From Halorubrum hochsteinianum (GTDB lineage: Archaea; Halobacteriota; Halobacteria; Halobacteriales; Haloferacaceae), in assembly GCF_023702125.1 (NCBI RefSeq), contig NZ_CP098415.1, positions 1,116,001 to 1,180,000 on the forward strand: DNA of 64,000 nt, given 5' to 3'. The position numbers were made by a program, and so were the translations under genes. Shown here in pieces: positions 1-64,000 of the stretch (its first letter is position 1; the number at the start of each line of letters is the position of its first letter). The notes under the pieces were generated by a model. It was not told the origin of the DNA and made no database searches. It was given only the letters and a program-made list of their open reading frames with translations.

Positions 1-1
1 G

Positions 2-601
2 ATCCTCGCGGAGGAGACCGTCCCCGCCGAGACGGTCGCCGAGTACGTCGAACACGTGTACGCGTGGGACGACGCGGACCCGACGGCGCGCGGCCGCGAC
101 GACGAGCCGCCGGACCCGCTCGTCATGAAGGTGTTCGAGACGGAGACGCTCGGACGGTTCGACGAGGGCGACTACCGCGGGACCGAGCCGGGCCGCGACG
201 TCGAGCGCTTCCGGCGCGAACGGGTCATCCGCGGGCTCACGCGCTACGCGTGGCGCAACCGCGACGACGCGTTCAGCGTCGACGAGATGGACCTCGGGGA
301 GGTGCCCGAACTCGAGTCGGTGATCGACGCCAACGAGCTCGCCGACGTGAAGCGCCGGTTCCCCGACCTCGACCCGGCGGCGTGGCCGGACCCGCCCGAC
401 GACACCGAGACGGCGCGGGTGAAGGCGGCGGCGATCGACCGCCTGTGCGAGCGCGGCTACAGCCGCGCGTCCGCGGAGCTGACGAGCCGCGCCGTGATGG
501 AGGACGTCCGCGAGGAGTGGGCCGAGGTCGGCGACCCGGCGAGCGACGGCGGGCGGCCGGGCGACGGCGGTCCGAACGGGGGTGAGAGCCCGTGGGACTG
601 A
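2..601 (+). CDS. prkA: PrkA-type serine protein kinase, C-terminal part (5' end outside window)
   Basis: The reading frame is already open at base 2 and runs to a TGA at 599-601, so only about the last 199 residues are present. The visible part fits the helical C-terminal domain of PrkA-family kinases: it has the stretch [17 protein letters not shown], then an R/E-rich helix and a disordered Gly/Asp tail. The ATPase/kinase core would lie upstream. The stop overlaps the GTG start of the DUF444 gene by 10 bp, which in turn overlaps spoVR. PrkA, YeaH-type DUF444 and SpoVR form a widespread operon linked to stress and stationary phase. Identity rests on the tail plus this context. Confidence 0.8.
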
Positions 602-1989
602 CCGAGGACCGCGAGCGGTTCCGGGAGGTCGGCGAGACGCGCCGCGAGGACCTCGCCGAGTTCATCAGTCACGGCGACCTCGGCGGCTCCGGCCCCGACC
701 GGATCCGGATCCCGGTCAAGCTGATCGATCTGCCCGCGTTCGAGTACGATCAGCGCTCCGCGGGCGGCGTGGGGCAGGGGGGCGACGGACAGCCGCAGCC
801 CGGCCAGCCGGTCGACCCCGAACCGGGGGACGGCGACGAGGAGGGCGACCCCGGCGAGGAGGGCGGCGACCACGAGTACTACGAGATGGACCCCGAGGAG
901 TTCGCCAAGGAGCTCGACGAGGCGCTCGGCCTCGACCTCGAACCGAAGGGGAAGCGGGTGGTCGAGGAGGTGGAGGGCGACTTCACCGACACCGCCCGCT
1001 CGGGGCCGCGGGGCACCCTCGACGTCGACGAGTTCTTCAAGCGCGGGCTGAAGCGACACCTCGCGACGGACTTCGACGAGGCGTACGTCCTGGAGGGGCT
1101 GTTCGTCGACGGTGCCGACGTCGACGACGTGTTCGCGTGGGCGCGCGGCGACGGGGTCCCCGTCTCCCGGGCGTGGATCGCGGACGCGGCCGCGACGCTC
1201 GAAGCCGAGCGGGGCGAGCCCGTGACCGCGCTCGACCGCTGGGCGAGCTTCGACGCGCTCGCCGACGGGGTCGAGCGCGACTCCGTCACGCGCCGGATCC
1301 GCGAGGAGGGGCTCGACAGCGTCCCGTTCCGGCGCGAGGACGAGCGGTTCCGCCACCCGGAGGTGATCGAGGAGCGCGAGCGCAACGTGGTCGTGATCAA
1401 CGTCCGCGACGCCTCCGGCTCGATGCGCGAGACGAAGCGGGAGCTGGTCGAGCGGGTGTTCACCCCGATGGACTGGTACCTGACTGGGAAGTACGACGCC
1501 GCCGAGTTCCGGTACGTCGTCCACGACGCCGAGGCGTGGGAGGTGGACCGCGAGGAGTTCTTCGGGATCCAGTCCGGCGGCGGAACCCGGATCTCCAGCG
1601 CGTACGAACTCGTCGCGGAGATCCTGGAGGAGTACCCGTACAGCGAGTGGAACCGATACGTGTTCGCCGCGGGCGACTCCGAGAACGCGGGCAGCGACAC
1701 GACCGAGTCGGTGATCCCGCTGATGGAGTCGATCGACGCCAACCTTCAGGCGTACGTCGAGACCCAGCCCGGCGGCGGCGCGGCAAACGCCCGCCACGCC
1801 GACGAGGTCGAGGCCGCCTTCGACGACGGCGACGGCGTGGCCGTCGCGCGCGTCTCGGAGCCCGACGACGTCACCGACGCGATCTACGAGATCCTCAGCA
1901 CCGAGTCGAACGCCGAGTCGGACGGAGCGGGGGCCGGCGGCGCGGGCGGGGCCCCCCGCGGGCGGACCGACGGGGGTGACCGCCGATGA
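592..1989 (+). CDS. YeaH/YhbH-type DUF444 protein
   Basis: This is a protein of about 465 residues starting at a GTG that overlaps the PrkA stop. It has an acidic, Gly-rich insert near residues 65-100. The second half resembles a von Willebrand A fold: a MIDAS-like DASGS motif follows a hydrophobic strand ([12 protein letters not shown]), and [10 protein letters not shown] and [11 protein letters not shown] follow. The DUF444 family sits between PrkA and SpoVR in many genomes and is thought to act with the kinase; its biochemical role is not settled. The TGA overlaps the ATG of spoVR (ATGA), so translation is probably coupled. The C-terminus is a low-complexity Gly/Ala tail. Confidence 0.9.
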
Positions 1990-4058
1990 GGGACGACCGC
2001 GTCGAGGCGAAGCGCGAGGCCGAGGCCCTCGACGAGCCGGCGCGCGAGGCCCGCGACCTGGCCGAGCGGCTCGGGTTGGAGCCGTACCCGGTGCGGTACT
2101 GGGTGGTCGACCACGACCAGATGAACGAGCTGATCGCCTACGGCGGCTTCCAGCGCCGCTACCCGCACTGGCGGTGGGGGATGAACTACGAGCGACAGCG
2201 CAAGAAGGACCGACACGGGCTGGGGAAGGCGTTCGAGATCGTCAACAACGACGACCCGGCCCACGCGTTCCTCCAGGAGTCGAACGCGCCCGCGGACCAG
2301 AAGGCCGTCATCACCCACGTCGAGGCGCACGCGGACTTCTTCGCGAACAACGAGTGGTTCGGGCTGTACGCGGACCGCGGCGAGGACGGGCCGAACGCCG
2401 CGGCGCGGCTGGAGCGCAACGCGGACCGGATCGCGTCGATCGCGTCGCGGACGGACGTCGACCGCGACGAGGTGGAGCGACTGATCGACGCCGTGAGCGC
2501 CTTGGAGGACACGATCGACCAGCACAGCCCGGTCGACGCCGCGCGGTCGGTCGAGGAGCCGGGCGTCGCGGACGACGTGAGCGGCGACGACGACCCGCTC
2601 GCGGCGATCGAAGAGCGGATCGACGACCTCGACCTCTCCGAGGAGGTTCGCCGCGACGTGTTCGACGACGAGTGGCTCGAAGCGCGGGGCGAGGGGGTCG
2701 AGCCGGAGGACCCCCGCCCCGACGTGCTCGCGTTCCTGCGCGACCACGGCAAGCGATACGACCCCGAGAGCGGCAAGGCGGTCGACCGCGAGCCGTGGGA
2801 GACGACCGTCATCGACGCGATCCGCGAGGAGGCGTACTACTTCGCCGGACAGAAGCAGACGAAGGTGATGAACGAGGGGTGGGCGACGTACTGGGAGTCG
2901 GTGATGATGGGCGGCGAGGGGTTCGCCGGTCCCGACGAGTTCCTCACCTACGCCGACCACATGTCGCGGGTGCTCGGCTCGCCCGGCCTCAACCCCTACA
3001 AGCTCGGCTTCGAGCTGTGGACTCACGTCGAACTCCGCGCGGCGCGGCGGGACGTGATTGACAAGCTGCTCCGCGTCGAAGGGGTGACGGCCGAGAACTT
3101 CCACTCGCGGATCGACCTCGACCGCGTCGCGGAGCTGCTCGAACCGCACCCGGCGATCGCCGCTGCCGGGCCGGCGACGCTCGACGCGCTGGCCGACCTC
3201 GCCGCCGACGGCGACCCGCGGGTCGACGCCGAGGCGGTCGACCGCGCGCTGTCCGCCCGGGGCGGCGACCCGAACGCCGATCCGGACCCGGACGGCGAGG
3301 ACGGCCCGGACATCGAGCGCTACCCGTGGAAGCTGCTCACGCGCGAAGGGCTCGCAGAGCGCCACTACGTCCTCTCGCGGCCCGAACACCGCGGCGCGCT
3401 GCGGAACGTCTCCCGGGAGTCGCTGGCCGAGCGGGCGCGGTACCTGTTCGACGTCGACCGCTACGAGACGGTCGAGGCGGCGATCGAGGACGTCGACCGC
3501 GCGGCCGGCTGGGACCGGATGGTCGACGTCCGCGAGAGCCACAACGACGTGACGTTCATCGACGCGTTCCTCACCGACGAGTTCGTCCGAGAGGGGAACT
3601 ACTTCACCTACGAGTACAGCCGGGCCGCAGACGAGTACCGCGTCGCGAGCGTCGACGCCGACGACGTCCGCAAGAAGCTGCTCCTCCGGTTCACGAACTT
3701 CGGGAAGCCGACGGTCGTCGTGTTGGACGGCAACTTCCGGAACCGGGGGGAACTGCTCTTGGGCCACCGGTACAACGGCGTCGCGCTCGACGAGGAGGCG
3801 GCGAAGGAGACGCTGAAGCGCGCGTTCGAACTGTGGGGCCGTCCGGTCAACCTCGCGACGATCCGCGTCGAGTACGGCGACGGTGCCGTCCGGCGCGCGA
3901 AGCGGCGGGGGGAGGAGCCCGAGGGCACCGAGGTCGGCGTGCGCTTCCAGTACGACGGCGGCGAGGTGACCGAACACGACCTCGACGACGACGTCGAGGC
4001 GCGGATCGCGGCCGACGAGGTCGACTACGACACGAAGCCCGACGACTGGCTGGCGTGA
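1986..4058 (+). CDS. spoVR: SpoVR family protein
   Basis: This 690-residue protein matches the SpoVR family over its length. Recognisable blocks include the early [20 protein letters not shown], then [43 protein letters not shown] and the C-terminal [20 protein letters not shown]. An acidic insert around residues 160-215 and another near 435-455 are typical haloarchaeal additions. It is the last gene of the prkA-DUF444-spoVR operon, joined by a 4-bp overlap. SpoVR was named for a role in Bacillus spore cortex formation, which cannot be the archaeal role. The conserved operon suggests a PrkA-dependent stress function. Confidence 0.93.
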
Positions 4059-4082
4059 GCCGACGCGGAGCCCGCTTTCGGC

Positions 4083-4799
4083 TCAGGCGAGGTCGGCGAC
4101 CATCGCCGACACGGCGTCGACCTCGTCCTCGTTGATCCCGTGGCCCATCCCCGGGTAGATCCGCTCGTCCACGTCGCCGCCGAGCGCCTCCAACACTTCG
4201 GTCGTCTCGTGGACCCGCTCCTCGGGGATGTGCGGATCGGTGTCGCTACAGCCGACGAACGCGGGCGTCCCGGCGAGGGGACCCTCGTCGCCGTCGGTCG
4301 ACGCCGCCCCGTCCGCCGCGTCCGCGAGGTAGTCGTCGACGTCGACCGACTCCCCGATCAGGCCGCCGCTGAAGACGGCCAGCCCGCCGTACCGCGCCGG
4401 ATTCCGCGCGACGAACTCGCTCGCGAGGCACGCGCCCTGCGAGAATCCGCCGACGAGGACGCGGTCGCGGCCGATCCCGGCGTCGACCGCGCGGTCGACC
4501 GCCGCGCCGACCGCCCGCAGTCCGGAGGTACGACCCGGCTCGTTGTCCGCGACCGGAGAGAGGAAGGAGTTCGGATACCAGGTGTTGCCGGCGGCCGCGG
4601 GCGCGAGGATCGCGACGTTGCGGTCGTCGGCGAGTTGCTCGCCGAGATCGACGACGCTGCGGGCGGTCGCGCCGCGACCGTGGACGAGCACGAGCGCGGC
4701 GTCGGCGTCGTCGAGGGGCGTCCCGCCGGTGACCAGCGGCTCGTCGCCGTGCGGGTCGTCGCCGTCGTGTCCGGGGGCTCGACCGGCCATCTCAGACAC
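4083..4799 (-). CDS. alpha/beta hydrolase (phospholipase/carboxylesterase family)
   Basis: A serine hydrolase of about 238 residues. The nucleophile elbow is GFSQGA, the acid is likely the Asp in CSDTDPHIP and the base the His in GMGHGI, which together give the order expected for the phospholipase/carboxylesterase (YpfH-like) group. LVLVHGRGA near the N-terminus is the oxyanion-hole segment. The start taken is GTG at 4799, overlapping the VOC gene stop by 8 bp; an ATG at 4790 is equally possible. The gene is the second in an operon with the VOC protein, and a loop near residues 160-175 is acidic and disordered. Substrate unknown. Confidence 0.85.
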   Translation of the reverse strand: MSEMAGRAPGHDGDDPHGDEPLVTGGTPLDDADAALVLVHGRGATARSVVDLGEQLADDRNVAILAPAAAGNTWYPNSFLSPVADNEPGRTSGLRAVGAAVDRAVDAGIGRDRVLVGGFSQGACLASEFVARNPARYGGLAVFSGGLIGESVDVDDYLADAADGAASTDGDEGPLAGTPAFVGCSDTDPHIPEERVHETTEVLEALGGDVDERIYPGMGHGINEDEVDAVSAMVADLA

Positions 4800-5406
4800 C
4801 GACGCCCGCGTCGGCGTCGGGCAGGTCGTGTTTGTTCACCGGGATGCCGAGCTCTTCGAGCGCGGCCTCCATGTGGCGGTCCTGCGCGAAGTCGGCCCCG
4901 TCCTCCTCCCGGAGGCGCTGGGCGGTCGCGAGCACCTCGCCCTTGCGGCCGTCGGGGATCTCGTACTTGTCCGCCGACAGCTCGATGACGAGGCCGTTGT
5001 TGTCCTGGGTGTAGATGGAGTGGAAGATGCCGCGGTCGAACACGTTGTACCCCTTCCCGGCCTCCTCGAGGGCCGCCATGATGTCCTCGTACTCGTCCGG
5101 TTCGACGCCGAAACACAGGTGGTGGACCGCGCCGGTGCTGACGCGCTGCCCGCGGGCGGACGCGCGCTCGTCGCTCACGAAGACGGTGAGGATCCGGTCG
5201 TCGCCGGTGTCGAAGAAGAGGTGGGTCTGCGAGGGGTCGTCGAGGTTCGGCTGCCGCAACACGAGCGGCATCCCGAGCAGGTCGCGGTAGAAGGCGAGCG
5301 TGTCCTCCTCGTTGCTCCCCCAGACCGTGATGTGATCGGTTCCGCTGGTGTGGAACGGTGCGTCCGGACGCTCCGGCGTGACCGGAGCCGGGTTCTCGTC
5401 GCTCAT
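4792..5406 (-). CDS. VOC family (glyoxalase/extradiol dioxygenase-like) protein
   Basis: About 204 residues with two beta-alpha-beta-beta-beta modules. Likely metal ligands are the His in TDHITVWG, the His pair in VHHLCFGVEPDE and the Glu in NGLVIELS, as in ring-cleaving dioxygenases and glyoxalases. I start it at the ATG at 5406 because MSDENPAPVTPERPD is a typical haloarchaeal N-terminus. An A/T-rich TATA-like element (ccgtataaaatcg) lies about 25 bp upstream, consistent with leaderless transcription. It heads an operon with the hydrolase. Whether it is a true dioxygenase cannot be told from sequence. Confidence 0.87.
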   Translation of the reverse strand: MSDENPAPVTPERPDAPFHTSGTDHITVWGSNEEDTLAFYRDLLGMPLVLRQPNLDDPSQTHLFFDTGDDRILTVFVSDERASARGQRVSTGAVHHLCFGVEPDEYEDIMAALEEAGKGYNVFDRGIFHSIYTQDNNGLVIELSADKYEIPDGRKGEVLATAQRLREEDGADFAQDRHMEAALEELGIPVNKHDLPDADAGVGV

Positions 5407-5559
5407 ACCGATCCGAAGGCGACCGAGCCGTATAAAATCGAGAGGGACGGGACCGTGACCGGCTAACACCGGTGTTGTCGGTCCGCGAGTCGGCCGTCGG
5501 CCGAGAGTCGACGGCCGCCGTACCGACGGGGTTTAGCGAGACGGGGCTCGACCGGGGGT

Positions 5560-5724
5560 ATGGAACTCGTGTCCGTCGCGAGCCTGTTGTTACACACCGG
5601 TACGGAACACCCGGACGCGCTGTGGATCGCGCTCACCGGCGTCGTCGCGTTCGCGCTCGGCGTCGCCGTCGGCGTCTACGGCCGATCGATGCCGCGCCCC
5701 GTCGGAGACGGAGACGGCGAATAG
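5560..5724 (+). CDS. small single-span membrane protein, 54 aa
   Basis: This is a short open frame starting at ATG 5560 and ending at TAG 5722. The product has a hydrophobic segment, ALWIALTGVVAFALGVAVGV, at roughly residues 20-39, followed by a polar GRSMPRPVGDGDGE tail. Third-position GC bias matches real genes nearby, and a TATA-like gggtttagcg lies about 28 bp upstream, suggesting a leaderless transcript. I do not recognise the family. Nothing else occupies this strip between the divergent VOC gene and the convergent HD gene. Confidence 0.6.
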   Translation: MELVSVASLLLHTGTEHPDALWIALTGVVAFALGVAVGVYGRSMPRPVGDGDGE

Positions 5725-5776
5725 GCGGCAGAGCCGGGGCCCGGACCGAAACCGTCAGCGATCGCTCGGGCCCGGG

Positions 5777-7153
5777 TCAGCCCCCGTACTCCGCCCGGAA
5801 CCGATCGATGAGCCACCGCGTCGCGCGCTTGCGGTGCCCGTCCGGCACGTAGACGAACGGGATGGGGCTGTCGAACGCCCGCTCGCCGTACAGCCCCCAG
5901 TCGCCGGCCGAGCGCGTCGTCCCGCCGTAGGCTATCGGGATGTCGGCCAGTTCGGAGGGCTCGTACTCGGGCACGTACGACCGCTCGATCCACACGTCGT
6001 GGACCGGGACGCCCAGTTCGTCGGCGAGGCCGCGTTCGAGGCGGTCGTCGCCGGAGACGAGCCACTCGCCGAACGCCTCGCGGTCGACGTCGACCCGGTC
6101 CGCGTAGGCGATCCGGTGTTTCCAGCAGGTCGTCGGGAACCGCCGCGCCCGGTACCGGTCGTACAGGGTCGCGAACGTGGTGTCGGGCCGGTCGCGCGCG
6201 AGCCGGCGCAGCCGCTCGGCGACGGTGTTGTCGTCGATCTCGCCGTCGATCACGCCGTCTATCGTCACTGGCGGATCGCCCGTCAGCGCGGCCGCCCGCT
6301 CCGTGAGGTCGCGGAGCAGCGCGTTCGCGTACACCGACTTATGGTGTTGGGTCACCCACATGTACAGCGCGATCCGACCTTCGAGGTAGTTGCCGAGCGT
6401 CGAGAGCGCCTTCTCGGAGAGCGCCAGCCCCTCGTCGGGGTGGGCGGTGTAGGCGTCGACCATGCGGTCGGTGTCGAAGTTCAGCACGTTCGCGCCCGTC
6501 ATCCAGTTGTCCCGGGAGATGTAGTCGAGCCGATCGACGTCGACCGGCGAGTGGAGCAGCTGCGCGCCCAGCCCATGCTGCCACGGTCCTCCGCGTTCGT
6601 ACACCAGACTGTACCCCAAGACGTACGCGCACACCTCCTCCGGGTCGACCGACAGCGACCGCAGCGCGTCGTCGAAGCGGTCGAGGATCAACAGACAGCT
6701 CACGAGTTCGTGCGGACTCGCCTCGCGGACCGGCGCGTCGCCCAGTCCGGCCTCTCGGAGCGACGCGACGAAACCGCGGTCCGCGAGCCGGTCCCGTAGC
6801 TCCGCCGGGTCGAAGAAGCGCTCGCAGACGTGCGAGAAGGGCGGATGACCCACGTCGTGGAGCAGACACGCGCACTCCAGCGTCGACTGTATCTCGTCTA
6901 ACGTCTCCGCCGACGTCTCCCGAGTGAAGTACGGCTCCTCGCGGAGGTTCTCGAAGACGCGACGGCCGAGATGGTACACCCCGAGGCTGTGCTCGAACCG
7001 CGTGTGGTTGGCGGCGGGATAGACGAGATGGGTCGCCGAGAGCTGTTTGACGTACCGAAGCCGCTGGAACGCCGACGTGTCGATCACGCGATCGACGAGC
7101 GGGTCGGCGAGTTCGATGTACCCGTGAACGGGGTCTTTGATCTGTGTTGTCAT
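5777..7153 (-). CDS. HD domain phosphohydrolase (dNTPase-like, COG1078 type)
   Basis: A 458-residue protein with the HD-superfamily metal site. It has HTRFEHSLGVYHL, then HDVGHPPFSH giving the HD pair, and a later Asp in VDRLDYISRDN. This spacing matches the dGTPase/SAMHD1-like group. Start chosen at ATG 7153 (MTTQIKDPVHGYIEL); KDPVHGYI is the usual N-terminal block of these proteins, and the in-frame extension upstream reads as out-of-frame noise from the neighbour. It lies 13 bp after the 68-residue membrane protein gene, so they are probably co-transcribed. Likely substrate is a deoxynucleotide or related phosphate. Confidence 0.9.
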   Translation of the reverse strand: MTTQIKDPVHGYIELADPLVDRVIDTSAFQRLRYVKQLSATHLVYPAANHTRFEHSLGVYHLGRRVFENLREEPYFTRETSAETLDEIQSTLECACLLHDVGHPPFSHVCERFFDPAELRDRLADRGFVASLREAGLGDAPVREASPHELVSCLLILDRFDDALRSLSVDPEEVCAYVLGYSLVYERGGPWQHGLGAQLLHSPVDVDRLDYISRDNWMTGANVLNFDTDRMVDAYTAHPDEGLALSEKALSTLGNYLEGRIALYMWVTQHHKSVYANALLRDLTERAAALTGDPPVTIDGVIDGEIDDNTVAERLRRLARDRPDTTFATLYDRYRARRFPTTCWKHRIAYADRVDVDREAFGEWLVSGDDRLERGLADELGVPVHDVWIERSYVPEYEPSELADIPIAYGGTTRSAGDWGLYGERAFDSPIPFVYVPDGHRKRATRWLIDRFRAEYGG

Positions 7154-7166
7154 CTGCGTACGAGTG

Positions 7167-7373
7167 TCACCGCCGCCAGACCGGCGGTGCGACGCCGAGC
7201 GCCCGCACGGCGAACGGGTAGCCGAAAGCGATGGCCAGAACGAGCGCCATCGACGCTGCGAATCCAAACCCGCCGACCGTGCGGTCGACGACCGCCAGCG
7301 CGACGAACATGGCGACGAACATCACCGCCCAGTGAGGGGCGAGCTGTCGCACTTTCTCCGTTGTCGGACTCAT
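7167..7373 (-). CDS. small membrane protein, 68 aa
   Basis: This 68-residue protein has two hydrophobic segments, about residues 15-30 (WAVMFVAMFVALAVV) and 36-58 (GFGFAASMALVLAIAFGYP), with a short basic C-terminus. It starts with ATG at 7373 (MSPTTEKVRQLAPHW) and ends just upstream of the HD phosphohydrolase in the same direction. The family is not recognised. It may be a small accessory or anchoring protein, but the sequence does not show a partner. Confidence 0.7.
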   Translation of the reverse strand: MSPTTEKVRQLAPHWAVMFVAMFVALAVVDRTVGGFGFAASMALVLAIAFGYPFAVRALGVAPPVWRR

Positions 7374-7457
7374 GATCGAGATAGCGGTCCCGCCGGGTAG
7401 TGGCTGTCGATGAGAAATCGGTGGCGAACGGGGCCGACCGCGGTGTCCGGTCGACGA

Positions 7458-8315
7458 TCAGTACCGCGAGGGCATGAACGCCGCCCCGGCGAGCATGATC
7501 GACGACAGAACCGAGAGGATCAACACGCGCGAGAGGCCGGTGTTATACTGGTTGAACTCCTCTATCTCGGCCGTCTGGGACTCGTACGCCTCGATGTCCG
7601 TCGTCAGCTGAAGCGTCGACGCGTCCGGGAAGTGGGCGACGTACTCCGTGCCGTCGACGGTCACCGTCGAGTGCTGTTCGATCTCGACCGTCTCCGTCTG
7701 CGTGGTTTCCCACACGACGACGGCCCCGTCCGCAGTCACGTCGTCGACGGTGACCGCGTTCCCGCCGTACTGGAGCGTGTCCCCGGGCGCGTACGACCGC
7801 TCCTCGGGTTCGGGGAAGTACTCGTCAGCCGGGACCGACGTCGTCTCGCCGGACTCGTCGGTCACCAGAACGAACTCCTCGCCGTCCTCGGACGTGACCG
7901 TCTGGTTGTCGGCCGAGTCGTCGGCCTCGAGGATAGCCTGCCGGTCGAGCACCTCGACGAGCGTGAACTCCGAGGGGCTCTCACCGGTTATCTCGACCCC
8001 CCACTGGCGGTCGTCGACCGACACCGTCGAGCCGTTCGTCCACGTCTCCGACGTCTCCGCCGTGAACTCCCGTTCGAGCGTGCCGGTGATCACGGTCGTC
8101 GCTCCGCCGCCGTGGCCACCGCCTCCCTCCTCGCTCTCGGAGACGCTCACGGCGTACGATTCGCCACCGATCTGGACGGTGTCACCGTCGGCGGCGTCTA
8201 CCTCCGGGTTCTCGAACGCGATTTCCGGACTATCGGCCGTCGCGGTCAGCGCGCCCGCCACGCCCGCGACGGCGAGGAACAGCGCGACGAACACGGCCAC
8301 AGCGCGTCGTTGCAT
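7458..8315 (-). CDS. exported, membrane-anchored haloarchaeal protein of unknown function
   Basis: A 285-residue protein with an N-terminal signal segment (AVAVFVALFLAVAGVAGALTA), a long acidic, Ser/Thr-rich beta-type ectodomain and a C-terminal hydrophobic anchor (LSRVLILSVLSSIMLAGAAF). A Gly/His-rich loop near residue 65 and repeated strand-turn units (VTVDGTEYVAHFP, LQYGGNAVTVDDV) suggest a beta-sandwich facing the high-salt exterior. A TATA-like cgttaaac lies about 28 bp upstream of ATG 8315. No catalytic signature visible. It is a single gene ending before the membrane-protein/HD pair. Confidence 0.75.
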   Translation of the reverse strand: MQRRAVAVFVALFLAVAGVAGALTATADSPEIAFENPEVDAADGDTVQIGGESYAVSVSESEEGGGGHGGGATTVITGTLEREFTAETSETWTNGSTVSVDDRQWGVEITGESPSEFTLVEVLDRQAILEADDSADNQTVTSEDGEEFVLVTDESGETTSVPADEYFPEPEERSYAPGDTLQYGGNAVTVDDVTADGAVVVWETTQTETVEIEQHSTVTVDGTEYVAHFPDASTLQLTTDIEAYESQTAEIEEFNQYNTGLSRVLILSVLSSIMLAGAAFMPSRY

Positions 8316-8407
8316 AGTTCACGCATGGGTCACCCGGTGTTTAACGGTTACTAAGCGGGGCAGTTCGCGAGTGGGACTCGACGTTCCGCCTCGAACGACA
8401 ACAGAAA

Positions 8408-8482
8408 GCCAAGGGCCGGATTTGAACCGGCGTTGGGCGGCTCTGCAGGCCGCTGCGTCTGACCGGACTCTGCCACCTTGGC
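8408..8482 (-). tRNA. tRNA-Cys (GCA anticodon)
   Basis: The minus strand folds as a 75-nt tRNA: acceptor arms GCCAAGG and CCTTGGC, an anticodon loop CTGCAGA with GCA, and a T arm GCCGGTTCAAATCCGGC. No CCA is encoded. It lies downstream of 5S rRNA, the usual haloarchaeal operon layout. A TATA-like cttaaacgc about 30 bp upstream suggests it may also have its own promoter. Confidence 0.95.
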
Positions 8483-8577
8483 ACCAGCCGAACGTACCGC
8501 TGTCGAGCGTTTAAGCTTAGCGGTCGCGTGCGAGACCGCGAGCGCGGGGCTCGCGAGTGCGTGAAATGAAATGAAAA

Positions 8578-8606
8578 CAGCCCGCGGGCATTACGCCCGC
8601 GGGCTG
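8578..8606 (-). terminator. hairpin with U-rich tract downstream of 5S rRNA
   Basis: A perfect 12-bp inverted repeat (cagcccgcgggc / gcccgcgggctg, 5-nt loop) lies between 5S and tRNA-Cys. On the minus strand it is followed by a T-rich run, ctgttttcatttcatttcac. A second hairpin of 7 bp (8612-8628, gagagcg/cgctctc) sits between it and 5S. A transcription end or an RNA processing site fits both the position and the form. Confidence 0.6.
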
Positions 8607-8638
8607 AAAGTGAGAGCGGTTCGCTCTCGTATGAATGG

Positions 8639-8760
8639 CGAGGCGGCGACTCGTGGTTCCCAGAGGATCGCTCACTCCAGTACTTCACGATACGCTGGTG
8701 GGCTTAACTTCCGTGTTCGGAATGGGTACGGGTGTTTCCCCACCGCTCTGGCCGCCTTCA
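8639..8760 (-). rRNA. rrf: 5S ribosomal RNA
   Basis: About 122 nt on the minus strand. It carries the haloarchaeal 5S core: terminal stem GGCGGC/GCCGCC, loop region CCCGTACCCATTCCGAACAC and GGAAGTTAAGCCCACCAGCG, then AGTACTGGAGTG. Ends are set from the terminal stem and may be off by a few bases. It follows 23S by about 155 bp in the operon. Confidence 0.95.
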
Positions 8761-8844
8761 TGCCGACTCTCGGATTTGAACCGAGACCCTCCATGTCTCC
8801 GCGCGGAGACACAGAGAGACTCCTGTGTCGGTGTGGTCCGATAC

Positions 8845-8870
8845 CAACCGTGTATAATCGTGCGATCCAG
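8845..8870 (-). other. 23S processing stem, 3' strand
   Basis: This strip pairs with 11941-11964 on the other side of 23S: twelve bases (cgtgcgatccag) pair, then a 2-base bulge, then twelve more (caaccgtgtata). Weaker pairing continues toward the 23S ends. In archaea such flanking stems hold the bulge-helix-bulge site cut by the tRNA-splicing endonuclease. Confidence 0.8.
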
Positions 8871-8915
8871 TTACCGCCTGAACTCATGCGAGTCGTGGCG
8901 CGTCAGCGCCAATGA

Positions 8916-11821
<2,906 letters not shown>

Positions 11822-11940
11822 AGTGTGTCAACATGCTCTCGAAGGAGAGCGTGTTGACGGTGTCAGAAACACTCGTCAGAGTGTTCCGACTGTATATGGT
11901 TCACTGACGTTCCACGAACTCGGATGAGTTCAGTGGACGT

Positions 11941-11964
11941 CTGGATCGCACGTATACACGGTTG
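11941..11964 (-). other. 23S processing stem, 5' strand
   Basis: This strip is complementary to 8845-8870 downstream of 23S, forming two 12-bp perfect helices around a small bulge. It lies between tRNA-Ala and the 23S 5' end, as expected for the precursor stem that brings the two 23S ends together. Confidence 0.8.
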
Positions 11965-12061
11965 TCATTGAATCGCCCCGGGTGTGACGGGGCGTTCGTC
12001 GAACCCTTCCCATCCGCGGTTTCCCGGGATGGTGCATCGGTCGTCGTGTTCTGTCCGAGTC

Positions 12062-12100
12062 GCGTCTCCCACTTAAGGGGACGGATTCGGACCGAACGGA
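12062..12100 (-). promoter_or_regulatory. candidate internal promoter in the 16S-23S spacer
   Basis: Between tRNA-Ala and 23S the minus strand reads CCGAATCCGTCC followed by CCTTAAGTGGG, resembling the upstream CGA element plus TTAAGT core of the two main operon promoters. Internal spacer promoters are known for some haloarchaeal rRNA operons. Support here is by resemblance only. Confidence 0.45.
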
Positions 12101-12102
12101 CA

Positions 12103-12174
12103 TGGACTCACTGGGATTCGAACCCAGGGCATCCTCCTTGCAAGGGAGGCACTCTACCGCTGAGCTATGAGCCC
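12103..12174 (-). tRNA. tRNA-Ala (TGC anticodon)
   Basis: A 72-nt tRNA on the minus strand inside the 16S-23S spacer. Acceptor arms are GGGCTCA and TGAGTCC (one G-T pair), the anticodon loop is CTTGCAA with TGC, and the T arm is CTGGGTTCGAATCCCAG. No CCA is encoded. A tRNA-Ala in this position is the standard archaeal layout. Confidence 0.96.
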
Positions 12175-12212
12175 ACCTTCCCTGGTGGGAAGGTTTGGTG
12201 TCTCGCGTGTTG

Positions 12213-12230
12213 TGTGAGCCGTGGTCGTTC
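12213..12230 (-). other. 16S processing stem, 3' strand
   Basis: tgtgagccgtggtcgttc is the exact reverse complement of 13948-13965, upstream of 16S. Pairing continues past the perfect 18 bp toward the 16S ends with interruptions (for example around the shared gcattgg/ctgtgt segments). It forms the 16S precursor stem expected to hold the bulge-helix-bulge cleavage motif. Confidence 0.85.
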
Positions 12231-12343
12231 TGAGGTGTCCAAGCCGGTGGGTGGCGGACGGTACACAGTCCAATGCGAATGAGTAGTGACCGTTCTGGTG
12301 AACGGTCTAAGGTGAGCCTCCCGTGTGGGAGGTCTCGGGTCGG

Positions 12344-13815
<1,472 letters not shown>

Positions 13816-13947
13816 GAATATCCTTCAGGCCTGATTCCCGGCCTGAAGGGGGTGTTGGCGGGTGTCAACTTCGTGGAAGCGAAGATTGACACACCATTGC
13901 ATTGGTCTGTGTGGTGTCCGGGGCCAGCCAGCAGCTTGGATGGCACC

Positions 13948-13965
13948 GAACGACCACGGCTCACA
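13948..13965 (-). other. 16S processing stem, 5' strand
   Basis: gaacgaccacggctcaca is perfectly complementary to 12213-12230 beyond the 16S 3' end. It lies about 130 bp upstream of mature 16S in the leader, and forms the base of the pre-16S stem. Confidence 0.85.
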
Positions 13966-14037
13966 TCAGATCACCGCTTACGCCGGAGCGCAGGGGGCGT
14001 GATCCTCATCCTTCGCGGACCTGAACGTACCGGACGA

Positions 14038-14060
14038 CGGGTCATAAACCCATCGAAACG
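14038..14060 (-). promoter_or_regulatory. rRNA operon promoter, proximal copy
   Basis: The minus strand reads TTTCGATGGGTTTATGACCC, a TTCGA element followed by a TTTATG core. This arrangement repeats about 100 bp further upstream and resembles described haloarchaeal rRNA promoters. It lies about 225 bp upstream of the 16S 5' end. Confidence 0.7.
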
Positions 14061-14078
14061 GTACGGGTCCAGCGAAAC

Positions 14079-14099
14079 CGGGCCGAGTTGAACGGCCCG
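14079..14099 (-). other. hairpin between the two rRNA promoters
   Basis: A 7-bp inverted repeat, cgggccg/cggcccg with a 7-base loop, lies between the two promoter copies. It could pause or process transcripts from the distal promoter. Its function is not shown by the sequence. Confidence 0.4.
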
Positions 14100-14133
14100 A
14101 GTCCGCGTTGCGTTCTTCGCATTTCTTCAAATG

Positions 14134-14160
14134 CCGGGGTTATACTTAACCCCGTCGAAC
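14134..14160 (-). promoter_or_regulatory. rRNA operon promoter, distal copy
   Basis: The minus strand reads TTCGACGGGGTTAAGTATAA, matching the TTCGACG plus TTAAGT-type core seen in haloarchaeal rRNA promoters. The core sits in an inverted repeat (ggggtta/taacccc with a 4-bp spacer). The 13816-14321 leader holds this promoter, the proximal copy and the 16S stem strand, and no gene. Confidence 0.75.
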
Positions 14161-14321
14161 CATCTGCGCCACGTCATGCGGTTTCATGCCGACCTCGTCG
14201 GTCGTCTCTCCCGTTCGGGGTCAAGGAGGAACCGTGGTCCGAGACGGCGTCTCCGCGGTGATCCGAGTCCGTTCGGCCTGCGGCTAAAACGAGAAGTTGG
14301 AATCGGCGCGCCCGGAGAGGA

Positions 14322-14651
14322 CTACTCCTCGTCGAGGTACTCGATGCCCTGCTTCGAGACGTTGGCCTTGGTGATGTCGTCGAGGTCGTTGAGCCAGAAG
14401 TCGTCCTCCGCCTCGTCGACCTCCGGAGCGCTGTCCTTCCAGGCCCACCCCTCGTACTCGTGGACCTTTCGAGTCCCTTTCTCGCGGAGCCGGAGCGTCG
14501 TCCGTTCCGCCTCGTCCTCGGAGGGTGCGGGGTCCAGCGTCCGGGCGGCCTTGAGTGCCGCCTGACGCGGCATATTTCCCGAGAACTCGCTCGGCTCCGA
14601 TCCGTCTTCCTCCCGAAGGGCAAAGTTTCGCTTACCGTCTTCACGTACCAT
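14322..14651 (-). CDS. MC1-family chromosomal (non-histone) DNA-binding protein
   Basis: This 109-residue protein matches archaeal MC1: after MVREDGKRNFALREEDG come GNMPRQAALKAARTLD, LRLREKGTRKVHEYEGW, and the C-terminal DDITKANVSKQGIEYLDEE. MC1 is a monomer that bends DNA sharply. Start chosen at ATG 14651 because a GGAGG Shine-Dalgarno lies 7 bases upstream (14659-14663) and the family begins here. Compared with methanogen MC1 it has acidic insertions (PAPSEDEAE and EVDEAEDDFW). It is monocistronic, convergent with nothing, and divergent from the IS insertion. Confidence 0.93.
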   Translation of the reverse strand: MVREDGKRNFALREEDGSEPSEFSGNMPRQAALKAARTLDPAPSEDEAERTTLRLREKGTRKVHEYEGWAWKDSAPEVDEAEDDFWLNDLDDITKANVSKQGIEYLDEE

Positions 14652-14686
14652 GGTTTTGCCTCCATGAGACACCAGCACACAGCGTG

Positions 14687-14740
14687 TAATAAATATATCG
14701 GGGAAATGAAAGCTGTGCGGCACAATATTTATATACGATA
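14687..14740 (-). promoter_or_regulatory. MC1 gene promoter region, two TATA-like boxes
   Basis: Two AT-rich elements precede the MC1 gene on the minus strand: ATATATTTATTA near 14687-14698, about 40 bp from the start, and TATATAAATATTG near 14725-14737. The nearer box would leave a short leader holding the GGAGG site. These are unusually AT-rich for this GC-rich chromosome. Confidence 0.6.
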
Positions 14741-14848
14741 CCGGCTTCTGGTTGCGGTTTCGAGACGGAGACGGGCGCGACGGCGTTGAAATTCGGCCGA
14801 GTCGCACCGAGAGTCGGACACGCGCGCGAAGACGGGTCCGGGGGATCG

Positions 14849-15547
14849 GGGCGGTGTTCAGATAAGGTTTGAAAGGTGAGGCGGTGCGTTTTCAAAGTGA
14901 TCTATGCCCGAAAACGACCGCCTCAGCGGCTGTTTAGACGAGATCAACTTAGAGTTTGTGGAGCGAGAGGCAACACCGAAACTGTTGATGAAGCTCAGTA
15001 TTCAGCTCCATTTGTCTGGACTGTCGCTTTCGAATACTGTTTCATTTCTTGAGGTATTCGGTGTTGATCGAGTTCGATCCACCGTTCATAACTGGGTACA
15101 CAAAGCCGATCTACAGCCGGAAGCTGGTCGGAGCCCGAATCACGTTGCGGTTGACGAGACTGTGATTCAGCTCGATGATGAACAATACTGGCTGTACGCT
15201 GCTGTCGATCCTCAGTCAAACGATTTGCTACATACAAAGCTTGAGCCAACAAGAACGAACGTGATCGCAGATCAGTTCTTCACGGAACTCCGCGACAAAC
15301 ACGACGTAGATGACGCGATCTTTCTCGTTGATGGTGCGGTTCCACTCCACCGAGCTTGTGACAAACACGGCCTCGATTTCAGATACGAACGACATGGAAA
15401 TCGAAACAGCGTCGAACGTGTTTTTCGTGAGATAAAACGCAGAACTACCAGTTTCTCAAACTGTTTTAGCAACGCCAAAGCAGAAACAGCAAACGAGTGG
15501 CTCAGATCGTTCGCCTTCGCATGGAATCAGCTTATCTGAACACTGCC
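14849..15547 (+). mobile_element. IS6-family insertion sequence, intact, with target duplication
   Basis: The element is about 699 bp with terminal inverted repeats GGCGGTGTTCAGATAAG (left) and GGCAGTGTTCAGATAAG (right, reversed), 16 of 17 matching. Flanking ggggatcg at 14841-14848 and 15548-15555 is a target duplication of 8 bp, the usual IS6-family length; G runs make 8-10 bp possible. It carries one complete transposase gene and is visibly poorer in GC than its surroundings, so it is a recent arrival. It sits between the divergent MC1 and AbrB-like genes, 61 bp from the latter's start. Confidence 0.93.
14904..15539 (+). CDS. IS6-family transposase
   Basis: A 211-residue DDE transposase. 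The triad is the Asp in NHVAVDETVIQ, the Asp in DAIFLVDGAVPLH and the Glu in RNSVERVFREIKRRT, and the N-terminus has a short helix-turn-helix-like region (LSLSNTVSFLEVFGV). Length and motifs fit the ISH14/15-like haloarchaeal branch of IS6. The frame is uninterrupted and lies within intact inverted repeats, so the element may still be mobile. Codon use is clearly more AT-rich than in host genes. Confidence 0.95.
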   Translation: MPENDRLSGCLDEINLEFVEREATPKLLMKLSIQLHLSGLSLSNTVSFLEVFGVDRVRSTVHNWVHKADLQPEAGRSPNHVAVDETVIQLDDEQYWLYAAVDPQSNDLLHTKLEPTRTNVIADQFFTELRDKHDVDDAIFLVDGAVPLHRACDKHGLDFRYERHGNRNSVERVFREIKRRTTSFSNCFSNAKAETANEWLRSFAFAWNQLI

Positions 15548-15608
15548 GGGGATCGGGTAAACAACACTTATGTGTCTGCTATGGCGAAGTGCGACAAGCA
15601 CACCCGCG

Positions 15609-15812
15609 ATGGTCCGTAAAAAGAAGCTCAGCCCCAGTGGCGCGAAGGACGACGAGGGGGAGTATCACAACGTCCACGTGAACCTCCACGAGGACGAGCT
15701 CGCCGTCGCCGGCATGGACATCGGTGACGAGGTGTTCGTCCGGGTCCGAGACGGCAAGATAATCATCCAGAAGGCGGACGCGAATCCGGACCAGCTCGAA
15801 CACGACTTCTGA
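15609..15812 (+). CDS. small AbrB/SpoVT-like protein
   Basis: This 67-residue protein begins MVRKKKLSPSGAKDD and continues with the swapped-hairpin pattern HNVHVNLHEDELAVAGMDIGDEVFVRVRDGKIIIQKA, typical of AbrB/MazE-type DNA-binding domains found in haloarchaeal small proteins. Start at ATG 15609 because the basic MVRKKK segment is the expected N-terminus. A TATA-like acttatgtg lies about 35 bp upstream, close to the IS right end, so the insertion may have altered its promoter region. No toxin partner is adjacent. Confidence 0.8.
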   Translation: MVRKKKLSPSGAKDDEGEYHNVHVNLHEDELAVAGMDIGDEVFVRVRDGKIIIQKADANPDQLEHDF

Positions 15813-15905
15813 CCCGAACGCGGGACTACGCCTTGAAGACGCGTCCGGGCGGCCGCGTCGGTCGCTGTCGGCGGATTGATTGTCGCTCGTGACGAGACCC
15901 AGACG

Positions 15906-16961
15906 ATGGGCGCGTACGACCTGTTGAAACCGGCGCTGTTCCGGCTTCCGCCGGAGACGGCACACGGACTGGTTCATCGACTGCTCGGCGGCGTCCAAGG
16001 GACGCCGGTCGGGTCGGCGCTCGCCGCCCGGTACGCGGTCGACGACGATCGGCTCGCGGTCGACGCGTTCGGGTCGGCGTTCCCGAATCCGGTGGGCGTT
16101 GCCGCCGGGTTCGACAAGAACGCGGAGGTGCCCCGGGCGCTGGCGTCCCTCGGGTTCGGACACGTCGAGATCGGCGGCGTCACCGCCGAGCGCCAGCCGG
16201 GGAACCCGCGCCCGCGACTGTTCCGACTGCCGGAGGACGAGGCGCTCGTCAACCGGATGGGGTTCAACAACGAGGGCGCGGACAGGGTCGGGGAACGCCT
16301 CGACCGCGACCCCCTCCCGGACGTCCCCGTCGGGATCAACATCGGGAAGTCCAAGTCGACGCCGCTGGCCGAGGCCCCGGACGACTACCTCTACACGTAC
16401 GAGCGCGTCGCGGACGCGGGCGACTACTTCGTCGTCAACGTCTCCAGTCCCAACACGCCCGGACTCCGCGAACTCCAGAACCGCGAGGCGTTGGAGCGCA
16501 TCCTCGGAACGCTCGACGACGCGGGTGCCGACCCGCTCCTCGTGAAGCTCTCCCCCGACCTCCCCGAGCCGGCCGTCGCGGACGCGCTCGCGGTGGTCGA
16601 CGACCTCGACCTCGACGGGGTCATCGCGACCAACACGACGACGTCGCGCCCGGACTCGCTGCGAGGCCACAACCGGGCCGAGCGCGGCGGGCTCTCGGGG
16701 AAGCCGATCGAGTCGCTCGCGACCGAGCGGGTGCGGTTCGTCGCGGAGCGGACCGACGTTCCGGTGATCGGCGTCGGGGGCGTCTCCGACGCCGCGGGGG
16801 CGTACGAGAAGATACGGGCGGGTGCCTCGCTGGTTCAGGCGTACACGGGGCTCGTCTACGAGGGGCCGGGACTCGCGCGCGACATCAACGAGGGACTCCT
16901 AGAGCTGCTCGACCGCGACGGGTTCGACTCCGTCGAAGACGCGGTCGGCGCAGACCTGTGA
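15906..16961 (+). CDS. pyrD: dihydroorotate dehydrogenase (quinone), class 2
   Basis: This 351-residue flavoprotein oxidises dihydroorotate to orotate in pyrimidine synthesis. Class 2 features are the N-terminal helical membrane-association segment (DLLKPALFRLPPETAHGLVHRLL), GVAAGFDKNAEVPRAL, and NVSSPNTPGLRELQ with the catalytic Ser. The FMN phosphate loop is VIGVGGVSDAAGAYEKI. Start at ATG 15906 (MGAYDLLKP) is the family position. It is encoded alone, convergent with valS 30 bp downstream. Confidence 0.96.
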   Translation: MGAYDLLKPALFRLPPETAHGLVHRLLGGVQGTPVGSALAARYAVDDDRLAVDAFGSAFPNPVGVAAGFDKNAEVPRALASLGFGHVEIGGVTAERQPGNPRPRLFRLPEDEALVNRMGFNNEGADRVGERLDRDPLPDVPVGINIGKSKSTPLAEAPDDYLYTYERVADAGDYFVVNVSSPNTPGLRELQNREALERILGTLDDAGADPLLVKLSPDLPEPAVADALAVVDDLDLDGVIATNTTTSRPDSLRGHNRAERGGLSGKPIESLATERVRFVAERTDVPVIGVGGVSDAAGAYEKIRAGASLVQAYTGLVYEGPGLARDINEGLLELLDRDGFDSVEDAVGADL

Positions 16962-16991
16962 CCGAGTCGGGAATCGAAAGGAGAGACGAGG

Positions 16992-19673
16992 TTACGCCTC
17001 GTTTCGAACGATGACGACGACATCGTCCGCCTGAAGCAGTTCGCCCTCGCCCTGATACTGTCGCTCTTCTTCGATCTCGAACTCGTCGTCGACGAGCGTG
17101 ACGCCCGCGACGCGGAGCTCGTCGCCGTCGATCTCGTAGTCGCCCTGCGCCAGCGCGGCCTCGATATCGCCGACCTGATCGCCGTACTTCGGACCGACGG
17201 TGGCGTAGTCGAGGTCGATTCCGGTGATCACCGTCTCGACGGGGGCGTCGCCGTCGGGGTGGACCGCGAGGTCGTCGACGTGCATGACCCCGGTGATGTC
17301 GTCCTCGAACCCGCGCACGTCCGCGTACACCTCGACGGCGTCTAGGGGGGCGGTGAGCGGGAGCTGGTTCTCGCTTTTGTACTTCCGGAGCGCGCCGACG
17401 ACGGCGGTCGCCGCGGTCCCGGCGTCGCGGTCGGCCTCGATCCCCAGCGGCTCGGGCCAGTCGGCGAGGTGAACGGAGTCGGCCGCGCCGTCGGCGAGGC
17501 TGATTCCGCCGTGAGCGTCCGGCACGGCGTCGGCGTACATGTCGTGCCACAGCTCCTCCGTGACGTGCGCGAGGAGGGGCGCGAATAGCTTCAGGAACCG
17601 GCGGTGGGCGGTCCGGAGCGTGTACGCGGCCGCGTCGTCCTCGCGCTGTTTCGCGATCTCGAGGTAGTCGTCACAGAACGTGTTCCAGAAGAAGCTCCGG
17701 AGCTCGTCCCGGGCCTTCGAGAACGCCCGGTCCTCGAGCAGGTCGGTGAGCCGCTCGACTTCGGCGTCGAGTTCGGCCAGGAGCCAGCGGTCGAGTTCGC
17801 GGAGGTCGTCGTCCGGCTCGGCCGGGAACGGGTCCGGGGCGAGCGACTCGACGAGCTTCGAGGCGTTCCACAGCTTCCGGATCAGCTTCTCGCCCGCGCG
17901 GAGGTCCTTCTCCTTGAACGGGAAGTCGTCGCCGACCGCGGTCCCGGCGGCCCAGTAGCGCGTGGCGTCGACCGGGAACTCCTCTAACACGGTCTCGGGT
18001 TCGACGACGTTGCCGACGGACTTCGACATCTTCTCGCGGTTCTCGTCTAAGACGTGCCCGTTGATCATCGTCTCCTCGAAGGGGACCTCGCCGGTGTGCT
18101 CGTAGCACTTGACGAGCGTGTGGAACAGCCAGAAGCTGATGATGTCGTGGCCCTGCGGCCGGAGGTCGAACCGGTACAGCTCCGGGTGCTCCATCGTGAA
18201 CTCCCCGGCTTCGTCGTCCCAGTCCCAGCCGGCGTTGATGAGAGGGGTCAGGCTGGAGGTGGCCCACGTGTCGAACACGTCGTCCTCGGGCTCGAACCCG
18301 TCGTGGCCGCACTCGGGGCAGGCGTCGACCGGCGGGTCGTCGGAGAGCGGGTCGACGGGGAGGTCCGCCTTCTCGGCGATGATCTCCTCGCCGCAGTCCT
18401 CGCAGTACCACACCGGGAACGGGATGCCCGAGGAGCGCTGGCGGGAGATGAGCCAGTCCCACTGGAGCCCCTCGACCCAGTGCTCGTAGCGGGTGAACAT
18501 CTTCTCGGGCGACCACTCCATCTCCCGGCCGACGTCGAGGTACTCGTCGGTCTTGTCGAGCATCTCGACGTACCACTGCTCGGTGACGAGGAACTCGACG
18601 CTCGTCCCGCAGCGCTCGTGGACGTTGACGGTGTGGGTGATGTCGCGGCGGTCGAGCAGCGCGCCCGCCTCGTCGAGATCCTCGACGATCGCCTCGCCGG
18701 CCTCCGAGGAGTGGAGCCCCTCGTACCCCTCGGCGACCTCGGTCATGTGGCCCGACTCGTCGATGGCGACCCGGAGGTCCAGGTCGTGGACCTGGTACCA
18801 CTCGATGTCGTTCTGGTCCCCGAACGTACAGCACATCACGACCCCGGAGCCCGTCTCCATGTCGACGCGCTCGTCGGCGATGATCGGCACCTCGTGGCCG
18901 AACAGCGGGACCTCGGCGGACTCGCCGACGAGGGCTCGGTTCTCGTCGTCGTCCGGGTGGACGAAGACGGCGACGCACGCCGGGAGCAGTTCCGGGCGCG
19001 TCGTCGAGATGACGAACTCCTCCGGGACCTCGTCGCTCGCGTCGCCGCCGGCGACCTCGAAGGCGATGTCGTTGAAGTGGCTGGCCTGCTCGTCGTCCTC
19101 GGTCTCGACCTGCGAGATGGCGGTCTCGCACTCGGGACACCAGATCGCCGGGGCCTTCTCGCGGTACTCGCGGCCCTGGTCGTACAGGTCGACGAACGAG
19201 AGCTGAGAGACGCGCTGGACGCGCGGCTCGATCGTCTGGTAGGTGTGGTCCCAGTCGACGGAGACGCCGAGCGACTGGACGTTCTCGGTGAACTGCTCCT
19301 CGTAGTCCGCGCAGACCTCCCGGCACTTCGCCTGGAACTCGCGGCGCTCGAAGTCCTGATGGCGGATATCGAGTTCGTCCTCCGTCAGGCGCTCGGAGGC
19401 GATCCCGTTGTCGTCGTAGCCGAACGGGAAGAACGTCGCGCCGCCGTTCATCCGCTCGAAGCGGGCGACGAAGTCCTGGAGCGTGAACCCGTAGAGGTGG
19501 CCCATGTGGAGGCTTCCCGATACCGTCGGCGGCGGGGTGTCGATGGAGAAGACCGTGTTCGGATCGACCGGATCGTCGTCGGGGTAGGCGTACGTCTCCT
19601 CGTCGACCCATCGCCGCTGCCACCGCGGCTCGACGGCGTCGGGGTCGTACTCACCACTGGGCATTTCGGTCAC
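16992..19673 (-). CDS. valS: valyl-tRNA synthetase
   Basis: The 893-residue class I synthetase has the HIGH motif as HMGH (residues 56-59) and the second signature as KMSKS near residue 548. It has a large CP1 editing insertion (residues ~150-350, with TTRPELLPACVAVFVHP), a zinc-type pair CEDCGEE/CPECGHDGFE, and the C-terminal anticodon-binding helices, then a tail. Length is normal for archaeal ValRS. The start is ATG 19673 (MTEMPSGEYDPDAVEPRW). It is convergent with pyrD. Essential enzyme charging tRNA-Val. Confidence 0.97.
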   Translation of the reverse strand: MTEMPSGEYDPDAVEPRWQRRWVDEETYAYPDDDPVDPNTVFSIDTPPPTVSGSLHMGHLYGFTLQDFVARFERMNGGATFFPFGYDDNGIASERLTEDELDIRHQDFERREFQAKCREVCADYEEQFTENVQSLGVSVDWDHTYQTIEPRVQRVSQLSFVDLYDQGREYREKAPAIWCPECETAISQVETEDDEQASHFNDIAFEVAGGDASDEVPEEFVISTTRPELLPACVAVFVHPDDDENRALVGESAEVPLFGHEVPIIADERVDMETGSGVVMCCTFGDQNDIEWYQVHDLDLRVAIDESGHMTEVAEGYEGLHSSEAGEAIVEDLDEAGALLDRRDITHTVNVHERCGTSVEFLVTEQWYVEMLDKTDEYLDVGREMEWSPEKMFTRYEHWVEGLQWDWLISRQRSSGIPFPVWYCEDCGEEIIAEKADLPVDPLSDDPPVDACPECGHDGFEPEDDVFDTWATSSLTPLINAGWDWDDEAGEFTMEHPELYRFDLRPQGHDIISFWLFHTLVKCYEHTGEVPFEETMINGHVLDENREKMSKSVGNVVEPETVLEEFPVDATRYWAAGTAVGDDFPFKEKDLRAGEKLIRKLWNASKLVESLAPDPFPAEPDDDLRELDRWLLAELDAEVERLTDLLEDRAFSKARDELRSFFWNTFCDDYLEIAKQREDDAAAYTLRTAHRRFLKLFAPLLAHVTEELWHDMYADAVPDAHGGISLADGAADSVHLADWPEPLGIEADRDAGTAATAVVGALRKYKSENQLPLTAPLDAVEVYADVRGFEDDITGVMHVDDLAVHPDGDAPVETVITGIDLDYATVGPKYGDQVGDIEAALAQGDYEIDGDELRVAGVTLVDDEFEIEEERQYQGEGELLQADDVVVIVRNEA

Positions 19674-19790
19674 ACGTTCCGCCGGTTCCCCCTTAACGGA
19701 CTCGGTTGTCGGGGGACGCGGCCCGTAGGCGGCGTCGGACGCGTGCGGATCGGACGGGGAGGGCGGATGCGGTGGCGGGGTCGGACCCGG

Positions 19791-20045
19791 TCACGCCCGG
19801 TCGTCGAGGTCGTGTTCGGCGGCCATCTTCGACGCCTCTGACGCGAACCGCTCGACCTCGTCCGCCGGGCTCTCGCCGAGGGCGGTCTCCTCGACCTCCC
19901 GGCCGGCGGTGACTCCGTCCCCGGTGACGAGGCGCTGTTCGGCCAGTTCCTTCGTGTGCATCCGCTCGCCGTCCTCCGTGGCGTAGGTGAGTCGAACGAG
20001 CCCCTTCGAGTCGAACTGCCGGTCGACGAGCCAGACGGTGGTCAT
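19791..20045 (-). CDS. uncharacterised haloarchaeal protein, 84 aa
   Basis: This 84-residue acidic protein begins MTTVWLVDRQFDSKGLVRLTYATEDGERMHTKELAEQRL, which suggests a small beta-rich N-terminal half, then an acidic helix (DEVERFASEASKMAAEHDLDD). Start at ATG 20045: the longer open frame upstream belongs to shadow sequence across the HTH gene. A TATA-like tttaattcgc lies about 25 bp upstream, giving a leaderless message. Function not recognised. Confidence 0.75.
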   Translation of the reverse strand: MTTVWLVDRQFDSKGLVRLTYATEDGERMHTKELAEQRLVTGDGVTAGREVEETALGESPADEVERFASEASKMAAEHDLDDRA

Positions 20046-20071
20046 CGTCGGCAGGATCGACCGCGAGCGAA

Positions 20072-20851
20072 TTAAACCGGGCGATCGACGGGAGTGGCCG
20101 CCTCGCGACGCGACGCCAGCTCCGCGTCCGCCCACTCGACCGCGTCCGGCGAGTCGTTCACCACCATCCCGGTTGCGTCTCCGGTCTGTCGGAACGTGAT
20201 CCCCGCGTGGTCCCCCTCCGGGCCCTCGATCACCCACAGCGCGTACGGGATCGGTCCCGCGCTGCGGTACAGCGAGAAGGAGTCGCGCGAGACGAGCGAC
20301 GCGACCGGCGTGTCCGAGAGCGCGGAGAGTGCCTCGACCACCTCCGGCTCGGCTATCACCTCCACGTCGAGGCCCTCGCGGTCGAGCGCCCGGTTCAGGA
20401 TGAACACGTCCGACTTGAGCACGGTCGGGGCCAGCCCACGCATCGCCGTCGCCCGTTCGAGCAGTTCGCTGCTCGCCGTCGCCGCCTCGGACGGCGCGTG
20501 CGGGTCCGCGACGCTCACGGTAGCTCCGGCGAGGAACGCCGACGGGAGCGACGCGTCGCGCGGGAGCTCGTTCAGCAGCGGGGCCGCCCGCTCGACCGTC
20601 CGCGTCGCGGCCGCGTAGCGGTCGCGCTCGGCGAGCGCGAAGCGGCCGGCCGCGGTGAGCGAGTAGGTGCCGTTGCGCGACTCGACGCAGTCGACGTCCT
20701 CCAGATCGGCGATCGCGCGGTCGACGGTCGAGCGCGAACTCGACAGCCTGTCGACGAGTTCCGGCTTGCTCGCGGGCGCGTCGGCGAGGGCCCGGAACAC
20801 GTCCGCGCGCTTGTGGAGGGCCGACCGGAGCGCGTCTCCGTCCGATTCCAT
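20072..20851 (-). CDS. winged-helix transcriptional regulator (COG4742/FilR1-like)
   Basis: A 259-residue protein. Residues ~1-70 form a winged helix (RADVFRALADAPASKPELVDRLSSSRSTVDRAIADLEDVDCVE) followed by a Tyr-rich wing and TAAGRFALAER. The remaining ~180 residues resemble the FilR1-type middle domain seen in haloarchaeal two-domain regulators (DSFSLYRSAGPIPYALWVIEG). A TATA-like element overlaps the start region. Ligand and targets are unknown; it stands alone between the 84-residue gene and the divergent ferredoxin gene. Confidence 0.8.
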   Translation of the reverse strand: MESDGDALRSALHKRADVFRALADAPASKPELVDRLSSSRSTVDRAIADLEDVDCVESRNGTYSLTAAGRFALAERDRYAAATRTVERAAPLLNELPRDASLPSAFLAGATVSVADPHAPSEAATASSELLERATAMRGLAPTVLKSDVFILNRALDREGLDVEVIAEPEVVEALSALSDTPVASLVSRDSFSLYRSAGPIPYALWVIEGPEGDHAGITFRQTGDATGMVVNDSPDAVEWADAELASRREAATPVDRPV

Positions 20852-21062
20852 GCGGGAGGAACGCGCGGCCGATGTAAAAACCGCCCGGGGGCGAGCGACG
20901 GAGGGCGTCGGCGTCAGCGGGCGGTTTCACTACGGTCGGGGGGTGATATACCCTCACCGTCCGGGAGATATCCCGGCGTGCGGGGAGCGTCGCGTGGCTC
21001 GGTCTCCGGTCGGGTCGGCGGGGACCCCGCACGGCTTTGTGTCCGCTGTGCGTACCCGCGGT

Positions 21063-21305
21063 ATGCGCGTCGAATTCGACCGAGACACCTGCGTCGGGAT
21101 GTACCAGTGCGTCGCCGAGTGGGACGCCTTCGAGAAAGACCTGAACGACGGGAAGGCCGACTTGCGGGGGAGCGAGGAGGAAGGCGAGGACCTGTTCGTC
21201 GTCGAGGTGCCCGACGGCGAGGAGTTGGACGCGAAGTTCGCGGCCCGGAGCTGTCCGGTCGACGCCATCGAAGTGTACGACGACGACGGCGAGCGGGTGG
21301 TCTAA
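21063..21305 (+). CDS. small ferredoxin, probably [3Fe-4S]
   Basis: This 80-residue acidic ferredoxin has only three cluster cysteines in the usual places: CVGMYQC near the N-terminus (the second Cys of CxxCxxC is Met) and SCPVDAI near the C-terminus. This spacing is the [3Fe-4S] pattern of small monocluster ferredoxins. Start at ATG 21063 (MRVEFDRDTC). It would carry electrons for an unknown partner, often a P450-type or oxidoreductase system; none is adjacent. The 210 bp upstream hold only promoter-type sequence, including cgggagatatcccg, a palindrome. Confidence 0.88.
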   Translation: MRVEFDRDTCVGMYQCVAEWDAFEKDLNDGKADLRGSEEEGEDLFVVEVPDGEELDAKFAARSCPVDAIEVYDDDGERVV

Positions 21306-21330
21306 GATCGGGTTACAGCCGGCGCAGAGA

Positions 21331-21616
21331 CCACCGAAGCCCCAGTCGCTCGGCTGTACGATGCTGTTTCTGTTTGTAAAAGGCCGATCGACACGGACAC
21401 CACCGAAGCCCCAGTCGCGAGGACTCGCGACTGCCCCTTCGACTCCCGCCCGACCGCGACCGCACCTCACGCCTCCCCAGCCTCGTCGGTCGCCTTCGCG
21501 TTGCTCCGGCGACCGACTCCCTCGCGCGGCGCTGTCGCCGGCGCTGCGCGCCGGCTTCCAGAGGGACCTTCGGTCCCTCGCGGCTCGGCCGCAAAGCGGC
21601 CTCGCAGGCGCGCCGA
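21331..21616 (+). repeat. dispersed structured repeat, copy 1
   Basis: This fills the convergent gap between the ferredoxin gene and hemB. It has a head module (ccgaagccccagtcgctcgg), then the main unit beginning ccgaagccccagtcgcgagg. Stem 1 here is minimal (cagtcgcgag / ctcgcgactg with a 2-base loop). A conserved block (cacctcacgcctccccagcc) leads into stem 2 (gtcggtcgcc / ggcgaccgac, 21485-21494 with 21508-21517), then variable hairpins, including gagggacc/ggtccctc and ggccgc/gcggcc. The same flanks occur at 42867 and 54119. Open frames across it lack coding bias. Confidence 0.85.
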
Positions 21617-21656
21617 CGTGGAAGGGCAAAGAAAAACGGTCGCCGCCGAGGTTCGC

Positions 21657-22637
21657 TTATAACCGCTCGGCCAGATCCTCGGCGAAGTAGGTGATTATTA
21701 CGTCCGCGCCAGCGCGCTTGAGCGACAGCAGCGACTCGTAGGCGGTCGCCTCCAAGTCGAGCCACCCCTTCTCCGCGGCGGCGTGGAGCATCGCGTACTC
21801 GCCCGAGACGTTGTACGCCGCAATCGGGCGGTCGAACTCCCGGCGGAGGTCCCCGACGATGTCGAGGTAGGGGAGACCGGGCTTCACCATCAGCACGTCA
21901 GCGCCCTGCTCGGCGTCGAGGCGCGCCTCCCGGAGCGCCTCGCGGCGGTTCGCCGGGTCCATCTGGTAGTGTCGGCGGTCGCCGAACGCGGGCGCGCCGT
22001 CGGCCGCGTCGCGGAAGGGGCCGTAGAAGGCGGACTCGTACTTCGCGGCGTAGCTCACGATCGCCACGTCCTCGTGGCCCGCCTCGTCGAGCGCCTCGCG
22101 GATCGCGCCGACCTGCCCGTCGGTCATCGCCGAGGGGGCGACCACGTCCGCGCCGGCGTCGGCCTGCGAGACCGCGGTGCGCGCGAGCAGGTCGAGCGTC
22201 TCGTCGTTCTTCACCGTGAGCGTCGGGTCCGCCTCGGCGGTCTCCTCGATCACGCCGCAGTGCCCGTGGTCGGTGTACTCGCAGAGGCAGACGTCGCCGA
22301 TCACCGTCGCGTCCGTCTCCGCGTCGATCCGTCGGATCGCGCGCTGGACGACGCCGTCGTCGGCGTACGCCCGGCTCCCGGTCGGGTCCTTCGATTCGGG
22401 GACGCCGAAGAGGATCACGGTCTCGACGCCGGTCTCGGTTATCTCCTCGACCCGGTCGGCCGCCCGTTCGACCGGGACCCGCTCGTGGCCCGGCATCGTC
22501 TCGATCGGGACGCGCTCGTCGGTCGTCGCGTCCACGAAGACGGGGGCGACCAGGTCGGACGCCGAGAGGTCGGTCTCGGCGACGAGCGGACGAACGCCGT
22601 CGGTCCGGAGTCGGCGCGGCCGGTCCGTGAGGTCCAT
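21657..22637 (-). CDS. hemB: delta-aminolevulinic acid dehydratase (porphobilinogen synthase)
   Basis: This 326-residue enzyme joins two aminolevulinate molecules to porphobilinogen for heme, siroheme and cobalamin. The Schiff-base lysines are in VSYAAKYESAFYGPFRD and VLMVKPGLPYLD, and the zinc-type site is DVCLCEYTDHGHCG, so it is the zinc-dependent form. The length is normal. The 3' end meets repeat copy 1. Upstream runs toward the small zinc-finger gene on the same strand. Confidence 0.97.
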   Translation of the reverse strand: MDLTDRPRRLRTDGVRPLVAETDLSASDLVAPVFVDATTDERVPIETMPGHERVPVERAADRVEEITETGVETVILFGVPESKDPTGSRAYADDGVVQRAIRRIDAETDATVIGDVCLCEYTDHGHCGVIEETAEADPTLTVKNDETLDLLARTAVSQADAGADVVAPSAMTDGQVGAIREALDEAGHEDVAIVSYAAKYESAFYGPFRDAADGAPAFGDRRHYQMDPANRREALREARLDAEQGADVLMVKPGLPYLDIVGDLRREFDRPIAAYNVSGEYAMLHAAAEKGWLDLEATAYESLLSLKRAGADVIITYFAEDLAERL

Positions 22638-22789
22638 GTGGGGCCGTTGGCCCCGCGCGGTCTTTTAGCGTTCGTCTCGGGGCAAGGCGTTCGGCGGCCG
22701 AGTGCCACCGGGGGACGAAGGTTCGACGCGGAAGGGGGTCAGGCGTGAAGGGGAGAAGGATCCGACGCGGGGGGACCGGATCGCCCCGG

Positions 22790-22954
22790 CTACTCGGAGG
22801 ACTCGATGTCGATTCGATCGCGGAGCTCCGCCAGCTCGTCCGACTCCGCGAGCTCCTCGACCCGCTGTTTGAAGTGCGACTCGCAGAGACCGACGACCAC
22901 GCCGCGCTGCTCGGCCTCGTACGTGGCCTCCCGGTCGCAGTAGTGACACCGCAT
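22790..22954 (-). CDS. small zinc-finger protein, 54 aa (DUF6757-like)
   Basis: A short gene, start ATG 22954, stop at 22790. The product opens MRCHYCDREATYEAEQRG and then has GLCESHFKQRVEEL, giving a CxxC...CxxH zinc-ribbon-like set. An acidic helical C-terminus (LAELRDRIDIESSE) follows. I associate this pattern with a small haloarchaeal family (DUF6757-like), from memory. It is 26 bp from the PHP gene on the same strand, so the two may be co-transcribed. Confidence 0.8.
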   Translation of the reverse strand: MRCHYCDREATYEAEQRGVVVGLCESHFKQRVEELAESDELAELRDRIDIESSE

Positions 22955-22979
22955 ACGCGCCACTCCGGCCGGCGCGGGC

Positions 22980-23894
22980 TTAATCCTGTTCGTCGGGCGG
23001 CGCGGCGGCGGCGTCCCCCTCGGCCGGGACCGGTTCCGGGAGGCGCTCGCGGACCGGCTCGAACGCCGATTCCGTCAGCCCGGCCACGCCGAGGGTCCGT
23101 TCGTGCGCGTCGGTGCCGCCGGTCCTGAGCAGGTCGGCATCGGCGGCGAGACGGTCGATCCGGGCGTCGTCGACCGCGCGGCCGTAGGGGTAGAAGCGCT
23201 CGACGGCGTCAATCCCGGCCGACTCGCGGGCGACCGAGAGCGCCTCGTCGACGCGCTCGTACCGGAACGGGTGCGCCAGCCCGACGAGCGCGCACGCGTC
23301 CGCGAGGAGGTCGAGCCCCTCGTCGAGCGGCGTCACCTCGCGCGCGACGTAACACGGCCCGTCGTCACCGATCAGCTCGTCGAACGCCCCGGCGTAGTCG
23401 TAGGGCGCGTCGGACTCGTCGATCGCCCGGGCGATGTGCGGCCGTCCGAGCCCGGCGCGGGGTTCGAGGTCGAGGTCGACACCGAGTCGCTCTTCCGCCC
23501 GATCGAGGATCGCGGCCCCGCGCTCCCGGCGGTCGCGCTGGAGGCGGTCGATCTCCGCGTCGAGCGCGTCCGTGTGTTCGACCCCGTAGCCGAGCAGGTC
23601 GAGGCGTTCGAAGCCGGCGTCGACGCGGAGTTCGATCCCGCGCACGATCCGGACGCCGTCGCGCTCGACGACGGGGGCGTCGAGGCGCGGGTGGATCCGG
23701 TCGTGGTCGGTGACCGCCACCCAGTCGACGCCGGCCTCGCGGGCGGCCGCCGGCACCTCGTCGAGAGTGAGCGTCCCGTCGGAGACGGTCGTGTGCGCGT
23801 GGAGGTCTGCGACGACGGACTCCGCGGCGTCGGCGGTATCGCCGGCGTCGGCGGAGTCGACGGATCGAGTAGAATCGCCGGAATCAGCGGTCAT
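22980..23894 (-). CDS. PHP domain metal-dependent phosphoesterase
   Basis: A 304-residue protein. The PHP metal ligands are visible in VADLHAHTTVSDGTLTLDE and VAVTDHDRIHPRL, and later in ALVGLAHPFRY and GGTDAHER. This composition matches the COG0613 phosphoesterase group, which hydrolyses small phosphate esters such as 3',5'-nucleoside bisphosphates; the exact substrate is unknown. The N-terminal 28 residues are a low-complexity Ser/Asp/Ala leader. It precedes the 54-residue zinc-finger gene in the same direction. Confidence 0.9.
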   Translation of the reverse strand: MTADSGDSTRSVDSADAGDTADAAESVVADLHAHTTVSDGTLTLDEVPAAAREAGVDWVAVTDHDRIHPRLDAPVVERDGVRIVRGIELRVDAGFERLDLLGYGVEHTDALDAEIDRLQRDRRERGAAILDRAEERLGVDLDLEPRAGLGRPHIARAIDESDAPYDYAGAFDELIGDDGPCYVAREVTPLDEGLDLLADACALVGLAHPFRYERVDEALSVARESAGIDAVERFYPYGRAVDDARIDRLAADADLLRTGGTDAHERTLGVAGLTESAFEPVRERLPEPVPAEGDAAAAPPDEQD

Positions 23895-24041
23895 GAACGC
23901 GATTAGCTGGGCCCGTCACTAAGCGACGGCGGTTCGGGACGGGGCCGGAATCGGACGGGTATAAGGGTGTATAAGGTATCCCCTCCGACTAAGGTCGTAC
24001 ATGGACAATCATTAAGAACCATCGGCGACTTTCATCTGTTG

Positions 24042-24326
24042 ATGCGCTTGAACGGCGTCGACGACCGACTCGAACGGCACCAGTACCCGACCACCTCTGA
24101 GGAGATCATCGCGGCTCACGGAAACGCGACCGTAGAGCTCGCGAACGGGTCCGAGCGGCTCGGCGACGTCTTGGAGCGGTTCGGCGATCAGACGTTCGAG
24201 GACGCAGAGGACGTGTTCACCACCCTCCGAGCCGGCGTCTGTCACCGGGGGGTCGGTCGCCGGTTCTACTCGGACCGCGACCCGACCACCGACGCGGAGG
24301 ACGGGCCCTCGCCGGTCTCGTTCTGA
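24042..24326 (+). CDS. DUF5789-like haloarchaeal protein
   Basis: This is a 94-residue protein starting MRLNGVDDRLERHQYPTTSEEIIAAHGNATVELANGSERLGDVLERFG and ending ..GRRFYSDRDPTTDAED. The YP.T..E.I..HG..T.EL.NG.E.LGDVL and YSDRDPT blocks are shared by a haloarchaeal family I know as DUF5789. Start at ATG 24042, with a TATA-like attaag about 28 bp upstream giving a leaderless message; an in-frame ATG 75 bp earlier is less likely. Role unknown. Confidence 0.8.
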   Translation: MRLNGVDDRLERHQYPTTSEEIIAAHGNATVELANGSERLGDVLERFGDQTFEDAEDVFTTLRAGVCHRGVGRRFYSDRDPTTDAEDGPSPVSF

Positions 24327-24444
24327 CGCGGCGAACCGACCGACCGCGACGAATTTTTCCGAGGCTCAGTAGCGGAAGAACACCGATCCGCGAGGAGCGT
24401 CCCTGTTCCGCGAGGAGCGTCTCCGTTCCCGGAGAGCGGTGCGG

Positions 24445-25494
24445 CTACGACACCGGGTCGACGACGCCGGTGAGATCGAGCGGGACCGACCCCTTCCTGT
24501 ACCCCGCTATCGACCCGCCGGGGTCGGCGCGGTACACGACCGCGGGCTTGTGACGGACCGCGGGCTCGGCCGCGCGCACCGCCGCCCACTCCTCGGCCGG
24601 GAACGACGAGCAGTCGACGAACAAGGTGACGCCGCCGGCGTGGGCCGCGAGCTGTCCGCTGGTCTTCGTCTCGACGGTGTCGCGGACGGCGGCGACGGGG
24701 TCGTTCGCCGAGCGCCCCGCCGTCGGCTGCGGGCGGGTCACCTCGACGAGATGGCCGGTCCCCGTGTCGGGCTCCGTCGCGCGGAAGTCGATGGAGTGGC
24801 CCGTCGTCACCTCGATTTCGGGGGTCACGCCGTAGCCCGCCTCGGTGAGGATCCGGGCCGCGGTGAACTCGGCGATGGCGGCGCTCATCCGGACGAGGTC
24901 CGGGGAGGCCGACGTGCCGAGCTTCCCGGCCATCGTCTCGCGGTAGTCGTCGAGGACGCCCGGGCGGAGCGTCTCCTCGACGAACCCCGTGCCGGCCTCG
25001 CGAGTCGCGTCCGGGAACCCGGCCGCGTGGTCGCGGAAGAACGCCCGGCTCGTCTCCGCGCCGTCCTTCGAGCAGAACACCGGGAGGAAGTACCACGAGA
25101 CGTGCGGGTAGTCGGCCAGCCACGGCTCGTCGTCGTGGAGCCCGGCGAGCAGCTCCCGCTGTGCCCACCGCGAGACCGGATAGGGGGCCTCGTCGAACCC
25201 GTACTTCTCCGTCCGCCAGAGCTCGCTCGGCGTCTCGGTGTTGCCCAGCCAGTAGCCGGCGGGGCCGCCGTCGGCACCGGCCGGGGGATCCGCGTCGTCG
25301 TCGGTCCAGCAGAACAGCGCGAACGACCCGTCGTCCATGTCGAACCGGCGCGCCTCGTGGTCGGGCGGCGGCGCGAACCACGGGTCGCCGGCCGTCGCTC
25401 CGAGGTTCTCGTCGAGGGGGCGCTCGATCTGAGACCGGACCCGGTCCGCGGTCCACCGACCGGGGGAGCGTCTGAATCGGAGGGGTTGTGCCAC
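24445..25494 (-). CDS. DUF5784-like protein with an endonuclease-like core
   Basis: A 349-residue protein beginning at a GTG (MAQPLRFRRSPGRWTADRV). The middle has SIDFRATEPDTGTGHLVEVTRP, reminiscent of the PD-(D/E)xK nuclease core (Asp, then Glu-x-Lys) but with Thr where Lys would be. Before it comes YGVTPEIEVTTGH. This suggests a restriction-endonuclease-like fold, possibly inactive or altered. The family is haloarchaeal and uncharacterised as far as I know. It is divergent from the DUF5786 gene. Confidence 0.72.
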   Translation of the reverse strand: MAQPLRFRRSPGRWTADRVRSQIERPLDENLGATAGDPWFAPPPDHEARRFDMDDGSFALFCWTDDDADPPAGADGGPAGYWLGNTETPSELWRTEKYGFDEAPYPVSRWAQRELLAGLHDDEPWLADYPHVSWYFLPVFCSKDGAETSRAFFRDHAAGFPDATREAGTGFVEETLRPGVLDDYRETMAGKLGTSASPDLVRMSAAIAEFTAARILTEAGYGVTPEIEVTTGHSIDFRATEPDTGTGHLVEVTRPQPTAGRSANDPVAAVRDTVETKTSGQLAAHAGGVTLFVDCSSFPAEEWAAVRAAEPAVRHKPAVVYRADPGGSIAGYRKGSVPLDLTGVVDPVS

Positions 25495-25613
25495 GGACGT
25501 TTGGTATCACGCCGCGAGGTTAATCGATTCCGGTGACCGAGACCGAACGTTCACGGTTTATGATACCTTTGCCGACAGATATATTACAGGAACAAGCTAA
25601 GTGTGGTCGTACC

Positions 25614-25787
25614 ATGTCAATGGGTGCCTATGACGAGGCCGAACACGAGCGTCGCGAGAAGAAGACCAGCGAAGTCGACGCGGACTTCGACGCGGAGCGC
25701 CCCGAGTACTCCGGCTCCCTGACCTACGACTCGGGCGACTCCACGGAGGCACTCCTCGACAAGTTCGAAGAGCTTCAGGGCGAGTGA
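25614..25787 (+). CDS. DUF5786-like small acidic protein, 57 aa
   Basis: The product begins MSMGAYDEAEHERREKKTSEVDADFDAERPEYSGSL and ends STEALLDKFEELQGE. It is highly charged with no hydrophobic core, and matches a conserved small haloarchaeal family (DUF5786). Start ATG 25614; the longer frame upstream covers the promoter. A TATA-like agatatatta lies about 35 bp upstream. Function unknown; probably an abundant, disordered small protein. Confidence 0.8.
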   Translation: MSMGAYDEAEHERREKKTSEVDADFDAERPEYSGSLTYDSGDSTEALLDKFEELQGE

Positions 25788-25901
25788 CGCGGCCGCGGCG
25801 ACGCCGCGCCTTCTGACTCCGTTCTCGAACGCCCCAGTGGCAACGCTCGCGAGCGACGAGCGGCGGCCGCGACGAGTTGGATCCCGGCGGGCCGGTCGGT
25901 G

Positions 25902-26582
25902 TCAGGTCAGCCAGATCGCCGCGGAACAGACGACCGCGACCGCGATGACGTGGCCGACGACCGCGCCGAGCAGCACGGGCTCGGTGAGCAGGAACGGGAC
26001 CAGGGCGAGTTGGACGACCGAGAAGCCGATGTTCTCGGCGTCGAGCCGTCGGACCGTCGCCCGCTCCTCGGGCGAGAGGTCGACGTGGACCGCGCGCCAC
26101 AGCGCGACGACGGCGCTCCACCACGAGGTGCCGATCCGGTAGGTGAGGTCCCAGAGGACGAGCAGGGTGAGGTAGACCACGGGGAGCGGCGGGTCCGACC
26201 CGAAGAGCCGGTCGATGAGCGTCGGTCCCGGGGTCCCGCCCCACGCGAACAGGTACGTCACCAGCGCGATGAACGCCAGCACGCCCAGCACGATCTCGAT
26301 GCTCGACCCGAACAGCAGCCGCTTGTGTTCGGGCGGCGTCCCGAGCAGTCGGTTCTTCGCGCCCAGCCGGTGCATCTCGACGCTGCCGACCGCCGCGACG
26401 ACGACGGCGACCGTGCCGGCGGCCACGGCGTCCCACGTCCCGTAGTACCAGCCGAGCCCCAGCACGCCCGCCTCGAAGATCACGAACTGGAGCGCGACCG
26501 CCAGCGTCCGCGAGATCCCGAGTCCCGGGATCCCGCCGACGAGGCTCTCGTACACCCACGTCTCGCCGTAGTCGCGGCTCAC
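25902..26582 (-). CDS. polytopic membrane protein of unknown function
   Basis: About 226 residues with six or so hydrophobic segments (for example LAVALQFVIFEAGVLGLGWYYG, AAGTVAVVVAAVG, IEIVLGVLAFIALVTYLF and VVYLTLLVLWDLTYRIG). Start GTG 26582 (MSRDYGETWVYESL) overlaps the TGA of the upstream NAD-binding gene by 4 bp (GTGA), so translation is coupled. Loops are short and lack catalytic motifs. The pairing with a Rossmann protein may mean a membrane-linked redox or lipid step; that is inference. Confidence 0.8.
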   Translation of the reverse strand: MSRDYGETWVYESLVGGIPGLGISRTLAVALQFVIFEAGVLGLGWYYGTWDAVAAGTVAVVVAAVGSVEMHRLGAKNRLLGTPPEHKRLLFGSSIEIVLGVLAFIALVTYLFAWGGTPGPTLIDRLFGSDPPLPVVYLTLLVLWDLTYRIGTSWWSAVVALWRAVHVDLSPEERATVRRLDAENIGFSVVQLALVPFLLTEPVLLGAVVGHVIAVAVVCSAAIWLT

Positions 26583-27523
26583 GGCGAGACCCCGGGGAGC
26601 GCGCTCAGCCGCGACGCCTCCGCGTTCCGCGACTCGGTCAGCGCCCGCGCGACGCCGAGTTCGAAGGGGGTCAACTCGATCGGCACGAGCTCGCGAATGC
26701 GGTCGTCCTCGACGATCACGGTGTTGCGGAGCCCCTCCACCAGCGACCGGGCGAGGTAGGGGTTCACGTCGGTGACGAGCCTGAGCCAGCGGGCCGACAG
26801 CTCCGGGCTCAGCACGGGCACCCTGACGATCCGGAGCCCGCCGCCGAGCTGGCGTCTCGTGCGGCGGAGGATCTCGGCGTAGGTCAACACCTCCGGACCG
26901 CCGATCTCGAACGTCTCGCCCGCGGTCTCGGGGACGTCGATGACGCCCGCGAGGTACGCGACTACGTCGGCGATCGCGATCGGCTGGCACAGCGTGTCGA
27001 CCCACTTCGGGGTGACCATCACCGGGAGCCGCCGCGCCAGCCCGGCGACCACCTCGAAGCTGGCGCTGCCGCCGCCGATGATGATCGCGGCCCGGAGCGT
27101 CGTGAGCGCCGGGTCGCCGTCCCCCAGAATCTGCTCCACCTCCCGGCGCGACCGGAGGTGTTCGGAGAGTTCGTCGCGGTCTTCGCCGAGCCCGCCGAGG
27201 TAGACGATCCGGTCGACCCCCGCGGCCGACGCCGCCTCGGCGAAGTTGGTCGCGCAGTTGCGGTCGCGCTCCTCGTAGCCCGGGCCGCCGTCCATCGAGT
27301 GGACGAGGTAGTACGCGGCGTCGACCGGCTCCCCGTCGAGTTCGAACGCGGGCGGCAGCGTGTCCGGTTCCAGCAGGTCGCCCTCGACGACGGCGACGCC
27401 GTCGGGCGCTGCGTAGCCGTCGGCGTCGCGGACGAGCGCGACCACGTCGTGGCCGCGGTCGAGGAGCGTCGGGACGAGCCGGCTCCCGACGAAGCCGGTC
27501 GCGCCGGTGACGAGCACTCGCAT
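26579..27523 (-). CDS. NAD(P)-binding atypical SDR (NmrA/NDUFA9-like)
   Basis: A 314-residue Rossmann-fold protein. The dinucleotide motif is VLVTGATGFVGSRL at the N-terminus. The middle has DAAYYLVHSMDGG and DRIVYLGGLGED, and then AAIIIGGGSASFEVV, as in the atypical SDR/NDUFA9-like sugar-epimerase relatives (COG0702). No YxxxK catalytic pair stands out. It ends overlapping the following membrane-protein gene. The substrate is not known. Confidence 0.87.
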   Translation of the reverse strand: MRVLVTGATGFVGSRLVPTLLDRGHDVVALVRDADGYAAPDGVAVVEGDLLEPDTLPPAFELDGEPVDAAYYLVHSMDGGPGYEERDRNCATNFAEAASAAGVDRIVYLGGLGEDRDELSEHLRSRREVEQILGDGDPALTTLRAAIIIGGGSASFEVVAGLARRLPVMVTPKWVDTLCQPIAIADVVAYLAGVIDVPETAGETFEIGGPEVLTYAEILRRTRRQLGGGLRIVRVPVLSPELSARWLRLVTDVNPYLARSLVEGLRNTVIVEDDRIRELVPIELTPFELGVARALTESRNAEASRLSALPGVSP

Positions 27524-27636
27524 ACCGACTTATCGGGCGGCGCGACCATAAGCCCGGTCCCGCGGGGGCGACGCGAGACGCCGCGAGATCCCCACCGGAC
27601 CGATCGCTAGAAGTGGCCCCGGGTTCCTCGTCCGGT

Positions 27637-28551
27637 ATGCGCGCTGGCGAGTTCGAACCGGTTCGGGGCGTCAACGACCTGTACGTCCACGACACCGGCA
27701 TGTTCGAGACCGACGAGTACGGCGCGGTGTACGTGTACGACGTGGAGCGACCGATCGTGATCGACACCGGGACGGGGGCGAACCGGGAGGCCCTCTTCGA
27801 GACGATCGATGAGATCGGGATCGGTCGCGAGGAGTTGGCGTGGATCCTCCCGACCCACGCCCACCTCGACCACGCGGGCGGGGCGGGCTACCTCGCGGAG
27901 CGGTACCCGAACGCCGAGGTCCGGGTGCCAGAGAAGGGGGTCCGGCACCTCGTCGACCCCGGAGCGCTCGTCGCCGGCACCAAGTCGGCGGTCGAGGAGC
28001 AGTGGGCGCACTACGCGGAGCCGAAGCCGGTTCCCGACGACCGGATCGGGGGAGTGAGCGAGGGCGACCGGATCGATCTCGGCGACCGCGAGCTCGTCGT
28101 CCGCGACGCCCCCGGCCACGCCCCCCACCACGCCGTCTACCACGACCCCGACGCCGAGGTCGTGTTCGCCGCCGACGCCGCCGGGATCTACGTCCCCGAG
28201 GTCGACGCCGTCACCCCCACGTCGCCGCCGCCGCAGTTCGACCTCGAACAGTGCCTCGACGATATCCGGCTGATCGAGGACCTCGGCCCCGAGACCCTCT
28301 GTTTCGGCCACTTCGGGCCGCGGGAGTGCGACGCCGACCTGATCGGCGAGGCGAAGCGGGCGTACGTCGAGTGGGTCGAACGGGTCCGGCGGAAGCGCGC
28401 CGAACTCGACGACGACGAGGCGGTGGTCGAGCACTTCGAGGCGGCGAGCCGCGACATCGACTACTGGAACCCCGAGCGGGCCCGGGCGAACATGAGCCTG
28501 AACGTTCGGGGCGTGTTGACTTACCTCGATCACGTCGACGACGGGGAGTGA
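27637..28551 (+). CDS. MBL-fold metallo-hydrolase
   Basis: This 304-residue metallo-beta-lactamase-fold enzyme has the metal-binding THAHLDHAGGAG, then the later APGHAPHH, the Asp in FAADAAG and the His in CFGHFG. That set gives a complete binuclear site. The N-terminus reads MRAGEFEPVRGVNDLYVHDTGMFETDEYGAVYVYD, and the C-terminal helices are RKRAELDDDEAV and so on. Start ATG 27637. It resembles glyoxalase II-like and related hydrolases; the substrate is not shown. Monocistronic. Confidence 0.9.
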   Translation: MRAGEFEPVRGVNDLYVHDTGMFETDEYGAVYVYDVERPIVIDTGTGANREALFETIDEIGIGREELAWILPTHAHLDHAGGAGYLAERYPNAEVRVPEKGVRHLVDPGALVAGTKSAVEEQWAHYAEPKPVPDDRIGGVSEGDRIDLGDRELVVRDAPGHAPHHAVYHDPDAEVVFAADAAGIYVPEVDAVTPTSPPPQFDLEQCLDDIRLIEDLGPETLCFGHFGPRECDADLIGEAKRAYVEWVERVRRKRAELDDDEAVVEHFEAASRDIDYWNPERARANMSLNVRGVLTYLDHVDDGE

Positions 28552-28627
28552 GCGGAGACCGTACGGAGCCGAGACCGGAGAGGCCGACGGAAACGCCCTA
28601 AAGCCCGCCGCACGTAGGCCCGACCAG

Positions 28628-29233
28628 ATGGGCATCTTCGACACGATCCGGGCCGTCCTCGGGACGAGCGCCGAGACCGACGCGACCCGCGAGGCGGACC
28701 CCGAGGACCTCTTCGGGATGTCGACCGCCTACATGACGATGGAGGCCGACCTCGGCTACGACCACTGCGGGGAGGCCGCGCTGTGCTTCTCCGGGGTCGA
28801 CAGCACGCGCTTCGACGACGCCGTCGAGACCGTCGAGGCCATCCTGGAGGCCGGCGAGATCGAGACCGGCACGGGGTTCCACCGCCACGAGGACGACCAC
28901 GGCTACCAGTGGTTCGTCCTGGAGGACGACGACCCCGAGGACCTCGTGACGAGCGTCCACTTCGCGGCCGACCAGTTCATCGAGGAGGGGTTCGGCTCGC
29001 GGCTGCTCGCGGCCGTGTTCGGGTTCGAGAACGACGACGGGGCGGCCTACTGGATCTACTCGTTCCGGCGCGGCGCGTACTACCCGTTCGCGCCCAGCGG
29101 GACGAACGACCGGAACCAGCGGATCGAGTTCAAGCTCCAGTCAATCCTCGACGGGGAGCTCGGCTTGGAGGACGACGAGTCCTACTGGTACCCCCTGTGG
29201 CCCGACGCCCGCGGGAGCCATCCGTGGGAATAA
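28628..29233 (+). CDS. pspAB: PspA-associated protein PspAB
   Basis: A 201-residue protein starting MGIFDTIRAVLGTSAETDATREADPEDLFGMSTAYMTME and running to YWYPLWPDARGSHPWE. These blocks match the haloarchaeal PspAB family, named for its link with the PspA membrane-stress protein. There is no signal or membrane segment. No pspA is adjacent here; the neighbours are a membrane protein (27 bp downstream) and the YigZ-like gene in one direction, possibly one operon. Confidence 0.85.
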   Translation: MGIFDTIRAVLGTSAETDATREADPEDLFGMSTAYMTMEADLGYDHCGEAALCFSGVDSTRFDDAVETVEAILEAGEIETGTGFHRHEDDHGYQWFVLEDDDPEDLVTSVHFAADQFIEEGFGSRLLAAVFGFENDDGAAYWIYSFRRGAYYPFAPSGTNDRNQRIEFKLQSILDGELGLEDDESYWYPLWPDARGSHPWE

Positions 29234-29260
29234 GCGAGCGAGCGACGAGGAGGAGTAAAA

Positions 29261-29752
29261 ATGAGTGACGAACCGGGAGTGGGGGCGGCCGAGGGACGGA
29301 ACACCTTGAGAAAGCGCGTCCTGCGCGGGATCGCGGTCCAGACCGCCGTCGTCGCCGCCGCGGTCCACCTGCTGTGGGCGTGGCCGCGGCTCGGCTCGCC
29401 GCCGGACGCGCGCCCCTACCTCTTCGTCGCCGGGAGCGCGCTCGCCGTGGCGGTCGGCGTCGCGACGCTGCGGGCCGGCGAGTACCGGCGGCTGTACGCG
29501 CTCGGCGCGGGGACGCTCGGGACGTTCCTCGGCGGGTTCCTCGCGTGGCACGGCGCGGACGCGGCCGCGGCGCTCTCGGCCGATCCCCTCGCGATCGTCG
29601 CCGCCGTCGTCGAGCTGGTCGGGATCGCGGCGTTCCTCGCGCTGTTTCGTCTCGCGCCGCCGACGAGCGTCGTCGTCGAGCGCCGCGGGGCCGACGGGTC
29701 GGACGACAACGAGGACGAGGCGGCCGAGGCGCGCGAGGAGGGGACGGCGTGA
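29261..29752 (+). CDS. four-span membrane protein of unknown function
   Basis: A 163-residue protein. Hydrophobic segments are near residues 24-40 (GIAVQTAVVAAAVHLLWAW), 55-70 (LFVAGSALAVAVGVATL), 80-95 (LGAGTLGTFLGGFLAWH) and 105-125 (PLAIVAAVVELVGIAAFLALF), then an acidic cytoplasmic tail. The TGA overlaps the GTG of the YigZ-like gene (GTGA), so they are translationally coupled. Family not recognised. Confidence 0.75.
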   Translation: MSDEPGVGAAEGRNTLRKRVLRGIAVQTAVVAAAVHLLWAWPRLGSPPDARPYLFVAGSALAVAVGVATLRAGEYRRLYALGAGTLGTFLGGFLAWHGADAAAALSADPLAIVAAVVELVGIAAFLALFRLAPPTSVVVERRGADGSDDNEDEAAEAREEGTA

Positions 29753-30381
29753 CCGACGCGTACCGAACGGTGGCCGGGCGCGCGACCGCGCGGTTCGAGG
29801 TCCAGGGTTCGGAGTTCCTCGGCCACGTCGCGCCCGTCGACACGGTCGAGGCGGCAGAGGCGTTCGTCGAGGCGGTCCGGGACGAGTACGCCGACGCGAC
29901 GCACAACGTGCCCGCGTACCGCGTCCCGGCGGGCGAGCCGTCCGAGCGCGCGCCGGCGTCCGACCCGATGCTCAGGGAGTACTCGTCGGACGACGGCGAG
30001 CCGACCGGTTCGGCCGGGAAGCCGGCGCTGAACGTCCTCCAGCAGCGCGAGATCCGGAACGTCGCCGCGGTCGTGACCCGGTACTACGGGGGGACGAACC
30101 TCGGCGTCGGGGGGCTCGCGCGCGCCTACTCGCGCGCCGTGAAGGACGGCGTCGACGCGGCCGGCGTGATAGAGGAGCGCCCGCACCGCAGCCTCGTCGT
30201 CGAGACCGAGTACGACGACTCGGGGACGGTCCGGGGGGTGATCGAGTCGAGCGGCGTCGGGTTCGAGGCCGACTACGGGCGGCGGGTCCGGTTCGACCTC
30301 CGGGTGCCGGTCGAGGAGGTCGACGCGCTCCGCGAGCGGCTCAACGACGCGACGAGCGGGCGGGTGGAGATCGGGGAGTAG
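29749..30381 (+). CDS. YigZ/IMPACT family protein (UPF0029)
   Basis: A 210-residue protein starting at GTG 29749 (MTDAYRTVAGRATARFEVQGSEFLGHVAPV). It shows the UPF0029 signature: ATHNVPAYR, SSDDGEPTGSAGKP, NVAAVVTRYYGGTNLGVGGLARAYS, followed by a ferredoxin-like C-terminal domain (VVETEYDDSGTVRGVIESSGV). The family is universal; IMPACT regulates Gcn2 in eukaryotes, and the bacterial and archaeal role is not settled. It is the last gene of its operon and convergent with the polymerase gene. Confidence 0.93.
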   Translation: MTDAYRTVAGRATARFEVQGSEFLGHVAPVDTVEAAEAFVEAVRDEYADATHNVPAYRVPAGEPSERAPASDPMLREYSSDDGEPTGSAGKPALNVLQQREIRNVAAVVTRYYGGTNLGVGGLARAYSRAVKDGVDAAGVIEERPHRSLVVETEYDDSGTVRGVIESSGVGFEADYGRRVRFDLRVPVEEVDALRERLNDATSGRVEIGE

Positions 30382-30413
30382 CGGCGCGCCGGGCGGCGGC
30401 GAGCGACCCCGGC

Positions 30414-32081
30414 CTACGAGAATTTCCGGACCGTCATGTCGAGCGTGTCGAGGTCGAGGATGGGGGCGTAGCCGGCGTCGGGGTCGATGTTGACGGACTT
30501 CTGGAAGTCGGTCTGGGCCTGCCAGCAGCCGGAGTTGACCGCGAGGACGTTGTGGTACTTCCCCCAGCCGAGCTTGTGGACGTGGCCGGTGTGGAACACG
30601 TCGGGCACGTCCTCCATGACGAGGTAGTCGCGCTCCTCGGGCGCGACGCGGGTGTGGCCGCCGAACTGCGGCGCGACGTGGCGCTTTTTGAGGAGCTGGT
30701 ACATCGCCTTGTGCGGCTCGTCGTAGCTCGCCTTCTCCTCGGGCAGCTCCGCGATCACCTCGTCGAGCGAGACGCCGTGGTACATCAGCACCTCGACGCC
30801 CTCGACCGAGACCGTCGCCGGGTTCGAGACGATCCGGGCGTCGTGAACGTCCATAATCTCCCGGATCTCGTCGTTGAACCCGGGCTGGGGCTCCGCGAGC
30901 CGGACCGCGTCGTGGTTGCCCGGGATCATCACGATCTCGGTGTCCGCGGGGACCTCCTTGAGGTGTTCCGCGAACACCTCGTACTGCTCGTAGATGTCGA
31001 CGATCTCCAGTTCCTCGTCCTGATCCGGGTAGACGCCGACGCCCTCGACCATGTCGCCCGCGAGCAACAGGTACTCGACCGGGTCGGCCTCGGACGTGTG
31101 GAGCCAGTCGGTGAACTCGTGCCACGCGTCGGCCATGAACTCGTCGCTGCCGACGTGGACGTCGGAGATGAGCGCGGCCTGAACGTGGCGGTCGGCCCCG
31201 CCCGGATTGTGAGTCCGGGGAACGTCGGGGAAGTGGAGCGAGTCGGCGAAGAGGATACCGGAGTCGTCGGCGAGGGTCCCCTCGACCGCGACGCACTCGT
31301 CCATCAGGATCTCGTCGACGACGTCGGCGAGGCCCTTGTCCTTCATCACGAGGGCGGGGAAGGTCCCGGTGGTGTCCTCCAGTTCGACGAGCCAGTGGCC
31401 GGACTTCGTGGAGCGCACGTCGTTGACTAAGCCGATCATGGCGGCGTCGCTGCCGCCGGGCATGTCCGCGATCGCCTCGGCGGGGCGGTGGTTGACGCGG
31501 CCGCGGAGGATCTTCGAGAGGCGCTCGTAACGGTCGCGGAACGTCGTGACGAAGTCGCCGTACTCGCCGGTTCCCGTGCTGCGACCGGTCATGTCGTTGC
31601 CGACTTCGAGGTCGCGCAGGTCGGGGTCGCGGGAGCGGTCGGGGGGCGAGGCGTCGGCGGTAGAGGTGTCGGCAGCCGAGCCGTCGGGGGTAGAGGTGTC
31701 GGCAGCCGCGGCGTCGGCGGTCGTGGTCTCGGTTGTCGAAGCGTCGGAACGCGGGTCGTCCGTGACGGCCACCCCGTCGGTCGTCGCGGCCGCGGACCCC
31801 GCGTCGGTCCCCCCGGCTCCCCCGGTCGCAGACCCCTCCGTTTCAACTGGAGATTGTCCGTTCGCATCGGATGAGGCCGCGGATCTCTCGGTTTCGGCGG
31901 TGGCCTCGTGGACGTGGTCGGCGGTGATCCGGAGGGCCTCGTCCGGGGCGTGATCGACCGCGGCCGCGACGGCGGCGGCGGGGTCGGCCGCGCCCGCGAG
32001 GAGGGTGATCGCCTCCCGCTCCGCGTTGTAGCCGCGCTCGGCGAGGGCTTTCGCGATCCGCGCGTTCGACTCCAGCGGCAC
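30414..32081 (-). CDS. dp1: DNA polymerase D small subunit (DP1), exonuclease-type
   Basis: The 555-residue subunit has an N-terminal helical domain (NARIAKALAERGYNAEREAITLL), a disordered Ser/Thr/Ala/Asp linker (about residues 85-185), an OB fold (WLVELEDTTGTFPALVMKDKG), and a metallophosphoesterase-type 3'-5' exonuclease domain. Ligands are visible as ISDVHVGSDEF, LLAGDMVEG, MIPGNHDAVR and MYHGVS. Start GTG 32081; open frame upstream is noise over the promoter. With DP2 it makes the archaeal replicative polymerase D. An ORB-like box lies inside the linker coding sequence. The neighbours (sec11, orc1, origin) match conserved haloarchaeal order. Confidence 0.93.
   Translation of the reverse strand: MPLESNARIAKALAERGYNAEREAITLLAGAADPAAAVAAAVDHAPDEALRITADHVHEATAETERSAASSDANGQSPVETEGSATGGAGGTDAGSAAATTDGVAVTDDPRSDASTTETTTADAAAADTSTPDGSAADTSTADASPPDRSRDPDLRDLEVGNDMTGRSTGTGEYGDFVTTFRDRYERLSKILRGRVNHRPAEAIADMPGGSDAAMIGLVNDVRSTKSGHWLVELEDTTGTFPALVMKDKGLADVVDEILMDECVAVEGTLADDSGILFADSLHFPDVPRTHNPGGADRHVQAALISDVHVGSDEFMADAWHEFTDWLHTSEADPVEYLLLAGDMVEGVGVYPDQDEELEIVDIYEQYEVFAEHLKEVPADTEIVMIPGNHDAVRLAEPQPGFNDEIREIMDVHDARIVSNPATVSVEGVEVLMYHGVSLDEVIAELPEEKASYDEPHKAMYQLLKKRHVAPQFGGHTRVAPEERDYLVMEDVPDVFHTGHVHKLGWGKYHNVLAVNSGCWQAQTDFQKSVNIDPDAGYAPILDLDTLDMTVRKFS
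31832..31855 (-). promoter_or_regulatory. ORB-like box inside the DP1 linker
   Basis: The plus strand has acccctccgtttcaactgg followed by agatt. It shares the cccctccgtttca..tggaga pattern with the box next to the orc1 start (35596-35620) and the one at 51586. It lies in coding sequence for the disordered DP1 linker (QSPVETEGS), where protein constraint is weak. Confidence 0.5.
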
Positions 32082-32224
32082 GCTACCCGAAAGGAGGGTC
32101 GCGGGCAAAACCGTTCCGGAGGCGTCGGGTCCGGTCGGGGGAGGGGCGCGAGCCTCGAAAAATCGGGGTCGGAGCCGCGTTCCCACCCAGAAGCTTATGA
32201 ACGAAAGCCGCCAACGCCGTCGTA

Positions 32225-33433
32225 ATGGACGAAGGGGATCGGTCGACGGACGCCGACGGGTCGGCCGGTCGAGACGAGCGAACGGAGGACGGAGCCGAAA
32301 AGGAGCTCGGCGGATCGAGCGGCGAAACGACCGACGAATCGGGAAGAGAAGCGTTAGGCGAATCGAAGGGAGGAGCACCCGACGAATCGGACGGCGAGGC
32401 CGCCGATGATGAGAGCGGATCCGGTCCCGCAGCGGGGGACGACTCCGACACCGATCCCGGTGTTTCGGGTCGAGAGCGGAGCGACGCGGAGTTCGGGGGC
32501 GGGCCCGTCGCCGGCGCGGACGGAACCGAAACCGATGGTGAATCCGTCGACGCCGAGGGAGCGGTCAACACCGAGGGAGCGGTCAACACCGAGGGAGCGG
32601 TCGACGCCGGCGCGTCCGCCGGGGAGGCCGGAGACCCCTCAGAGACCGATTATTCTCCCGAGTCAGGATACCCCTCCGAGCGGTCCGAGCGGGCGGCGGG
32701 GGGCGGGGAGGAGTCGCTTTTGTACCGGTTCCGTCACGACCGCGACGGCGCGCTGATGTGGATCCGGGAGATGCTTTCCAGCGTGGCGGTGGTCCTGCTG
32801 GTCGGCCTGCTGCTGTTCGGGGTCAGCGGCATCTGGCCGCCGATGGTCGCCGTCGAGTCGGGGAGCATGGAGCCGAACATGGAGGTCGGCGACCTCGTGT
32901 TCGTCACCGAACCCGGTCGGCTCGCGCCGGACGCCGCGGACAACGACGTCGGCGTCGTCACCCACGAGACGGGGGAGTCGGTCGACTACCGGACGTTCGG
33001 GTCCTACGGGTCGGTGGTGATATACACCCCGCCGGGGCGGACCGGGTCGCCGATCATCCACCGGGCCATGTTCCACGTCACCGAGGGCGAGAACTGGTAC
33101 GACCGCGCCGACGCGGAGTACCACAACGCCGTCGACTGCGAGTCGCTCGCGAACTGTCCGGCACCACACGACGGGTACGTCACGCTCGGGGACAACAACG
33201 GGGCTTACGATCAGGCCAGCGGGCTCTCGCCGCCCGTCAGGGCCGACTGGGTAGACGGGGTGGCTCGCCTCCGCGTCCCGTATCTCGGATACATCCGCCT
33301 GATCGCGACGGGACAGGTGGAGTTGAACGAGGCGATAGCGCAGACGGTGGGAGTCGGACTTCCGGCGTCGGAGGCGTCGCGAGCGGCGCAGACGGGCCTC
33401 GGGGTGTCGGATCTCGCGGCCAGACCTTCTTGA
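32225..33433 (+). CDS. sec11: Sec11-type signal peptidase with long acidic N-terminus
   Basis: A 402-residue protein. The first ~170 residues are disordered and acidic, with direct repeats (AVNTEGAVNTEGAV). A membrane span near residues 185-205 (VAVVLLVGLLLFGVSGIWPP) leads into the catalytic Ser in VESGSMEPNM, the archaeal/ER-type His in PIIHRAMFH and the Asp in LGDNNGAYD. It cleaves signal peptides outside the membrane. The acidic extension faces the cytoplasm and is unusually long. The gene lies between dp1 (divergent) and orc1 (convergent), a conserved trio. Confidence 0.92.
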   Translation: MDEGDRSTDADGSAGRDERTEDGAEKELGGSSGETTDESGREALGESKGGAPDESDGEAADDESGSGPAAGDDSDTDPGVSGRERSDAEFGGGPVAGADGTETDGESVDAEGAVNTEGAVNTEGAVDAGASAGEAGDPSETDYSPESGYPSERSERAAGGGEESLLYRFRHDRDGALMWIREMLSSVAVVLLVGLLLFGVSGIWPPMVAVESGSMEPNMEVGDLVFVTEPGRLAPDAADNDVGVVTHETGESVDYRTFGSYGSVVIYTPPGRTGSPIIHRAMFHVTEGENWYDRADAEYHNAVDCESLANCPAPHDGYVTLGDNNGAYDQASGLSPPVRADWVDGVARLRVPYLGYIRLIATGQVELNEAIAQTVGVGLPASEASRAAQTGLGVSDLAARPS

Positions 33434-33497
33434 CCTTCTCTTCGATGGCTTCGTTTCGACTGGACGAACGCGACCCGGTTCGCGGGACCCGACGGCG

Positions 33498-35591
33498 TCA
33501 GTTGTCGAACCGCGCCTGAACGAACGGCTGCGCGTTCTCGATGTCGCCGAGCCGGGAGTCGGAGAGGAGGACCGCCTCGGTCTCCTCGACGGGGACCGAG
33601 AGGCCCATCTCCTTCGTCCGGCCGTATCGGCCCTTCGAGACGACGACGGCGTTGACGATCCCGAGCATGTCGAGTTCGCTGATGAGGTCGGTGACGCGCC
33701 GCTGGGTCAGGACGTCGGCGTCGATCTCCTCGCAGAGCCGCTTGTAGATGTTGAACACCTCGCCGGTGTTGATGTTGTGGACGCCGTTCTTCTCGAGGAG
33801 GATGACGGCGAACAAGACGATCTTGCTCTGGGTCGGGAGGGTGCGGACGACCTCGACGACCCGGTCGAGTTCGATCTTGTCCTGCGCCTGTCGAACGTGT
33901 TTCTCCGCGACGATCTCCGCCTGCGACCGCTCCGCGAGCTCGCCCGCCGTGCGGAGGAGATCGAGCGCACGGCGGGCGTCCCCGTGCTCCTGTGCGGCGA
34001 ACGCCGCGCAGAGCGGGATCACGTCGTCGGTGAGCGCGTCGGGTTTGAACGCGGTGTCGGCCCGGTGCTGGAGGATGTCTCTGAGCTGGTTGGCGTCGTA
34101 CGGCGGGAAGACGATCTCCTCCTCGCCGAGGCTCGACTTGACGCGGGGATCGAGGAAGTCGGTGAACTTCAGGTCGTTCGAGATCCCCATGATCGAGATG
34201 CGCGAGCGGTCGAGCTCGGAGTTCATCCGCGAGAGGTTATAGAGGGTGTCGTCGCCGCTCTTCTCGACGAGCTTGTCGATCTCGTCGAGCATGATCACGA
34301 CCACGCGCTCGTGGTAGTCCACCGCCTCGAAGAACGTCGAGTAGACGCGGTCGGTGGGCCATCCCGTCATCGGGACCTCCTCCATCTCCTCGGCGTCGGC
34401 TTCGAGTTCCTCGATGCGGGCGTCGAGCGCCTCGACCGAGTCGAGTCCGGTGCCCGCGAGGACGGCGGTCGCGTCGCCGGTCGGCCGGCCGTCGCCGTCC
34501 GTCGCGTCGTCTCGGAGCCCTTCGAGGCGGTCGAGTTCGTCGGCGATGACCGCCTGATTCTCCTCGATGAACGTGTTCGCGAGCTGAGCGAGCACCCGGT
34601 ACTGGGTGTCCGTCACCTCGCAGTTGATGTACTCGACCTCGCAGGGGACGTCGTACTTCTGGGAGGTGGACTCGAGTTCCTGCGAGACGAACTTTGCCGA
34701 CGCCGTCTTCCCGGTTCCCGTCTTTCCGTAGATGAGGATGTTCGACGGGGTCTCGCCGCGGAGCGCGGAGACCAGAATCGTCGCCATCCGGTTGATCTGG
34801 TCGTTCCGGTGCGGGAGCTCGTGCGGGGTGTACGAGGGGCGGAGGACCTCCTTGTTCTCGAAGATCGGTTCGCCGGAGAGGAGGTCGTCGAAGAGTCCCT
34901 GATTTTCGTCGTCGTCGAGGACGACGCCGTCGAGGTCGACGTCGGGGGACGAGCGGTCGCGCCCGCCGTTGTCGATCCCCGCCGTCTCCGATCCGGCTGC
35001 GGTTTCGGATCCGGTCGCCGTCTCCGATCCGGCTGCGGTTTCGGATCCGGTCGCCGTCTCCGATCCGGCTGCGGTTTCGGATCCGGTCGCCGTCTCCGAT
35101 CCGGCTGCGGTTTCGGATCCGGTCGCCGTCTCCGATCCGGCTGCGGTTTCGGATCCGGTCGCCGTCTCCGATCCGGCTGCGGTTTCGGATCCGGTCGCCG
35201 TCTCCGATCCGGCTGCGGTTTCGGATCCGGTCGCCGTTTCGGGTCCGGTCGTCGATTCCGGTGCGCCGTCGGTCGGGAGCCTCGATCGAGTGGTCGTCTC
35301 GGTGTCGGGGTCCGTTACCTCCGAGTCCGACCCCACGTCGACGTCGAGGTCGGAACTGTCGTCGAGGGCGGGGTTCTCGTCGGAGTCGAAATCGAGGTCC
35401 CCGCCGGAGTTGTTGTCGGACCCAGACGGACCGTCGAGGTCGGAGGTATCTCCTCCGGAGCCGCCGGAGTCGAGAGCGTTCGGACCGGACTCGCTGCTAT
35501 GGCCCGGCTCTGTCTGGTCGTCCGGGTCGGTCCCGTCGGCCGGATCAATGTCGTCGTCGTCAGCCCGCGGTGTGTGATCGCCTTCGTCCAT
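33498..35591 (-). CDS. orc1: Orc1/Cdc6 replication initiator
   Basis: A 697-residue AAA+ initiator. The first ~230 residues are a disordered acidic leader, in which residues ~116-203 are seven tandem copies of a 12-residue unit (GSETATGSETAA). The core has Walker A GKTGTGKTAS near residue 287 and Walker B VVVIMLDEIDKLV near 435. It also has NDLKFTDFLDPRVKSSL as sensor I, and the C-terminal winged helix with VTDLISELDMLGIVNAVV. The gene sits beside the origin with an ORB box just 5 bp upstream of its start. Typical haloarchaeal Orc1 is 400-570 residues, so the leader makes this one long. Confidence 0.95.
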   Translation of the reverse strand: MDEGDHTPRADDDDIDPADGTDPDDQTEPGHSSESGPNALDSGGSGGDTSDLDGPSGSDNNSGGDLDFDSDENPALDDSSDLDVDVGSDSEVTDPDTETTTRSRLPTDGAPESTTGPETATGSETAAGSETATGSETAAGSETATGSETAAGSETATGSETAAGSETATGSETAAGSETATGSETAAGSETATGSETAAGSETAGIDNGGRDRSSPDVDLDGVVLDDDENQGLFDDLLSGEPIFENKEVLRPSYTPHELPHRNDQINRMATILVSALRGETPSNILIYGKTGTGKTASAKFVSQELESTSQKYDVPCEVEYINCEVTDTQYRVLAQLANTFIEENQAVIADELDRLEGLRDDATDGDGRPTGDATAVLAGTGLDSVEALDARIEELEADAEEMEEVPMTGWPTDRVYSTFFEAVDYHERVVVIMLDEIDKLVEKSGDDTLYNLSRMNSELDRSRISIMGISNDLKFTDFLDPRVKSSLGEEEIVFPPYDANQLRDILQHRADTAFKPDALTDDVIPLCAAFAAQEHGDARRALDLLRTAGELAERSQAEIVAEKHVRQAQDKIELDRVVEVVRTLPTQSKIVLFAVILLEKNGVHNINTGEVFNIYKRLCEEIDADVLTQRRVTDLISELDMLGIVNAVVVSKGRYGRTKEMGLSVPVEETEAVLLSDSRLGDIENAQPFVQARFDN
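34980..35245 (-). repeat. 36-bp tandem repeats inside orc1
   Basis: About seven copies of a 36-bp unit lie in frame, each containing gatccggctgcggtttcg then gatccggtcgccgtctcc, identical or nearly so at DNA level. They encode (GSETATGSETAA)n. Near-perfect DNA identity, not just protein similarity, points to recent expansion by slippage or recombination. Confidence 0.95.
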
Positions 35592-35595
35592 GTGA

Positions 35596-35620
35596 ACCCC
35601 TCCGTTTCAGGTGGAGACGG
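35596..35620 (-). promoter_or_regulatory. ORB box immediately upstream of orc1
   Basis: The minus strand reads CCGTCTCCACCTGAAACGG then AGGGGT, ending 5 bp before the orc1 start codon. Binding by Orc1 here would cover its own leaderless start, so autoregulation is possible. Confidence 0.75.
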
Positions 35621-35741
35621 TCGGGGAAGTCGCGTTTCACGCCGTCTCCAGCCGAATATGCGGATATGTGGTCGAACTACCGACTGACCACGTCCAGTTG
35701 ATACACTCGAAGCAGACGAAGAGATGGTACAAAAGTGTTGC

Positions 35742-35765
35742 TCTCCGGAGTTGAAACGGCCCTTT
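35742..35765 (+). promoter_or_regulatory. weak ORB-like box in oriC
   Basis: TCTCCGGAGTTGAAACGG followed by cccttt keeps the tgaaacgg core and partial flanks of the box near orc1. It is the least similar of the boxes in this strip. Confidence 0.45.
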
Positions 35766-36110
35766 CGCGAGCGATCTCGCGTCGCGTCGGGAGTGTTTCG
35801 TGCCGAACGGCGGACGCTCGGGGCCGCAGACGGAAGAGTCGAATTCGACTGTGAAACGGAAGGACGGGGCGAGGGGAACCGGGGACGGCTTCCCGTGGAA
35901 CGAGAACGCGTCGCGGCCGGACGCGGTCGGTTACCCGGTTCAGGTCGAGTTCCGGTCGAGTCCATGGACCCCGTATCGGAGAGCTCGCGCCGTGGCTCGA
36001 CGCTGAGGCGTCGTCGGCCAGCCGGATCTCGTCGACGACTCGTGTCTCGGAAGCGGACTCTTTGATCTCACGTCATTTCTTTTCAGTGACACTACTGATC
36101 GGGACCCCCA

Positions 36111-36133
36111 CACCCCTTCGTTTCGGGTGGAAC
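36111..36133 (-). promoter_or_regulatory. ORB box, left of the unwinding element
   Basis: caccccttcgtttcgggtgg followed by aac. It is the inverted partner of 36336-36357: reversed it reads TCCACCCGAAACGAAGGGGTG. This matches the described archaeal ORB consensus with its G string. Confidence 0.9.
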
Positions 36134-36164
36134 GGGAGAAAGGTGGGGAGAGGGGTTAGCCGGG

Positions 36165-36300
36165 GTTAATATATCGGTGGTTTTAATACAAAAACCTACA
36201 AACAGTACCCTCGACAATCCCTCTGGTATTATATTAGTATCGTTGTAGTTGTTTTATTCAATTTTGCTTTGATATATACTGTTAGTACAACGACCGCCGT
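36165..36300. other. AT-rich DNA unwinding element
   Basis: Between the two inverted ORB boxes the sequence becomes very AT-rich for this genome (for example gttaatatatcgg, ttttaatacaaaaacc, tattatattagtatcg, ttgctttgatatatactg). It is flanked by G-rich runs beside each box. This is the expected duplex-melting site. Confidence 0.85.
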
Positions 36301-36335
36301 CCGGAGACGACCGACCACCCACACCCTGACCGGAT

Positions 36336-36357
36336 CTCCACCCGAAACGAAGGGGTG
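36336..36357 (+). promoter_or_regulatory. ORB box, right of the unwinding element
   Basis: ctccacccgaaacgaagggg followed by tg, inverted relative to the box at 36111-36133 with a 20-bp identity. The pair, with an AT-rich segment of about 200 bp between them, is the core origin architecture described in haloarchaea. Confidence 0.9.
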
Positions 36358-36410
36358 GGGGAGGGGATCCACTCACGGCTCAACCGTGATATCCGTCCAC
36401 AGGAACCGAC

Positions 36411-36502
36411 GGTGTAGCCACGAACGGGTGGTGTAGCCACAGACCGATGGTACCACGAACCGATGGTACGGTCACGAACCGGTGGTACAGTCACGGACTG
36501 GC
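36411..36502 (+). repeat. 19-bp iterons beside the origin
   Basis: Five imperfect direct repeats start at 36411 in phase: ggtgtagccacgaacgggt, ggtgtagccacagaccgat, ggtaccacgaaccgat (3 bases short), ggtacggtcacgaaccggt and ggtacagtcacggactggc. They lie between the right ORB box and the operator of the downstream gene. The role could be protein binding at the origin or simple sequence decay. Confidence 0.75.
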
Positions 36503-36542
36503 GACCCGACGGCGACTCGGTATATCATGGTCGACGCCGATA

Positions 36543-36561
36543 GTTTTACCACGTGGTAAAC
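36543..36561 (+). promoter_or_regulatory. TetR-type operator, site 1
   Basis: gttttaccacgtggtaaac is a near-perfect palindrome 52 bp upstream of the CoA-transferase start. It shares half-sites (TTTACC/GGTAAA) with sites at 40471 and 44178 and with nothing else I noticed in the window. Confidence 0.75.
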
Positions 36562-36613
36562 AAACGGTACGGACACCAATGAGACGAACGCGCACGTCAG
36601 CCGAGGTGATTCG

Positions 36614-38041
36614 GTGACCGACCCAAGCGGCTCCGGACCGACGAACACCGACGGCTCCGGACCGACGAACACCGACGGCCCCGGTACCGGCGATTCCACG
36701 GGCGGGTCCGCCGGCGGTCCCGCGAGCGGGGGGAAGATCCTCGAGGGCGTCACCGTCCTCGACCTCTCGACGTTCGTCACCGGCGGCTTCTGCTCGGCGA
36801 TGCTGGCGAACCAGGGAGCGGAGGTCGTCAAGATCGAACAGCCCGGCTACGGCGACGCGGTCCGCCACTCGGGTCCGCCGTTCATCAAGGGCGAGTCGCC
36901 GTACTACTGGTCGCTGAGCTACGGGAAGAAGAGCCTCGAACTCGACCTGAAGAACGACGACGCAAAGGAGGCGCTGTACGAGCTGGTCGAGGAGGCCGAC
37001 ATCTTCATCCAGAACTTCCGCCCGGGGACCGCCGAGCGCCTCGACGTCGACTACGACACGCTCACCGACCACAACGAGGACCTGATCTATCTCGCCATCT
37101 CCGCGTTCGGGCAGACCGGCCCGTGGCGCGAGCGGTCCGGGTACGACCTCCTCATCCAGGGGATGAGCGGGATCATGAGCGTCACCGGCGAGGCGGACCG
37201 CCAGCCCGTCAAGGTCGGGCTTCCGATGACGGACCTCATCACCGCGATGTGGGCCGCCTTCGGCGCGACCACGGCGCTCTACCGCAGAGAGCAGACCGGC
37301 GAGGGCGAGTACATCGACCTCGGCATGCTCGAAGCCACCTTACCGTGGCTCACCAAGCAGGCGGGGATGGTGTTCGCGGGCGAGGAGACGAAGCGGATGG
37401 GAACGAAGGACCCCGTTCTCGCCCCGTACCAGACGTTCGAGACGAAGGACGGGTTCATCAACATCTGTATCCTCAACGAGAAGCTCTGGGGGGAGCTCTG
37501 CGAGGCGCTCGACCGACCGGACCTCCCGGAGGACGACCGCTTCGAGATGAACGCCGACCGCGTCGAGCACCTCGACGAACTGGAGGCCGAGATCGAGGCC
37601 ACGCTCGCCGACAAGACGACCGACGAGTGGATCGAGGTCATCGCCGAGGACGCCGGCGTCCCGGCGGGTCCCGTCTACAGCGTCGAGGAGGCGCTCGACA
37701 ACCCGCAGATCAACGCCCGCGGGACCGTCACCGAGATCGACCACCCCGAACTCGGCGAGGTCCCCGTCATCGAACACCCGCTCAAGTTCCGCAACGCCGA
37801 GAGCGGCTTCGAACTCCCCCCGCCGCTGCTGGGCGAACACAACCGCGAGGTGTTCCGCGACCGCGGCTACTCCGAGGAGGAGATCGACCGCCTCGCGGAA
37901 CTCGGCGTGTTCGGCGACGCCGCGGACGACGGTGACGCCGCGGACAACGGTGACGCCGCGGACAACGGTGACGCAGCGGACGACAGTGACGCCGCCGACG
38001 CCACCGACCCTGCCGACGACCCGGACGGGAATGACGACTGA
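36614..38041 (+). CDS. class III (CaiB/BaiF) acyl-CoA transferase
   Basis: A 475-residue protein starting at GTG 36614. After a disordered leader with direct repeats (GSGPTNTD), the family III fold starts at KILEGVTVLDLSTFVTGGFCSAMLANQGAEVVKIEQPG. The usual active-site Asp lies in EYIDLGMLEAT. Later blocks are VPAGPVYSVEEALDNPQ and HPELGEVPVIEHPLKF. It moves CoA between carboxylic acids. The C-terminal ~35 residues are an acidic repeat tail. It is first in an operon with the thiolase-like and DUF35 genes (11-bp and 4-bp overlaps), below operator site 1. Confidence 0.92.
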   Translation: MTDPSGSGPTNTDGSGPTNTDGPGTGDSTGGSAGGPASGGKILEGVTVLDLSTFVTGGFCSAMLANQGAEVVKIEQPGYGDAVRHSGPPFIKGESPYYWSLSYGKKSLELDLKNDDAKEALYELVEEADIFIQNFRPGTAERLDVDYDTLTDHNEDLIYLAISAFGQTGPWRERSGYDLLIQGMSGIMSVTGEADRQPVKVGLPMTDLITAMWAAFGATTALYRREQTGEGEYIDLGMLEATLPWLTKQAGMVFAGEETKRMGTKDPVLAPYQTFETKDGFINICILNEKLWGELCEALDRPDLPEDDRFEMNADRVEHLDELEAEIEATLADKTTDEWIEVIAEDAGVPAGPVYSVEEALDNPQINARGTVTEIDHPELGEVPVIEHPLKFRNAESGFELPPPLLGEHNREVFRDRGYSEEEIDRLAELGVFGDAADDGDAADNGDAADNGDAADDSDAADATDPADDPDGNDD

Positions 38042-39254
38042 CGTCCGCGTCAGCGGCGTGGGCATGACTCCGTTCGAGAGCGACTCCCGCGGCTCGCTCA
38101 CCGATCTGGCCGCCACGGCCGCCGAACGCGCGCTCGCGGACGCCGGCGTCGACCCCTCCGAGGTCGACGCGCTCCACTTCGGCAACGCCCTCGCCGAGGC
38201 GCTCGACGAGAGCGCGGGCCTCGCGAACGCACTCGCGGCGGCGCTCGGCCTCGACGGCGCGTCCGCGGACCGGATCGAGAACACGAGCGCAACCGGCGCG
38301 AGCGCGTTCCACCGCGGCGTCGAGACCCTCGAAAGCGGGGCCGAGAGCGGGGACGCCGAGAGCGGCGACGTCGAGAGCGGCGACGTCGAGAGCGGCGGCG
38401 TCAAGCACGGCGACACCGACACCGTTCTCGTCGTCGGTGCCGAGCGGATGTCCGCGGGCGACACGCGCGACGTCACCGAGGCGATCAGCCGACTCGTCCA
38501 CCGTCGGGAGTACGCGCAGGGGATCACGCTCCCCTCCCTCGGCGGCCTCGCGGCCGGCGCGTACCTCGACCGCCACGACGCGCCCCGCGAGGCGCTGGCC
38601 GCGGTCGCGGCGAAGAACCACGCCAACGCGGTCGACAATCCGGTCGCGCAGTTCCGCAAACCGATCGACGTCGGGGACGCGCTCGACTCGCCGGTGGTCG
38701 CCGCGCCGCTCCGGCTGTACGACTGCTGTCCGATGTCGGACGGGGCCGCCGCGGTCGTCCTGACGCGCTCCGACAGCGCCTCGCGGTCGGACCCCCGCGT
38801 CGCCGGCATCGCGAGCGCGACCGGGACCCACGCCGTCGCGGAGCGCCCCGACCCGCTCGCCATCGACTCCGTCAGCACCGCCGGCGAGCGCGTCTTCGAC
38901 CGCGCCGGAATCGGTCCCGACGACGTCGACGTCGCCTGTATCCACGACGCGTTCACGGTCCTCGAACTGATCGAGCTCGAGGAGCTGGGCTTCTACGAGA
39001 CCGGGACCGCGTGGGAGGCGACCCTCGACGGCGAGACCGCGCTCGACGGCGACCTCCCGGTCAACCCCGGCGGCGGGCTCAAGGCGCGCGGGCACCCGCT
39101 CGGCGCGACCGGGCTCTCGCAGATCGTCGAACTCGCGTGGCAACTGCGCGGCGACCTCCCCGAAAGCCGCCGCGTCGCGGGCGCGGAAACGGGGTTCGCG
39201 ATCAACGTCGCCGGATTCGGAAACAACAGCGTCTGTACGGTGTTGCGCGCGTGA
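38031..39254 (+). CDS. thiolase-fold protein (SCP-x-like) with Ser at the nucleophile position
   Basis: This 407-residue thiolase-superfamily protein starts at ATG 38031 (MTTDVRVSGVGMTPF), overlapping the CoA-transferase by 11 bp. The usual nucleophile block reads IENTSATGASAFHRG, with Ser where a Cys is expected. The other catalytic blocks remain: CIHDAFTVLELIELE, NPGGGLKARGHPLGATG with its His, and NVAGFGNNSVCTVL. A repeat insert (SGDVESGDVESGG) lies near residue 115. Together with the DUF35 gene it forms the archaeal thiolase-DUF35 pair. Whether it still condenses or cleaves acyl-CoA is in doubt. Confidence 0.88.
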   Translation: MTTDVRVSGVGMTPFESDSRGSLTDLAATAAERALADAGVDPSEVDALHFGNALAEALDESAGLANALAAALGLDGASADRIENTSATGASAFHRGVETLESGAESGDAESGDVESGDVESGGVKHGDTDTVLVVGAERMSAGDTRDVTEAISRLVHRREYAQGITLPSLGGLAAGAYLDRHDAPREALAAVAAKNHANAVDNPVAQFRKPIDVGDALDSPVVAAPLRLYDCCPMSDGAAAVVLTRSDSASRSDPRVAGIASATGTHAVAERPDPLAIDSVSTAGERVFDRAGIGPDDVDVACIHDAFTVLELIELEELGFYETGTAWEATLDGETALDGDLPVNPGGGLKARGHPLGATGLSQIVELAWQLRGDLPESRRVAGAETGFAINVAGFGNNSVCTVLRA

Positions 39255-39646
39255 CGGACTCGAACGACGACCCCTCGGCGGCACCGGTCCGCTCCCGAGA
39301 GCGCGACCTCCCCGCAGACCGCGCGTTCGTCTGCGACGACTGCGGGACGCGGTGGTACTACGACCGACGCCGCTGCCCGGACTGCGGCCGCTCGTCGGCG
39401 GACGCCGCGACGGTTCGACTCGAAACCGGGACCGTCGTCGCGACGACGACAGTCGAGACCACGCCGCCCGACGTCCGAGCGCCGAACCACCTCGCGCTGG
39501 TGCGGTTCGACGGGGTTCAGGTGACCGCGCAGGCGGCCGACGGCGACCTCGCTCCCGGAGACACCGTGCGGTTCGAAGGCTCCCACCGTCTCCGCGAGAG
39601 CCGCGACCGACGGGACCCGCGGCTCGTCGCGGTCGACGACGACTGA
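39251..39646 (+). CDS. DUF35/OB-fold zinc-ribbon protein, thiolase partner
   Basis: A 131-residue protein starting at GTG 39251 inside the thiolase stop (GTGA overlap). A zinc ribbon (CDDCGTRWYYDRRRCPDCG) is followed by an OB fold (TGTVVATTTVETTPPDVRAPNHLALVRFDGVQVTAQ), the DUF35 layout. In archaea DUF35 proteins bridge thiolase and HMG-CoA synthase and hold CoA in a shared site. No HMG-CoA synthase is present here, so this is a thiolase/DUF35 pair only. Confidence 0.9.
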   Translation: MTDSNDDPSAAPVRSRERDLPADRAFVCDDCGTRWYYDRRRCPDCGRSSADAATVRLETGTVVATTTVETTPPDVRAPNHLALVRFDGVQVTAQAADGDLAPGDTVRFEGSHRLRESRDRRDPRLVAVDDD

Positions 39647-39707
39647 GCGGAATCCCGGATCGAGAGAAACGGACCGGAGCGTCGGAGAGGAAAACGGACC
39701 GGAACGG

Positions 39708-40412
39708 CTACTCCGTCCGTTCGAGCGACTCCAGAATGAACTCGTCTATCGCCTTCCGCGCCTCCTCGGGCGCGTCCTCGTGGCCGAGCGAGATCCGCCG
39801 CCCGCGGGCGGCGTGGATGACGTCGGTCACCAGCTGGCCCATCCGCTCGGCGTCGACGTCGCGGAAGACGCCCTCCTCGATGCCCTCCTCGACGACCTCG
39901 ACGATGCTGCCGCGGATGCGCTCGTAGTGTTCGTTGAAGATATCGCGGTGCTCGCCGTCGTTTTGCGCCTGCGTGTACAGCTCGTGGTACACCTTCATGC
40001 GGTCCCAGTGGCTGAACTCATCGAACTCCGGCCCGAACAGGCACTGGTCGACGCGGGCGCGGAGCTCGGTCCGGGGGTCCGCGTCGCCGTCGACGACCAC
40101 GCTGCCCTCGTACTGGTCGATGATGTGTTCGAGGAACGAGGACATGAGGTCGTACTTCCCGTCGAAGTGGTAGTGGATCACCTGCCGGGTGAGGTCCATC
40201 TCCTCGCCGATGTCGCGCATCCGGAGGTCCTTGTACCCGTGTTTACTCAGCGCGCGGAACGTCGCCTCCATGATCACCTCCTTCGTGTCCTTGGAGGACA
40301 CCGTCTCGCCGGCGGCCCCGGAGTCCTCGCCGGAGCCGCCATCGGTGGGGTCGGCGTCGTCGGCCGGGGACTCGACGGACTCGCCCGCCGATCCGCCCTG
40401 TGATTCGCTCAT
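39708..40412 (-). CDS. TetR/AcrR family regulator, likely controller of the cluster
   Basis: A 234-residue protein. After a ~40-residue acidic leader comes the TetR helix-turn-helix (KEVIMEATFRALSKHGYKDLRMRDIGEEMDLTRQVIHYHFDGKYDLMSSFLEHII), then a helical ligand domain. It is divergent from the amidohydrolase gene with operator site 2 between them, and the other matching palindromes lie in the promoters of the rest of the cluster. That makes it the natural regulator. The inducer is unknown but presumably is the pathway substrate or an acyl-CoA. Confidence 0.9.
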   Translation of the reverse strand: MSESQGGSAGESVESPADDADPTDGGSGEDSGAAGETVSSKDTKEVIMEATFRALSKHGYKDLRMRDIGEEMDLTRQVIHYHFDGKYDLMSSFLEHIIDQYEGSVVVDGDADPRTELRARVDQCLFGPEFDEFSHWDRMKVYHELYTQAQNDGEHRDIFNEHYERIRGSIVEVVEEGIEEGVFRDVDAERMGQLVTDVIHAARGRRISLGHEDAPEEARKAIDEFILESLERTE

Positions 40413-40470
40413 ACTGACACTCTACGTGTGAGGTACATAATACGCTCGCCCCTCGATCCCGATTCCGCAC

Positions 40471-40486
40471 TTTACCGCCCGGTAAA
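40471..40486. promoter_or_regulatory. TetR-type operator, site 2
   Basis: tttaccgcccggtaaa lies between the divergent TetR and amidohydrolase genes, 35 bp from the latter's start and overlapping its TATA-like cttttaacc. Binding here would block that promoter and perhaps the regulator's own. Confidence 0.75.
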
Positions 40487-40520
40487 CTTTTAACCCCTTG
40501 GTCAAACCCTATTATCGAAC

Positions 40521-41876
40521 ATGACACAAACGATCGTGCGAAACGGGACCGTGGTCTCGCTTGACCCGGACGTGGGGACGCTCGACGAGGCCGACGTCCT
40601 GATCGAGGACGGGGAAATCGTCGAGGTGGGGACCGGACTCTCCGCGTCGAACGCCGAGGAGATCGACGCCAGCGGCCACATCGTCGTGCCCGGCTTCGTC
40701 GACTCGCACATCCACCTCGCCCAGACGCAGGTACGGGGAATCGCCGGGGACTGGTCGCTGATGAACGAGTACTTCGACCACATGCTCGGCAACATCACCG
40801 GGCTGTACCGGCCCGAGGACATGTACCTCGGCGGCCTCTTCGGTGCCTTCGAGAAGCTCCACACGGGGACGACGACGGCGCTCGACTGGTCGTACCCGAA
40901 CACGCTCGAACACGGCGAACGCGCCATCGACGCGCTGAAGGACGCCGGGCTGCGCGCGGTGTACACCTACGGCCCGCCCGGCGACGACTCGGCGAAGTGG
41001 TGGTACGAGAGCGACGTAGGACTCCCCGAGGAGAACATCCGCCAGCTCCACGAGGAGCAGATCCGCGACGACGACCTGCTCAGTCTGGCGCTCGGCCTGC
41101 GCGGCCCCGACTTCTGTACCGACGACACCGCCCTCGGCGACTTAGAACTCGCGCGCGACTTGGGCGCGCTCTCGACGATCCACATGGGTGCCGCGCTGTG
41201 GCCGTCCTCGGAGTACGGCGGCGACTACCAGGGCTTCGGCTGCCTCGAAGACGAACTCGGTCCCGACGTGAACGTCGCGCACGGCAACCACTTCTCGCAG
41301 GAGGATATCGACCACGCCGTCGAGCAGGGGGTCTCCTTCTCGTCGACGCCGGAAGTCGAGATGCAGATGGGACACGGCATCCCCGTCACCGGCAAGGTGT
41401 TAGAGGCGGGCGGCCGGCCCGCGTGGGGCGTCGACGTCTGCTCGAACATCAGCGGCGACATGGGGAGCCAGATGCGGATCGGCATGCAGCTCCAGCGCAT
41501 GTTCGACAACCAGGCGGTCCTGGAGGGCGACGAGGAGGTCACCGAGGTCTCCATCTCCGCGCGCGACACCCTCGAAATGGCCACCATCGAGGGCGCGAAG
41601 GCGCTCCAGCTTGACGACGAGATCGGGACGATCACGCCCGGCAAGCGCGCCGACCTCGTCTTGTTCGACGCGACCGACTTCATGACTGCCCCGTCGCACT
41701 CGCCGGTCGAGACCGTCGTGTTCCAGTCCGACCCCTCGCACATCGACACCGTCCTCGTCGACGGCGAGGTCGTCAAGCGCGACGGCGAACTGACGAACCC
41801 GAAGGTCCGCGAGGAGTTCGACCGGTTCGTCGCCTCCGGCGAGCGGCTGGTCGAGGAAGCCGGCATCGACGTGTAA
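40521..41876 (+). CDS. amidohydrolase superfamily protein (TrzN/AtzA-like deaminase group)
   Basis: A 451-residue TIM-barrel enzyme. Metal ligands are visible in VDSHIHLAQTQ (HxH), TIHMGA, NVAHGNHFS and the Asp in WGVDVCSNISGD. The N-terminal beta-sandwich residues (QTIVRNGTVVSLDPD) and GTITPGKRADLVLFDA are those of the cytosine deaminase/chlorohydrolase branch. Activity is probably hydrolytic removal of an amino or related group from a cyclic substrate; the specific one is unknown. It is followed 43 bp later by the frameshifted FAH gene. A TATA element sits under operator site 2. Confidence 0.9.
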   Translation: MTQTIVRNGTVVSLDPDVGTLDEADVLIEDGEIVEVGTGLSASNAEEIDASGHIVVPGFVDSHIHLAQTQVRGIAGDWSLMNEYFDHMLGNITGLYRPEDMYLGGLFGAFEKLHTGTTTALDWSYPNTLEHGERAIDALKDAGLRAVYTYGPPGDDSAKWWYESDVGLPEENIRQLHEEQIRDDDLLSLALGLRGPDFCTDDTALGDLELARDLGALSTIHMGAALWPSSEYGGDYQGFGCLEDELGPDVNVAHGNHFSQEDIDHAVEQGVSFSSTPEVEMQMGHGIPVTGKVLEAGGRPAWGVDVCSNISGDMGSQMRIGMQLQRMFDNQAVLEGDEEVTEVSISARDTLEMATIEGAKALQLDDEIGTITPGKRADLVLFDATDFMTAPSHSPVETVVFQSDPSHIDTVLVDGEVVKRDGELTNPKVREEFDRFVASGERLVEEAGIDV

Positions 41877-41919
41877 CGCCCGCGGAACCGACTCTACTAC
41901 ACTACTACACCTACTCCAC

Positions 41920-42806
41920 ATGCGAATCGGACAATACCGAACCACGAGCGACGAATCGCCCTGGGCCGGCGTCGCGACCGACGCCGGCGTGATCGACCTC
42001 TCGACCGCCGGCGCGGCCGCCGGCGTCGAGGTCGGCCCGAAGGCCTCCGACCTGCTGGCCGACTGGGAGTGGCGGCGCAAGGCCGACCTCGCGGTCGAGT
42101 ACGCCGAGGAGACCGGCGTCGGCCTCCGCGACCCCGCCGACCTCGACCGCGCCGCCCCCGTCGACGACCCGCAGAAGGTCGTCTGCGTCGGACTGAACTA
42201 CCGCGACCACGCCGGCGAGAGGGTGACAACCCGATCCCCGACGAGCCGGTCCTCTTCTCGAAGTTCCCCACGTCGGTCGTCGGTCCCGAGGACGCGGTGC
42301 GCTGGGACCCCGACTACACCGAGAAGGTCGACTACGAGGCCGAACTCGTCGCCGTCATCGGCGAGGAGACCCGCCGCGTCGACCCCGACGAGGCCATGGA
42401 GCACGTCGCCGGCTTCACCGTCGGCAACGACGTCTCAGCGCGCGACCTCCAGCACGGCGACGGCCAGTGGGTCCGCGGGAAGAGCCTCGACACGTTCGCC
42501 CCGACCGGTCCCGACCTCGTCACGACCGACGAGGTGGGCGACCCCCACGACCTGGACATCTTCGCCGAGATAAACGGCGAGCGGCTTCAGGAGTCCTCGA
42601 CCGAGAACCTGATCTTCGGCGTCGACGACCTGATCTCGTTCTGTAGTCAGGCGTTCACGCTGAACCCGGGCGACCTCGTCTTTACCGGCACGCCGCCCGG
42701 CGTCGGCGTCTACCGCGAGCCCCCGGTGCTGCTCGGCGACGGCGATTCAGTTACTATCGGCGTCGAGGGCGTCGGCGAACTGACGAACGAGTTCGTTACT
42801 GAGTAA
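41920..42806 (+). pseudogene. fumarylacetoacetate hydrolase family gene, frameshifted
   Basis: Two frames together encode one full FAH-family protein. The first (from ATG 41920) ends at VVCVGLNYRDHAGE; the second resumes with GDNPIPDEPVLFSKF and runs to 42806 (GFTVGNDVSARDLQ, GKSLDTFAPTGP, TGTPPGVGV). The junction is near 42218-42224, where gagagggtgac lacks one base compared with a continuous frame. Either the gene is broken or the base is a sequencing error. If functional it would cleave a C-C bond in an acylpyruvate-like product. No sign of a programmed slippage site. Confidence 0.88.
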
Positions 42807-42866
42807 TCGGCTCGCTGTCCGGTACTTCGGTGCGGTCCCTCGGAGACCGACTCGACACGAACAGTT

Positions 42867-43119
42867 CCGAAGCCCCAGTCGCGAGGACGCCGTACGCTCG
42901 CTGCGCTCCTCGCTCAGTCGCTACCGCTCCTTCGCTGTGGTGCTTGCGTCGCCTACGATATCCTCGCGACTGCCCCTTCGAGCCCCACCCCACCCGCACA
43001 GCAACCGCACCTCACGCCTCCCCAGCCTCGTCGGTCGCCTCCGCTTCGCTCCGGCGACCGACTCCCTCGCGCGGTGCTGTTCGCGGTCGCCGACGGCGAC
43101 CGCTCACAGGCACGCGCCA
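42867..43119 (+). repeat. dispersed structured repeat, copy 2
   Basis: It fills most of the convergent gap between the FAH gene and the TatD-like gene. The unit starts ccgaagccccagtcgcgagg. Stem 1 is cagtcgcgagga with tcctcgcgactg (42876-42887 with 42961-42972) around a longer insert than copy 1. The conserved block cacctcacgcctccccagcc leads to stem 2, gtcggtcgcc/ggcgaccgac, and then a hairpin gcggtcgcc/ggcgaccgc. It lacks the head module of copies 1 and 3. The rest of 42807-43139 has no gene. Confidence 0.85.
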
Positions 43120-43139
43120 CCGCGATTTATTTAAATACG

Positions 43140-44147
43140 CTATTCGGCCAGTCCGAACACGTCGCGCGGGTTCTCGTACACGACGGTCCGGATGTCGTCG
43201 ACGTCGATCCCGTACCGGTACAGCTCGAAGATCGCCCGCTTGACCGCGTACGGGTCCGTGCGCAGCACGTTCGCGGTGTCGGTGTCGATCATGATCCGCT
43301 CGGGGCCGTACTCGTCGATGGCGTTCGCCACGTCGGCGGCGTCGACCCCCACGAGCCACGAATGGCCGATGGTGTAGCTCAGGTAGCAGTCCGTCTCGGT
43401 CATCAGGTACTCGGTGTTGTTCGCGTCCGCGTGCGACGCGACGACTCGCTCCTCGGCGAGTCCGGCGTCCGCGGCGGCCTCGACGTCGCGTTTCACGGCT
43501 TCGAGCGCCGGGTTCTCGCCGTCGAGGACCGGATCCGTTCCGAGCCCGGCGTTCTTCTCGTACCCCGGAGTCACGCCGAGGTCGTCGCGGTACTCGCGCT
43601 TCGCCTCGGGGGTGGTGTTCGGCGTGTGGAGGAGGACGGGGAGGTCGTGGTCGGCGGCGAGTTCCATCTGCGCCTGCACGACCGCCTGCTGCTCGTCGAC
43701 GTCCCAGCGCTCGACGTGCTGGCTCGGGGTGACGCCCGTCTCGCCGACGGCGACGACCTCGTCGAGCGCGCAGTAGTCGTCCATCGCGGCCAGCAGCTCG
43801 TCCGGGTCCTCGATTCGGACGCCGGTGTGGACCCCGAGGCTCAGCTTCGCCTCGAAGAAGTGGTTGCGCTCGATGGCGCGCCGGCGGTTGACCGCGTCGT
43901 CCCAGAGGAAGCGGATGTCGCTCGCCTCGACGGGCTTGTACGGGGTCCAGTGGTACCCCGACGACACCATCACCATCGACCGGCAGCCGGCGAGCGCGTA
44001 GCGCTCCCGGTCCTCCCACGAGAGCGTGTGCGCGTGGTTGTGCGGGTCGATCCACGGGACGTTCAACAGCTCCGTCGGGAGTTCGGGGTCCGATTCGTCG
44101 AGGTGCGCGGCGTCGGTCGGACGGACCGTGGCATGGGGCGCGGTCAT
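43140..44147 (-). CDS. TatD-like metal-dependent hydrolase (amidohydrolase superfamily)
   Basis: A 335-residue protein with a TatD-type metal site: DPHNHAHT at the N-terminus, GETGVTPSQH with the bridging Glu, VLLHTPNT, ASHADANN and the Asp in MIDTDTANV. The DNase/TatD group is usually ~260 residues; this one has an N-terminal leader and an insert, and is closer to uncharacterised archaeal TatD-related hydrolases. It is divergent from the BNR gene, with operator site 3 between them. Probable role is hydrolysis of a ring or amide in the same pathway, by inference. Confidence 0.85.
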   Translation of the reverse strand: MTAPHATVRPTDAAHLDESDPELPTELLNVPWIDPHNHAHTLSWEDRERYALAGCRSMVMVSSGYHWTPYKPVEASDIRFLWDDAVNRRRAIERNHFFEAKLSLGVHTGVRIEDPDELLAAMDDYCALDEVVAVGETGVTPSQHVERWDVDEQQAVVQAQMELAADHDLPVLLHTPNTTPEAKREYRDDLGVTPGYEKNAGLGTDPVLDGENPALEAVKRDVEAAADAGLAEERVVASHADANNTEYLMTETDCYLSYTIGHSWLVGVDAADVANAIDEYGPERIMIDTDTANVLRTDPYAVKRAIFELYRYGIDVDDIRTVVYENPRDVFGLAE

Positions 44148-44177
44148 GAACGCCCCGTCGTGGCCCGGCCACTTAGC

Positions 44178-44197
44178 GTTTTACAGGTTGGTAAAAC
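44178..44197. promoter_or_regulatory. TetR-type operator, site 3
   Basis: gttttacaggttggtaaaac lies in the 79-bp gap between the divergent TatD-like and BNR-repeat genes. It has the same half-sites as sites 1 and 2, with one mismatch. A TATA-like actttattatg follows directly for the BNR gene. Confidence 0.7.
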
Positions 44198-44226
44198 TTT
44201 ATTATGCGCCCGACTGACACACGGAT

Positions 44227-45288
44227 ATGACACTGTTGATCGGGACAGACTTCGGGCTGTACCGGACCGACGACGTCCCCTTCGAGCGCGACGACCTCGA
44301 CCCCGTCCTCGACTGCGGGGTCGTCACCGCCGTGAAGTCGTGGGACCACACCGAGGGCGTGTTCGTCGCGTCCTCCGAGGGCGCGTACCGCTCGCTCGAC
44401 GGCGGGGAGACGTGGACCGACCTCGACGTCCCGCTCGGCGACCGCTTCTGGCACGCCGGCCAGAGCGAGGTGTGGTCGATCCTCGCGACCGCGGACGGCG
44501 CGCTGTACGCCGGCACGAACGACCCGTACGTGTTCCGTTCGGTCGACGGCGGGGAGACGTGGACCGAACAGAAGGGGTTCCGCGAACTGCCCTCGCGGGG
44601 CCACTGGGAGTCGCCGATCGACCCCCACTACGCGCGCCTCCGCGCGCTGGAGGCGGTCCCCGGCCGCCCCGAGACCCTGATCGCGGGCGTCGAGGCCGGC
44701 GGGATCCACGTCAGCCGCGACGGCGGGCGGACGTGGACCGACCACCGCGACGCCATCGTCGACGACGTACATCAGGTCCTCCCGATTTCGGAGGACGTGT
44801 GGCTGGCGGCGACGGGGTACCTCGACCACGACCTCGAAAACCTCGGCCTCGGCCACGCGGTCGGCGAGGGCGGCCTCTGGCGGACCACCGACGCCGGCGA
44901 GTCGTGGGACCGACTCGACGTCGGCAGCGACTTCTCGTACATCCGCCGGGTGTTCGTCCACGACGGCCGGGTGATCTTCTGCGGCGGCGAGGAGGCCCCG
45001 CCGGCGTGGGTGAACGACGACCACGAGGTCGCGCTGTTCGAGTCGACGAACTTCGGCCGCGACTTCGAGCGCGTCTCCTTCCCCGGCGAACCCCACGAGA
45101 TCATCGAGACGTGGGCGGTCCACGACGGCGACGTGGTCTGCGGCTCCGGGCTCTTCGACGTGCCGGACGAGCGTGACGACGTGGAGGGGCGGATCATGCG
45201 CCGCCTCGACGGCGACGGCGACGAGGGCCCGACCTACGAGACGGTCGGCCGCGTCGACGCGAACGTCAGCCGGATCGAGGTGGTGTGA
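44227..45288 (+). CDS. BNR/Asp-box repeat beta-propeller protein
   Basis: A 353-residue protein without a signal peptide. Asp-box repeats (SxDxGxTW type) occur at least four times: SLDGGETWTDL, SVDGGETWTEQ, SRDGGRTWTDH and TTDAGESWDRL. The rest looks like propeller blades. Such propellers appear in sialidases and photosystem assembly factors, but there are no sialidase arginines evident. It shares the operator with the TatD-like gene and is followed at once by the DoxX-like gene. Perhaps a binding or monitoring protein of the pathway; function unproven. Confidence 0.83.
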   Translation: MTLLIGTDFGLYRTDDVPFERDDLDPVLDCGVVTAVKSWDHTEGVFVASSEGAYRSLDGGETWTDLDVPLGDRFWHAGQSEVWSILATADGALYAGTNDPYVFRSVDGGETWTEQKGFRELPSRGHWESPIDPHYARLRALEAVPGRPETLIAGVEAGGIHVSRDGGRTWTDHRDAIVDDVHQVLPISEDVWLAATGYLDHDLENLGLGHAVGEGGLWRTTDAGESWDRLDVGSDFSYIRRVFVHDGRVIFCGGEEAPPAWVNDDHEVALFESTNFGRDFERVSFPGEPHEIIETWAVHDGDVVCGSGLFDVPDERDDVEGRIMRRLDGDGDEGPTYETVGRVDANVSRIEVV

Positions 45289-45801
45289 ATGGCGGACGAA
45301 TCTCCTCCCTCCGACGAATCCGCCTCGGAGTCGGCGGCCGACGACGCCGGCCGCGACGCCCCCTCCCTGCTCGGGCGCTCGCTGTACGGCGGGGTGCTGG
45401 CGTACATGGCGTACGACGGGTTCAAGAGCAACGACAAGCGCGTCGCGGTCGCCGAGGAGAAGGGCGTCCCGATGCCCGACCACCTCGTTCCGTTCGTCAC
45501 CGGGATGCTGTTCGTCGCCAACCTCGGCATCGTCCTCTGGCGGCTCCCGCGGGCGGCCGCGGGCGCGCTCGTGGTCTTCTTCCTCGGGACGACCCCCGCG
45601 ATCCACGACTTCTGGACGATGGAGGGGAAAGAGCGGCAGGGCAACAAGATCAACTTCCTGAAGAACCTCGCGCTGCTCGGCGGCGCGATCGTCTTCCTCG
45701 ACGCTGCGAGCGGGCGCGACGGCGAGGCGGGAAGCGACGAGGCGGGAAGCGACGAGGCGGGAAGCGACGAGGCGGGCGGCGAAGACGCCGACGGGGAGTG
45801 A
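45289..45801 (+). CDS. DoxX-family membrane protein
   Basis: A 170-residue protein with about four hydrophobic segments and the DoxX-type pattern DKRVAVAEEKGVPMPDHLVPFVTGMLFVANLGIVLW and FFLGTTPAIHDFWTME. It begins directly after the BNR stop. Leader and tail are acidic and disordered; the tail carries three GSDEA repeats with identical codons. DoxX proteins often belong to membrane redox complexes. The link to the cluster is by operon only. Confidence 0.85.
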   Translation: MADESPPSDESASESAADDAGRDAPSLLGRSLYGGVLAYMAYDGFKSNDKRVAVAEEKGVPMPDHLVPFVTGMLFVANLGIVLWRLPRAAAGALVVFFLGTTPAIHDFWTMEGKERQGNKINFLKNLALLGGAIVFLDAASGRDGEAGSDEAGSDEAGSDEAGGEDADGE

Positions 45802-46075
45802 CGCCGCCGCGCCGAAACGCGACACCGCTCACCCATCGCGTCGTGGGGTTCTCCCAGATCGTTTCCGGTTCCTGATAGTACGCCGTCCGGATCCGGGAAT
45901 TTCGGGTTCGTCCGGCGTCGACGCCGCGGATCGGCGGTGTCTGACGCAGTTCTTAAGTGACCGCGGCGTGGACTCTACCGTAATTCCCCGAACGGGCGTC
46001 GAGCGCTCGGAGTGAGCGCCGTCGAGACCGACGAACGCGGTGTTCGGGAAAACCACACACGGACTGGAGGTCAAG

Positions 46076-46717
46076 ATGGGACTGCTCACGAATCTCAGAG
46101 ACAGCATATCGCGGGTCACGGACGGCCTGTTCGCGGCCGACGAGCCCAAGCGGATCGGGATCTACGGACCGCCGAACGCCGGTAAAACGACCCTCGCAAA
46201 CCGGATCGCACGCGACTGGACGGGTGACGCCGTCGGCCCAGAGAGCCACATCCCCCACGAGACTCGCCGGGCCCGCCGGAAGGAGGGCGTGGAGATCGAG
46301 CGCAACGGGCGGACGGTCACCATCGACATCGTCGACACCCCCGGGGTGACGACGAAGGTCGACTACAAGGAGTTCCTCGACCACGACATGGAGAAAGACG
46401 ACGCCGTCCGCCGGTCGCGCGAGGCGACCGAGGGCGTCGCGGAGGCGATGCACTGGCTCCGCGAGGACGTCGACGGCGTCATCTACGTGCTCGACTCGAC
46501 GACGGACCCGTTCACGCAGGTGAACACGATGCTGATCGGGATCATCGAGTCGCAGGACCTCCCCGCGCTCATCCTCGCCAACAAGACGGACCTGCCGGGA
46601 GCGGACGTCCAGCAGATCGCGAACGCCTTCCCGCAACACGAGACGATCCCGCTGTCCGCGCTGGAGGGCGACAACATGGACGAAGTGTACACCAAGATAG
46701 CGGAGTACTTCGGCTGA
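46076..46717 (+). CDS. Era-like GTP-binding protein, first of the Oap trio
   Basis: A 213-residue GTPase starting at ATG 46076, preceded by a GGAGGT ribosome site (ctggaggtcaag). G1 is YGPPNAGKTTLAN, G3 is DTPGV, G4 is NKTDL and G5 is SALEG. It overlaps the OapB gene by one base (TGATG). This trio, Era-like GTPase, DUF2073 and zinc-ribbon, is conserved across archaea; in haloarchaea its members are described as origin-associated. A TATA-like gttcttaagtg lies ~120 bp upstream. Gap 45802-46075 holds only this promoter and leader. Confidence 0.9.
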   Translation: MGLLTNLRDSISRVTDGLFAADEPKRIGIYGPPNAGKTTLANRIARDWTGDAVGPESHIPHETRRARRKEGVEIERNGRTVTIDIVDTPGVTTKVDYKEFLDHDMEKDDAVRRSREATEGVAEAMHWLREDVDGVIYVLDSTTDPFTQVNTMLIGIIESQDLPALILANKTDLPGADVQQIANAFPQHETIPLSALEGDNMDEVYTKIAEYFG

Positions 46718-47133
46718 TGCCCGGGCCCAAAGCCAACGTCGACGCCGCGGACGACGACCCGGACGACTCCGGCGACGGCGTCCGGATCGACATGATAAGC
46801 GGCGCGCGGATGGAGGGGCTCACGAGCATGGAGAAGATCCGGCTCATCCTCGACGGCGTCCGCGACGGCAACATCGTCATCCTCGAAGAGGGGCTCTCGC
46901 CCGACGAGGAGTCGAAGCTCATCGAGGTGACGATGACCGAGATCAGTCCCGACGACTTCACCGGGATCGAGATCGAGACCTACCCGAAGGCCGAGGCCGG
47001 CGACCAGAGCTTCCTCGACAAGCTGATGGGCCGCGAGTCGACCCAGAAGCTCACCGTGATCGGCCCGGCGAACCGGATCGAGACGCTGCACAAAGACGAG
47101 AACCTCATCAGCACGCTCGTCTCCCGCAAGTAG
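46717..47133 (+). CDS. oapB: OapB/DUF2073 protein
   Basis: A 138-residue protein: after an acidic leader comes RIDMISGARMEGLTSMEKIRLILDGVRDGNIVILEEGLSPDEESKLIEVTM, and later GRESTQKLTVIGPANRIETLHKDENLISTLV, the DUF2073/OapB pattern. It is the middle gene of the Era-like/OapB/OapC operon, joined by TGATG upstream and an immediate TAG-ATG downstream. The precise role is unsettled. Confidence 0.9.
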   Translation: MPGPKANVDAADDDPDDSGDGVRIDMISGARMEGLTSMEKIRLILDGVRDGNIVILEEGLSPDEESKLIEVTMTEISPDDFTGIEIETYPKAEAGDQSFLDKLMGRESTQKLTVIGPANRIETLHKDENLISTLVSRK

Positions 47134-47808
47134 ATGCCCCACCAGTGTACTTCCTGCGGGCGGACGTTCCCCGACGGATCCAAGGAGATGCTCTCGGGGT
47201 GTCCCGACTGCGGCGGGAACAAGTTCCAGTTCAAACCCGCCGGCGCGACCGAGGAGCCGACCGCGGGCGACGACGCCGGCTCCCCCGGTGCGTCCGCCGA
47301 CCCGCCGCCCTCGACCCCCGAGGACCCGACGGGGCCGACGGCGGACGAAGGCACCTCCGACGGGCCCGCGACCGACCCGACGCCGGACGAGCGCGCAGCC
47401 GACCCCTCGCCCAGCGAGCCCGCGGACGCGACGCGGCCCGACCCCGCCGCGAGCGCCGACCGCTCCTCGGAGACCGACGGCACCGAACAGATCGCCGACC
47501 GGAGCGACGAGGACACCGCGCAGGCGAGCGCGCGCTCGGAGGTGGTCTCGCCCGACGAACTCGACCGCGCGAGCCGCGAGGTCGAGAACACCGAGGACCC
47601 GTCACCCGCAGAGGGGGAACAGCCCGGCATCGACGCCCTCCGCGACGAGCTCAACGACCAGTTCGAGAGCATCCGCATCGTCAGCCCCGGGCAGTACGAG
47701 CTGAACCTGATGGAGCTGTACGACAGACAGGAGTACATCATCTCCCTTCAGGAGGACGGCCGGTACGTTATCGAGATGCCCGACGCGTGGGGCATTCAAG
47801 ACGAGTGA
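47134..47808 (+). CDS. oapC: OapC zinc-ribbon protein
   Basis: A 224-residue protein. The N-terminal zinc ribbon is CTSCGRTFPDGSKEMLSGCPDCGG; a disordered acidic Pro-rich stretch (about residues 45-155) follows, and the conserved C-terminal unit is ESIRIVSPGQYELNLMELYDRQEYIISLQEDGRYVIEMPDAW. It follows oapB without a gap. With the Era-like GTPase it forms the conserved archaeal Oap trio. Confidence 0.9.
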   Translation: MPHQCTSCGRTFPDGSKEMLSGCPDCGGNKFQFKPAGATEEPTAGDDAGSPGASADPPPSTPEDPTGPTADEGTSDGPATDPTPDERAADPSPSEPADATRPDPAASADRSSETDGTEQIADRSDEDTAQASARSEVVSPDELDRASREVENTEDPSPAEGEQPGIDALRDELNDQFESIRIVSPGQYELNLMELYDRQEYIISLQEDGRYVIEMPDAWGIQDE

Positions 47809-48054
47809 CCGTTTCGGCCGTCCCCCGTCTCAGTCCGTGACTACCCACGATTCGGCCGGCGTGCCGCTTCGGGCGACCCTTGTCGAAGAGGATACTGTTA
47901 TCCGGCTTCCTCCGCTACGGAGTCGCATGTTTACCGATCGCTTCCGCCGACCCGGCCGGGATTCCGGCCTCGACTCGGCCCGTTCCGACTCGCTCGCTCG
48001 CCCCCGACCGCCGACCGGCTCCCGACCGCTTCGGGCCCCCGACGAGGTATCCGC

Positions 48055-49236
48055 ATGCGCGTGATCGCGAAGTTCGGCGGCACGAGCCTCGGCAGCGGCG
48101 ACCGGATCGAGCGCGCGGCCGACTCGGTCGCGAGCGCCGTCGCGGCCGGTCACGAGATCGCGGTCGTCGCCAGCGCGATGGGGTCGACCACCGACGAACT
48201 CCTCGACGACATCACCTTCGAGACGGACGACGCCGACCGGGCGGAGATCGTCTCGATGGGCGAGCGCACCAGCGTCAGGATGCTGAAGGCCGCCCTCTCG
48301 GTCCGGGACGTCGAGGCCGTCTTCCTCGAACCGGGCCACCCCGACTGGCCCGTCATCACGGACGAGCGCGGCGAGGTCGACGTCGCGGAGACGAAGCGGC
48401 GGGCCCGAGAGATCGCCGAGCGGCTCGACGGCGTCGTCCCGATCATCACCGGGTTCCTCGCCGAGGACCACGACGGCAACGTCACCACGCTCGGCCGCGG
48501 CGGGTCGGACACGACCGCGGTCATGCTCGGCAACTACATGGACGCCGACGAGGTCGTTATCGTCACCGACGTGGAGGGCGTGATGACCGGCGACCCGCGG
48601 GTGGTCGAGGGCGCGCGCAACGTCGGCCAGATCACGGTCGACGAGCTGCGGAACCTCTCGTTCCGCGGCGCGGAGGTGGTCGCGCCGTCCGCGCTCTCGT
48701 ACAAGGACGAGGGGTTGGACGTGCGGGTCGTCCACTACCAGCACGGCGACCTGCTCCGGGGCGGGACCCGGATCGAGGGCGAGTTCGAGAGCCTGATCGA
48801 CATGCGCGAGGAGCCGCTCGCGTGCCTCACCATCGCGGGCCGCGCGATCCGGAACCGGCCGGGGATCCTCTCGGAGCTGTCCAACGCGCTCCGCGCCGAG
48901 GAGATCAACATCGACGCGGTCGCCTCCGGGATGGACTCGGTCACCTTCTACGTCGACGTCGACGTCGCCGAGACCGCCGAGGCGCTGCTCCACGAGTCGG
49001 TCGTCACCGACGAGGCGCTCTCCTCGGTCACCGTCGCCGACCCCATCGCGGTGATCCGCGTCACGGGCGGCGAGCTGCCGAACCAGTCGGGGGTCATCCA
49101 GGAGATCATCTCGCCCATCGCGGACGCCGGCATCAACATCATCGACCTGATCACGAGCGCGACCTCCGTCGCGGTGTTCGTCGACTGGGACGACCGCGAG
49201 CAGGCGCTCGAAATCGTTCAAGAGCGGTTCGACTGA
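48055..49236 (+). CDS. lysC: aspartate kinase
   Basis: This 393-residue enzyme makes aspartyl phosphate for Lys, Thr and Met synthesis. It starts MRVIAKFGGTSLGSGDRIERAADSV with the kinase signature KFGGTS; LGRGGSDTTAVML is the second conserved block. Two ACT domains occupy the C-terminal third (ITIAGRAIRNRPGILSELSNALRAEEINIDAVASG and VTGGELPNQSGVIQEIISPIADAGINIIDL), as regulatory amino acid sites. The preceding 246 bp contain no convincing gene. Confidence 0.95.
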   Translation: MRVIAKFGGTSLGSGDRIERAADSVASAVAAGHEIAVVASAMGSTTDELLDDITFETDDADRAEIVSMGERTSVRMLKAALSVRDVEAVFLEPGHPDWPVITDERGEVDVAETKRRAREIAERLDGVVPIITGFLAEDHDGNVTTLGRGGSDTTAVMLGNYMDADEVVIVTDVEGVMTGDPRVVEGARNVGQITVDELRNLSFRGAEVVAPSALSYKDEGLDVRVVHYQHGDLLRGGTRIEGEFESLIDMREEPLACLTIAGRAIRNRPGILSELSNALRAEEINIDAVASGMDSVTFYVDVDVAETAEALLHESVVTDEALSSVTVADPIAVIRVTGGELPNQSGVIQEIISPIADAGINIIDLITSATSVAVFVDWDDREQALEIVQERFD

Positions 49237-49264
49237 GGCGACGGACCGTCCCGGTCTCGGCCGC

Positions 49265-49699
49265 TCACTCGCTTTCGCCCGGGTCGAACCGGTACCGCGT
49301 CGTCGACGCGCCGTCGATCCGCGGCCCGGAACCGATCGCCTCGAACCCGAGCGACGCGGCCGCCTTGCTCGCGGTTCCGTCGGTCGGGAGCACGGCCTCC
49401 ACCGACATCCCCTCGCGGGTCGCGAACCCCACCGGCTCCTCGAACAACCGCCCGACAGCGTCGGGGGTCCCGTCGACGTTCGTCACGTGGACGACGCCGT
49501 CGCGCACGTCGAACGCGACGAACCCGGCCACCGCGTCGGCGGGGGTGTCCGCCCCGTCGTCGCGCTCGGCCGGCTCCTCCTCCGTCGTCGCGACGCGGAC
49601 CGACCGGTCGTGGATCATGTCGCGGACGACGCCGCTCGGCCGCCCCGTCATCGACGCCACGGCCGTCGCGTCGGCCTCGACCGCGTCACGGACTCGCAT
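49265..49699 (-). CDS. haloarchaeal GNAT-like protein
   Basis: A 144-residue protein starting MRVRDAVEADATAVASMTGRPSGVVRDMIHDRSVRVATTEE. The RxRxAxxxDxxAVxxM opening and the VAGFVAFDVRDGVVHVTNVDGTPDAVGRLFEEP core resemble a GNAT acetyltransferase, though the acetyl-CoA loop is not clear. Start at ATG 49699; the frame open further upstream runs over the neighbour's promoter. It is divergent from the 29-residue gene. Confidence 0.72.
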   Translation of the reverse strand: MRVRDAVEADATAVASMTGRPSGVVRDMIHDRSVRVATTEEEPAERDDGADTPADAVAGFVAFDVRDGVVHVTNVDGTPDAVGRLFEEPVGFATREGMSVEAVLPTDGTASKAAASLGFEAIGSGPRIDGASTTRYRFDPGESE

Positions 49700-49791
49700 A
49701 CCATGGGACTCTCGCCCGGCGACATAAAGTCGCTGCCGCGCGGCCGGCGGCGACCGGTTGATTTTAACGACCGGCGGACCCAGAGACGCGC

Positions 49792-49881
49792 ATGTCCAAG
49801 TCAACGAAGATCGTGGTCGGAACGGTCGGCGTCTCGGCCGTCCTCTCGGTGCTCATCATCCTCTCGTACGTCTTCGGCTGA
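49792..49881 (+). CDS. 29-residue membrane micropeptide
   Basis: An open frame of 30 codons, MSKSTKIVVGTVGVSAV then LSVLIILSYVFG, with a short basic N-terminus and one membrane span. It has a TATA-like gattttaac about 40 bp upstream, giving a near-leaderless message, and its TGA overlaps the ATG of the next gene (TGATG). Both points support translation. It is too short for most gene callers. Function unknown. Confidence 0.6.
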   Translation: MSKSTKIVVGTVGVSAVLSVLIILSYVFG

Positions 49882-50765
49882 TGTTCTCGGCCCGGGCACT
49901 CGACGACGACCTCGCCGCGGTCCGCGACCGGTACGCGGCGGGGTCGCCCGTCCTCGACGTCGATTCGGACTTCGAGACGCTCCCGCCGGCCGCGGCGGAG
50001 GACCTCGGCGTCTTCGTCGACGCGCTCGACCCCGCGTCGTACCCCGCCGAGTGGCTCCCCGAGGCGGTCCCGGACCTGCTCCGGAAACACGCGGGGCCGG
50101 CGTTCACCGTCGGCCTCCCGGTCGACGGCACGGTCGTTCGGACAACCCAGACCGACCCGCCCGCCGTGCTCGTCAAGCGGCGCGCGGAGGGGACGCCCGA
50201 CGACTTCCTCGCGTTCCTGATCGCCGAGCGGCTGGTCCGGATCGGCTGCGAGCCGGCCCCCGGAGCCGTCGGCGGCGACATCGGATCGACCGCCGGCGAC
50301 GCGCCGCGCCTCCCCGAGACGTTCCTCCCCTTCTTCGGCGAGCGCTACCGCGACCTCGACGCGGCGATCCGCCACCCCGACCCGGAGACGGGGGCGTCGA
50401 CGACCGGGTTCGGCCCGGCCGATGTCTTCCAGGTCGCGAACGCGCTGTTCGACGCGTGGGTCGGCCTCCACACCCGCGAGGAGTTCGCGTCGTGGGAGGG
50501 AGAGTTCCCTCGCCTGTTCGACGCGTGGGTCGACGCGGGCGAGCGGCTCTCCGGTCGGCTCGGCGACCTCTCGGGCGAGGTCGCCCGCGGCGACACCGAC
50601 TTCCCGAGCGCGACGGAGTACGCCTGCTCGGCGGTCAGACACGACCTCGACCTCCCGGCCCCGTACGGCGCGCTCGACACGGCCGCCTACCGGGACCGCG
50701 GGGCGGCCTACGCCGTCGCGTGGGCGGAGAAGACGTTCGCGGCGCTCGTCGACGAAGCGGAGTGA
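49881..50765 (+). CDS. uncharacterised haloarchaeal protein, 294 aa
   Basis: The start ATG 49881 overlaps the micropeptide stop. The protein (MFSARALDDDLAAVRDRYAAGSPVLDVDSDFETLPPAAAEDLGVF) is acidic and mainly helical, with LPFFGERYRDLDAAIRHPD and VFQVANALFDAWVGLHTREEFASWEGEFPRLF blocks. I do not recognise the family; the latter block may be a haloarchaeal-specific domain. It is convergent with the RecA-like gene 33 bp downstream. Confidence 0.75.
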   Translation: MFSARALDDDLAAVRDRYAAGSPVLDVDSDFETLPPAAAEDLGVFVDALDPASYPAEWLPEAVPDLLRKHAGPAFTVGLPVDGTVVRTTQTDPPAVLVKRRAEGTPDDFLAFLIAERLVRIGCEPAPGAVGGDIGSTAGDAPRLPETFLPFFGERYRDLDAAIRHPDPETGASTTGFGPADVFQVANALFDAWVGLHTREEFASWEGEFPRLFDAWVDAGERLSGRLGDLSGEVARGDTDFPSATEYACSAVRHDLDLPAPYGALDTAAYRDRGAAYAVAWAEKTFAALVDEAE

Positions 50766-50798
50766 CGCGACGGGCGGGGCGCTCGGCGGAACCCCCGT

Positions 50799-51377
50799 TC
50801 AGAGCTCGACGGTGACGTTGCCCTCGCCGTCGAGGTCGATGACGCCGTCGAACAGCTCGCGGAACCGGTCGAGCGTCGCGACCTCGTGGACCTCCTCGGA
50901 GAGGTGGAAGATGCCGACCGCGTCGTGTGTATCGAGGAGGTCGAGGATCTCGGCCGCCGCCTCGTACACCGCGTCGTCGTCGGCATAGTAGGCCATCTCG
51001 GTGAGCGAGTCGACGGAGACGCGTCGCTTCCCCTCGTTCTCGGTGAGGAAGCGCTCCACGCGGTCGACGACGCCGTCGAGGTCGTCGGGCGCGGAGACGT
51101 AGTACACGTCGTCGGCGGTGCGGCGCGAGTAGCCGCGCTCGACCGAGAGCGTGTCGAGGATGGTCGCCTTCGTCTCGTCGACGTCGTAGTACTCCAGCTT
51201 CTGCTCGACCTCGCGCGCGGTGGTTCGGGTCGAGACGACGAGGAACGCGTCGGTGTCGGTCTTCAGGAAGTCCGTGTCGATCCGGTCCGTCTCGCCGATG
51301 CTCGGGTGGACGAGCAGGAGTCCGGTCCCGCCCGGTATCGTTTCCGGCCCGTTCTCGACGGCGAGGGAGTAGTCCAT
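50799..51377 (-). CDS. RecA/KaiC-like protein without a P-loop
   Basis: A 192-residue protein. It has the strand and helix order of RecA/KaiC family small proteins (GTGLLLVHPSIGETDRIDTDFLKTDTDAFLVVSTRTTAREVEQKLEYYDVDETKATILDTLSVERGYS, then KRRVSVDSLTEMAYYADD as a Walker B-like segment). The expected GxxxxGK(T/S) is missing. It may be a non-catalytic regulator. Family not named with confidence. Confidence 0.65.
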   Translation of the reverse strand: MDYSLAVENGPETIPGGTGLLLVHPSIGETDRIDTDFLKTDTDAFLVVSTRTTAREVEQKLEYYDVDETKATILDTLSVERGYSRRTADDVYYVSAPDDLDGVVDRVERFLTENEGKRRVSVDSLTEMAYYADDDAVYEAAAEILDLLDTHDAVGIFHLSEEVHEVATLDRFRELFDGVIDLDGEGNVTVEL

Positions 51378-51483
51378 GGGATCGGCACTCGCCGGATCGA
51401 CTTAACGGTGCGGGCCGGAGGGGGCCGAGACCGTCGGACGCGGCCGGGTCGCCGGATCGGGGTCGGTGACCTCCGGGCCCGAT

Positions 51484-51573
51484 CGCCCGTCTGCGCTCGG
51501 TCGCCCGTCTGCGCTCGGTCGTTCGTCTGCGCTCGGTCGTTCGTCCGCGTTCGGTCGTTCGTCCGCACTCGAC
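51484..51573 (+). repeat. five 18-bp tandem repeats
   Basis: Five direct repeats of 18 bp: two identical copies of cgcccgtctgcgctcggt, then cgttcgtctgcgctcggt, cgttcgtccgcgttcggt and cgttcgtccgcactcgac. They sit in the 322-bp gap (51378-51699) upstream of the MgtE halves, just before an ORB-like box. No gene is seen in the gap. Confidence 0.85.
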
Positions 51574-51585
51574 CGCCCTTACCGC

Positions 51586-51609
51586 CCCCTCCGTTTCATC
51601 TGGAGATCG
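51586..51609 (-). promoter_or_regulatory. ORB-like box upstream of the MgtE genes
   Basis: cccctccgtttcatctgg followed by agatcg. It shares the cccctccgtttca..tggaga pattern with the boxes at 35596 and 31832 and is about 15 kb from the origin. Position and form suggest an Orc1-type site. Confidence 0.5.
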
Positions 51610-51699
51610 TGACACGCGGGCGTCCGCCGACCGACGGGCCGGTCCGACCGGCGGACGCGGCGGCCGGTTTTTTTGCCCCGCCCGCCCTCGGTGCGGTCG

Positions 51700-52272
51700 A
51701 TGCCCGGTCACGACTCCGCGCGCGAGATCTACCGGCAGGCGCTCCCGGTCATCGGGGTCAGCCTGATCGCCGGCCTGTTCGCGGGGACGGTCCTCGGCTC
51801 CGAGACCATGCGCGCGAACATCGCCGAAGTCCCCGGGCTCCTCCTGCTGCTGCCGGCGTTCCTCGCCACGCGCGGCGGCGTGTACGGCTCGCTCGGGGCT
51901 CGGCTCTCGACGGGGCTTCACCAGGGGATCATCGAGCCGCGGTTCCGGCTGGACCGCCGGCTCACGAACGCGATCGTCGCCTCCTTCCTCAACGGGATGA
52001 CCGTCTCGGTGTTCATCGCGGTCGTCACCTACCTCACCCTCGTCCTGTTCGGCGACGGCGGGAGCCTCTTTCAGCTGGTCGGCGTGATGGTCGTCGCCGG
52101 CCTCCTCTCCGCCGTCCTCATGATCACGGTGTTGATCGTCGTCATCTTCGTCGGATACCGCCGGGGACTCGACCCCGACAACGTCATCGGCCCGGTCGTC
52201 ACGACCCTCGGCGACGTGTTCGGGGTGTTCTTCCTCCTCGTCGGGGTGGCCGCGGTGAGGGCGGTGTCGTGA
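51700..52272 (+). CDS. MgtE-like membrane domain protein, first half
   Basis: A 190-residue protein with about five spans (LPVIGVSLIAGLFAGTVLG, GLLLLLPAFLATRGGVYGSLGARLSTGLH, and so on). LPAFLATRGGVYGSLGARL and the C-terminal LDPDNVIGPVVTTLGDVFG match the MgtE/SLC41 membrane domain. The N-terminal regulatory and CBS domains of full MgtE are absent. The stop overlaps the start of a second half (GTGA). The two may form one divalent-cation channel. Confidence 0.85.
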   Translation: MPGHDSAREIYRQALPVIGVSLIAGLFAGTVLGSETMRANIAEVPGLLLLLPAFLATRGGVYGSLGARLSTGLHQGIIEPRFRLDRRLTNAIVASFLNGMTVSVFIAVVTYLTLVLFGDGGSLFQLVGVMVVAGLLSAVLMITVLIVVIFVGYRRGLDPDNVIGPVVTTLGDVFGVFFLLVGVAAVRAVS

Positions 52273-52844
52273 CCGACCCGAGCCCCACGGCGATCGACGA
52301 GTGGTCTATCCGCCGGATCGTCCGGACGATGATCCCGCTTCTGGCCGCGCTGTCGGTGCTCCAGCTCGTCTCCGGGACCGTCCTGGAGACCTACGAGGAG
52401 GTCCTGTTGCGGTATCCGGCGCTTCTGGTGCTGGTGCCGGTTCAGATCGGGACGGCCGGCAACCTCGCGTCGATCACCTGCTCGCGGCTCACCACGCAGC
52501 TGTATCTCGGGACCTACGAGTTCAGTCCCTCGAACCCCGCGCTCCGGGCGAACGCGGTCGCGGTGTTCGGGCTCGCGGCGACCGTCTTCGGCGCGGTCGG
52601 CGTCGCCGCGTGGGCCATCGGCGTCGCGCTCGGCGGGTCGCTCGCGCTCGGGCTGGTACTGCTGATCTCGCTCGTCTCCGGCATGCTGCTCGCGGTCCTC
52701 GTCGTCGTCGCCAGCGTCGTCGCGGTCGAGGTGTCGTACCGCGTCGGTCTCAACCCCGACGACACGACGATCCCGGTGGTGACGAACCTCTGTGACATCG
52801 CCGGCGTGTTGATCCTCTTCGCGGTCGTCTCGGTCGTGTTGTGA
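52269..52844 (+). CDS. MgtE-like membrane domain protein, second half
   Basis: A 191-residue protein starting GTG 52269 inside the previous stop. It has the same fold: VLVPVQIGTAGNLASITCSRLTTQLYLGT corresponds to LPAFLATRGGVYGSLGARLS in the first half, and LNPDDTTIPVVTNLCDIAGVLILF to LDPDNVIGPVVTTLGDVFGV. A tandem of half-genes likely assembles like the SLC41 double domain. Substrate probably Mg2+ or similar. Confidence 0.85.
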   Translation: MTDPSPTAIDEWSIRRIVRTMIPLLAALSVLQLVSGTVLETYEEVLLRYPALLVLVPVQIGTAGNLASITCSRLTTQLYLGTYEFSPSNPALRANAVAVFGLAATVFGAVGVAAWAIGVALGGSLALGLVLLISLVSGMLLAVLVVVASVVAVEVSYRVGLNPDDTTIPVVTNLCDIAGVLILFAVVSVVL

Positions 52845-52879
52845 CGGCCTCGGGGACACCTGGTCCCGATCGGATCCCC

Positions 52880-53323
52880 TCAGAACACGCTGTCGGCGGT
52901 CGCCGCGCCGACGACGCTGAACACCGCGCCCACGGAGACCGCCTTGAGTGTGGTCGCCCACAGCTCTCTCCCGGCGACGCCCTGCTCGATGAGGAACGTA
53001 TCCGGGGCGTCGAAGAGGACGGCGAGCAGGAGCACGGAGCCGAACGAGACGATCATCAGCGAGACGAACCGCGTGGGGACCCCGGCGATCTCGCTTTCCG
53101 CGTCCGGGTCGCGGTCGGTGTCCGCCCGGTACAGCGCGGCGTACCCGATCGCGGCGACGATCAGGGCGGTCACCACGCCCTGGCTCCAGTGCATCCCCGC
53201 GGCCAACACCCACACCTCCTCGGTGACGACGAACGGCCCCGCGAGCAGGAACCCCCCGACCGCCTGCTGGGCGGAGTCCGCCAGCCGGAACTTCGGTCGG
53301 CGGAGCGACTTCGGCCGCTTCAT
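52880..53323 (-). CDS. DUF2391 (TIGR02587-like) membrane protein
   Basis: A 147-residue protein with several membrane spans (AVGGFLLAGPFVVTEEVWVLAAGM, VVTALIVAAIGYAALY, FVSLMIVSFGSVLLLAVLF). A conserved TTLKAVSVGAVFSVVGAATADS ends the protein, matching DUF2391 proteins. Start ATG 53323 (MKRPKSLRRPKFR) gives a basic cytoplasmic leader. It is convergent with the MgtE pair and divergent from the methyltransferase. Function unknown. Confidence 0.82.
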   Translation of the reverse strand: MKRPKSLRRPKFRLADSAQQAVGGFLLAGPFVVTEEVWVLAAGMHWSQGVVTALIVAAIGYAALYRADTDRDPDAESEIAGVPTRFVSLMIVSFGSVLLLAVLFDAPDTFLIEQGVAGRELWATTLKAVSVGAVFSVVGAATADSVF

Positions 53324-53391
53324 GTCCGCGACCGATGAGAGGGGCCGGTAAAACACCGCCGCTTTTCACCGTCCTCCGCGTCGCCTGCGAC

Positions 53392-54069
53392 ATGAGCGTT
53401 CGCGAGGAGTTCGACGAGTGGGCGGCGACCGGAAAGGACCGCGGGATGGAGGACCGGCACTGGCACACCGCGAAACACGTTCTGGCGCGGATGCCGGTCG
53501 AGGCCGGCGACGACGTGTTGGACCTCGGGACCGGCTCCGGCTACGCCCTTCGCGCGCTCCGCGAGCGGGGGATCGGCCGCGGGTACGGGCTCGACGGCGC
53601 GCCGGAGATGGCCCGGAACGCCCGCGGGTACACCGACGACGACGCGGTCGGGTTCGTGGTCGGCGACTTCGACGACCTCCCCCTCGCCGACGACTCGCTC
53701 GACCACGTGTTCTCGATGGAGGCGTTCTACTACGCGGCCGACCCGGTCAACACGCTCCGGGAGGTCCGCAGGGTGTTGCGGCCGGGCGGCACCTTCTACT
53801 GCGCGGTGAACTACTTCGCGGAGAGCGAGACGACCCACGCGTGGCAGGAGAACATCTCGGTCGACATGACGCTGTGGAGCCGCGACGAGTACCGCGAGGC
53901 GTTCCGCGAGGCCGGCCTGTACGTCGCCGAGCAGGACGCGATCCCGGACCGCGAGGTCGAGATACCGGACGAGGGCGATTTCCCGACCGAGGACTACGAG
54001 ACGCGCGAGGCGATGGTGGACCGGTACCGGACGTGGGGGACGCTGTTGACCGTCGGCGTCGCTCCCTGA
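53392..54069 (+). CDS. class I SAM-dependent methyltransferase
   Basis: A 225-residue protein. Motif I is VLDLGTGSGYALRAL, followed by YGLDGAPEMARNA, a GDFDDLPLADDSLDHVFSMEAFYY block, and REVRRVLRPGGTFYCAVNYF. It is the usual Rossmann-fold set (UbiE/Coq5-like). The start is ATG 53392 (MSVREEFDEWAATGK). A C-terminal extension (EGDFPTEDYETREAMVDRYR) may cover the substrate. Repeat copy 3 begins 49 bp downstream. The substrate is unknown. Confidence 0.9.
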   Translation: MSVREEFDEWAATGKDRGMEDRHWHTAKHVLARMPVEAGDDVLDLGTGSGYALRALRERGIGRGYGLDGAPEMARNARGYTDDDAVGFVVGDFDDLPLADDSLDHVFSMEAFYYAADPVNTLREVRRVLRPGGTFYCAVNYFAESETTHAWQENISVDMTLWSRDEYREAFREAGLYVAEQDAIPDREVEIPDEGDFPTEDYETREAMVDRYRTWGTLLTVGVAP

Positions 54070-54118
54070 CTCGGACCGATACGTCGCCGCTTACGAATCT
54101 GTCGTGACCGCCAGCACT

Positions 54119-54423
54119 GCCGAAACCCCAGTCGCTCGGCTGTACGCTGCTGATCTCGTCACGACCGCGACTGCCGAAGCCCCAGTCGCGAGGCGGGCGC
54201 ACGCTCGCTGTGCTCCTCACTCGGTCGCTTCGCTCCCTCGTTGCGGTGCTTGCGTCACCTGCGCCCGCCTCGCGACTGCCCCTTCAAGTCCCGCCCCGCA
54301 ACAGCACCGCACCTCACGCCTCCCCAGCCTCGTCGCTGGCGGTCTCCGCTTCGCTCCGACCGCCAGCGACTCCCTCGCACGCGCTCCTCGGCCGCGATGC
54401 GGCCTCGGAGGCGCGCGCCGACC
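54119..54423 (+). repeat. dispersed structured repeat, copy 3
   Basis: It lies in the 441-bp gap before hel308. The head module (ccgaaaccccagtcgctcgg) and a second start (ccgaagccccagtcgcgagg) are present. Stem 1 is 19 bp and perfect: cagtcgcgaggcgggcgca with tgcgcccgcctcgcgactg (54183-54201 with 54260-54278). Stem 2 is 13 bp: gtcgctggcggtc with gaccgccagcgac (54332-54344 with 54358-54370), a different sequence from copies 1 and 2 but still fully paired. A third hairpin (cgcctccgag type, 54380-54412) ends it. No gene in the rest of the gap. Confidence 0.87.
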
Positions 54424-54510
54424 GTCGGATTGTCGCCACCGTTCGTCGTTTAAAAACGCGCAGCGCGCCCTTCCGACGGTTTAAATCGCGTCGGGGACCA
54501 GACTCAGGTA

Positions 54511-56964
54511 ATGGAACCGAGTTCGCTCTCCGGGCTCCCCGCGGGCGTCGGCGAGGCGCTCGAAGCGGAGGGCGTCGCGGAGCTGTACCCGCCCCAGCAG
54601 GCGGCCGTCGAGGCCGGGGTGCTGGACGGCGAGAGCCTCGTCGCGGCCGTCCCCACCGCGTCCGGCAAGACGCTGATCGCGGAGCTGGCGATGCTCTCCT
54701 CGATCCAGCGGGGCGGCAAGGCGTTATATATCGTTCCGCTGCGCGCGCTCGCCAGCGAGAAGAAGGCCGAGTTCGAGCGCTGGGAGGAGTTCGACGTGAC
54801 GGTCGGGGTTTCGACCGGCAACTACGACTCCGACGGCGAGTGGCTCGCGAGCAGGGACATCATCGTCGCGACCTCGGAGAAGGTCGACTCGCTGATCCGC
54901 AACGGCGCGCCGTGGATCGACGACCTGACCTGCGTCGTCAGCGACGAGGTCCACCTCGTCGACGACTCCCACCGCGGCCCGACCCTCGAAGTCACCCTCG
55001 CGAAGCTCCGCAAGGTGAACCCCGGCCTCCAGACCGTCGCGCTCTCGGCGACGGTCGGCAACGCCGACGTCATCGCCGACTGGCTCGACGCCGAGCTCGT
55101 CGAGTCCGACTGGCGACCCATCGAGCTCCACACCGGCGTCCACTTCGGCAACGCGATCAACTTCGACGACGGGAGCCAGCGCGAGGTCCCGGTCGAGCGC
55201 GGCGAGGACCAGACCGCGGAGCTCGTCGGCGACGCCTTAGACACCGAGGAGGGCGGGCAGGGCGGCTCCTCGCTCGTCTTCGTCAACTCCCGCCGCAACG
55301 CCGAGTCGTCGGCCCGGAAGCTCGGCGAGGTGACGAGCTCCCGGCTCACCGGCGAGGAGCGCGACCGCCTCCGCGAACTGGCCGAGGAGATCCGCGGCGT
55401 CTCCGACACCGACACCTCCGAGGACCTCGCGGACGCGGTCGAGCAGGGGTCGGCGTTCCACCACGCCGGCCTCGCGAGCGAACACCGCAGCCTGATCGAG
55501 GACGCGTTCCGCGACCGCCTGATCAAGTGCGTCTCCGCGACCCCGACCCTCGCCGCCGGGGTCAACACTCCCGCCCGCCGGGTGATCGTCCGCGACTGGC
55601 GGCGCTACGACGGGGAGTTCGGCGGCATGAAACCCCTCGATGTCCTCGAAGTCCACCAGATGTGCGGGCGGGCGGGCCGCCCCGGGCTCGACCCGTACGG
55701 CGAGGCGGTGCTGCTCGCGAACGACGCGGACACGCAGGAGGAGCTGTTCGAGCGGTACGTCTGGGCCGAGGCCGAACCGGTCCGCTCGAAGCTGGCGGCC
55801 GAGCCGGCGCTCCGCACCCACGTCCTCGCGACGATCGCCTCGGGCTTTGCCGCCACCCGCGAGGGGCTCCTGTCGTTCCTCGACAACACGCTCTACGCGA
55901 CACAGACCGACGACGAGGGCCGCCTCGCCGCGGTCACCGACACCGTCTTGGACTACCTCGAAGTCAACGGCTTCGTCGAGCGCGACCGCGACGGCGGGGC
56001 GGAGGGCCTCGCCGCGACCGGGATCGGCCACACCGTCTCGCGGCTCTACCTCGACCCGATGAGCGCGGCGGAGATCCTCGACGGCCTCCGCACCGTCGCG
56101 GACGGCGACGCCGACGACGCCGCCGCGGACGCCGAGTTCGTCCCGGCGGACGAGGCCGGCGCGGACCCCGACGCCGACAGTCCGGGCTTCACCACGTACA
56201 CCCGCGGGGACGCCGAGGAGACCGATGGCGACGCCGATCGGCCTGACTCGGGTAACGACGAGCGCCCCGCGGTCACGCCGCTCGGGCTCTATCACCTCGT
56301 CAGCCGGACTCCCGACACCTACGAGCTGTACCTCAAGTCCGGCGACCGCGAGGAGTACACCGAGGTCTGCTACGAGCGCGAGACGGAGTTCCTCGGCGAC
56401 GTGCCCTCCGAGTACGAGGACGTGCGGTTCGAGGACTGGCTCGCCGCGCTGAAGACGGCCCGCCTGCTGGAGGACTGGGCGAACGAGGTGGACGAGGACC
56501 GGATCGCGGAGCGCTACGGCGTCGGTCCCGGCGACATCCGCGGCAAGGTTGACACCGCCGAGTGGCTCCTCCGGGCGGCGGAGACGCTCGCGCGCGACGT
56601 CGAGGGGATCGACGGCGACGTGGTCGTTCAGGTGCGCGAGGCGCGCAAGCGGCTGGAGTACGGGGTCCGCGAGGAGCTGCTCGACCTCGCCGGCGTCCGC
56701 AACGTCGGTCGCAAGCGCGCCCGCCGCCTCTACGAGGCCGGCATCGAGAGCCGCGCCGACCTCCGCGAGGCGGACAAGGCGGTCGTGCTCGGCGCGCTCC
56801 GCGGCCGCGAGCGCACCGCCGAGCGGATCTTGGAGAACGCCGGCCGCGAGGACCCCTCGCTCGACGGCGTCGACCCCGACAGCTCCGCCTCCGCGGCGGC
56901 GACCGCGGGCGCGGACGCCGACGGCGACGGCGACGGACAGGCCAGCCTGGGTGATTTCGGATGA
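54511..56964 (+). CDS. hel308: Hel308 ATP-dependent DNA helicase
   Basis: An 817-residue superfamily 2 helicase. Walker A is [10 protein letters not shown] (residues 45-54), the DExH box is [11 protein letters not shown] near 145, SATVGN is motif III, and [19 protein letters not shown] and [17 protein letters not shown] are motifs V and VI. The C-terminal ratchet and helix-hairpin-helix ([29 protein letters not shown]) follow. An acidic insert near residues 525-585 is haloarchaeal. It unwinds stalled forks in repair. It overlaps cgi121 by 4 bp. Confidence 0.95.
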
Positions 56965-57557
56965 CCGACTCCGCGGTCGAGGCCGCGGGGGAGCCGGCAG
57001 CGCCCCCCGACCCCGCCGTCGGTCTCGTCGCCGGGACGTTCGCGGTCCCCGACCTCGACGCGTTCCTCGCCGACCTCGACGAAATCGCCGCGAAGACCGG
57101 CGCGGTGGTGCAGGCGTTCGACGCCGACCGCGTCGTCTCGCCCGCGCATCTCCGGGCGGCGACCCGGCTCGCGGCCCGGTCGATCGCCCGCGGCGAGGCG
57201 GTCGCCCGCGACCCCGGCGTCGAGATACTGCTGTACGCGGCCGGCCGCAGGCAGATCGACCGCGCGCTCGACCTCGGCGTCTCGGAGGGCGAGCGCGCCG
57301 CGATCGTCCTCGCCGCCGACTTCGGCGACGTCCCCGGCGTCGACCGCCCGCCCGCGGACGTGGACGAAGCCGTCGAGCGGATTCGCGGACTCGCCGCCGA
57401 GGGGACCAGCGAGTTCGGCGGGAGCCGGAACCCCGCGCTCGACGAGGACCGCGTCCGCGAGTTCTACGGCGTCACGGACCGCGAACTCGCCGCGACGACC
57501 GGCGACCTGACGGACGTCGTGCGCGAGCGCGTCGCGCTGCTCGACGTCGAGAAGTGA
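56961..57557 (+). CDS. cgi121: KEOPS complex subunit Cgi121
   Basis: A 198-residue protein overlapping hel308 (ATGA). [55 protein letters not shown] is the Cgi121 core; [16 protein letters not shown] precedes a helical C-terminus. Cgi121 binds the tRNA CCA end and supports Kae1/Bud32 in t6A synthesis. The hel308-cgi121 pair is common in haloarchaea. The tail [13 protein letters not shown] is conserved. Confidence 0.92.
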
Positions 57558-57563
57558 TCGCAC

Positions 57564-57627
57564 ACCCCTTCGTTTCGACTGGAAACCGACTGACGGAGGC
57601 CTCTCTCGGTTCCAGTCGAAATGAGGG
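57564..57627. promoter_or_regulatory. inverted pair of ORB-type boxes
   Basis: Two boxes face each other: acccctt then cgtttcgactggaaac on the left (57564-57586), and cggttccagtcgaaatgaggg (57607-57627), inverted with mismatches. The left one matches the archaeal ORB pattern (reversed: tttccagtcgaaacgaagggg). It lies between cgi121 and tRNA-Gln, about 21 kb from the origin. As a palindrome it could also form a terminator-like hairpin. Confidence 0.6.
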
Positions 57628-57638
57628 TACCGCAGAAG

Positions 57639-57711
57639 TAGTCCATCCTGGATTCGAACCAGGGTCGTTGCCCCCAGAAGGCAACAGGATTGGCCACTAC
57701 CCCAATGGACT
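57639..57711 (-). tRNA. tRNA-Gln (CTG anticodon)
   Basis: A 73-nt tRNA. Acceptor arms AGTCCAT and ATGGACT, anticodon loop TTCTGGG with CTG, and T arm CCTGGTTCGAATCCAGG. No CCA encoded. A TATA-like cgcttacaaag lies about 30 bp upstream, so it is probably transcribed alone. Confidence 0.95.
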
Positions 57712-57863
57712 GCGCACTCATGAATAACCCACACGTCTTTGTAAGCGTTGCGCGTTGCGACCGCCGTGCGACTCGGTGACGCCCCTCCGCGGTCGACCCG
57801 CTTTCGGATCGCGTTCGTGCGCATATCGACGCGCTTTACACGACTCAATCCGCACGAAGCTGT

Positions 57864-58457
57864 ATGTACGTCGGACGATTTGTCGTCGTCGCGCCCGGAA
57901 TCGGCGGCTACCGCGTCTCCTCGCGCTCGTTCCCGAACCGCCGCGTCACCGACCGCGACGGGACGCTCACCGTCGGCCCGACCCCGGACGCGCCCGAGAC
58001 GGACAACCCGTACGTCTCGTACAACTGCGCCCGCGCGGTCGAGACCCCGACCGGGGAGGCGCTCGCGGTCCTCGGCAACGGCTCGCACGTCGACCCGATC
58101 GCGGAGAAACTGGAACTGGGCTACCCCGCCCGCGACGCGCTCGCGACCCCGCTGCTCGCGCTCGACTTCGAGAAGGACGACTACGACACGCCCCGCGTCG
58201 CCGGCGTCGTCGGCGCGGAGTCGGCGACGATCGGCGTCGTCCGCCGCGACGCGCTGCTCGTCGAGGCCGTCGAGGAGCCGACCGTCGTCGCGACCTACGA
58301 GACGGATTCCCCCGAGCCGTACGACCTGACCGCGACCGACGCCGACGGCGTCGCGACCGAACTGCTCGGAGCCGACCTCGAACACCCCGTCTGCGCCGCC
58401 GGCGCGACCGTCGACGACGACGGCGTCGCGCTCGCGTTCGACAACGGCGGCGACTGA
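57864..58457 (+). CDS. purO: IMP cyclohydrolase, archaeal type (PurO)
   Basis: A 197-residue protein starting [42 protein letters not shown]. The [43 protein letters not shown] and [16 protein letters not shown] blocks are those of the archaeal IMP cyclohydrolase that closes the purine ring, replacing the PurH domain. Single gene; S9 peptidase follows 96 bp later. Upstream 57712-57863 holds promoters for this gene and tRNA-Gln. Confidence 0.93.
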
Positions 58458-58553
58458 GCGGTCGCGGCTCGCCGCTCCGGCCGCCGACCGGTTCGTCGCC
58501 GCCCGCTTTTCCGGCTCCCGACGCCTTTTGGCTCCCCCGTCCGAGTGACGCCC

Positions 58554-60656
58554 ATGGAGCGCGTCACCGCGGCCGACTACCACGACCTCGCGGTCCCGTC
58601 CGACCCCCGGATCTCGCCGGACGGCGACCGCGTCGCCTTCGTGCGCCGACAGCCGAACGACGACGACAGCTACGAGACCACCATCTATCTCGTCGACGTC
58701 GCCGGCGAGGACGACCCGCGGCGGCTCACCCTCCCGGAGGGCTCGGACGCCGAACCGCGTTGGAGCCCCTCCGGTGACCGGATCGCGTTCACCTCCACCC
58801 GGGGCGCGGCCGACGACCGCCAGCAGCTGTGGGTCCTCCCGGTCGACGGGGGGGAGGCGCGCCGCCTCACCGACGTGGTCGGCGGCGTCTCGCAGATCGC
58901 GTGGTCGCCCGACGGCGAGCGGATCGCGTTCGTCCAGTCGGTGACGGCCGACGACCGCGAGGCCGATCGCGACCTCGCCGTGCCGGCCGACTACGAGCCC
59001 GACGAGCACCCCGACCCGCGCGTCATCGACCGGACCGTCTACCGGTCCATGGAGCGCTACTTCGACGGTCGCCGACCGGGCGTGTACGTCGTCGACGCGG
59101 ACGCGACCGTGGGGGGCGTCACCGACCCCGACCCGGCCGAGTCGGGGGCGGTCGCGCGCGTCACCGACCGCGACGCCGACTTCGCCGCCCCGTCGTGGGG
59201 CGACGCCGACACGCTGTACTACACCGAGGCCGTCGGCGACGACCCCGACGACTCCGTCGAGATCGCGATCCGCGCGCGCGACTTCGCGTCCGGCGACGAC
59301 GATCGCGTCCACACGACGACCGGCTGGGGGGCCGACCTCGCGGCGACCGGCGACGGCCGCGTCGCGTTCACCCACGCGGAGCCGGATCAGGTGTCGATGC
59401 AGCCGACCGACCTCCGCGTGCTCGACGCCCAGTCCGGCGCGGTCACCGACCTCACCGGCGACCTCGACCGCGGGCTGGGTCGCGGGACGATGCCGCAGTG
59501 GGGCCCGGACGGCGAGACGCTGTACTTCGCGACGCCCGACGAGGGGAAGACCGCCCTCTGGCACGTCCCCGCGGACGGGAGCGCCGACCCCGAGCGCCTC
59601 CTCCGCCCGGGGACGGTCTCGGGCGCGGCCGTCGGCGGCGAGGCCGACGCCGGCCCCGACTCCGTGACCGTCGCGTTCGCCGCCAGCGAGTGGGACCACC
59701 CGGGCGACGCGTTCGCCTACGACGCCGCGGCCGACGAGACGACTCGCCTGACCGAACTCAACGCCAACTACCTCGCCGAGCGGGCGGTCGGCGAGCCGGA
59801 GGAGATCCGGTTCGAGTCCGACGGCGTCGAGGTTCAGGGGTGGCTGCTGACGCCCCCGGAATCCGCCGACGCCGACGAGCCGTACCCGCTCGCGGTCGAG
59901 ATCCACGGCGGCCCGCACGCGATGTGGTCGACGTCGGGGACGATGTGGCACGAGTTCCAGACGCTCGCGGCCCGCGGCTACGCCGTCTTCTGGTCGAACC
60001 CCCGCGGCTCGACCGGCTACGGCGAGGAGTTCATGCAGGCCATCGAGCGCGACTGGGGCGCGGTCACCACCCGCGACGTGATGGCGGGCGTCGAGACGGT
60101 CGCCGACCGCCCCGAGGTCGACGCGTCGAACGCGTTCGTCACCGGCGGCTCCTTCGGGGGGTTCATGACCGGATGGATCGTCGGCCAGACGGACTACTTC
60201 GACGCGGCGGTCTCCCAGCGCGGCGTCTACGACCTCACCGGCTTCTACGGCTCGACCGACGCGGCCTACAAGCTCGTCGAGGGCGACTTCGACACGGTCC
60301 CGTCCGAGGAGCCCGAGTGGCTCTGGGAGCAGTCGCCGACCGGCCACGCCGACGCGGTCGACACGCCGACCCTCCTGATCCACTCCGAGGACGACACGCG
60401 GACACCGATCTGTACGGCGGAGCTGTACCACCGGATCCTCCGGAAGAACGGCGTCGACACGCGGTTCGTCCGGTACCCGCGCGAGGGCCACGAGCTGTCC
60501 CGGTCCGGCGAGCCGGCCCACGTCGTCGACCGCATCGAGCGGATCGCCCGCTGGTTCGACGGCTACTCCGACCACCACGACGCCGAGCGCGCGCTCGACC
60601 GCCCCGAGGACGACGGGCTGACCGCGGGCGAGGAGTCGGACGAAGCGGAGGAGTAG
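58554..60656 (+). CDS. S9 family prolyl-oligopeptidase-type peptidase
   Basis: A 700-residue cytoplasmic serine peptidase starting MERVTAADYHDLAVPSDPRISPDGDRVAFVRRQ. The N-terminal half is a WD/TolB-like propeller (SPDGERIAFVQS, RWSPSGDRIAF); the C-terminal alpha/beta hydrolase has GGSFGGFMTGW (nucleophile Ser), HSEDDTRTP (Asp) and REGHELS (His). This is the acylaminoacyl-peptidase/DPP branch. A four-helix-free acidic tail has two EEGSDEAEE-like blocks. Likely degrades short peptides. It is convergent with the TrmB-like gene. Confidence 0.95.
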   Translation: MERVTAADYHDLAVPSDPRISPDGDRVAFVRRQPNDDDSYETTIYLVDVAGEDDPRRLTLPEGSDAEPRWSPSGDRIAFTSTRGAADDRQQLWVLPVDGGEARRLTDVVGGVSQIAWSPDGERIAFVQSVTADDREADRDLAVPADYEPDEHPDPRVIDRTVYRSMERYFDGRRPGVYVVDADATVGGVTDPDPAESGAVARVTDRDADFAAPSWGDADTLYYTEAVGDDPDDSVEIAIRARDFASGDDDRVHTTTGWGADLAATGDGRVAFTHAEPDQVSMQPTDLRVLDAQSGAVTDLTGDLDRGLGRGTMPQWGPDGETLYFATPDEGKTALWHVPADGSADPERLLRPGTVSGAAVGGEADAGPDSVTVAFAASEWDHPGDAFAYDAAADETTRLTELNANYLAERAVGEPEEIRFESDGVEVQGWLLTPPESADADEPYPLAVEIHGGPHAMWSTSGTMWHEFQTLAARGYAVFWSNPRGSTGYGEEFMQAIERDWGAVTTRDVMAGVETVADRPEVDASNAFVTGGSFGGFMTGWIVGQTDYFDAAVSQRGVYDLTGFYGSTDAAYKLVEGDFDTVPSEEPEWLWEQSPTGHADAVDTPTLLIHSEDDTRTPICTAELYHRILRKNGVDTRFVRYPREGHELSRSGEPAHVVDRIERIARWFDGYSDHHDAERALDRPEDDGLTAGEESDEAEE

Positions 60657-60700
60657 GAGTCGGACGAAGCGGAGGAATAGACGGTCGCGTCGGCCCCGGC

Positions 60701-61075
60701 TCAGCGCTCGTCGGGATTGAACCCGTCGATGGCGTCGTGGACGTCCGCGACCCACTCGTCCAAGGCGTCGTGGAGCCGCCGCTTGGCCTCCGGTACCGGG
60801 ATCGCGGTGTACTGGTAGACGTATCCGCCGGAGTCGAGCAGCCGCCGGCGGCGCTCGACGAGCCCCTTCTCCCGGAGCGTCGACAGCGACCGGTTCACGT
60901 TCGACCGGTCCCGGTCGAGGGCGTCGGCGAGCTCCGAGACGGTGCTGCCGGGGTTGTCGAGCAGCGTCAGGTACGCCCGGCTCTCGTGGTCGCGCACGCC
61001 GAAGACGCAGGAGAGGACGTGTTCGAACGAGGGGGACCGGTCGCCGACGAGGTCCTCGATTTCGGGGTCGCTCAT
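60701..61075 (-). CDS. TrmB-like HTH regulator
   Basis: A 124-residue protein. A winged helix (EHVLSCVFGVRDHESRAYLTLLDNPGSTVSELADALDRDRSNVNRSLSTLREKGLVERRRRLLDSGGYVYQYTAIP) makes up most of it. This matches short TrmB/MarR-like haloarchaeal regulators without the sugar-binding domain. Start ATG 61075. It is followed upstream by three more small minus-strand genes, each with its own spacing, so operon links are unclear. Confidence 0.85.
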   Translation of the reverse strand: MSDPEIEDLVGDRSPSFEHVLSCVFGVRDHESRAYLTLLDNPGSTVSELADALDRDRSNVNRSLSTLREKGLVERRRRLLDSGGYVYQYTAIPVPEAKRRLHDALDEWVADVHDAIDGFNPDER

Positions 61076-61130
61076 GCCGCCCGGTTCGCACGCGCCGAGG
61101 TTAAATGTCGGTTTCTCGGCGACGAGAGCC

Positions 61131-61370
61131 TCACTCCTCGGCCGCGTATCCCATCTGGTCGATACAGCCCCGCATGTCCGACTCCGCGGCGTGTCGGTGA
61201 AGGTTCGTCGGCGTGTCGCAGTGGTAGGTCTCCCCGTCGTACCGGAGCGCGACCTCGTGGCTGGCCCCGGCGACCTCGACGTCGACGAGGATCCGCCGGC
61301 CGTCGTTGAGTTCGTCGATGAGTTCGTCGGCGGACAGCTCCCCCGCCTCGACCCGGAGTACCTCGCTCAT
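61131..61370 (-). CDS. uncharacterised haloarchaeal protein, 79 aa
   Basis: The protein MSEVLRVEAGELSADELIDELNDGRRILVDVEVAGASHEVALRYDGETYHCDTPTNLHRHAAESDMRGCIDQMGY has a beta-rich middle and a pair of Cys residues (HCDTP and RGCID). It starts at ATG 61370. Not a family I can name, but the codon bias supports a real gene. Function unknown. Confidence 0.75.
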   Translation of the reverse strand: MSEVLRVEAGELSADELIDELNDGRRILVDVEVAGASHEVALRYDGETYHCDTPTNLHRHAAESDMRGCIDQMGYAAEE

Positions 61371-61433
61371 GCGTTCGTATCCGCGGTCGGCGAGTTAAAA
61401 TCGACCGATATCGCTCGGCGCGGAGCGCGCCGG

Positions 61434-62120
61434 TCACGTCGTCGTCGAGTCCGGGCCGCCCTCCTCCGCCGGCGGCTCGACTCCCTCGGCGGCGGCGACG
61501 TCCTCGGTCCGCTTCTCGGTGTCGACGTGCCAGCGGTCTATCTCCGACTCGTAGTCGCCGAGCACGTCAGACACCTCGGCTTTCAGCTCGTCGTCGTTGA
61601 CGTTCACCTCGAAGACGAACGTCTCGCCGTCCTCCGCGCGGGCGACCTCCTGGATGTTGGCGCTGACGAGTTCGTTGTCGAAGTAGTACGGGGCCATCTG
61701 GGTCATCACGTTGCGGTAGACGGCGTCCTCGACCTTCCTGAGCGCCTTCCGGCTGGCGGAGTCGGCCGCGCGGGCGACGTGTTCGATCGACTCGCCCCAG
61801 CGCTCGCGGGCGCTCTCGGTGTCGTTCTCCTCGACCTTCTCGTAGGACTCGGTGAGCTTCTCTCCGGCCGTCTGGAGGTCGTCGCCGGGGGATTTCCCCG
61901 CGCGCTCGCCTTTCCCCTCGTCGACGGACGCCTGCGCCGCGGTCTTCTCCGAGACGTCCTCGTCGATGCGCTCGTGGGTCTTGGGTCGCCACTCGTCGAA
62001 CTCGTAGTAGGCGTCGCCGTCGACGCCCACCTCCCGGAGCGCCAACGCGATCCGCTCGCCGTGTTCGACGACGTCGCCCCAGTCTCCGCGCACCTTGAAG
62101 CCGGAGATGCTCTCTTCCAT
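61434..62120 (-). CDS. DUF5828-like coiled protein
   Basis: A 228-residue protein (MEESISGFKVRGDWGDVVEHGERIALALREVGVDGDAYYEFDEWRPKTHERI) with a charged helical middle and the conserved VEDAVYRNVMTQMAPYYFDNELVSANIQEVARAEDGETFVFEVNVNDDELKAEVSDVLGDYESEIDRWHV block. It matches a haloarchaeal family I recall as DUF5828. Acidic tail. Start ATG 62120, with a TATA-like tttatacgcg upstream. No known activity. Confidence 0.8.
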   Translation of the reverse strand: MEESISGFKVRGDWGDVVEHGERIALALREVGVDGDAYYEFDEWRPKTHERIDEDVSEKTAAQASVDEGKGERAGKSPGDDLQTAGEKLTESYEKVEENDTESARERWGESIEHVARAADSASRKALRKVEDAVYRNVMTQMAPYYFDNELVSANIQEVARAEDGETFVFEVNVNDDELKAEVSDVLGDYESEIDRWHVDTEKRTEDVAAAEGVEPPAEEGGPDSTTT

Positions 62121-62182
62121 CGATTGAACTCGTTACGGAACGGACGCGTATAAATCTCTTTGACCCGACGCGAGCCCGGCCG

Positions 62183-62446
62183 CTACTTCCCGTACCCGAT
62201 CCGGCGGCCGATCTCGTCGACCCGCCGCTTGAGGTCGCCGAGGACGCCGGCGGGCGAGACCCGACGGAGCGACGACTCGTCCACCTCGATCCGCCCGTCG
62301 GCGAACGGGTCGCGCTCGGCGCGCTCCTCCGGGGACTGGTCGTTCGCCACCGCCCCGACCACGGTCGACATCGAACAGCGGCCGCACGCCTCCGCCGTGA
62401 TCTCGGCGTCGACCGGCTCCGGGGTGCGCGACTCGTCGTCTGACAT
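62183..62446 (-). CDS. uncharacterised haloarchaeal protein with a Cys pair, 87 aa
   Basis: The product starts MSDDESRTPEPVDAEITAEACGRCSMSTVVGAVANDQ and ends VSPAGVLGDLKRRVDEIGRRIGYGK. A single CxxC pair (ACGRC) could bind metal in a dimer. The rest is acidic with a basic C-terminal helix. Start ATG 62446. Not a family I can name. Confidence 0.7.
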   Translation of the reverse strand: MSDDESRTPEPVDAEITAEACGRCSMSTVVGAVANDQSPEERAERDPFADGRIEVDESSLRRVSPAGVLGDLKRRVDEIGRRIGYGK

Positions 62447-62572
62447 GGCTTCTCATCCCACGATAGGCGGTTCCCGCACTTAAATCCGCGCCCCGCCGCT
62501 TCGGATCGGGATGCTCGCGCGGTGCGGCCCGGTTCCCGACGCGCTTTTACTGACTCCGCGGAATGCGTTCCC

Positions 62573-62953
62573 ATGGGATACCGCGTCGTCGACGTCGACT
62601 CGGTCGAACCGGAGTCGGACCGCCCCAGCGAGTGCCGGAAACTTGCGGAACCGGGGGGACTCGACGCCGCGGCGATCAACCGGTTCCGCGCCGAGCCCGG
62701 CGAGCAGCTCCCCTTGGCGTACCACTACCACGAGACCCAACAGGAGGCGTTCTACGTCCTCGACGGGACGCTCGCGGTCGAGACGCCCGACCGGACGTAC
62801 GAGGTGGCGACCGACGACCTGTTCGTGGTCGACCCCGAGAGCCCGCAGCGCGCGTACAACCCCGCGGAGGCGGACGGACCGGTGACCGTGCTGGCGGTCG
62901 GCGCGCCGCCCGCGTCCGGCGACGCCGTCGCGTACGACCCGGACGATGAGTGA
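62573..62953 (+). CDS. cupin domain protein
   Basis: A 126-residue single-domain cupin. The metal-site pattern is LPLAYHYHETQQEAFYVLDGTLAVETPD (His-x-His...Glu) and the second strand block FVVDPESPQRAYNPAEADGPVTVLAV has no strong second His. Start ATG 62573 (MGYRVVDVDSVEPESDRPSECRKL). Its stop overlaps the next gene by 8 bp. Role: an unknown small-molecule binder or enzyme. Confidence 0.88.
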   Translation: MGYRVVDVDSVEPESDRPSECRKLAEPGGLDAAAINRFRAEPGEQLPLAYHYHETQQEAFYVLDGTLAVETPDRTYEVATDDLFVVDPESPQRAYNPAEADGPVTVLAVGAPPASGDAVAYDPDDE

Positions 62954-63632
62954 CCGCGCGGCGTCGGACGAGCGCTCCGGCCCGGGCGGGGAGCCGGGGA
63001 CGGAGGGGACCGCCGAGCCGGGCGAGGGCCCCCGCCGCGACCCCGAGGAGCTGCCGGCGGAGATCCGCGAGTCGGTGCCGGACTACGACGACGAGTACCT
63101 CGACCGGGTCTCGGACCGGCTCATGTACAGCTACGACCTCGACCGCGACGTGGCCGTCGACGGCGAGCGCTTCGAGCTGTACGCGGAGATGCGCGTCCGC
63201 AACCAGAAGCAGTTCCTCCACCCCGTCCTGAGCTATGCGGACCACGACATGCGCGAGTACGTGTTCGCCGGCCGAGTCTCGCGGCCGCGCGTCGGCGATC
63301 TCGAACGACTCGTCGAGTTCGCCCACGGCGTCGCCGACGACCGCGTCGACGGCCACGAGGAGCACTACGAGAGCGACATCACCGTCGTCCTCGTCGCCGA
63401 CGAGCTCCCGGACGACGTGGTCGACTTCGTCGAGGGGTTCCGAGACCGCACTCTCCTGAAGTTCGGCTACTACGGGCACTACGAGGTGAACTTGGTCGTC
63501 GTCGCGCCCGAGCGCGAGTCGCTCGCCGCGAGCGAGCGCGCCGACACCGCCGCCGCCTTCCGCCTGTGGGAGCCGGTCGACGAGCCGGACGAGGGGTTCT
63601 TCTCGCGGGTCGCGAAGTGGTTCTGGCGCTGA
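62946..63632 (+). CDS. uncharacterised haloarchaeal protein, 228 aa
   Basis: After a ~50-residue acidic disordered leader, the protein has VPDYDDEYLDRVSDRLMYSYDLDRDVAVDGERFELYAEMRVRNQKQFLHPVLSYADHDMREYVFAGRVSRPRVGDLERLVEFAHGVAD and a C-terminal membrane-surface-like helix (FFSRVAKWFWR). Start ATG 62946 overlaps the cupin gene. No family name is certain; it looks like an alpha/beta domain conserved in haloarchaea. Amphipathic end may touch the membrane. Confidence 0.78.
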   Translation: MSDRAASDERSGPGGEPGTEGTAEPGEGPRRDPEELPAEIRESVPDYDDEYLDRVSDRLMYSYDLDRDVAVDGERFELYAEMRVRNQKQFLHPVLSYADHDMREYVFAGRVSRPRVGDLERLVEFAHGVADDRVDGHEEHYESDITVVLVADELPDDVVDFVEGFRDRTLLKFGYYGHYEVNLVVVAPERESLAASERADTAAAFRLWEPVDEPDEGFFSRVAKWFWR

Positions 63633-63674
63633 CCGCCCTGAGATAAAAAACGAAAACGCCGCGACTGCGAGTTT

Positions 63675-64000
63675 TCAGTCGTCGCTCGGCTCGGCGGCGG
63701 GCCGGTCCCCCCTACGGACGCTCGTGATGTTGTCGTAGCCGATGCGCACGAGCGACAGTGCGAGGTAGACCAACACGACCGCGAGCGCGATCCGGACGAC
63801 CATCGAGATCTGGTTGCCGATGCCGGTCACGCCGCCCTGGATCAGGTTGACGAACAGCCACTGATACCCTGCTAGGAACGCCAAGGCGATCACGGTGATA
63901 ACGACCATGATAGCCATCGGGACGCCCGTGGTGACGAGCTGTTTCGTCTCGTTCCAGTTGGCGAGCCAGACCGTCCCCGTGAGCAGCGCGAGCGCGGCGA
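63675..64000 (-). CDS. polytopic membrane protein, partial (5' end outside window)
   Basis: The frame is open past base 64000, so the start is not present. Visible residues include ALALLTGTVWLANWNETKQLV, then MAIMVVITVIALAFLAGYQWLFVNLI, ISMVVRIALAVVLVYLALSLVRIGY and a charged tail. At least three spans remain. An internal ATG at 63917 exists but the upstream coding continues. Not a family I can name. Confidence 0.78.
   Translation of the reverse strand, partial: AALALLTGTVWLANWNETKQLVTTGVPMAIMVVITVIALAFLAGYQWLFVNLIQGGVTGIGNQISMVVRIALAVVLVYLALSLVRIGYDNITSVRRGDRPAAEPSDD

Follow-up and report, generated by a model that had tools for sequence, protein, structure and literature searches.

The three hairpin-bearing strips found in the window, the 64,000-nt stretch of the Halorubrum hochsteinianum chromosome analysed here, belong to a family of hairpin-rich intergenic spacers that runs to about 120 per genome across the genus Halorubrum. 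Hairpins 1, 2 and 3 of these elements are replaced as whole cassettes, while the core, the connectors and the ends stay nearly constant. The reading preferred here, given a probability of about 0.5, is that of chromosomal modular palindromic repeats that stay at fixed intergenic sites and whose cassettes are copied between elements by a DNA process. We infer this copying between fixed sites, donor and direction being seen for no single exchange. The observation of the preliminary description, a dispersed repeat with covarying hairpins, was confirmed, and its interpretation was partly supported.

The conserved core, CCTCACGCCTCCCCAGCCTCG, gave 127 matches in the H. hochsteinianum genome (G000; 3.06 Mb, two contigs), 60 forward and 67 reverse, with up to three mismatches allowed; 122 of them were read in context, and the reversed pattern gave none. 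No core match among those listed lay on the 101-kb second contig. Both flanks quoted in the preliminary description are exact in all three window copies, and no shuffle of the window gave three core-flank matches; its count of three is right for the window and gives way genome-wide to the 127. The core is present in all 52 Halorubrum genomes, with totals of 9-195 matches per genome. Outside the genus its distribution is patchy: an order-wide sample of Halobacteriales had any match in 111 of 392 genomes, many of these with one or two chance-level matches, and large numbers occurred in few genera. Among GTDB records with a name, those matching the core exactly came nearly all from Halorubrum, with a few from Halorussus, Haloparvum and unnamed archaea. 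Viral contigs held no exact core match, a phage collection showed no similarity to the element, and plasmids, on which the element is rare, yielded four partial matches. A Natrinema plasmid (L340, 1180-1320) and a Halobaculum plasmid (L342, 1170-1420) bear related elements of the hairpin-1 type that end in GAAAGCCC..CCCTTTC, which suggests that the family is part of a larger haloarchaeal superfamily whose other members have different cores. The statement that no described family has this form held against the Rfam 15 covariance models, among which only a sub-threshold CRISPR-DR20 hit was obtained, and against the searched literature on haloarchaeal repeats, where the PATEs (palindrome-associated transposable elements) and small mobile repeats come nearest (PMC3119063).

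A full copy of about 300 bp reads, from 5' to 3', as one or more 5' units, hairpin 1, a link, the 21-nt core, hairpin 2, TCCCTCG, hairpin 3 and the end CACGCGCCACCGC (Table 1). The 5' units start with CCGAAGCCCCAG(T/C)CGC; in hairpin 1 the internal loop, CCC/CCC, lies between the outer stem, CGAAG/CTTCG, and an inner stem that is long; the link contains CCCCTTCGAGTCCC; and the outer stem of hairpin 3 is GCGCGTGC/GCACGCGC. The core is invariant and unpaired. Since a further copy of the 5' motif precedes copy 1 (21334) and copy 3 (54120), the repeat has a tandem 5' unit, and the longest array found in G000 (L040, G000:C1:452434-452827) holds seven near-identical 63-nt units in tandem. The stem 2 sequences and the stem 1 lengths of 10, 12 and 19 bp read as first described. 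Besides the two hairpins described there is a third, with two extra hairpins inserted in copy 1; similar small inserts occur in 19 of 123 G000 copies.

Table 1. Features of the three element copies (window positions).
Feature	Position	Strand	Evidence
Copy 1: 5' unit, 69 nt, starts CCGAAGCCCCAGTCGC	21334..21402	+	match to the motif; spacing of 69 (3n)
Copy 1: hairpin 1, shortened, 10-bp stem CAGTCGCGAG/CTCGCGACTG	21403..21447	+	sequence
Copy 1: conserved core CCTCACGCCTCCCCAGCCTCG	21465..21485	+	core search (G000:C1:1137465)
Copy 1: hairpin 2 cassette TCGGTCGCC/GGCGACCGA	21486..21516	+	sequence; family covariation
Copy 1: hairpin 3 region, two inserted hairpins and element 3' end	21524..21617	+	sequence
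Copy 2: 5' motif, then hairpin 1 with a stem of 12 bp	42867..42983	+	sequence, motif match
Copy 2: conserved core	43010..43030	+	core search
Copy 2: hairpin 2 cassette	43031..43061	+	sequence; covariation
Copy 2: hairpin 3 and 3' end CACGCGCCACCGC	43069..43123	+	sequence; covariation
Copy 3: 5' unit, 54 nt	54120..54173	+	sequence, motif match
Copy 3: hairpin 1, 19-bp stem plus outer stem	54174..54290	+	sequence; covariation; folding
Copy 3: conserved core	54312..54332	+	core search
Copy 3: hairpin 2 cassette TCGCTGGCGGTC/GACCGCCAGCGA	54333..54369	+	sequence; covariation
Copy 3: hairpin 3 and 3' end	54377..54424	+	sequence; covariation

Pairing of the stems is strongly supported, and the earlier remark that stems differ in sequence yet stay paired is right. 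The structures on which pairs were counted were set by hand, and the rows are paralogues, so that independent events are fewer than the counted cells. Among 39 copies with distinct hairpin 2, paired cells made up 97.6% versus 81.2% in shuffles, with a covariation score of 0.395 versus 0.117; for hairpin 1 the paired cells were 90.6% versus 83.1%. Changed cells were two-sided in 114 cases and one-sided in 2 for hairpin 2 (A1), and two-sided in 53 and one-sided in 4 for hairpin 1 (A2). Since stem changes are nearly all two-sided and G-U intermediates are hardly present, en-bloc cassette copying or palindrome repair fits the pattern.

Replacement of whole hairpins was observed at conserved sites. 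In a comparison with genome G046, 74 copies were read. For 60 of them the two flanks fell at a single element locus of G000; another 8 had a match for one flank or hit two separate loci, and 6 had no match, the design being blind to sites empty in G000. All 60 matched sites agreed in gap and orientation, and their flanks were 94.6% identical. Hairpin 2 was identical at only 6 of the 60, some of the 54 differences being N runs or unparsed copies; among cleanly parsed pairs 34 of 47 were less than 80% identical, and the median identity was 0.64 at orthologous sites versus 0.61 for random pairs. Hairpins 1 and 3 act similarly between the two genomes. At two sites hairpin 2 alone was altered, with hairpin 1, link and hairpin 3 at 98-100% identity. 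Across species, the three window gaps carried the element in 19 of 24 (gap 1, where two more cases look degenerate and three are empty), 17 of 24 (gap 2) and 13 of 16 (gap 3) syntenic cases. The comparison of orthologous gaps, proposed earlier as a search for empty sites, did yield gaps of 2-6 bp in three species at the ferredoxin/hemB site, while in the filled cases the element had the same orientation in 49 of 49 and a different hairpin 2 in most.

Among 120 copies 84 hairpin 2 types were counted, the commonest in 7, 6, 5 and 4 copies, and the hairpin modules are unlinked, mutual information being not above that of shuffles. Copies sharing an identical hairpin 2 have flanks no more similar than random pairs; the 7-copy cassette keeps the same internal mismatch amid unrelated neighbours. 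In a few copies (L117, L140, L322, L001, L122) the loop of hairpin 1 or 2 appears inverted between arms, as expected from recombination between arms. The preliminary description held that the structure is selected or actively regenerated. Regeneration fits better, because orthologous sites show whole-hairpin replacement and not base-by-base compensation.

In the proposed mechanism, ectopic gene conversion over short tracts, or else template switching, would carry cassettes from element to element. The simplest trigger would be a hairpin, as a cruciform, that stalls or breaks replication; the gap may then be refilled from another copy, with the invariant core and connectors serving as homology. 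Arm-to-arm copying inside the palindrome would keep the stems perfect. Under the whole mechanism most of the covariation would stem from a DNA process, and the element itself may be a spacer that is tolerated between genes or of slight use there, convergent gaps holding it more often than divergent ones. Several points count against this mechanism. Gene conversion usually involves longer tracts than the present ones, which measure 30-50 bp and have some 20 bp of homology at their flanks, and the palindromy of nearly all 84 cassette types would still need selection or arm repair. Intergenic DNA around the element is also much diverged between G000 and G046, so some of the replacement may be due to whole gaps imported from other lineages.

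A purely DNA process would also not predict the differences found between the strands, which bring in another explanation, that of a structured non-coding RNA made in many copies from the strand opposite to that of the preliminary description, with its hairpins kept by selection. The pairing statistics of hairpins 1 and 2 would suit such an RNA, and of 60 copies 40 have a better fold on the minus strand than on the plus (P=0.001), with folding z of -6.9 versus -4.5 for copy 3. A.C mismatches, equal to G.U on the minus strand, number about 119 versus 47 for G.T, as summed by hand, although two inherited positions supply much of the excess. TATA-like boxes stand at fixed distances, mainly 29, 34 or 37 nt ahead of the 5' motif and also 5-14 nt beyond the 3' end, but most copies have none. 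The promoter of the downstream gene was considered as the source of the 3' box and is unsupported, the box being present for both gene directions. Because of the somewhat better minus-strand folding and the excess of A.C over G.T, a minus-strand RNA is possible, but we hold it doubtful: one-sided intermediates are almost absent, whole hairpins are replaced at orthologous sites, and Rfam has no match. Since hairpins swap at fixed, same-direction sites, the matching of the stems speaks for DNA copying no less than for an RNA under selection.

The copies are intergenic. Relative to the element, flanking genes in G000 run (+,-) in 40 cases, (+,+) in 39, (-,-) in 23 and (-,+) in 18, so that convergent gaps are commoner than divergent ones and a position downstream of a plus-strand gene, reported for the window, is a tendency only. 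Two of the window gaps are convergent, ferredoxin/hemB and FAA hydrolase/TatD-like hydrolase, and the third, methyltransferase/Hel308-like helicase, lies between genes of the same direction; hemB and Hel308 are probable names drawn from the protein families. An rRNA operon (5S, LSU, SSU) with two tRNAs occupies the minus strand at window positions 8407-13815. The shared orientation of the three window copies is real but a local coincidence, since both orientation (z=0.73 in a runs test) and spacing are random along the chromosome. A chromosome-organising signal with replichore polarity, of the KOPS type, could draw on the many scattered chromosomal copies and the lack of any listed on the second contig; the random orientation and spacing make it highly improbable, and replichore polarity was rejected; the earlier suggestion of DNA architecture is unsupported so far as it involves such polarity.

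The element belongs with the dispersed palindromic repeats. REP/BIME sequences of bacteria are intergenic and palindromic, prefer convergent gaps and occur with RAYT transposases. The present element shares the first three properties, and paired inverted copies were seen in one relative, but it is archaeal, measures about 300 bp, has three hairpins around a 21-bp invariant unpaired core, and has no RAYT/Y1 transposase in G000. That relative is G204, a genome outside the family with the genus label of the other high-copy f17 genomes, in which the core often occurs in back-to-back inverted pairs 140-190 nt apart (BIME-like pairs, for example at C1:1277644/1277809, C4:27251/27436 and C7:88781/88966, on contigs C1, C4 and C7). 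In Haloquadratum walsbyi, the PATEs and the small mobile repeats are non-coding, palindromic and present in many copies without terminal inverted repeats, with heterogeneous sequences and with repeats nested in others (PMC3119063); the element, likewise haloarchaeal, shares these traits. PATE ends resemble those of IS605-type transposons, and strain-specific insertions were seen (PMC3119063). Unlike PATEs, the element has sites conserved across species, no Y1 transposase in G000, and hairpins exchanged as cassettes between fixed sites. It also differs from a MITE, by inspection, in having no terminal inverted repeats: CCGAAGCCCC at one end and CACGCGCCACCGC at the other form no inverted repeat, and the palindromes are internal.

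A non-autonomous transposable element of REP/BIME or PATE type, spread by a transposase in trans, would account for the dispersed copy number and hairpins, the 2-6 bp empty gaps, the preference for convergent gaps, the patchy presence outside Halorubrum and the BIME-like inverted pairs of G204. In the empty gaps, gain and loss of the element are indistinguishable, and their flanks are too diverged for a target-site duplication to be read. The search for a transposase covered the Y1 type (PF01797), and it had no match in G000 or in 3 of 7 other Halorubrum genomes, all with many copies, which disfavours REP/RAYT or PATE mobilisation; for this reason the element is not filed with either, though its layout resembles both. 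With position and orientation conserved between species, recent transposition is unsupported for most copies. Together with the absence from the viral and phage sets and the lack of terminal inverted repeats, these findings make transposition in trans unlikely.

The 5' array follows a rule of three nucleotides. Of 192 spacings between tandem 5' units in three data sets, 184 were divisible by 3 (61/62, 37/41 and 86/89), though independent cases are far fewer than 192 because length classes, spanning 48 to 75 nt, pass on by descent and some sites occur in both G000 and G046. From the stop of an upstream gene reading toward the array, the distance to the first unit was 3k+1 in 104 of 172 cases (P=4e-13), gene ends being taken from a simple codon-score caller whose wrong stops are expected to weaken rather than create a bias. 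This phase was strongest near the stop and significant in each data set alone; genes pointing away showed no such relation (22 of 77 in phase). At the element's other end the phase relation is absent, a 3' phase lock hinted at in one set having been lost with larger data. In G000 the unit frame is stop-poor, 2 of 33 in-phase units having a stop there versus 15 and 27 in the other two frames.

Low-level translation of the 5' array and the gap before it, by stop-codon readthrough in a frame kept open by selection, would explain the 3-nt rule only, and would draw on the spacings, the phase with genes reading in and the stop-poor frame alike. It is nevertheless improbable: codon usage of the frame is not gene-like, a TAA lies inside the 57-nt unit type, multiples of 3 persist even without a gene reading into the array, stops are little depleted in other species, and Pfam gave no match. 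An ordinary coding repeat was rejected, with codon usage not gene-like, stops present, variability without 3-periodicity and no Pfam match. Tandem satellites in which the unit length can be divided by 3 were described from Halobacteria before and taken as coding (PMC6749651); the present units are likewise tandem in Halobacteria with lengths in multiples of 3, but they are intergenic and without gene-like codon usage.

In its widest form, cassette copying might belong to a genome-wide exchange system of about 120 fixed, oriented sites that have a frame of invariant connectors in common, with hairpin-targeted recombination and a 5' array quantised in 3-nt steps and phased with the upstream gene, a proposal advanced here only tentatively. 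In conclusion, the family would be a case in which textbook-strength covariation can come from cassette copying and not from RNA selection, which bears on RNA discovery by covariation; it is also a natural data set of large size in which archaeal recombination linked to hairpins can be studied, and its 3-nt phase rule outside genes is a further point of interest.
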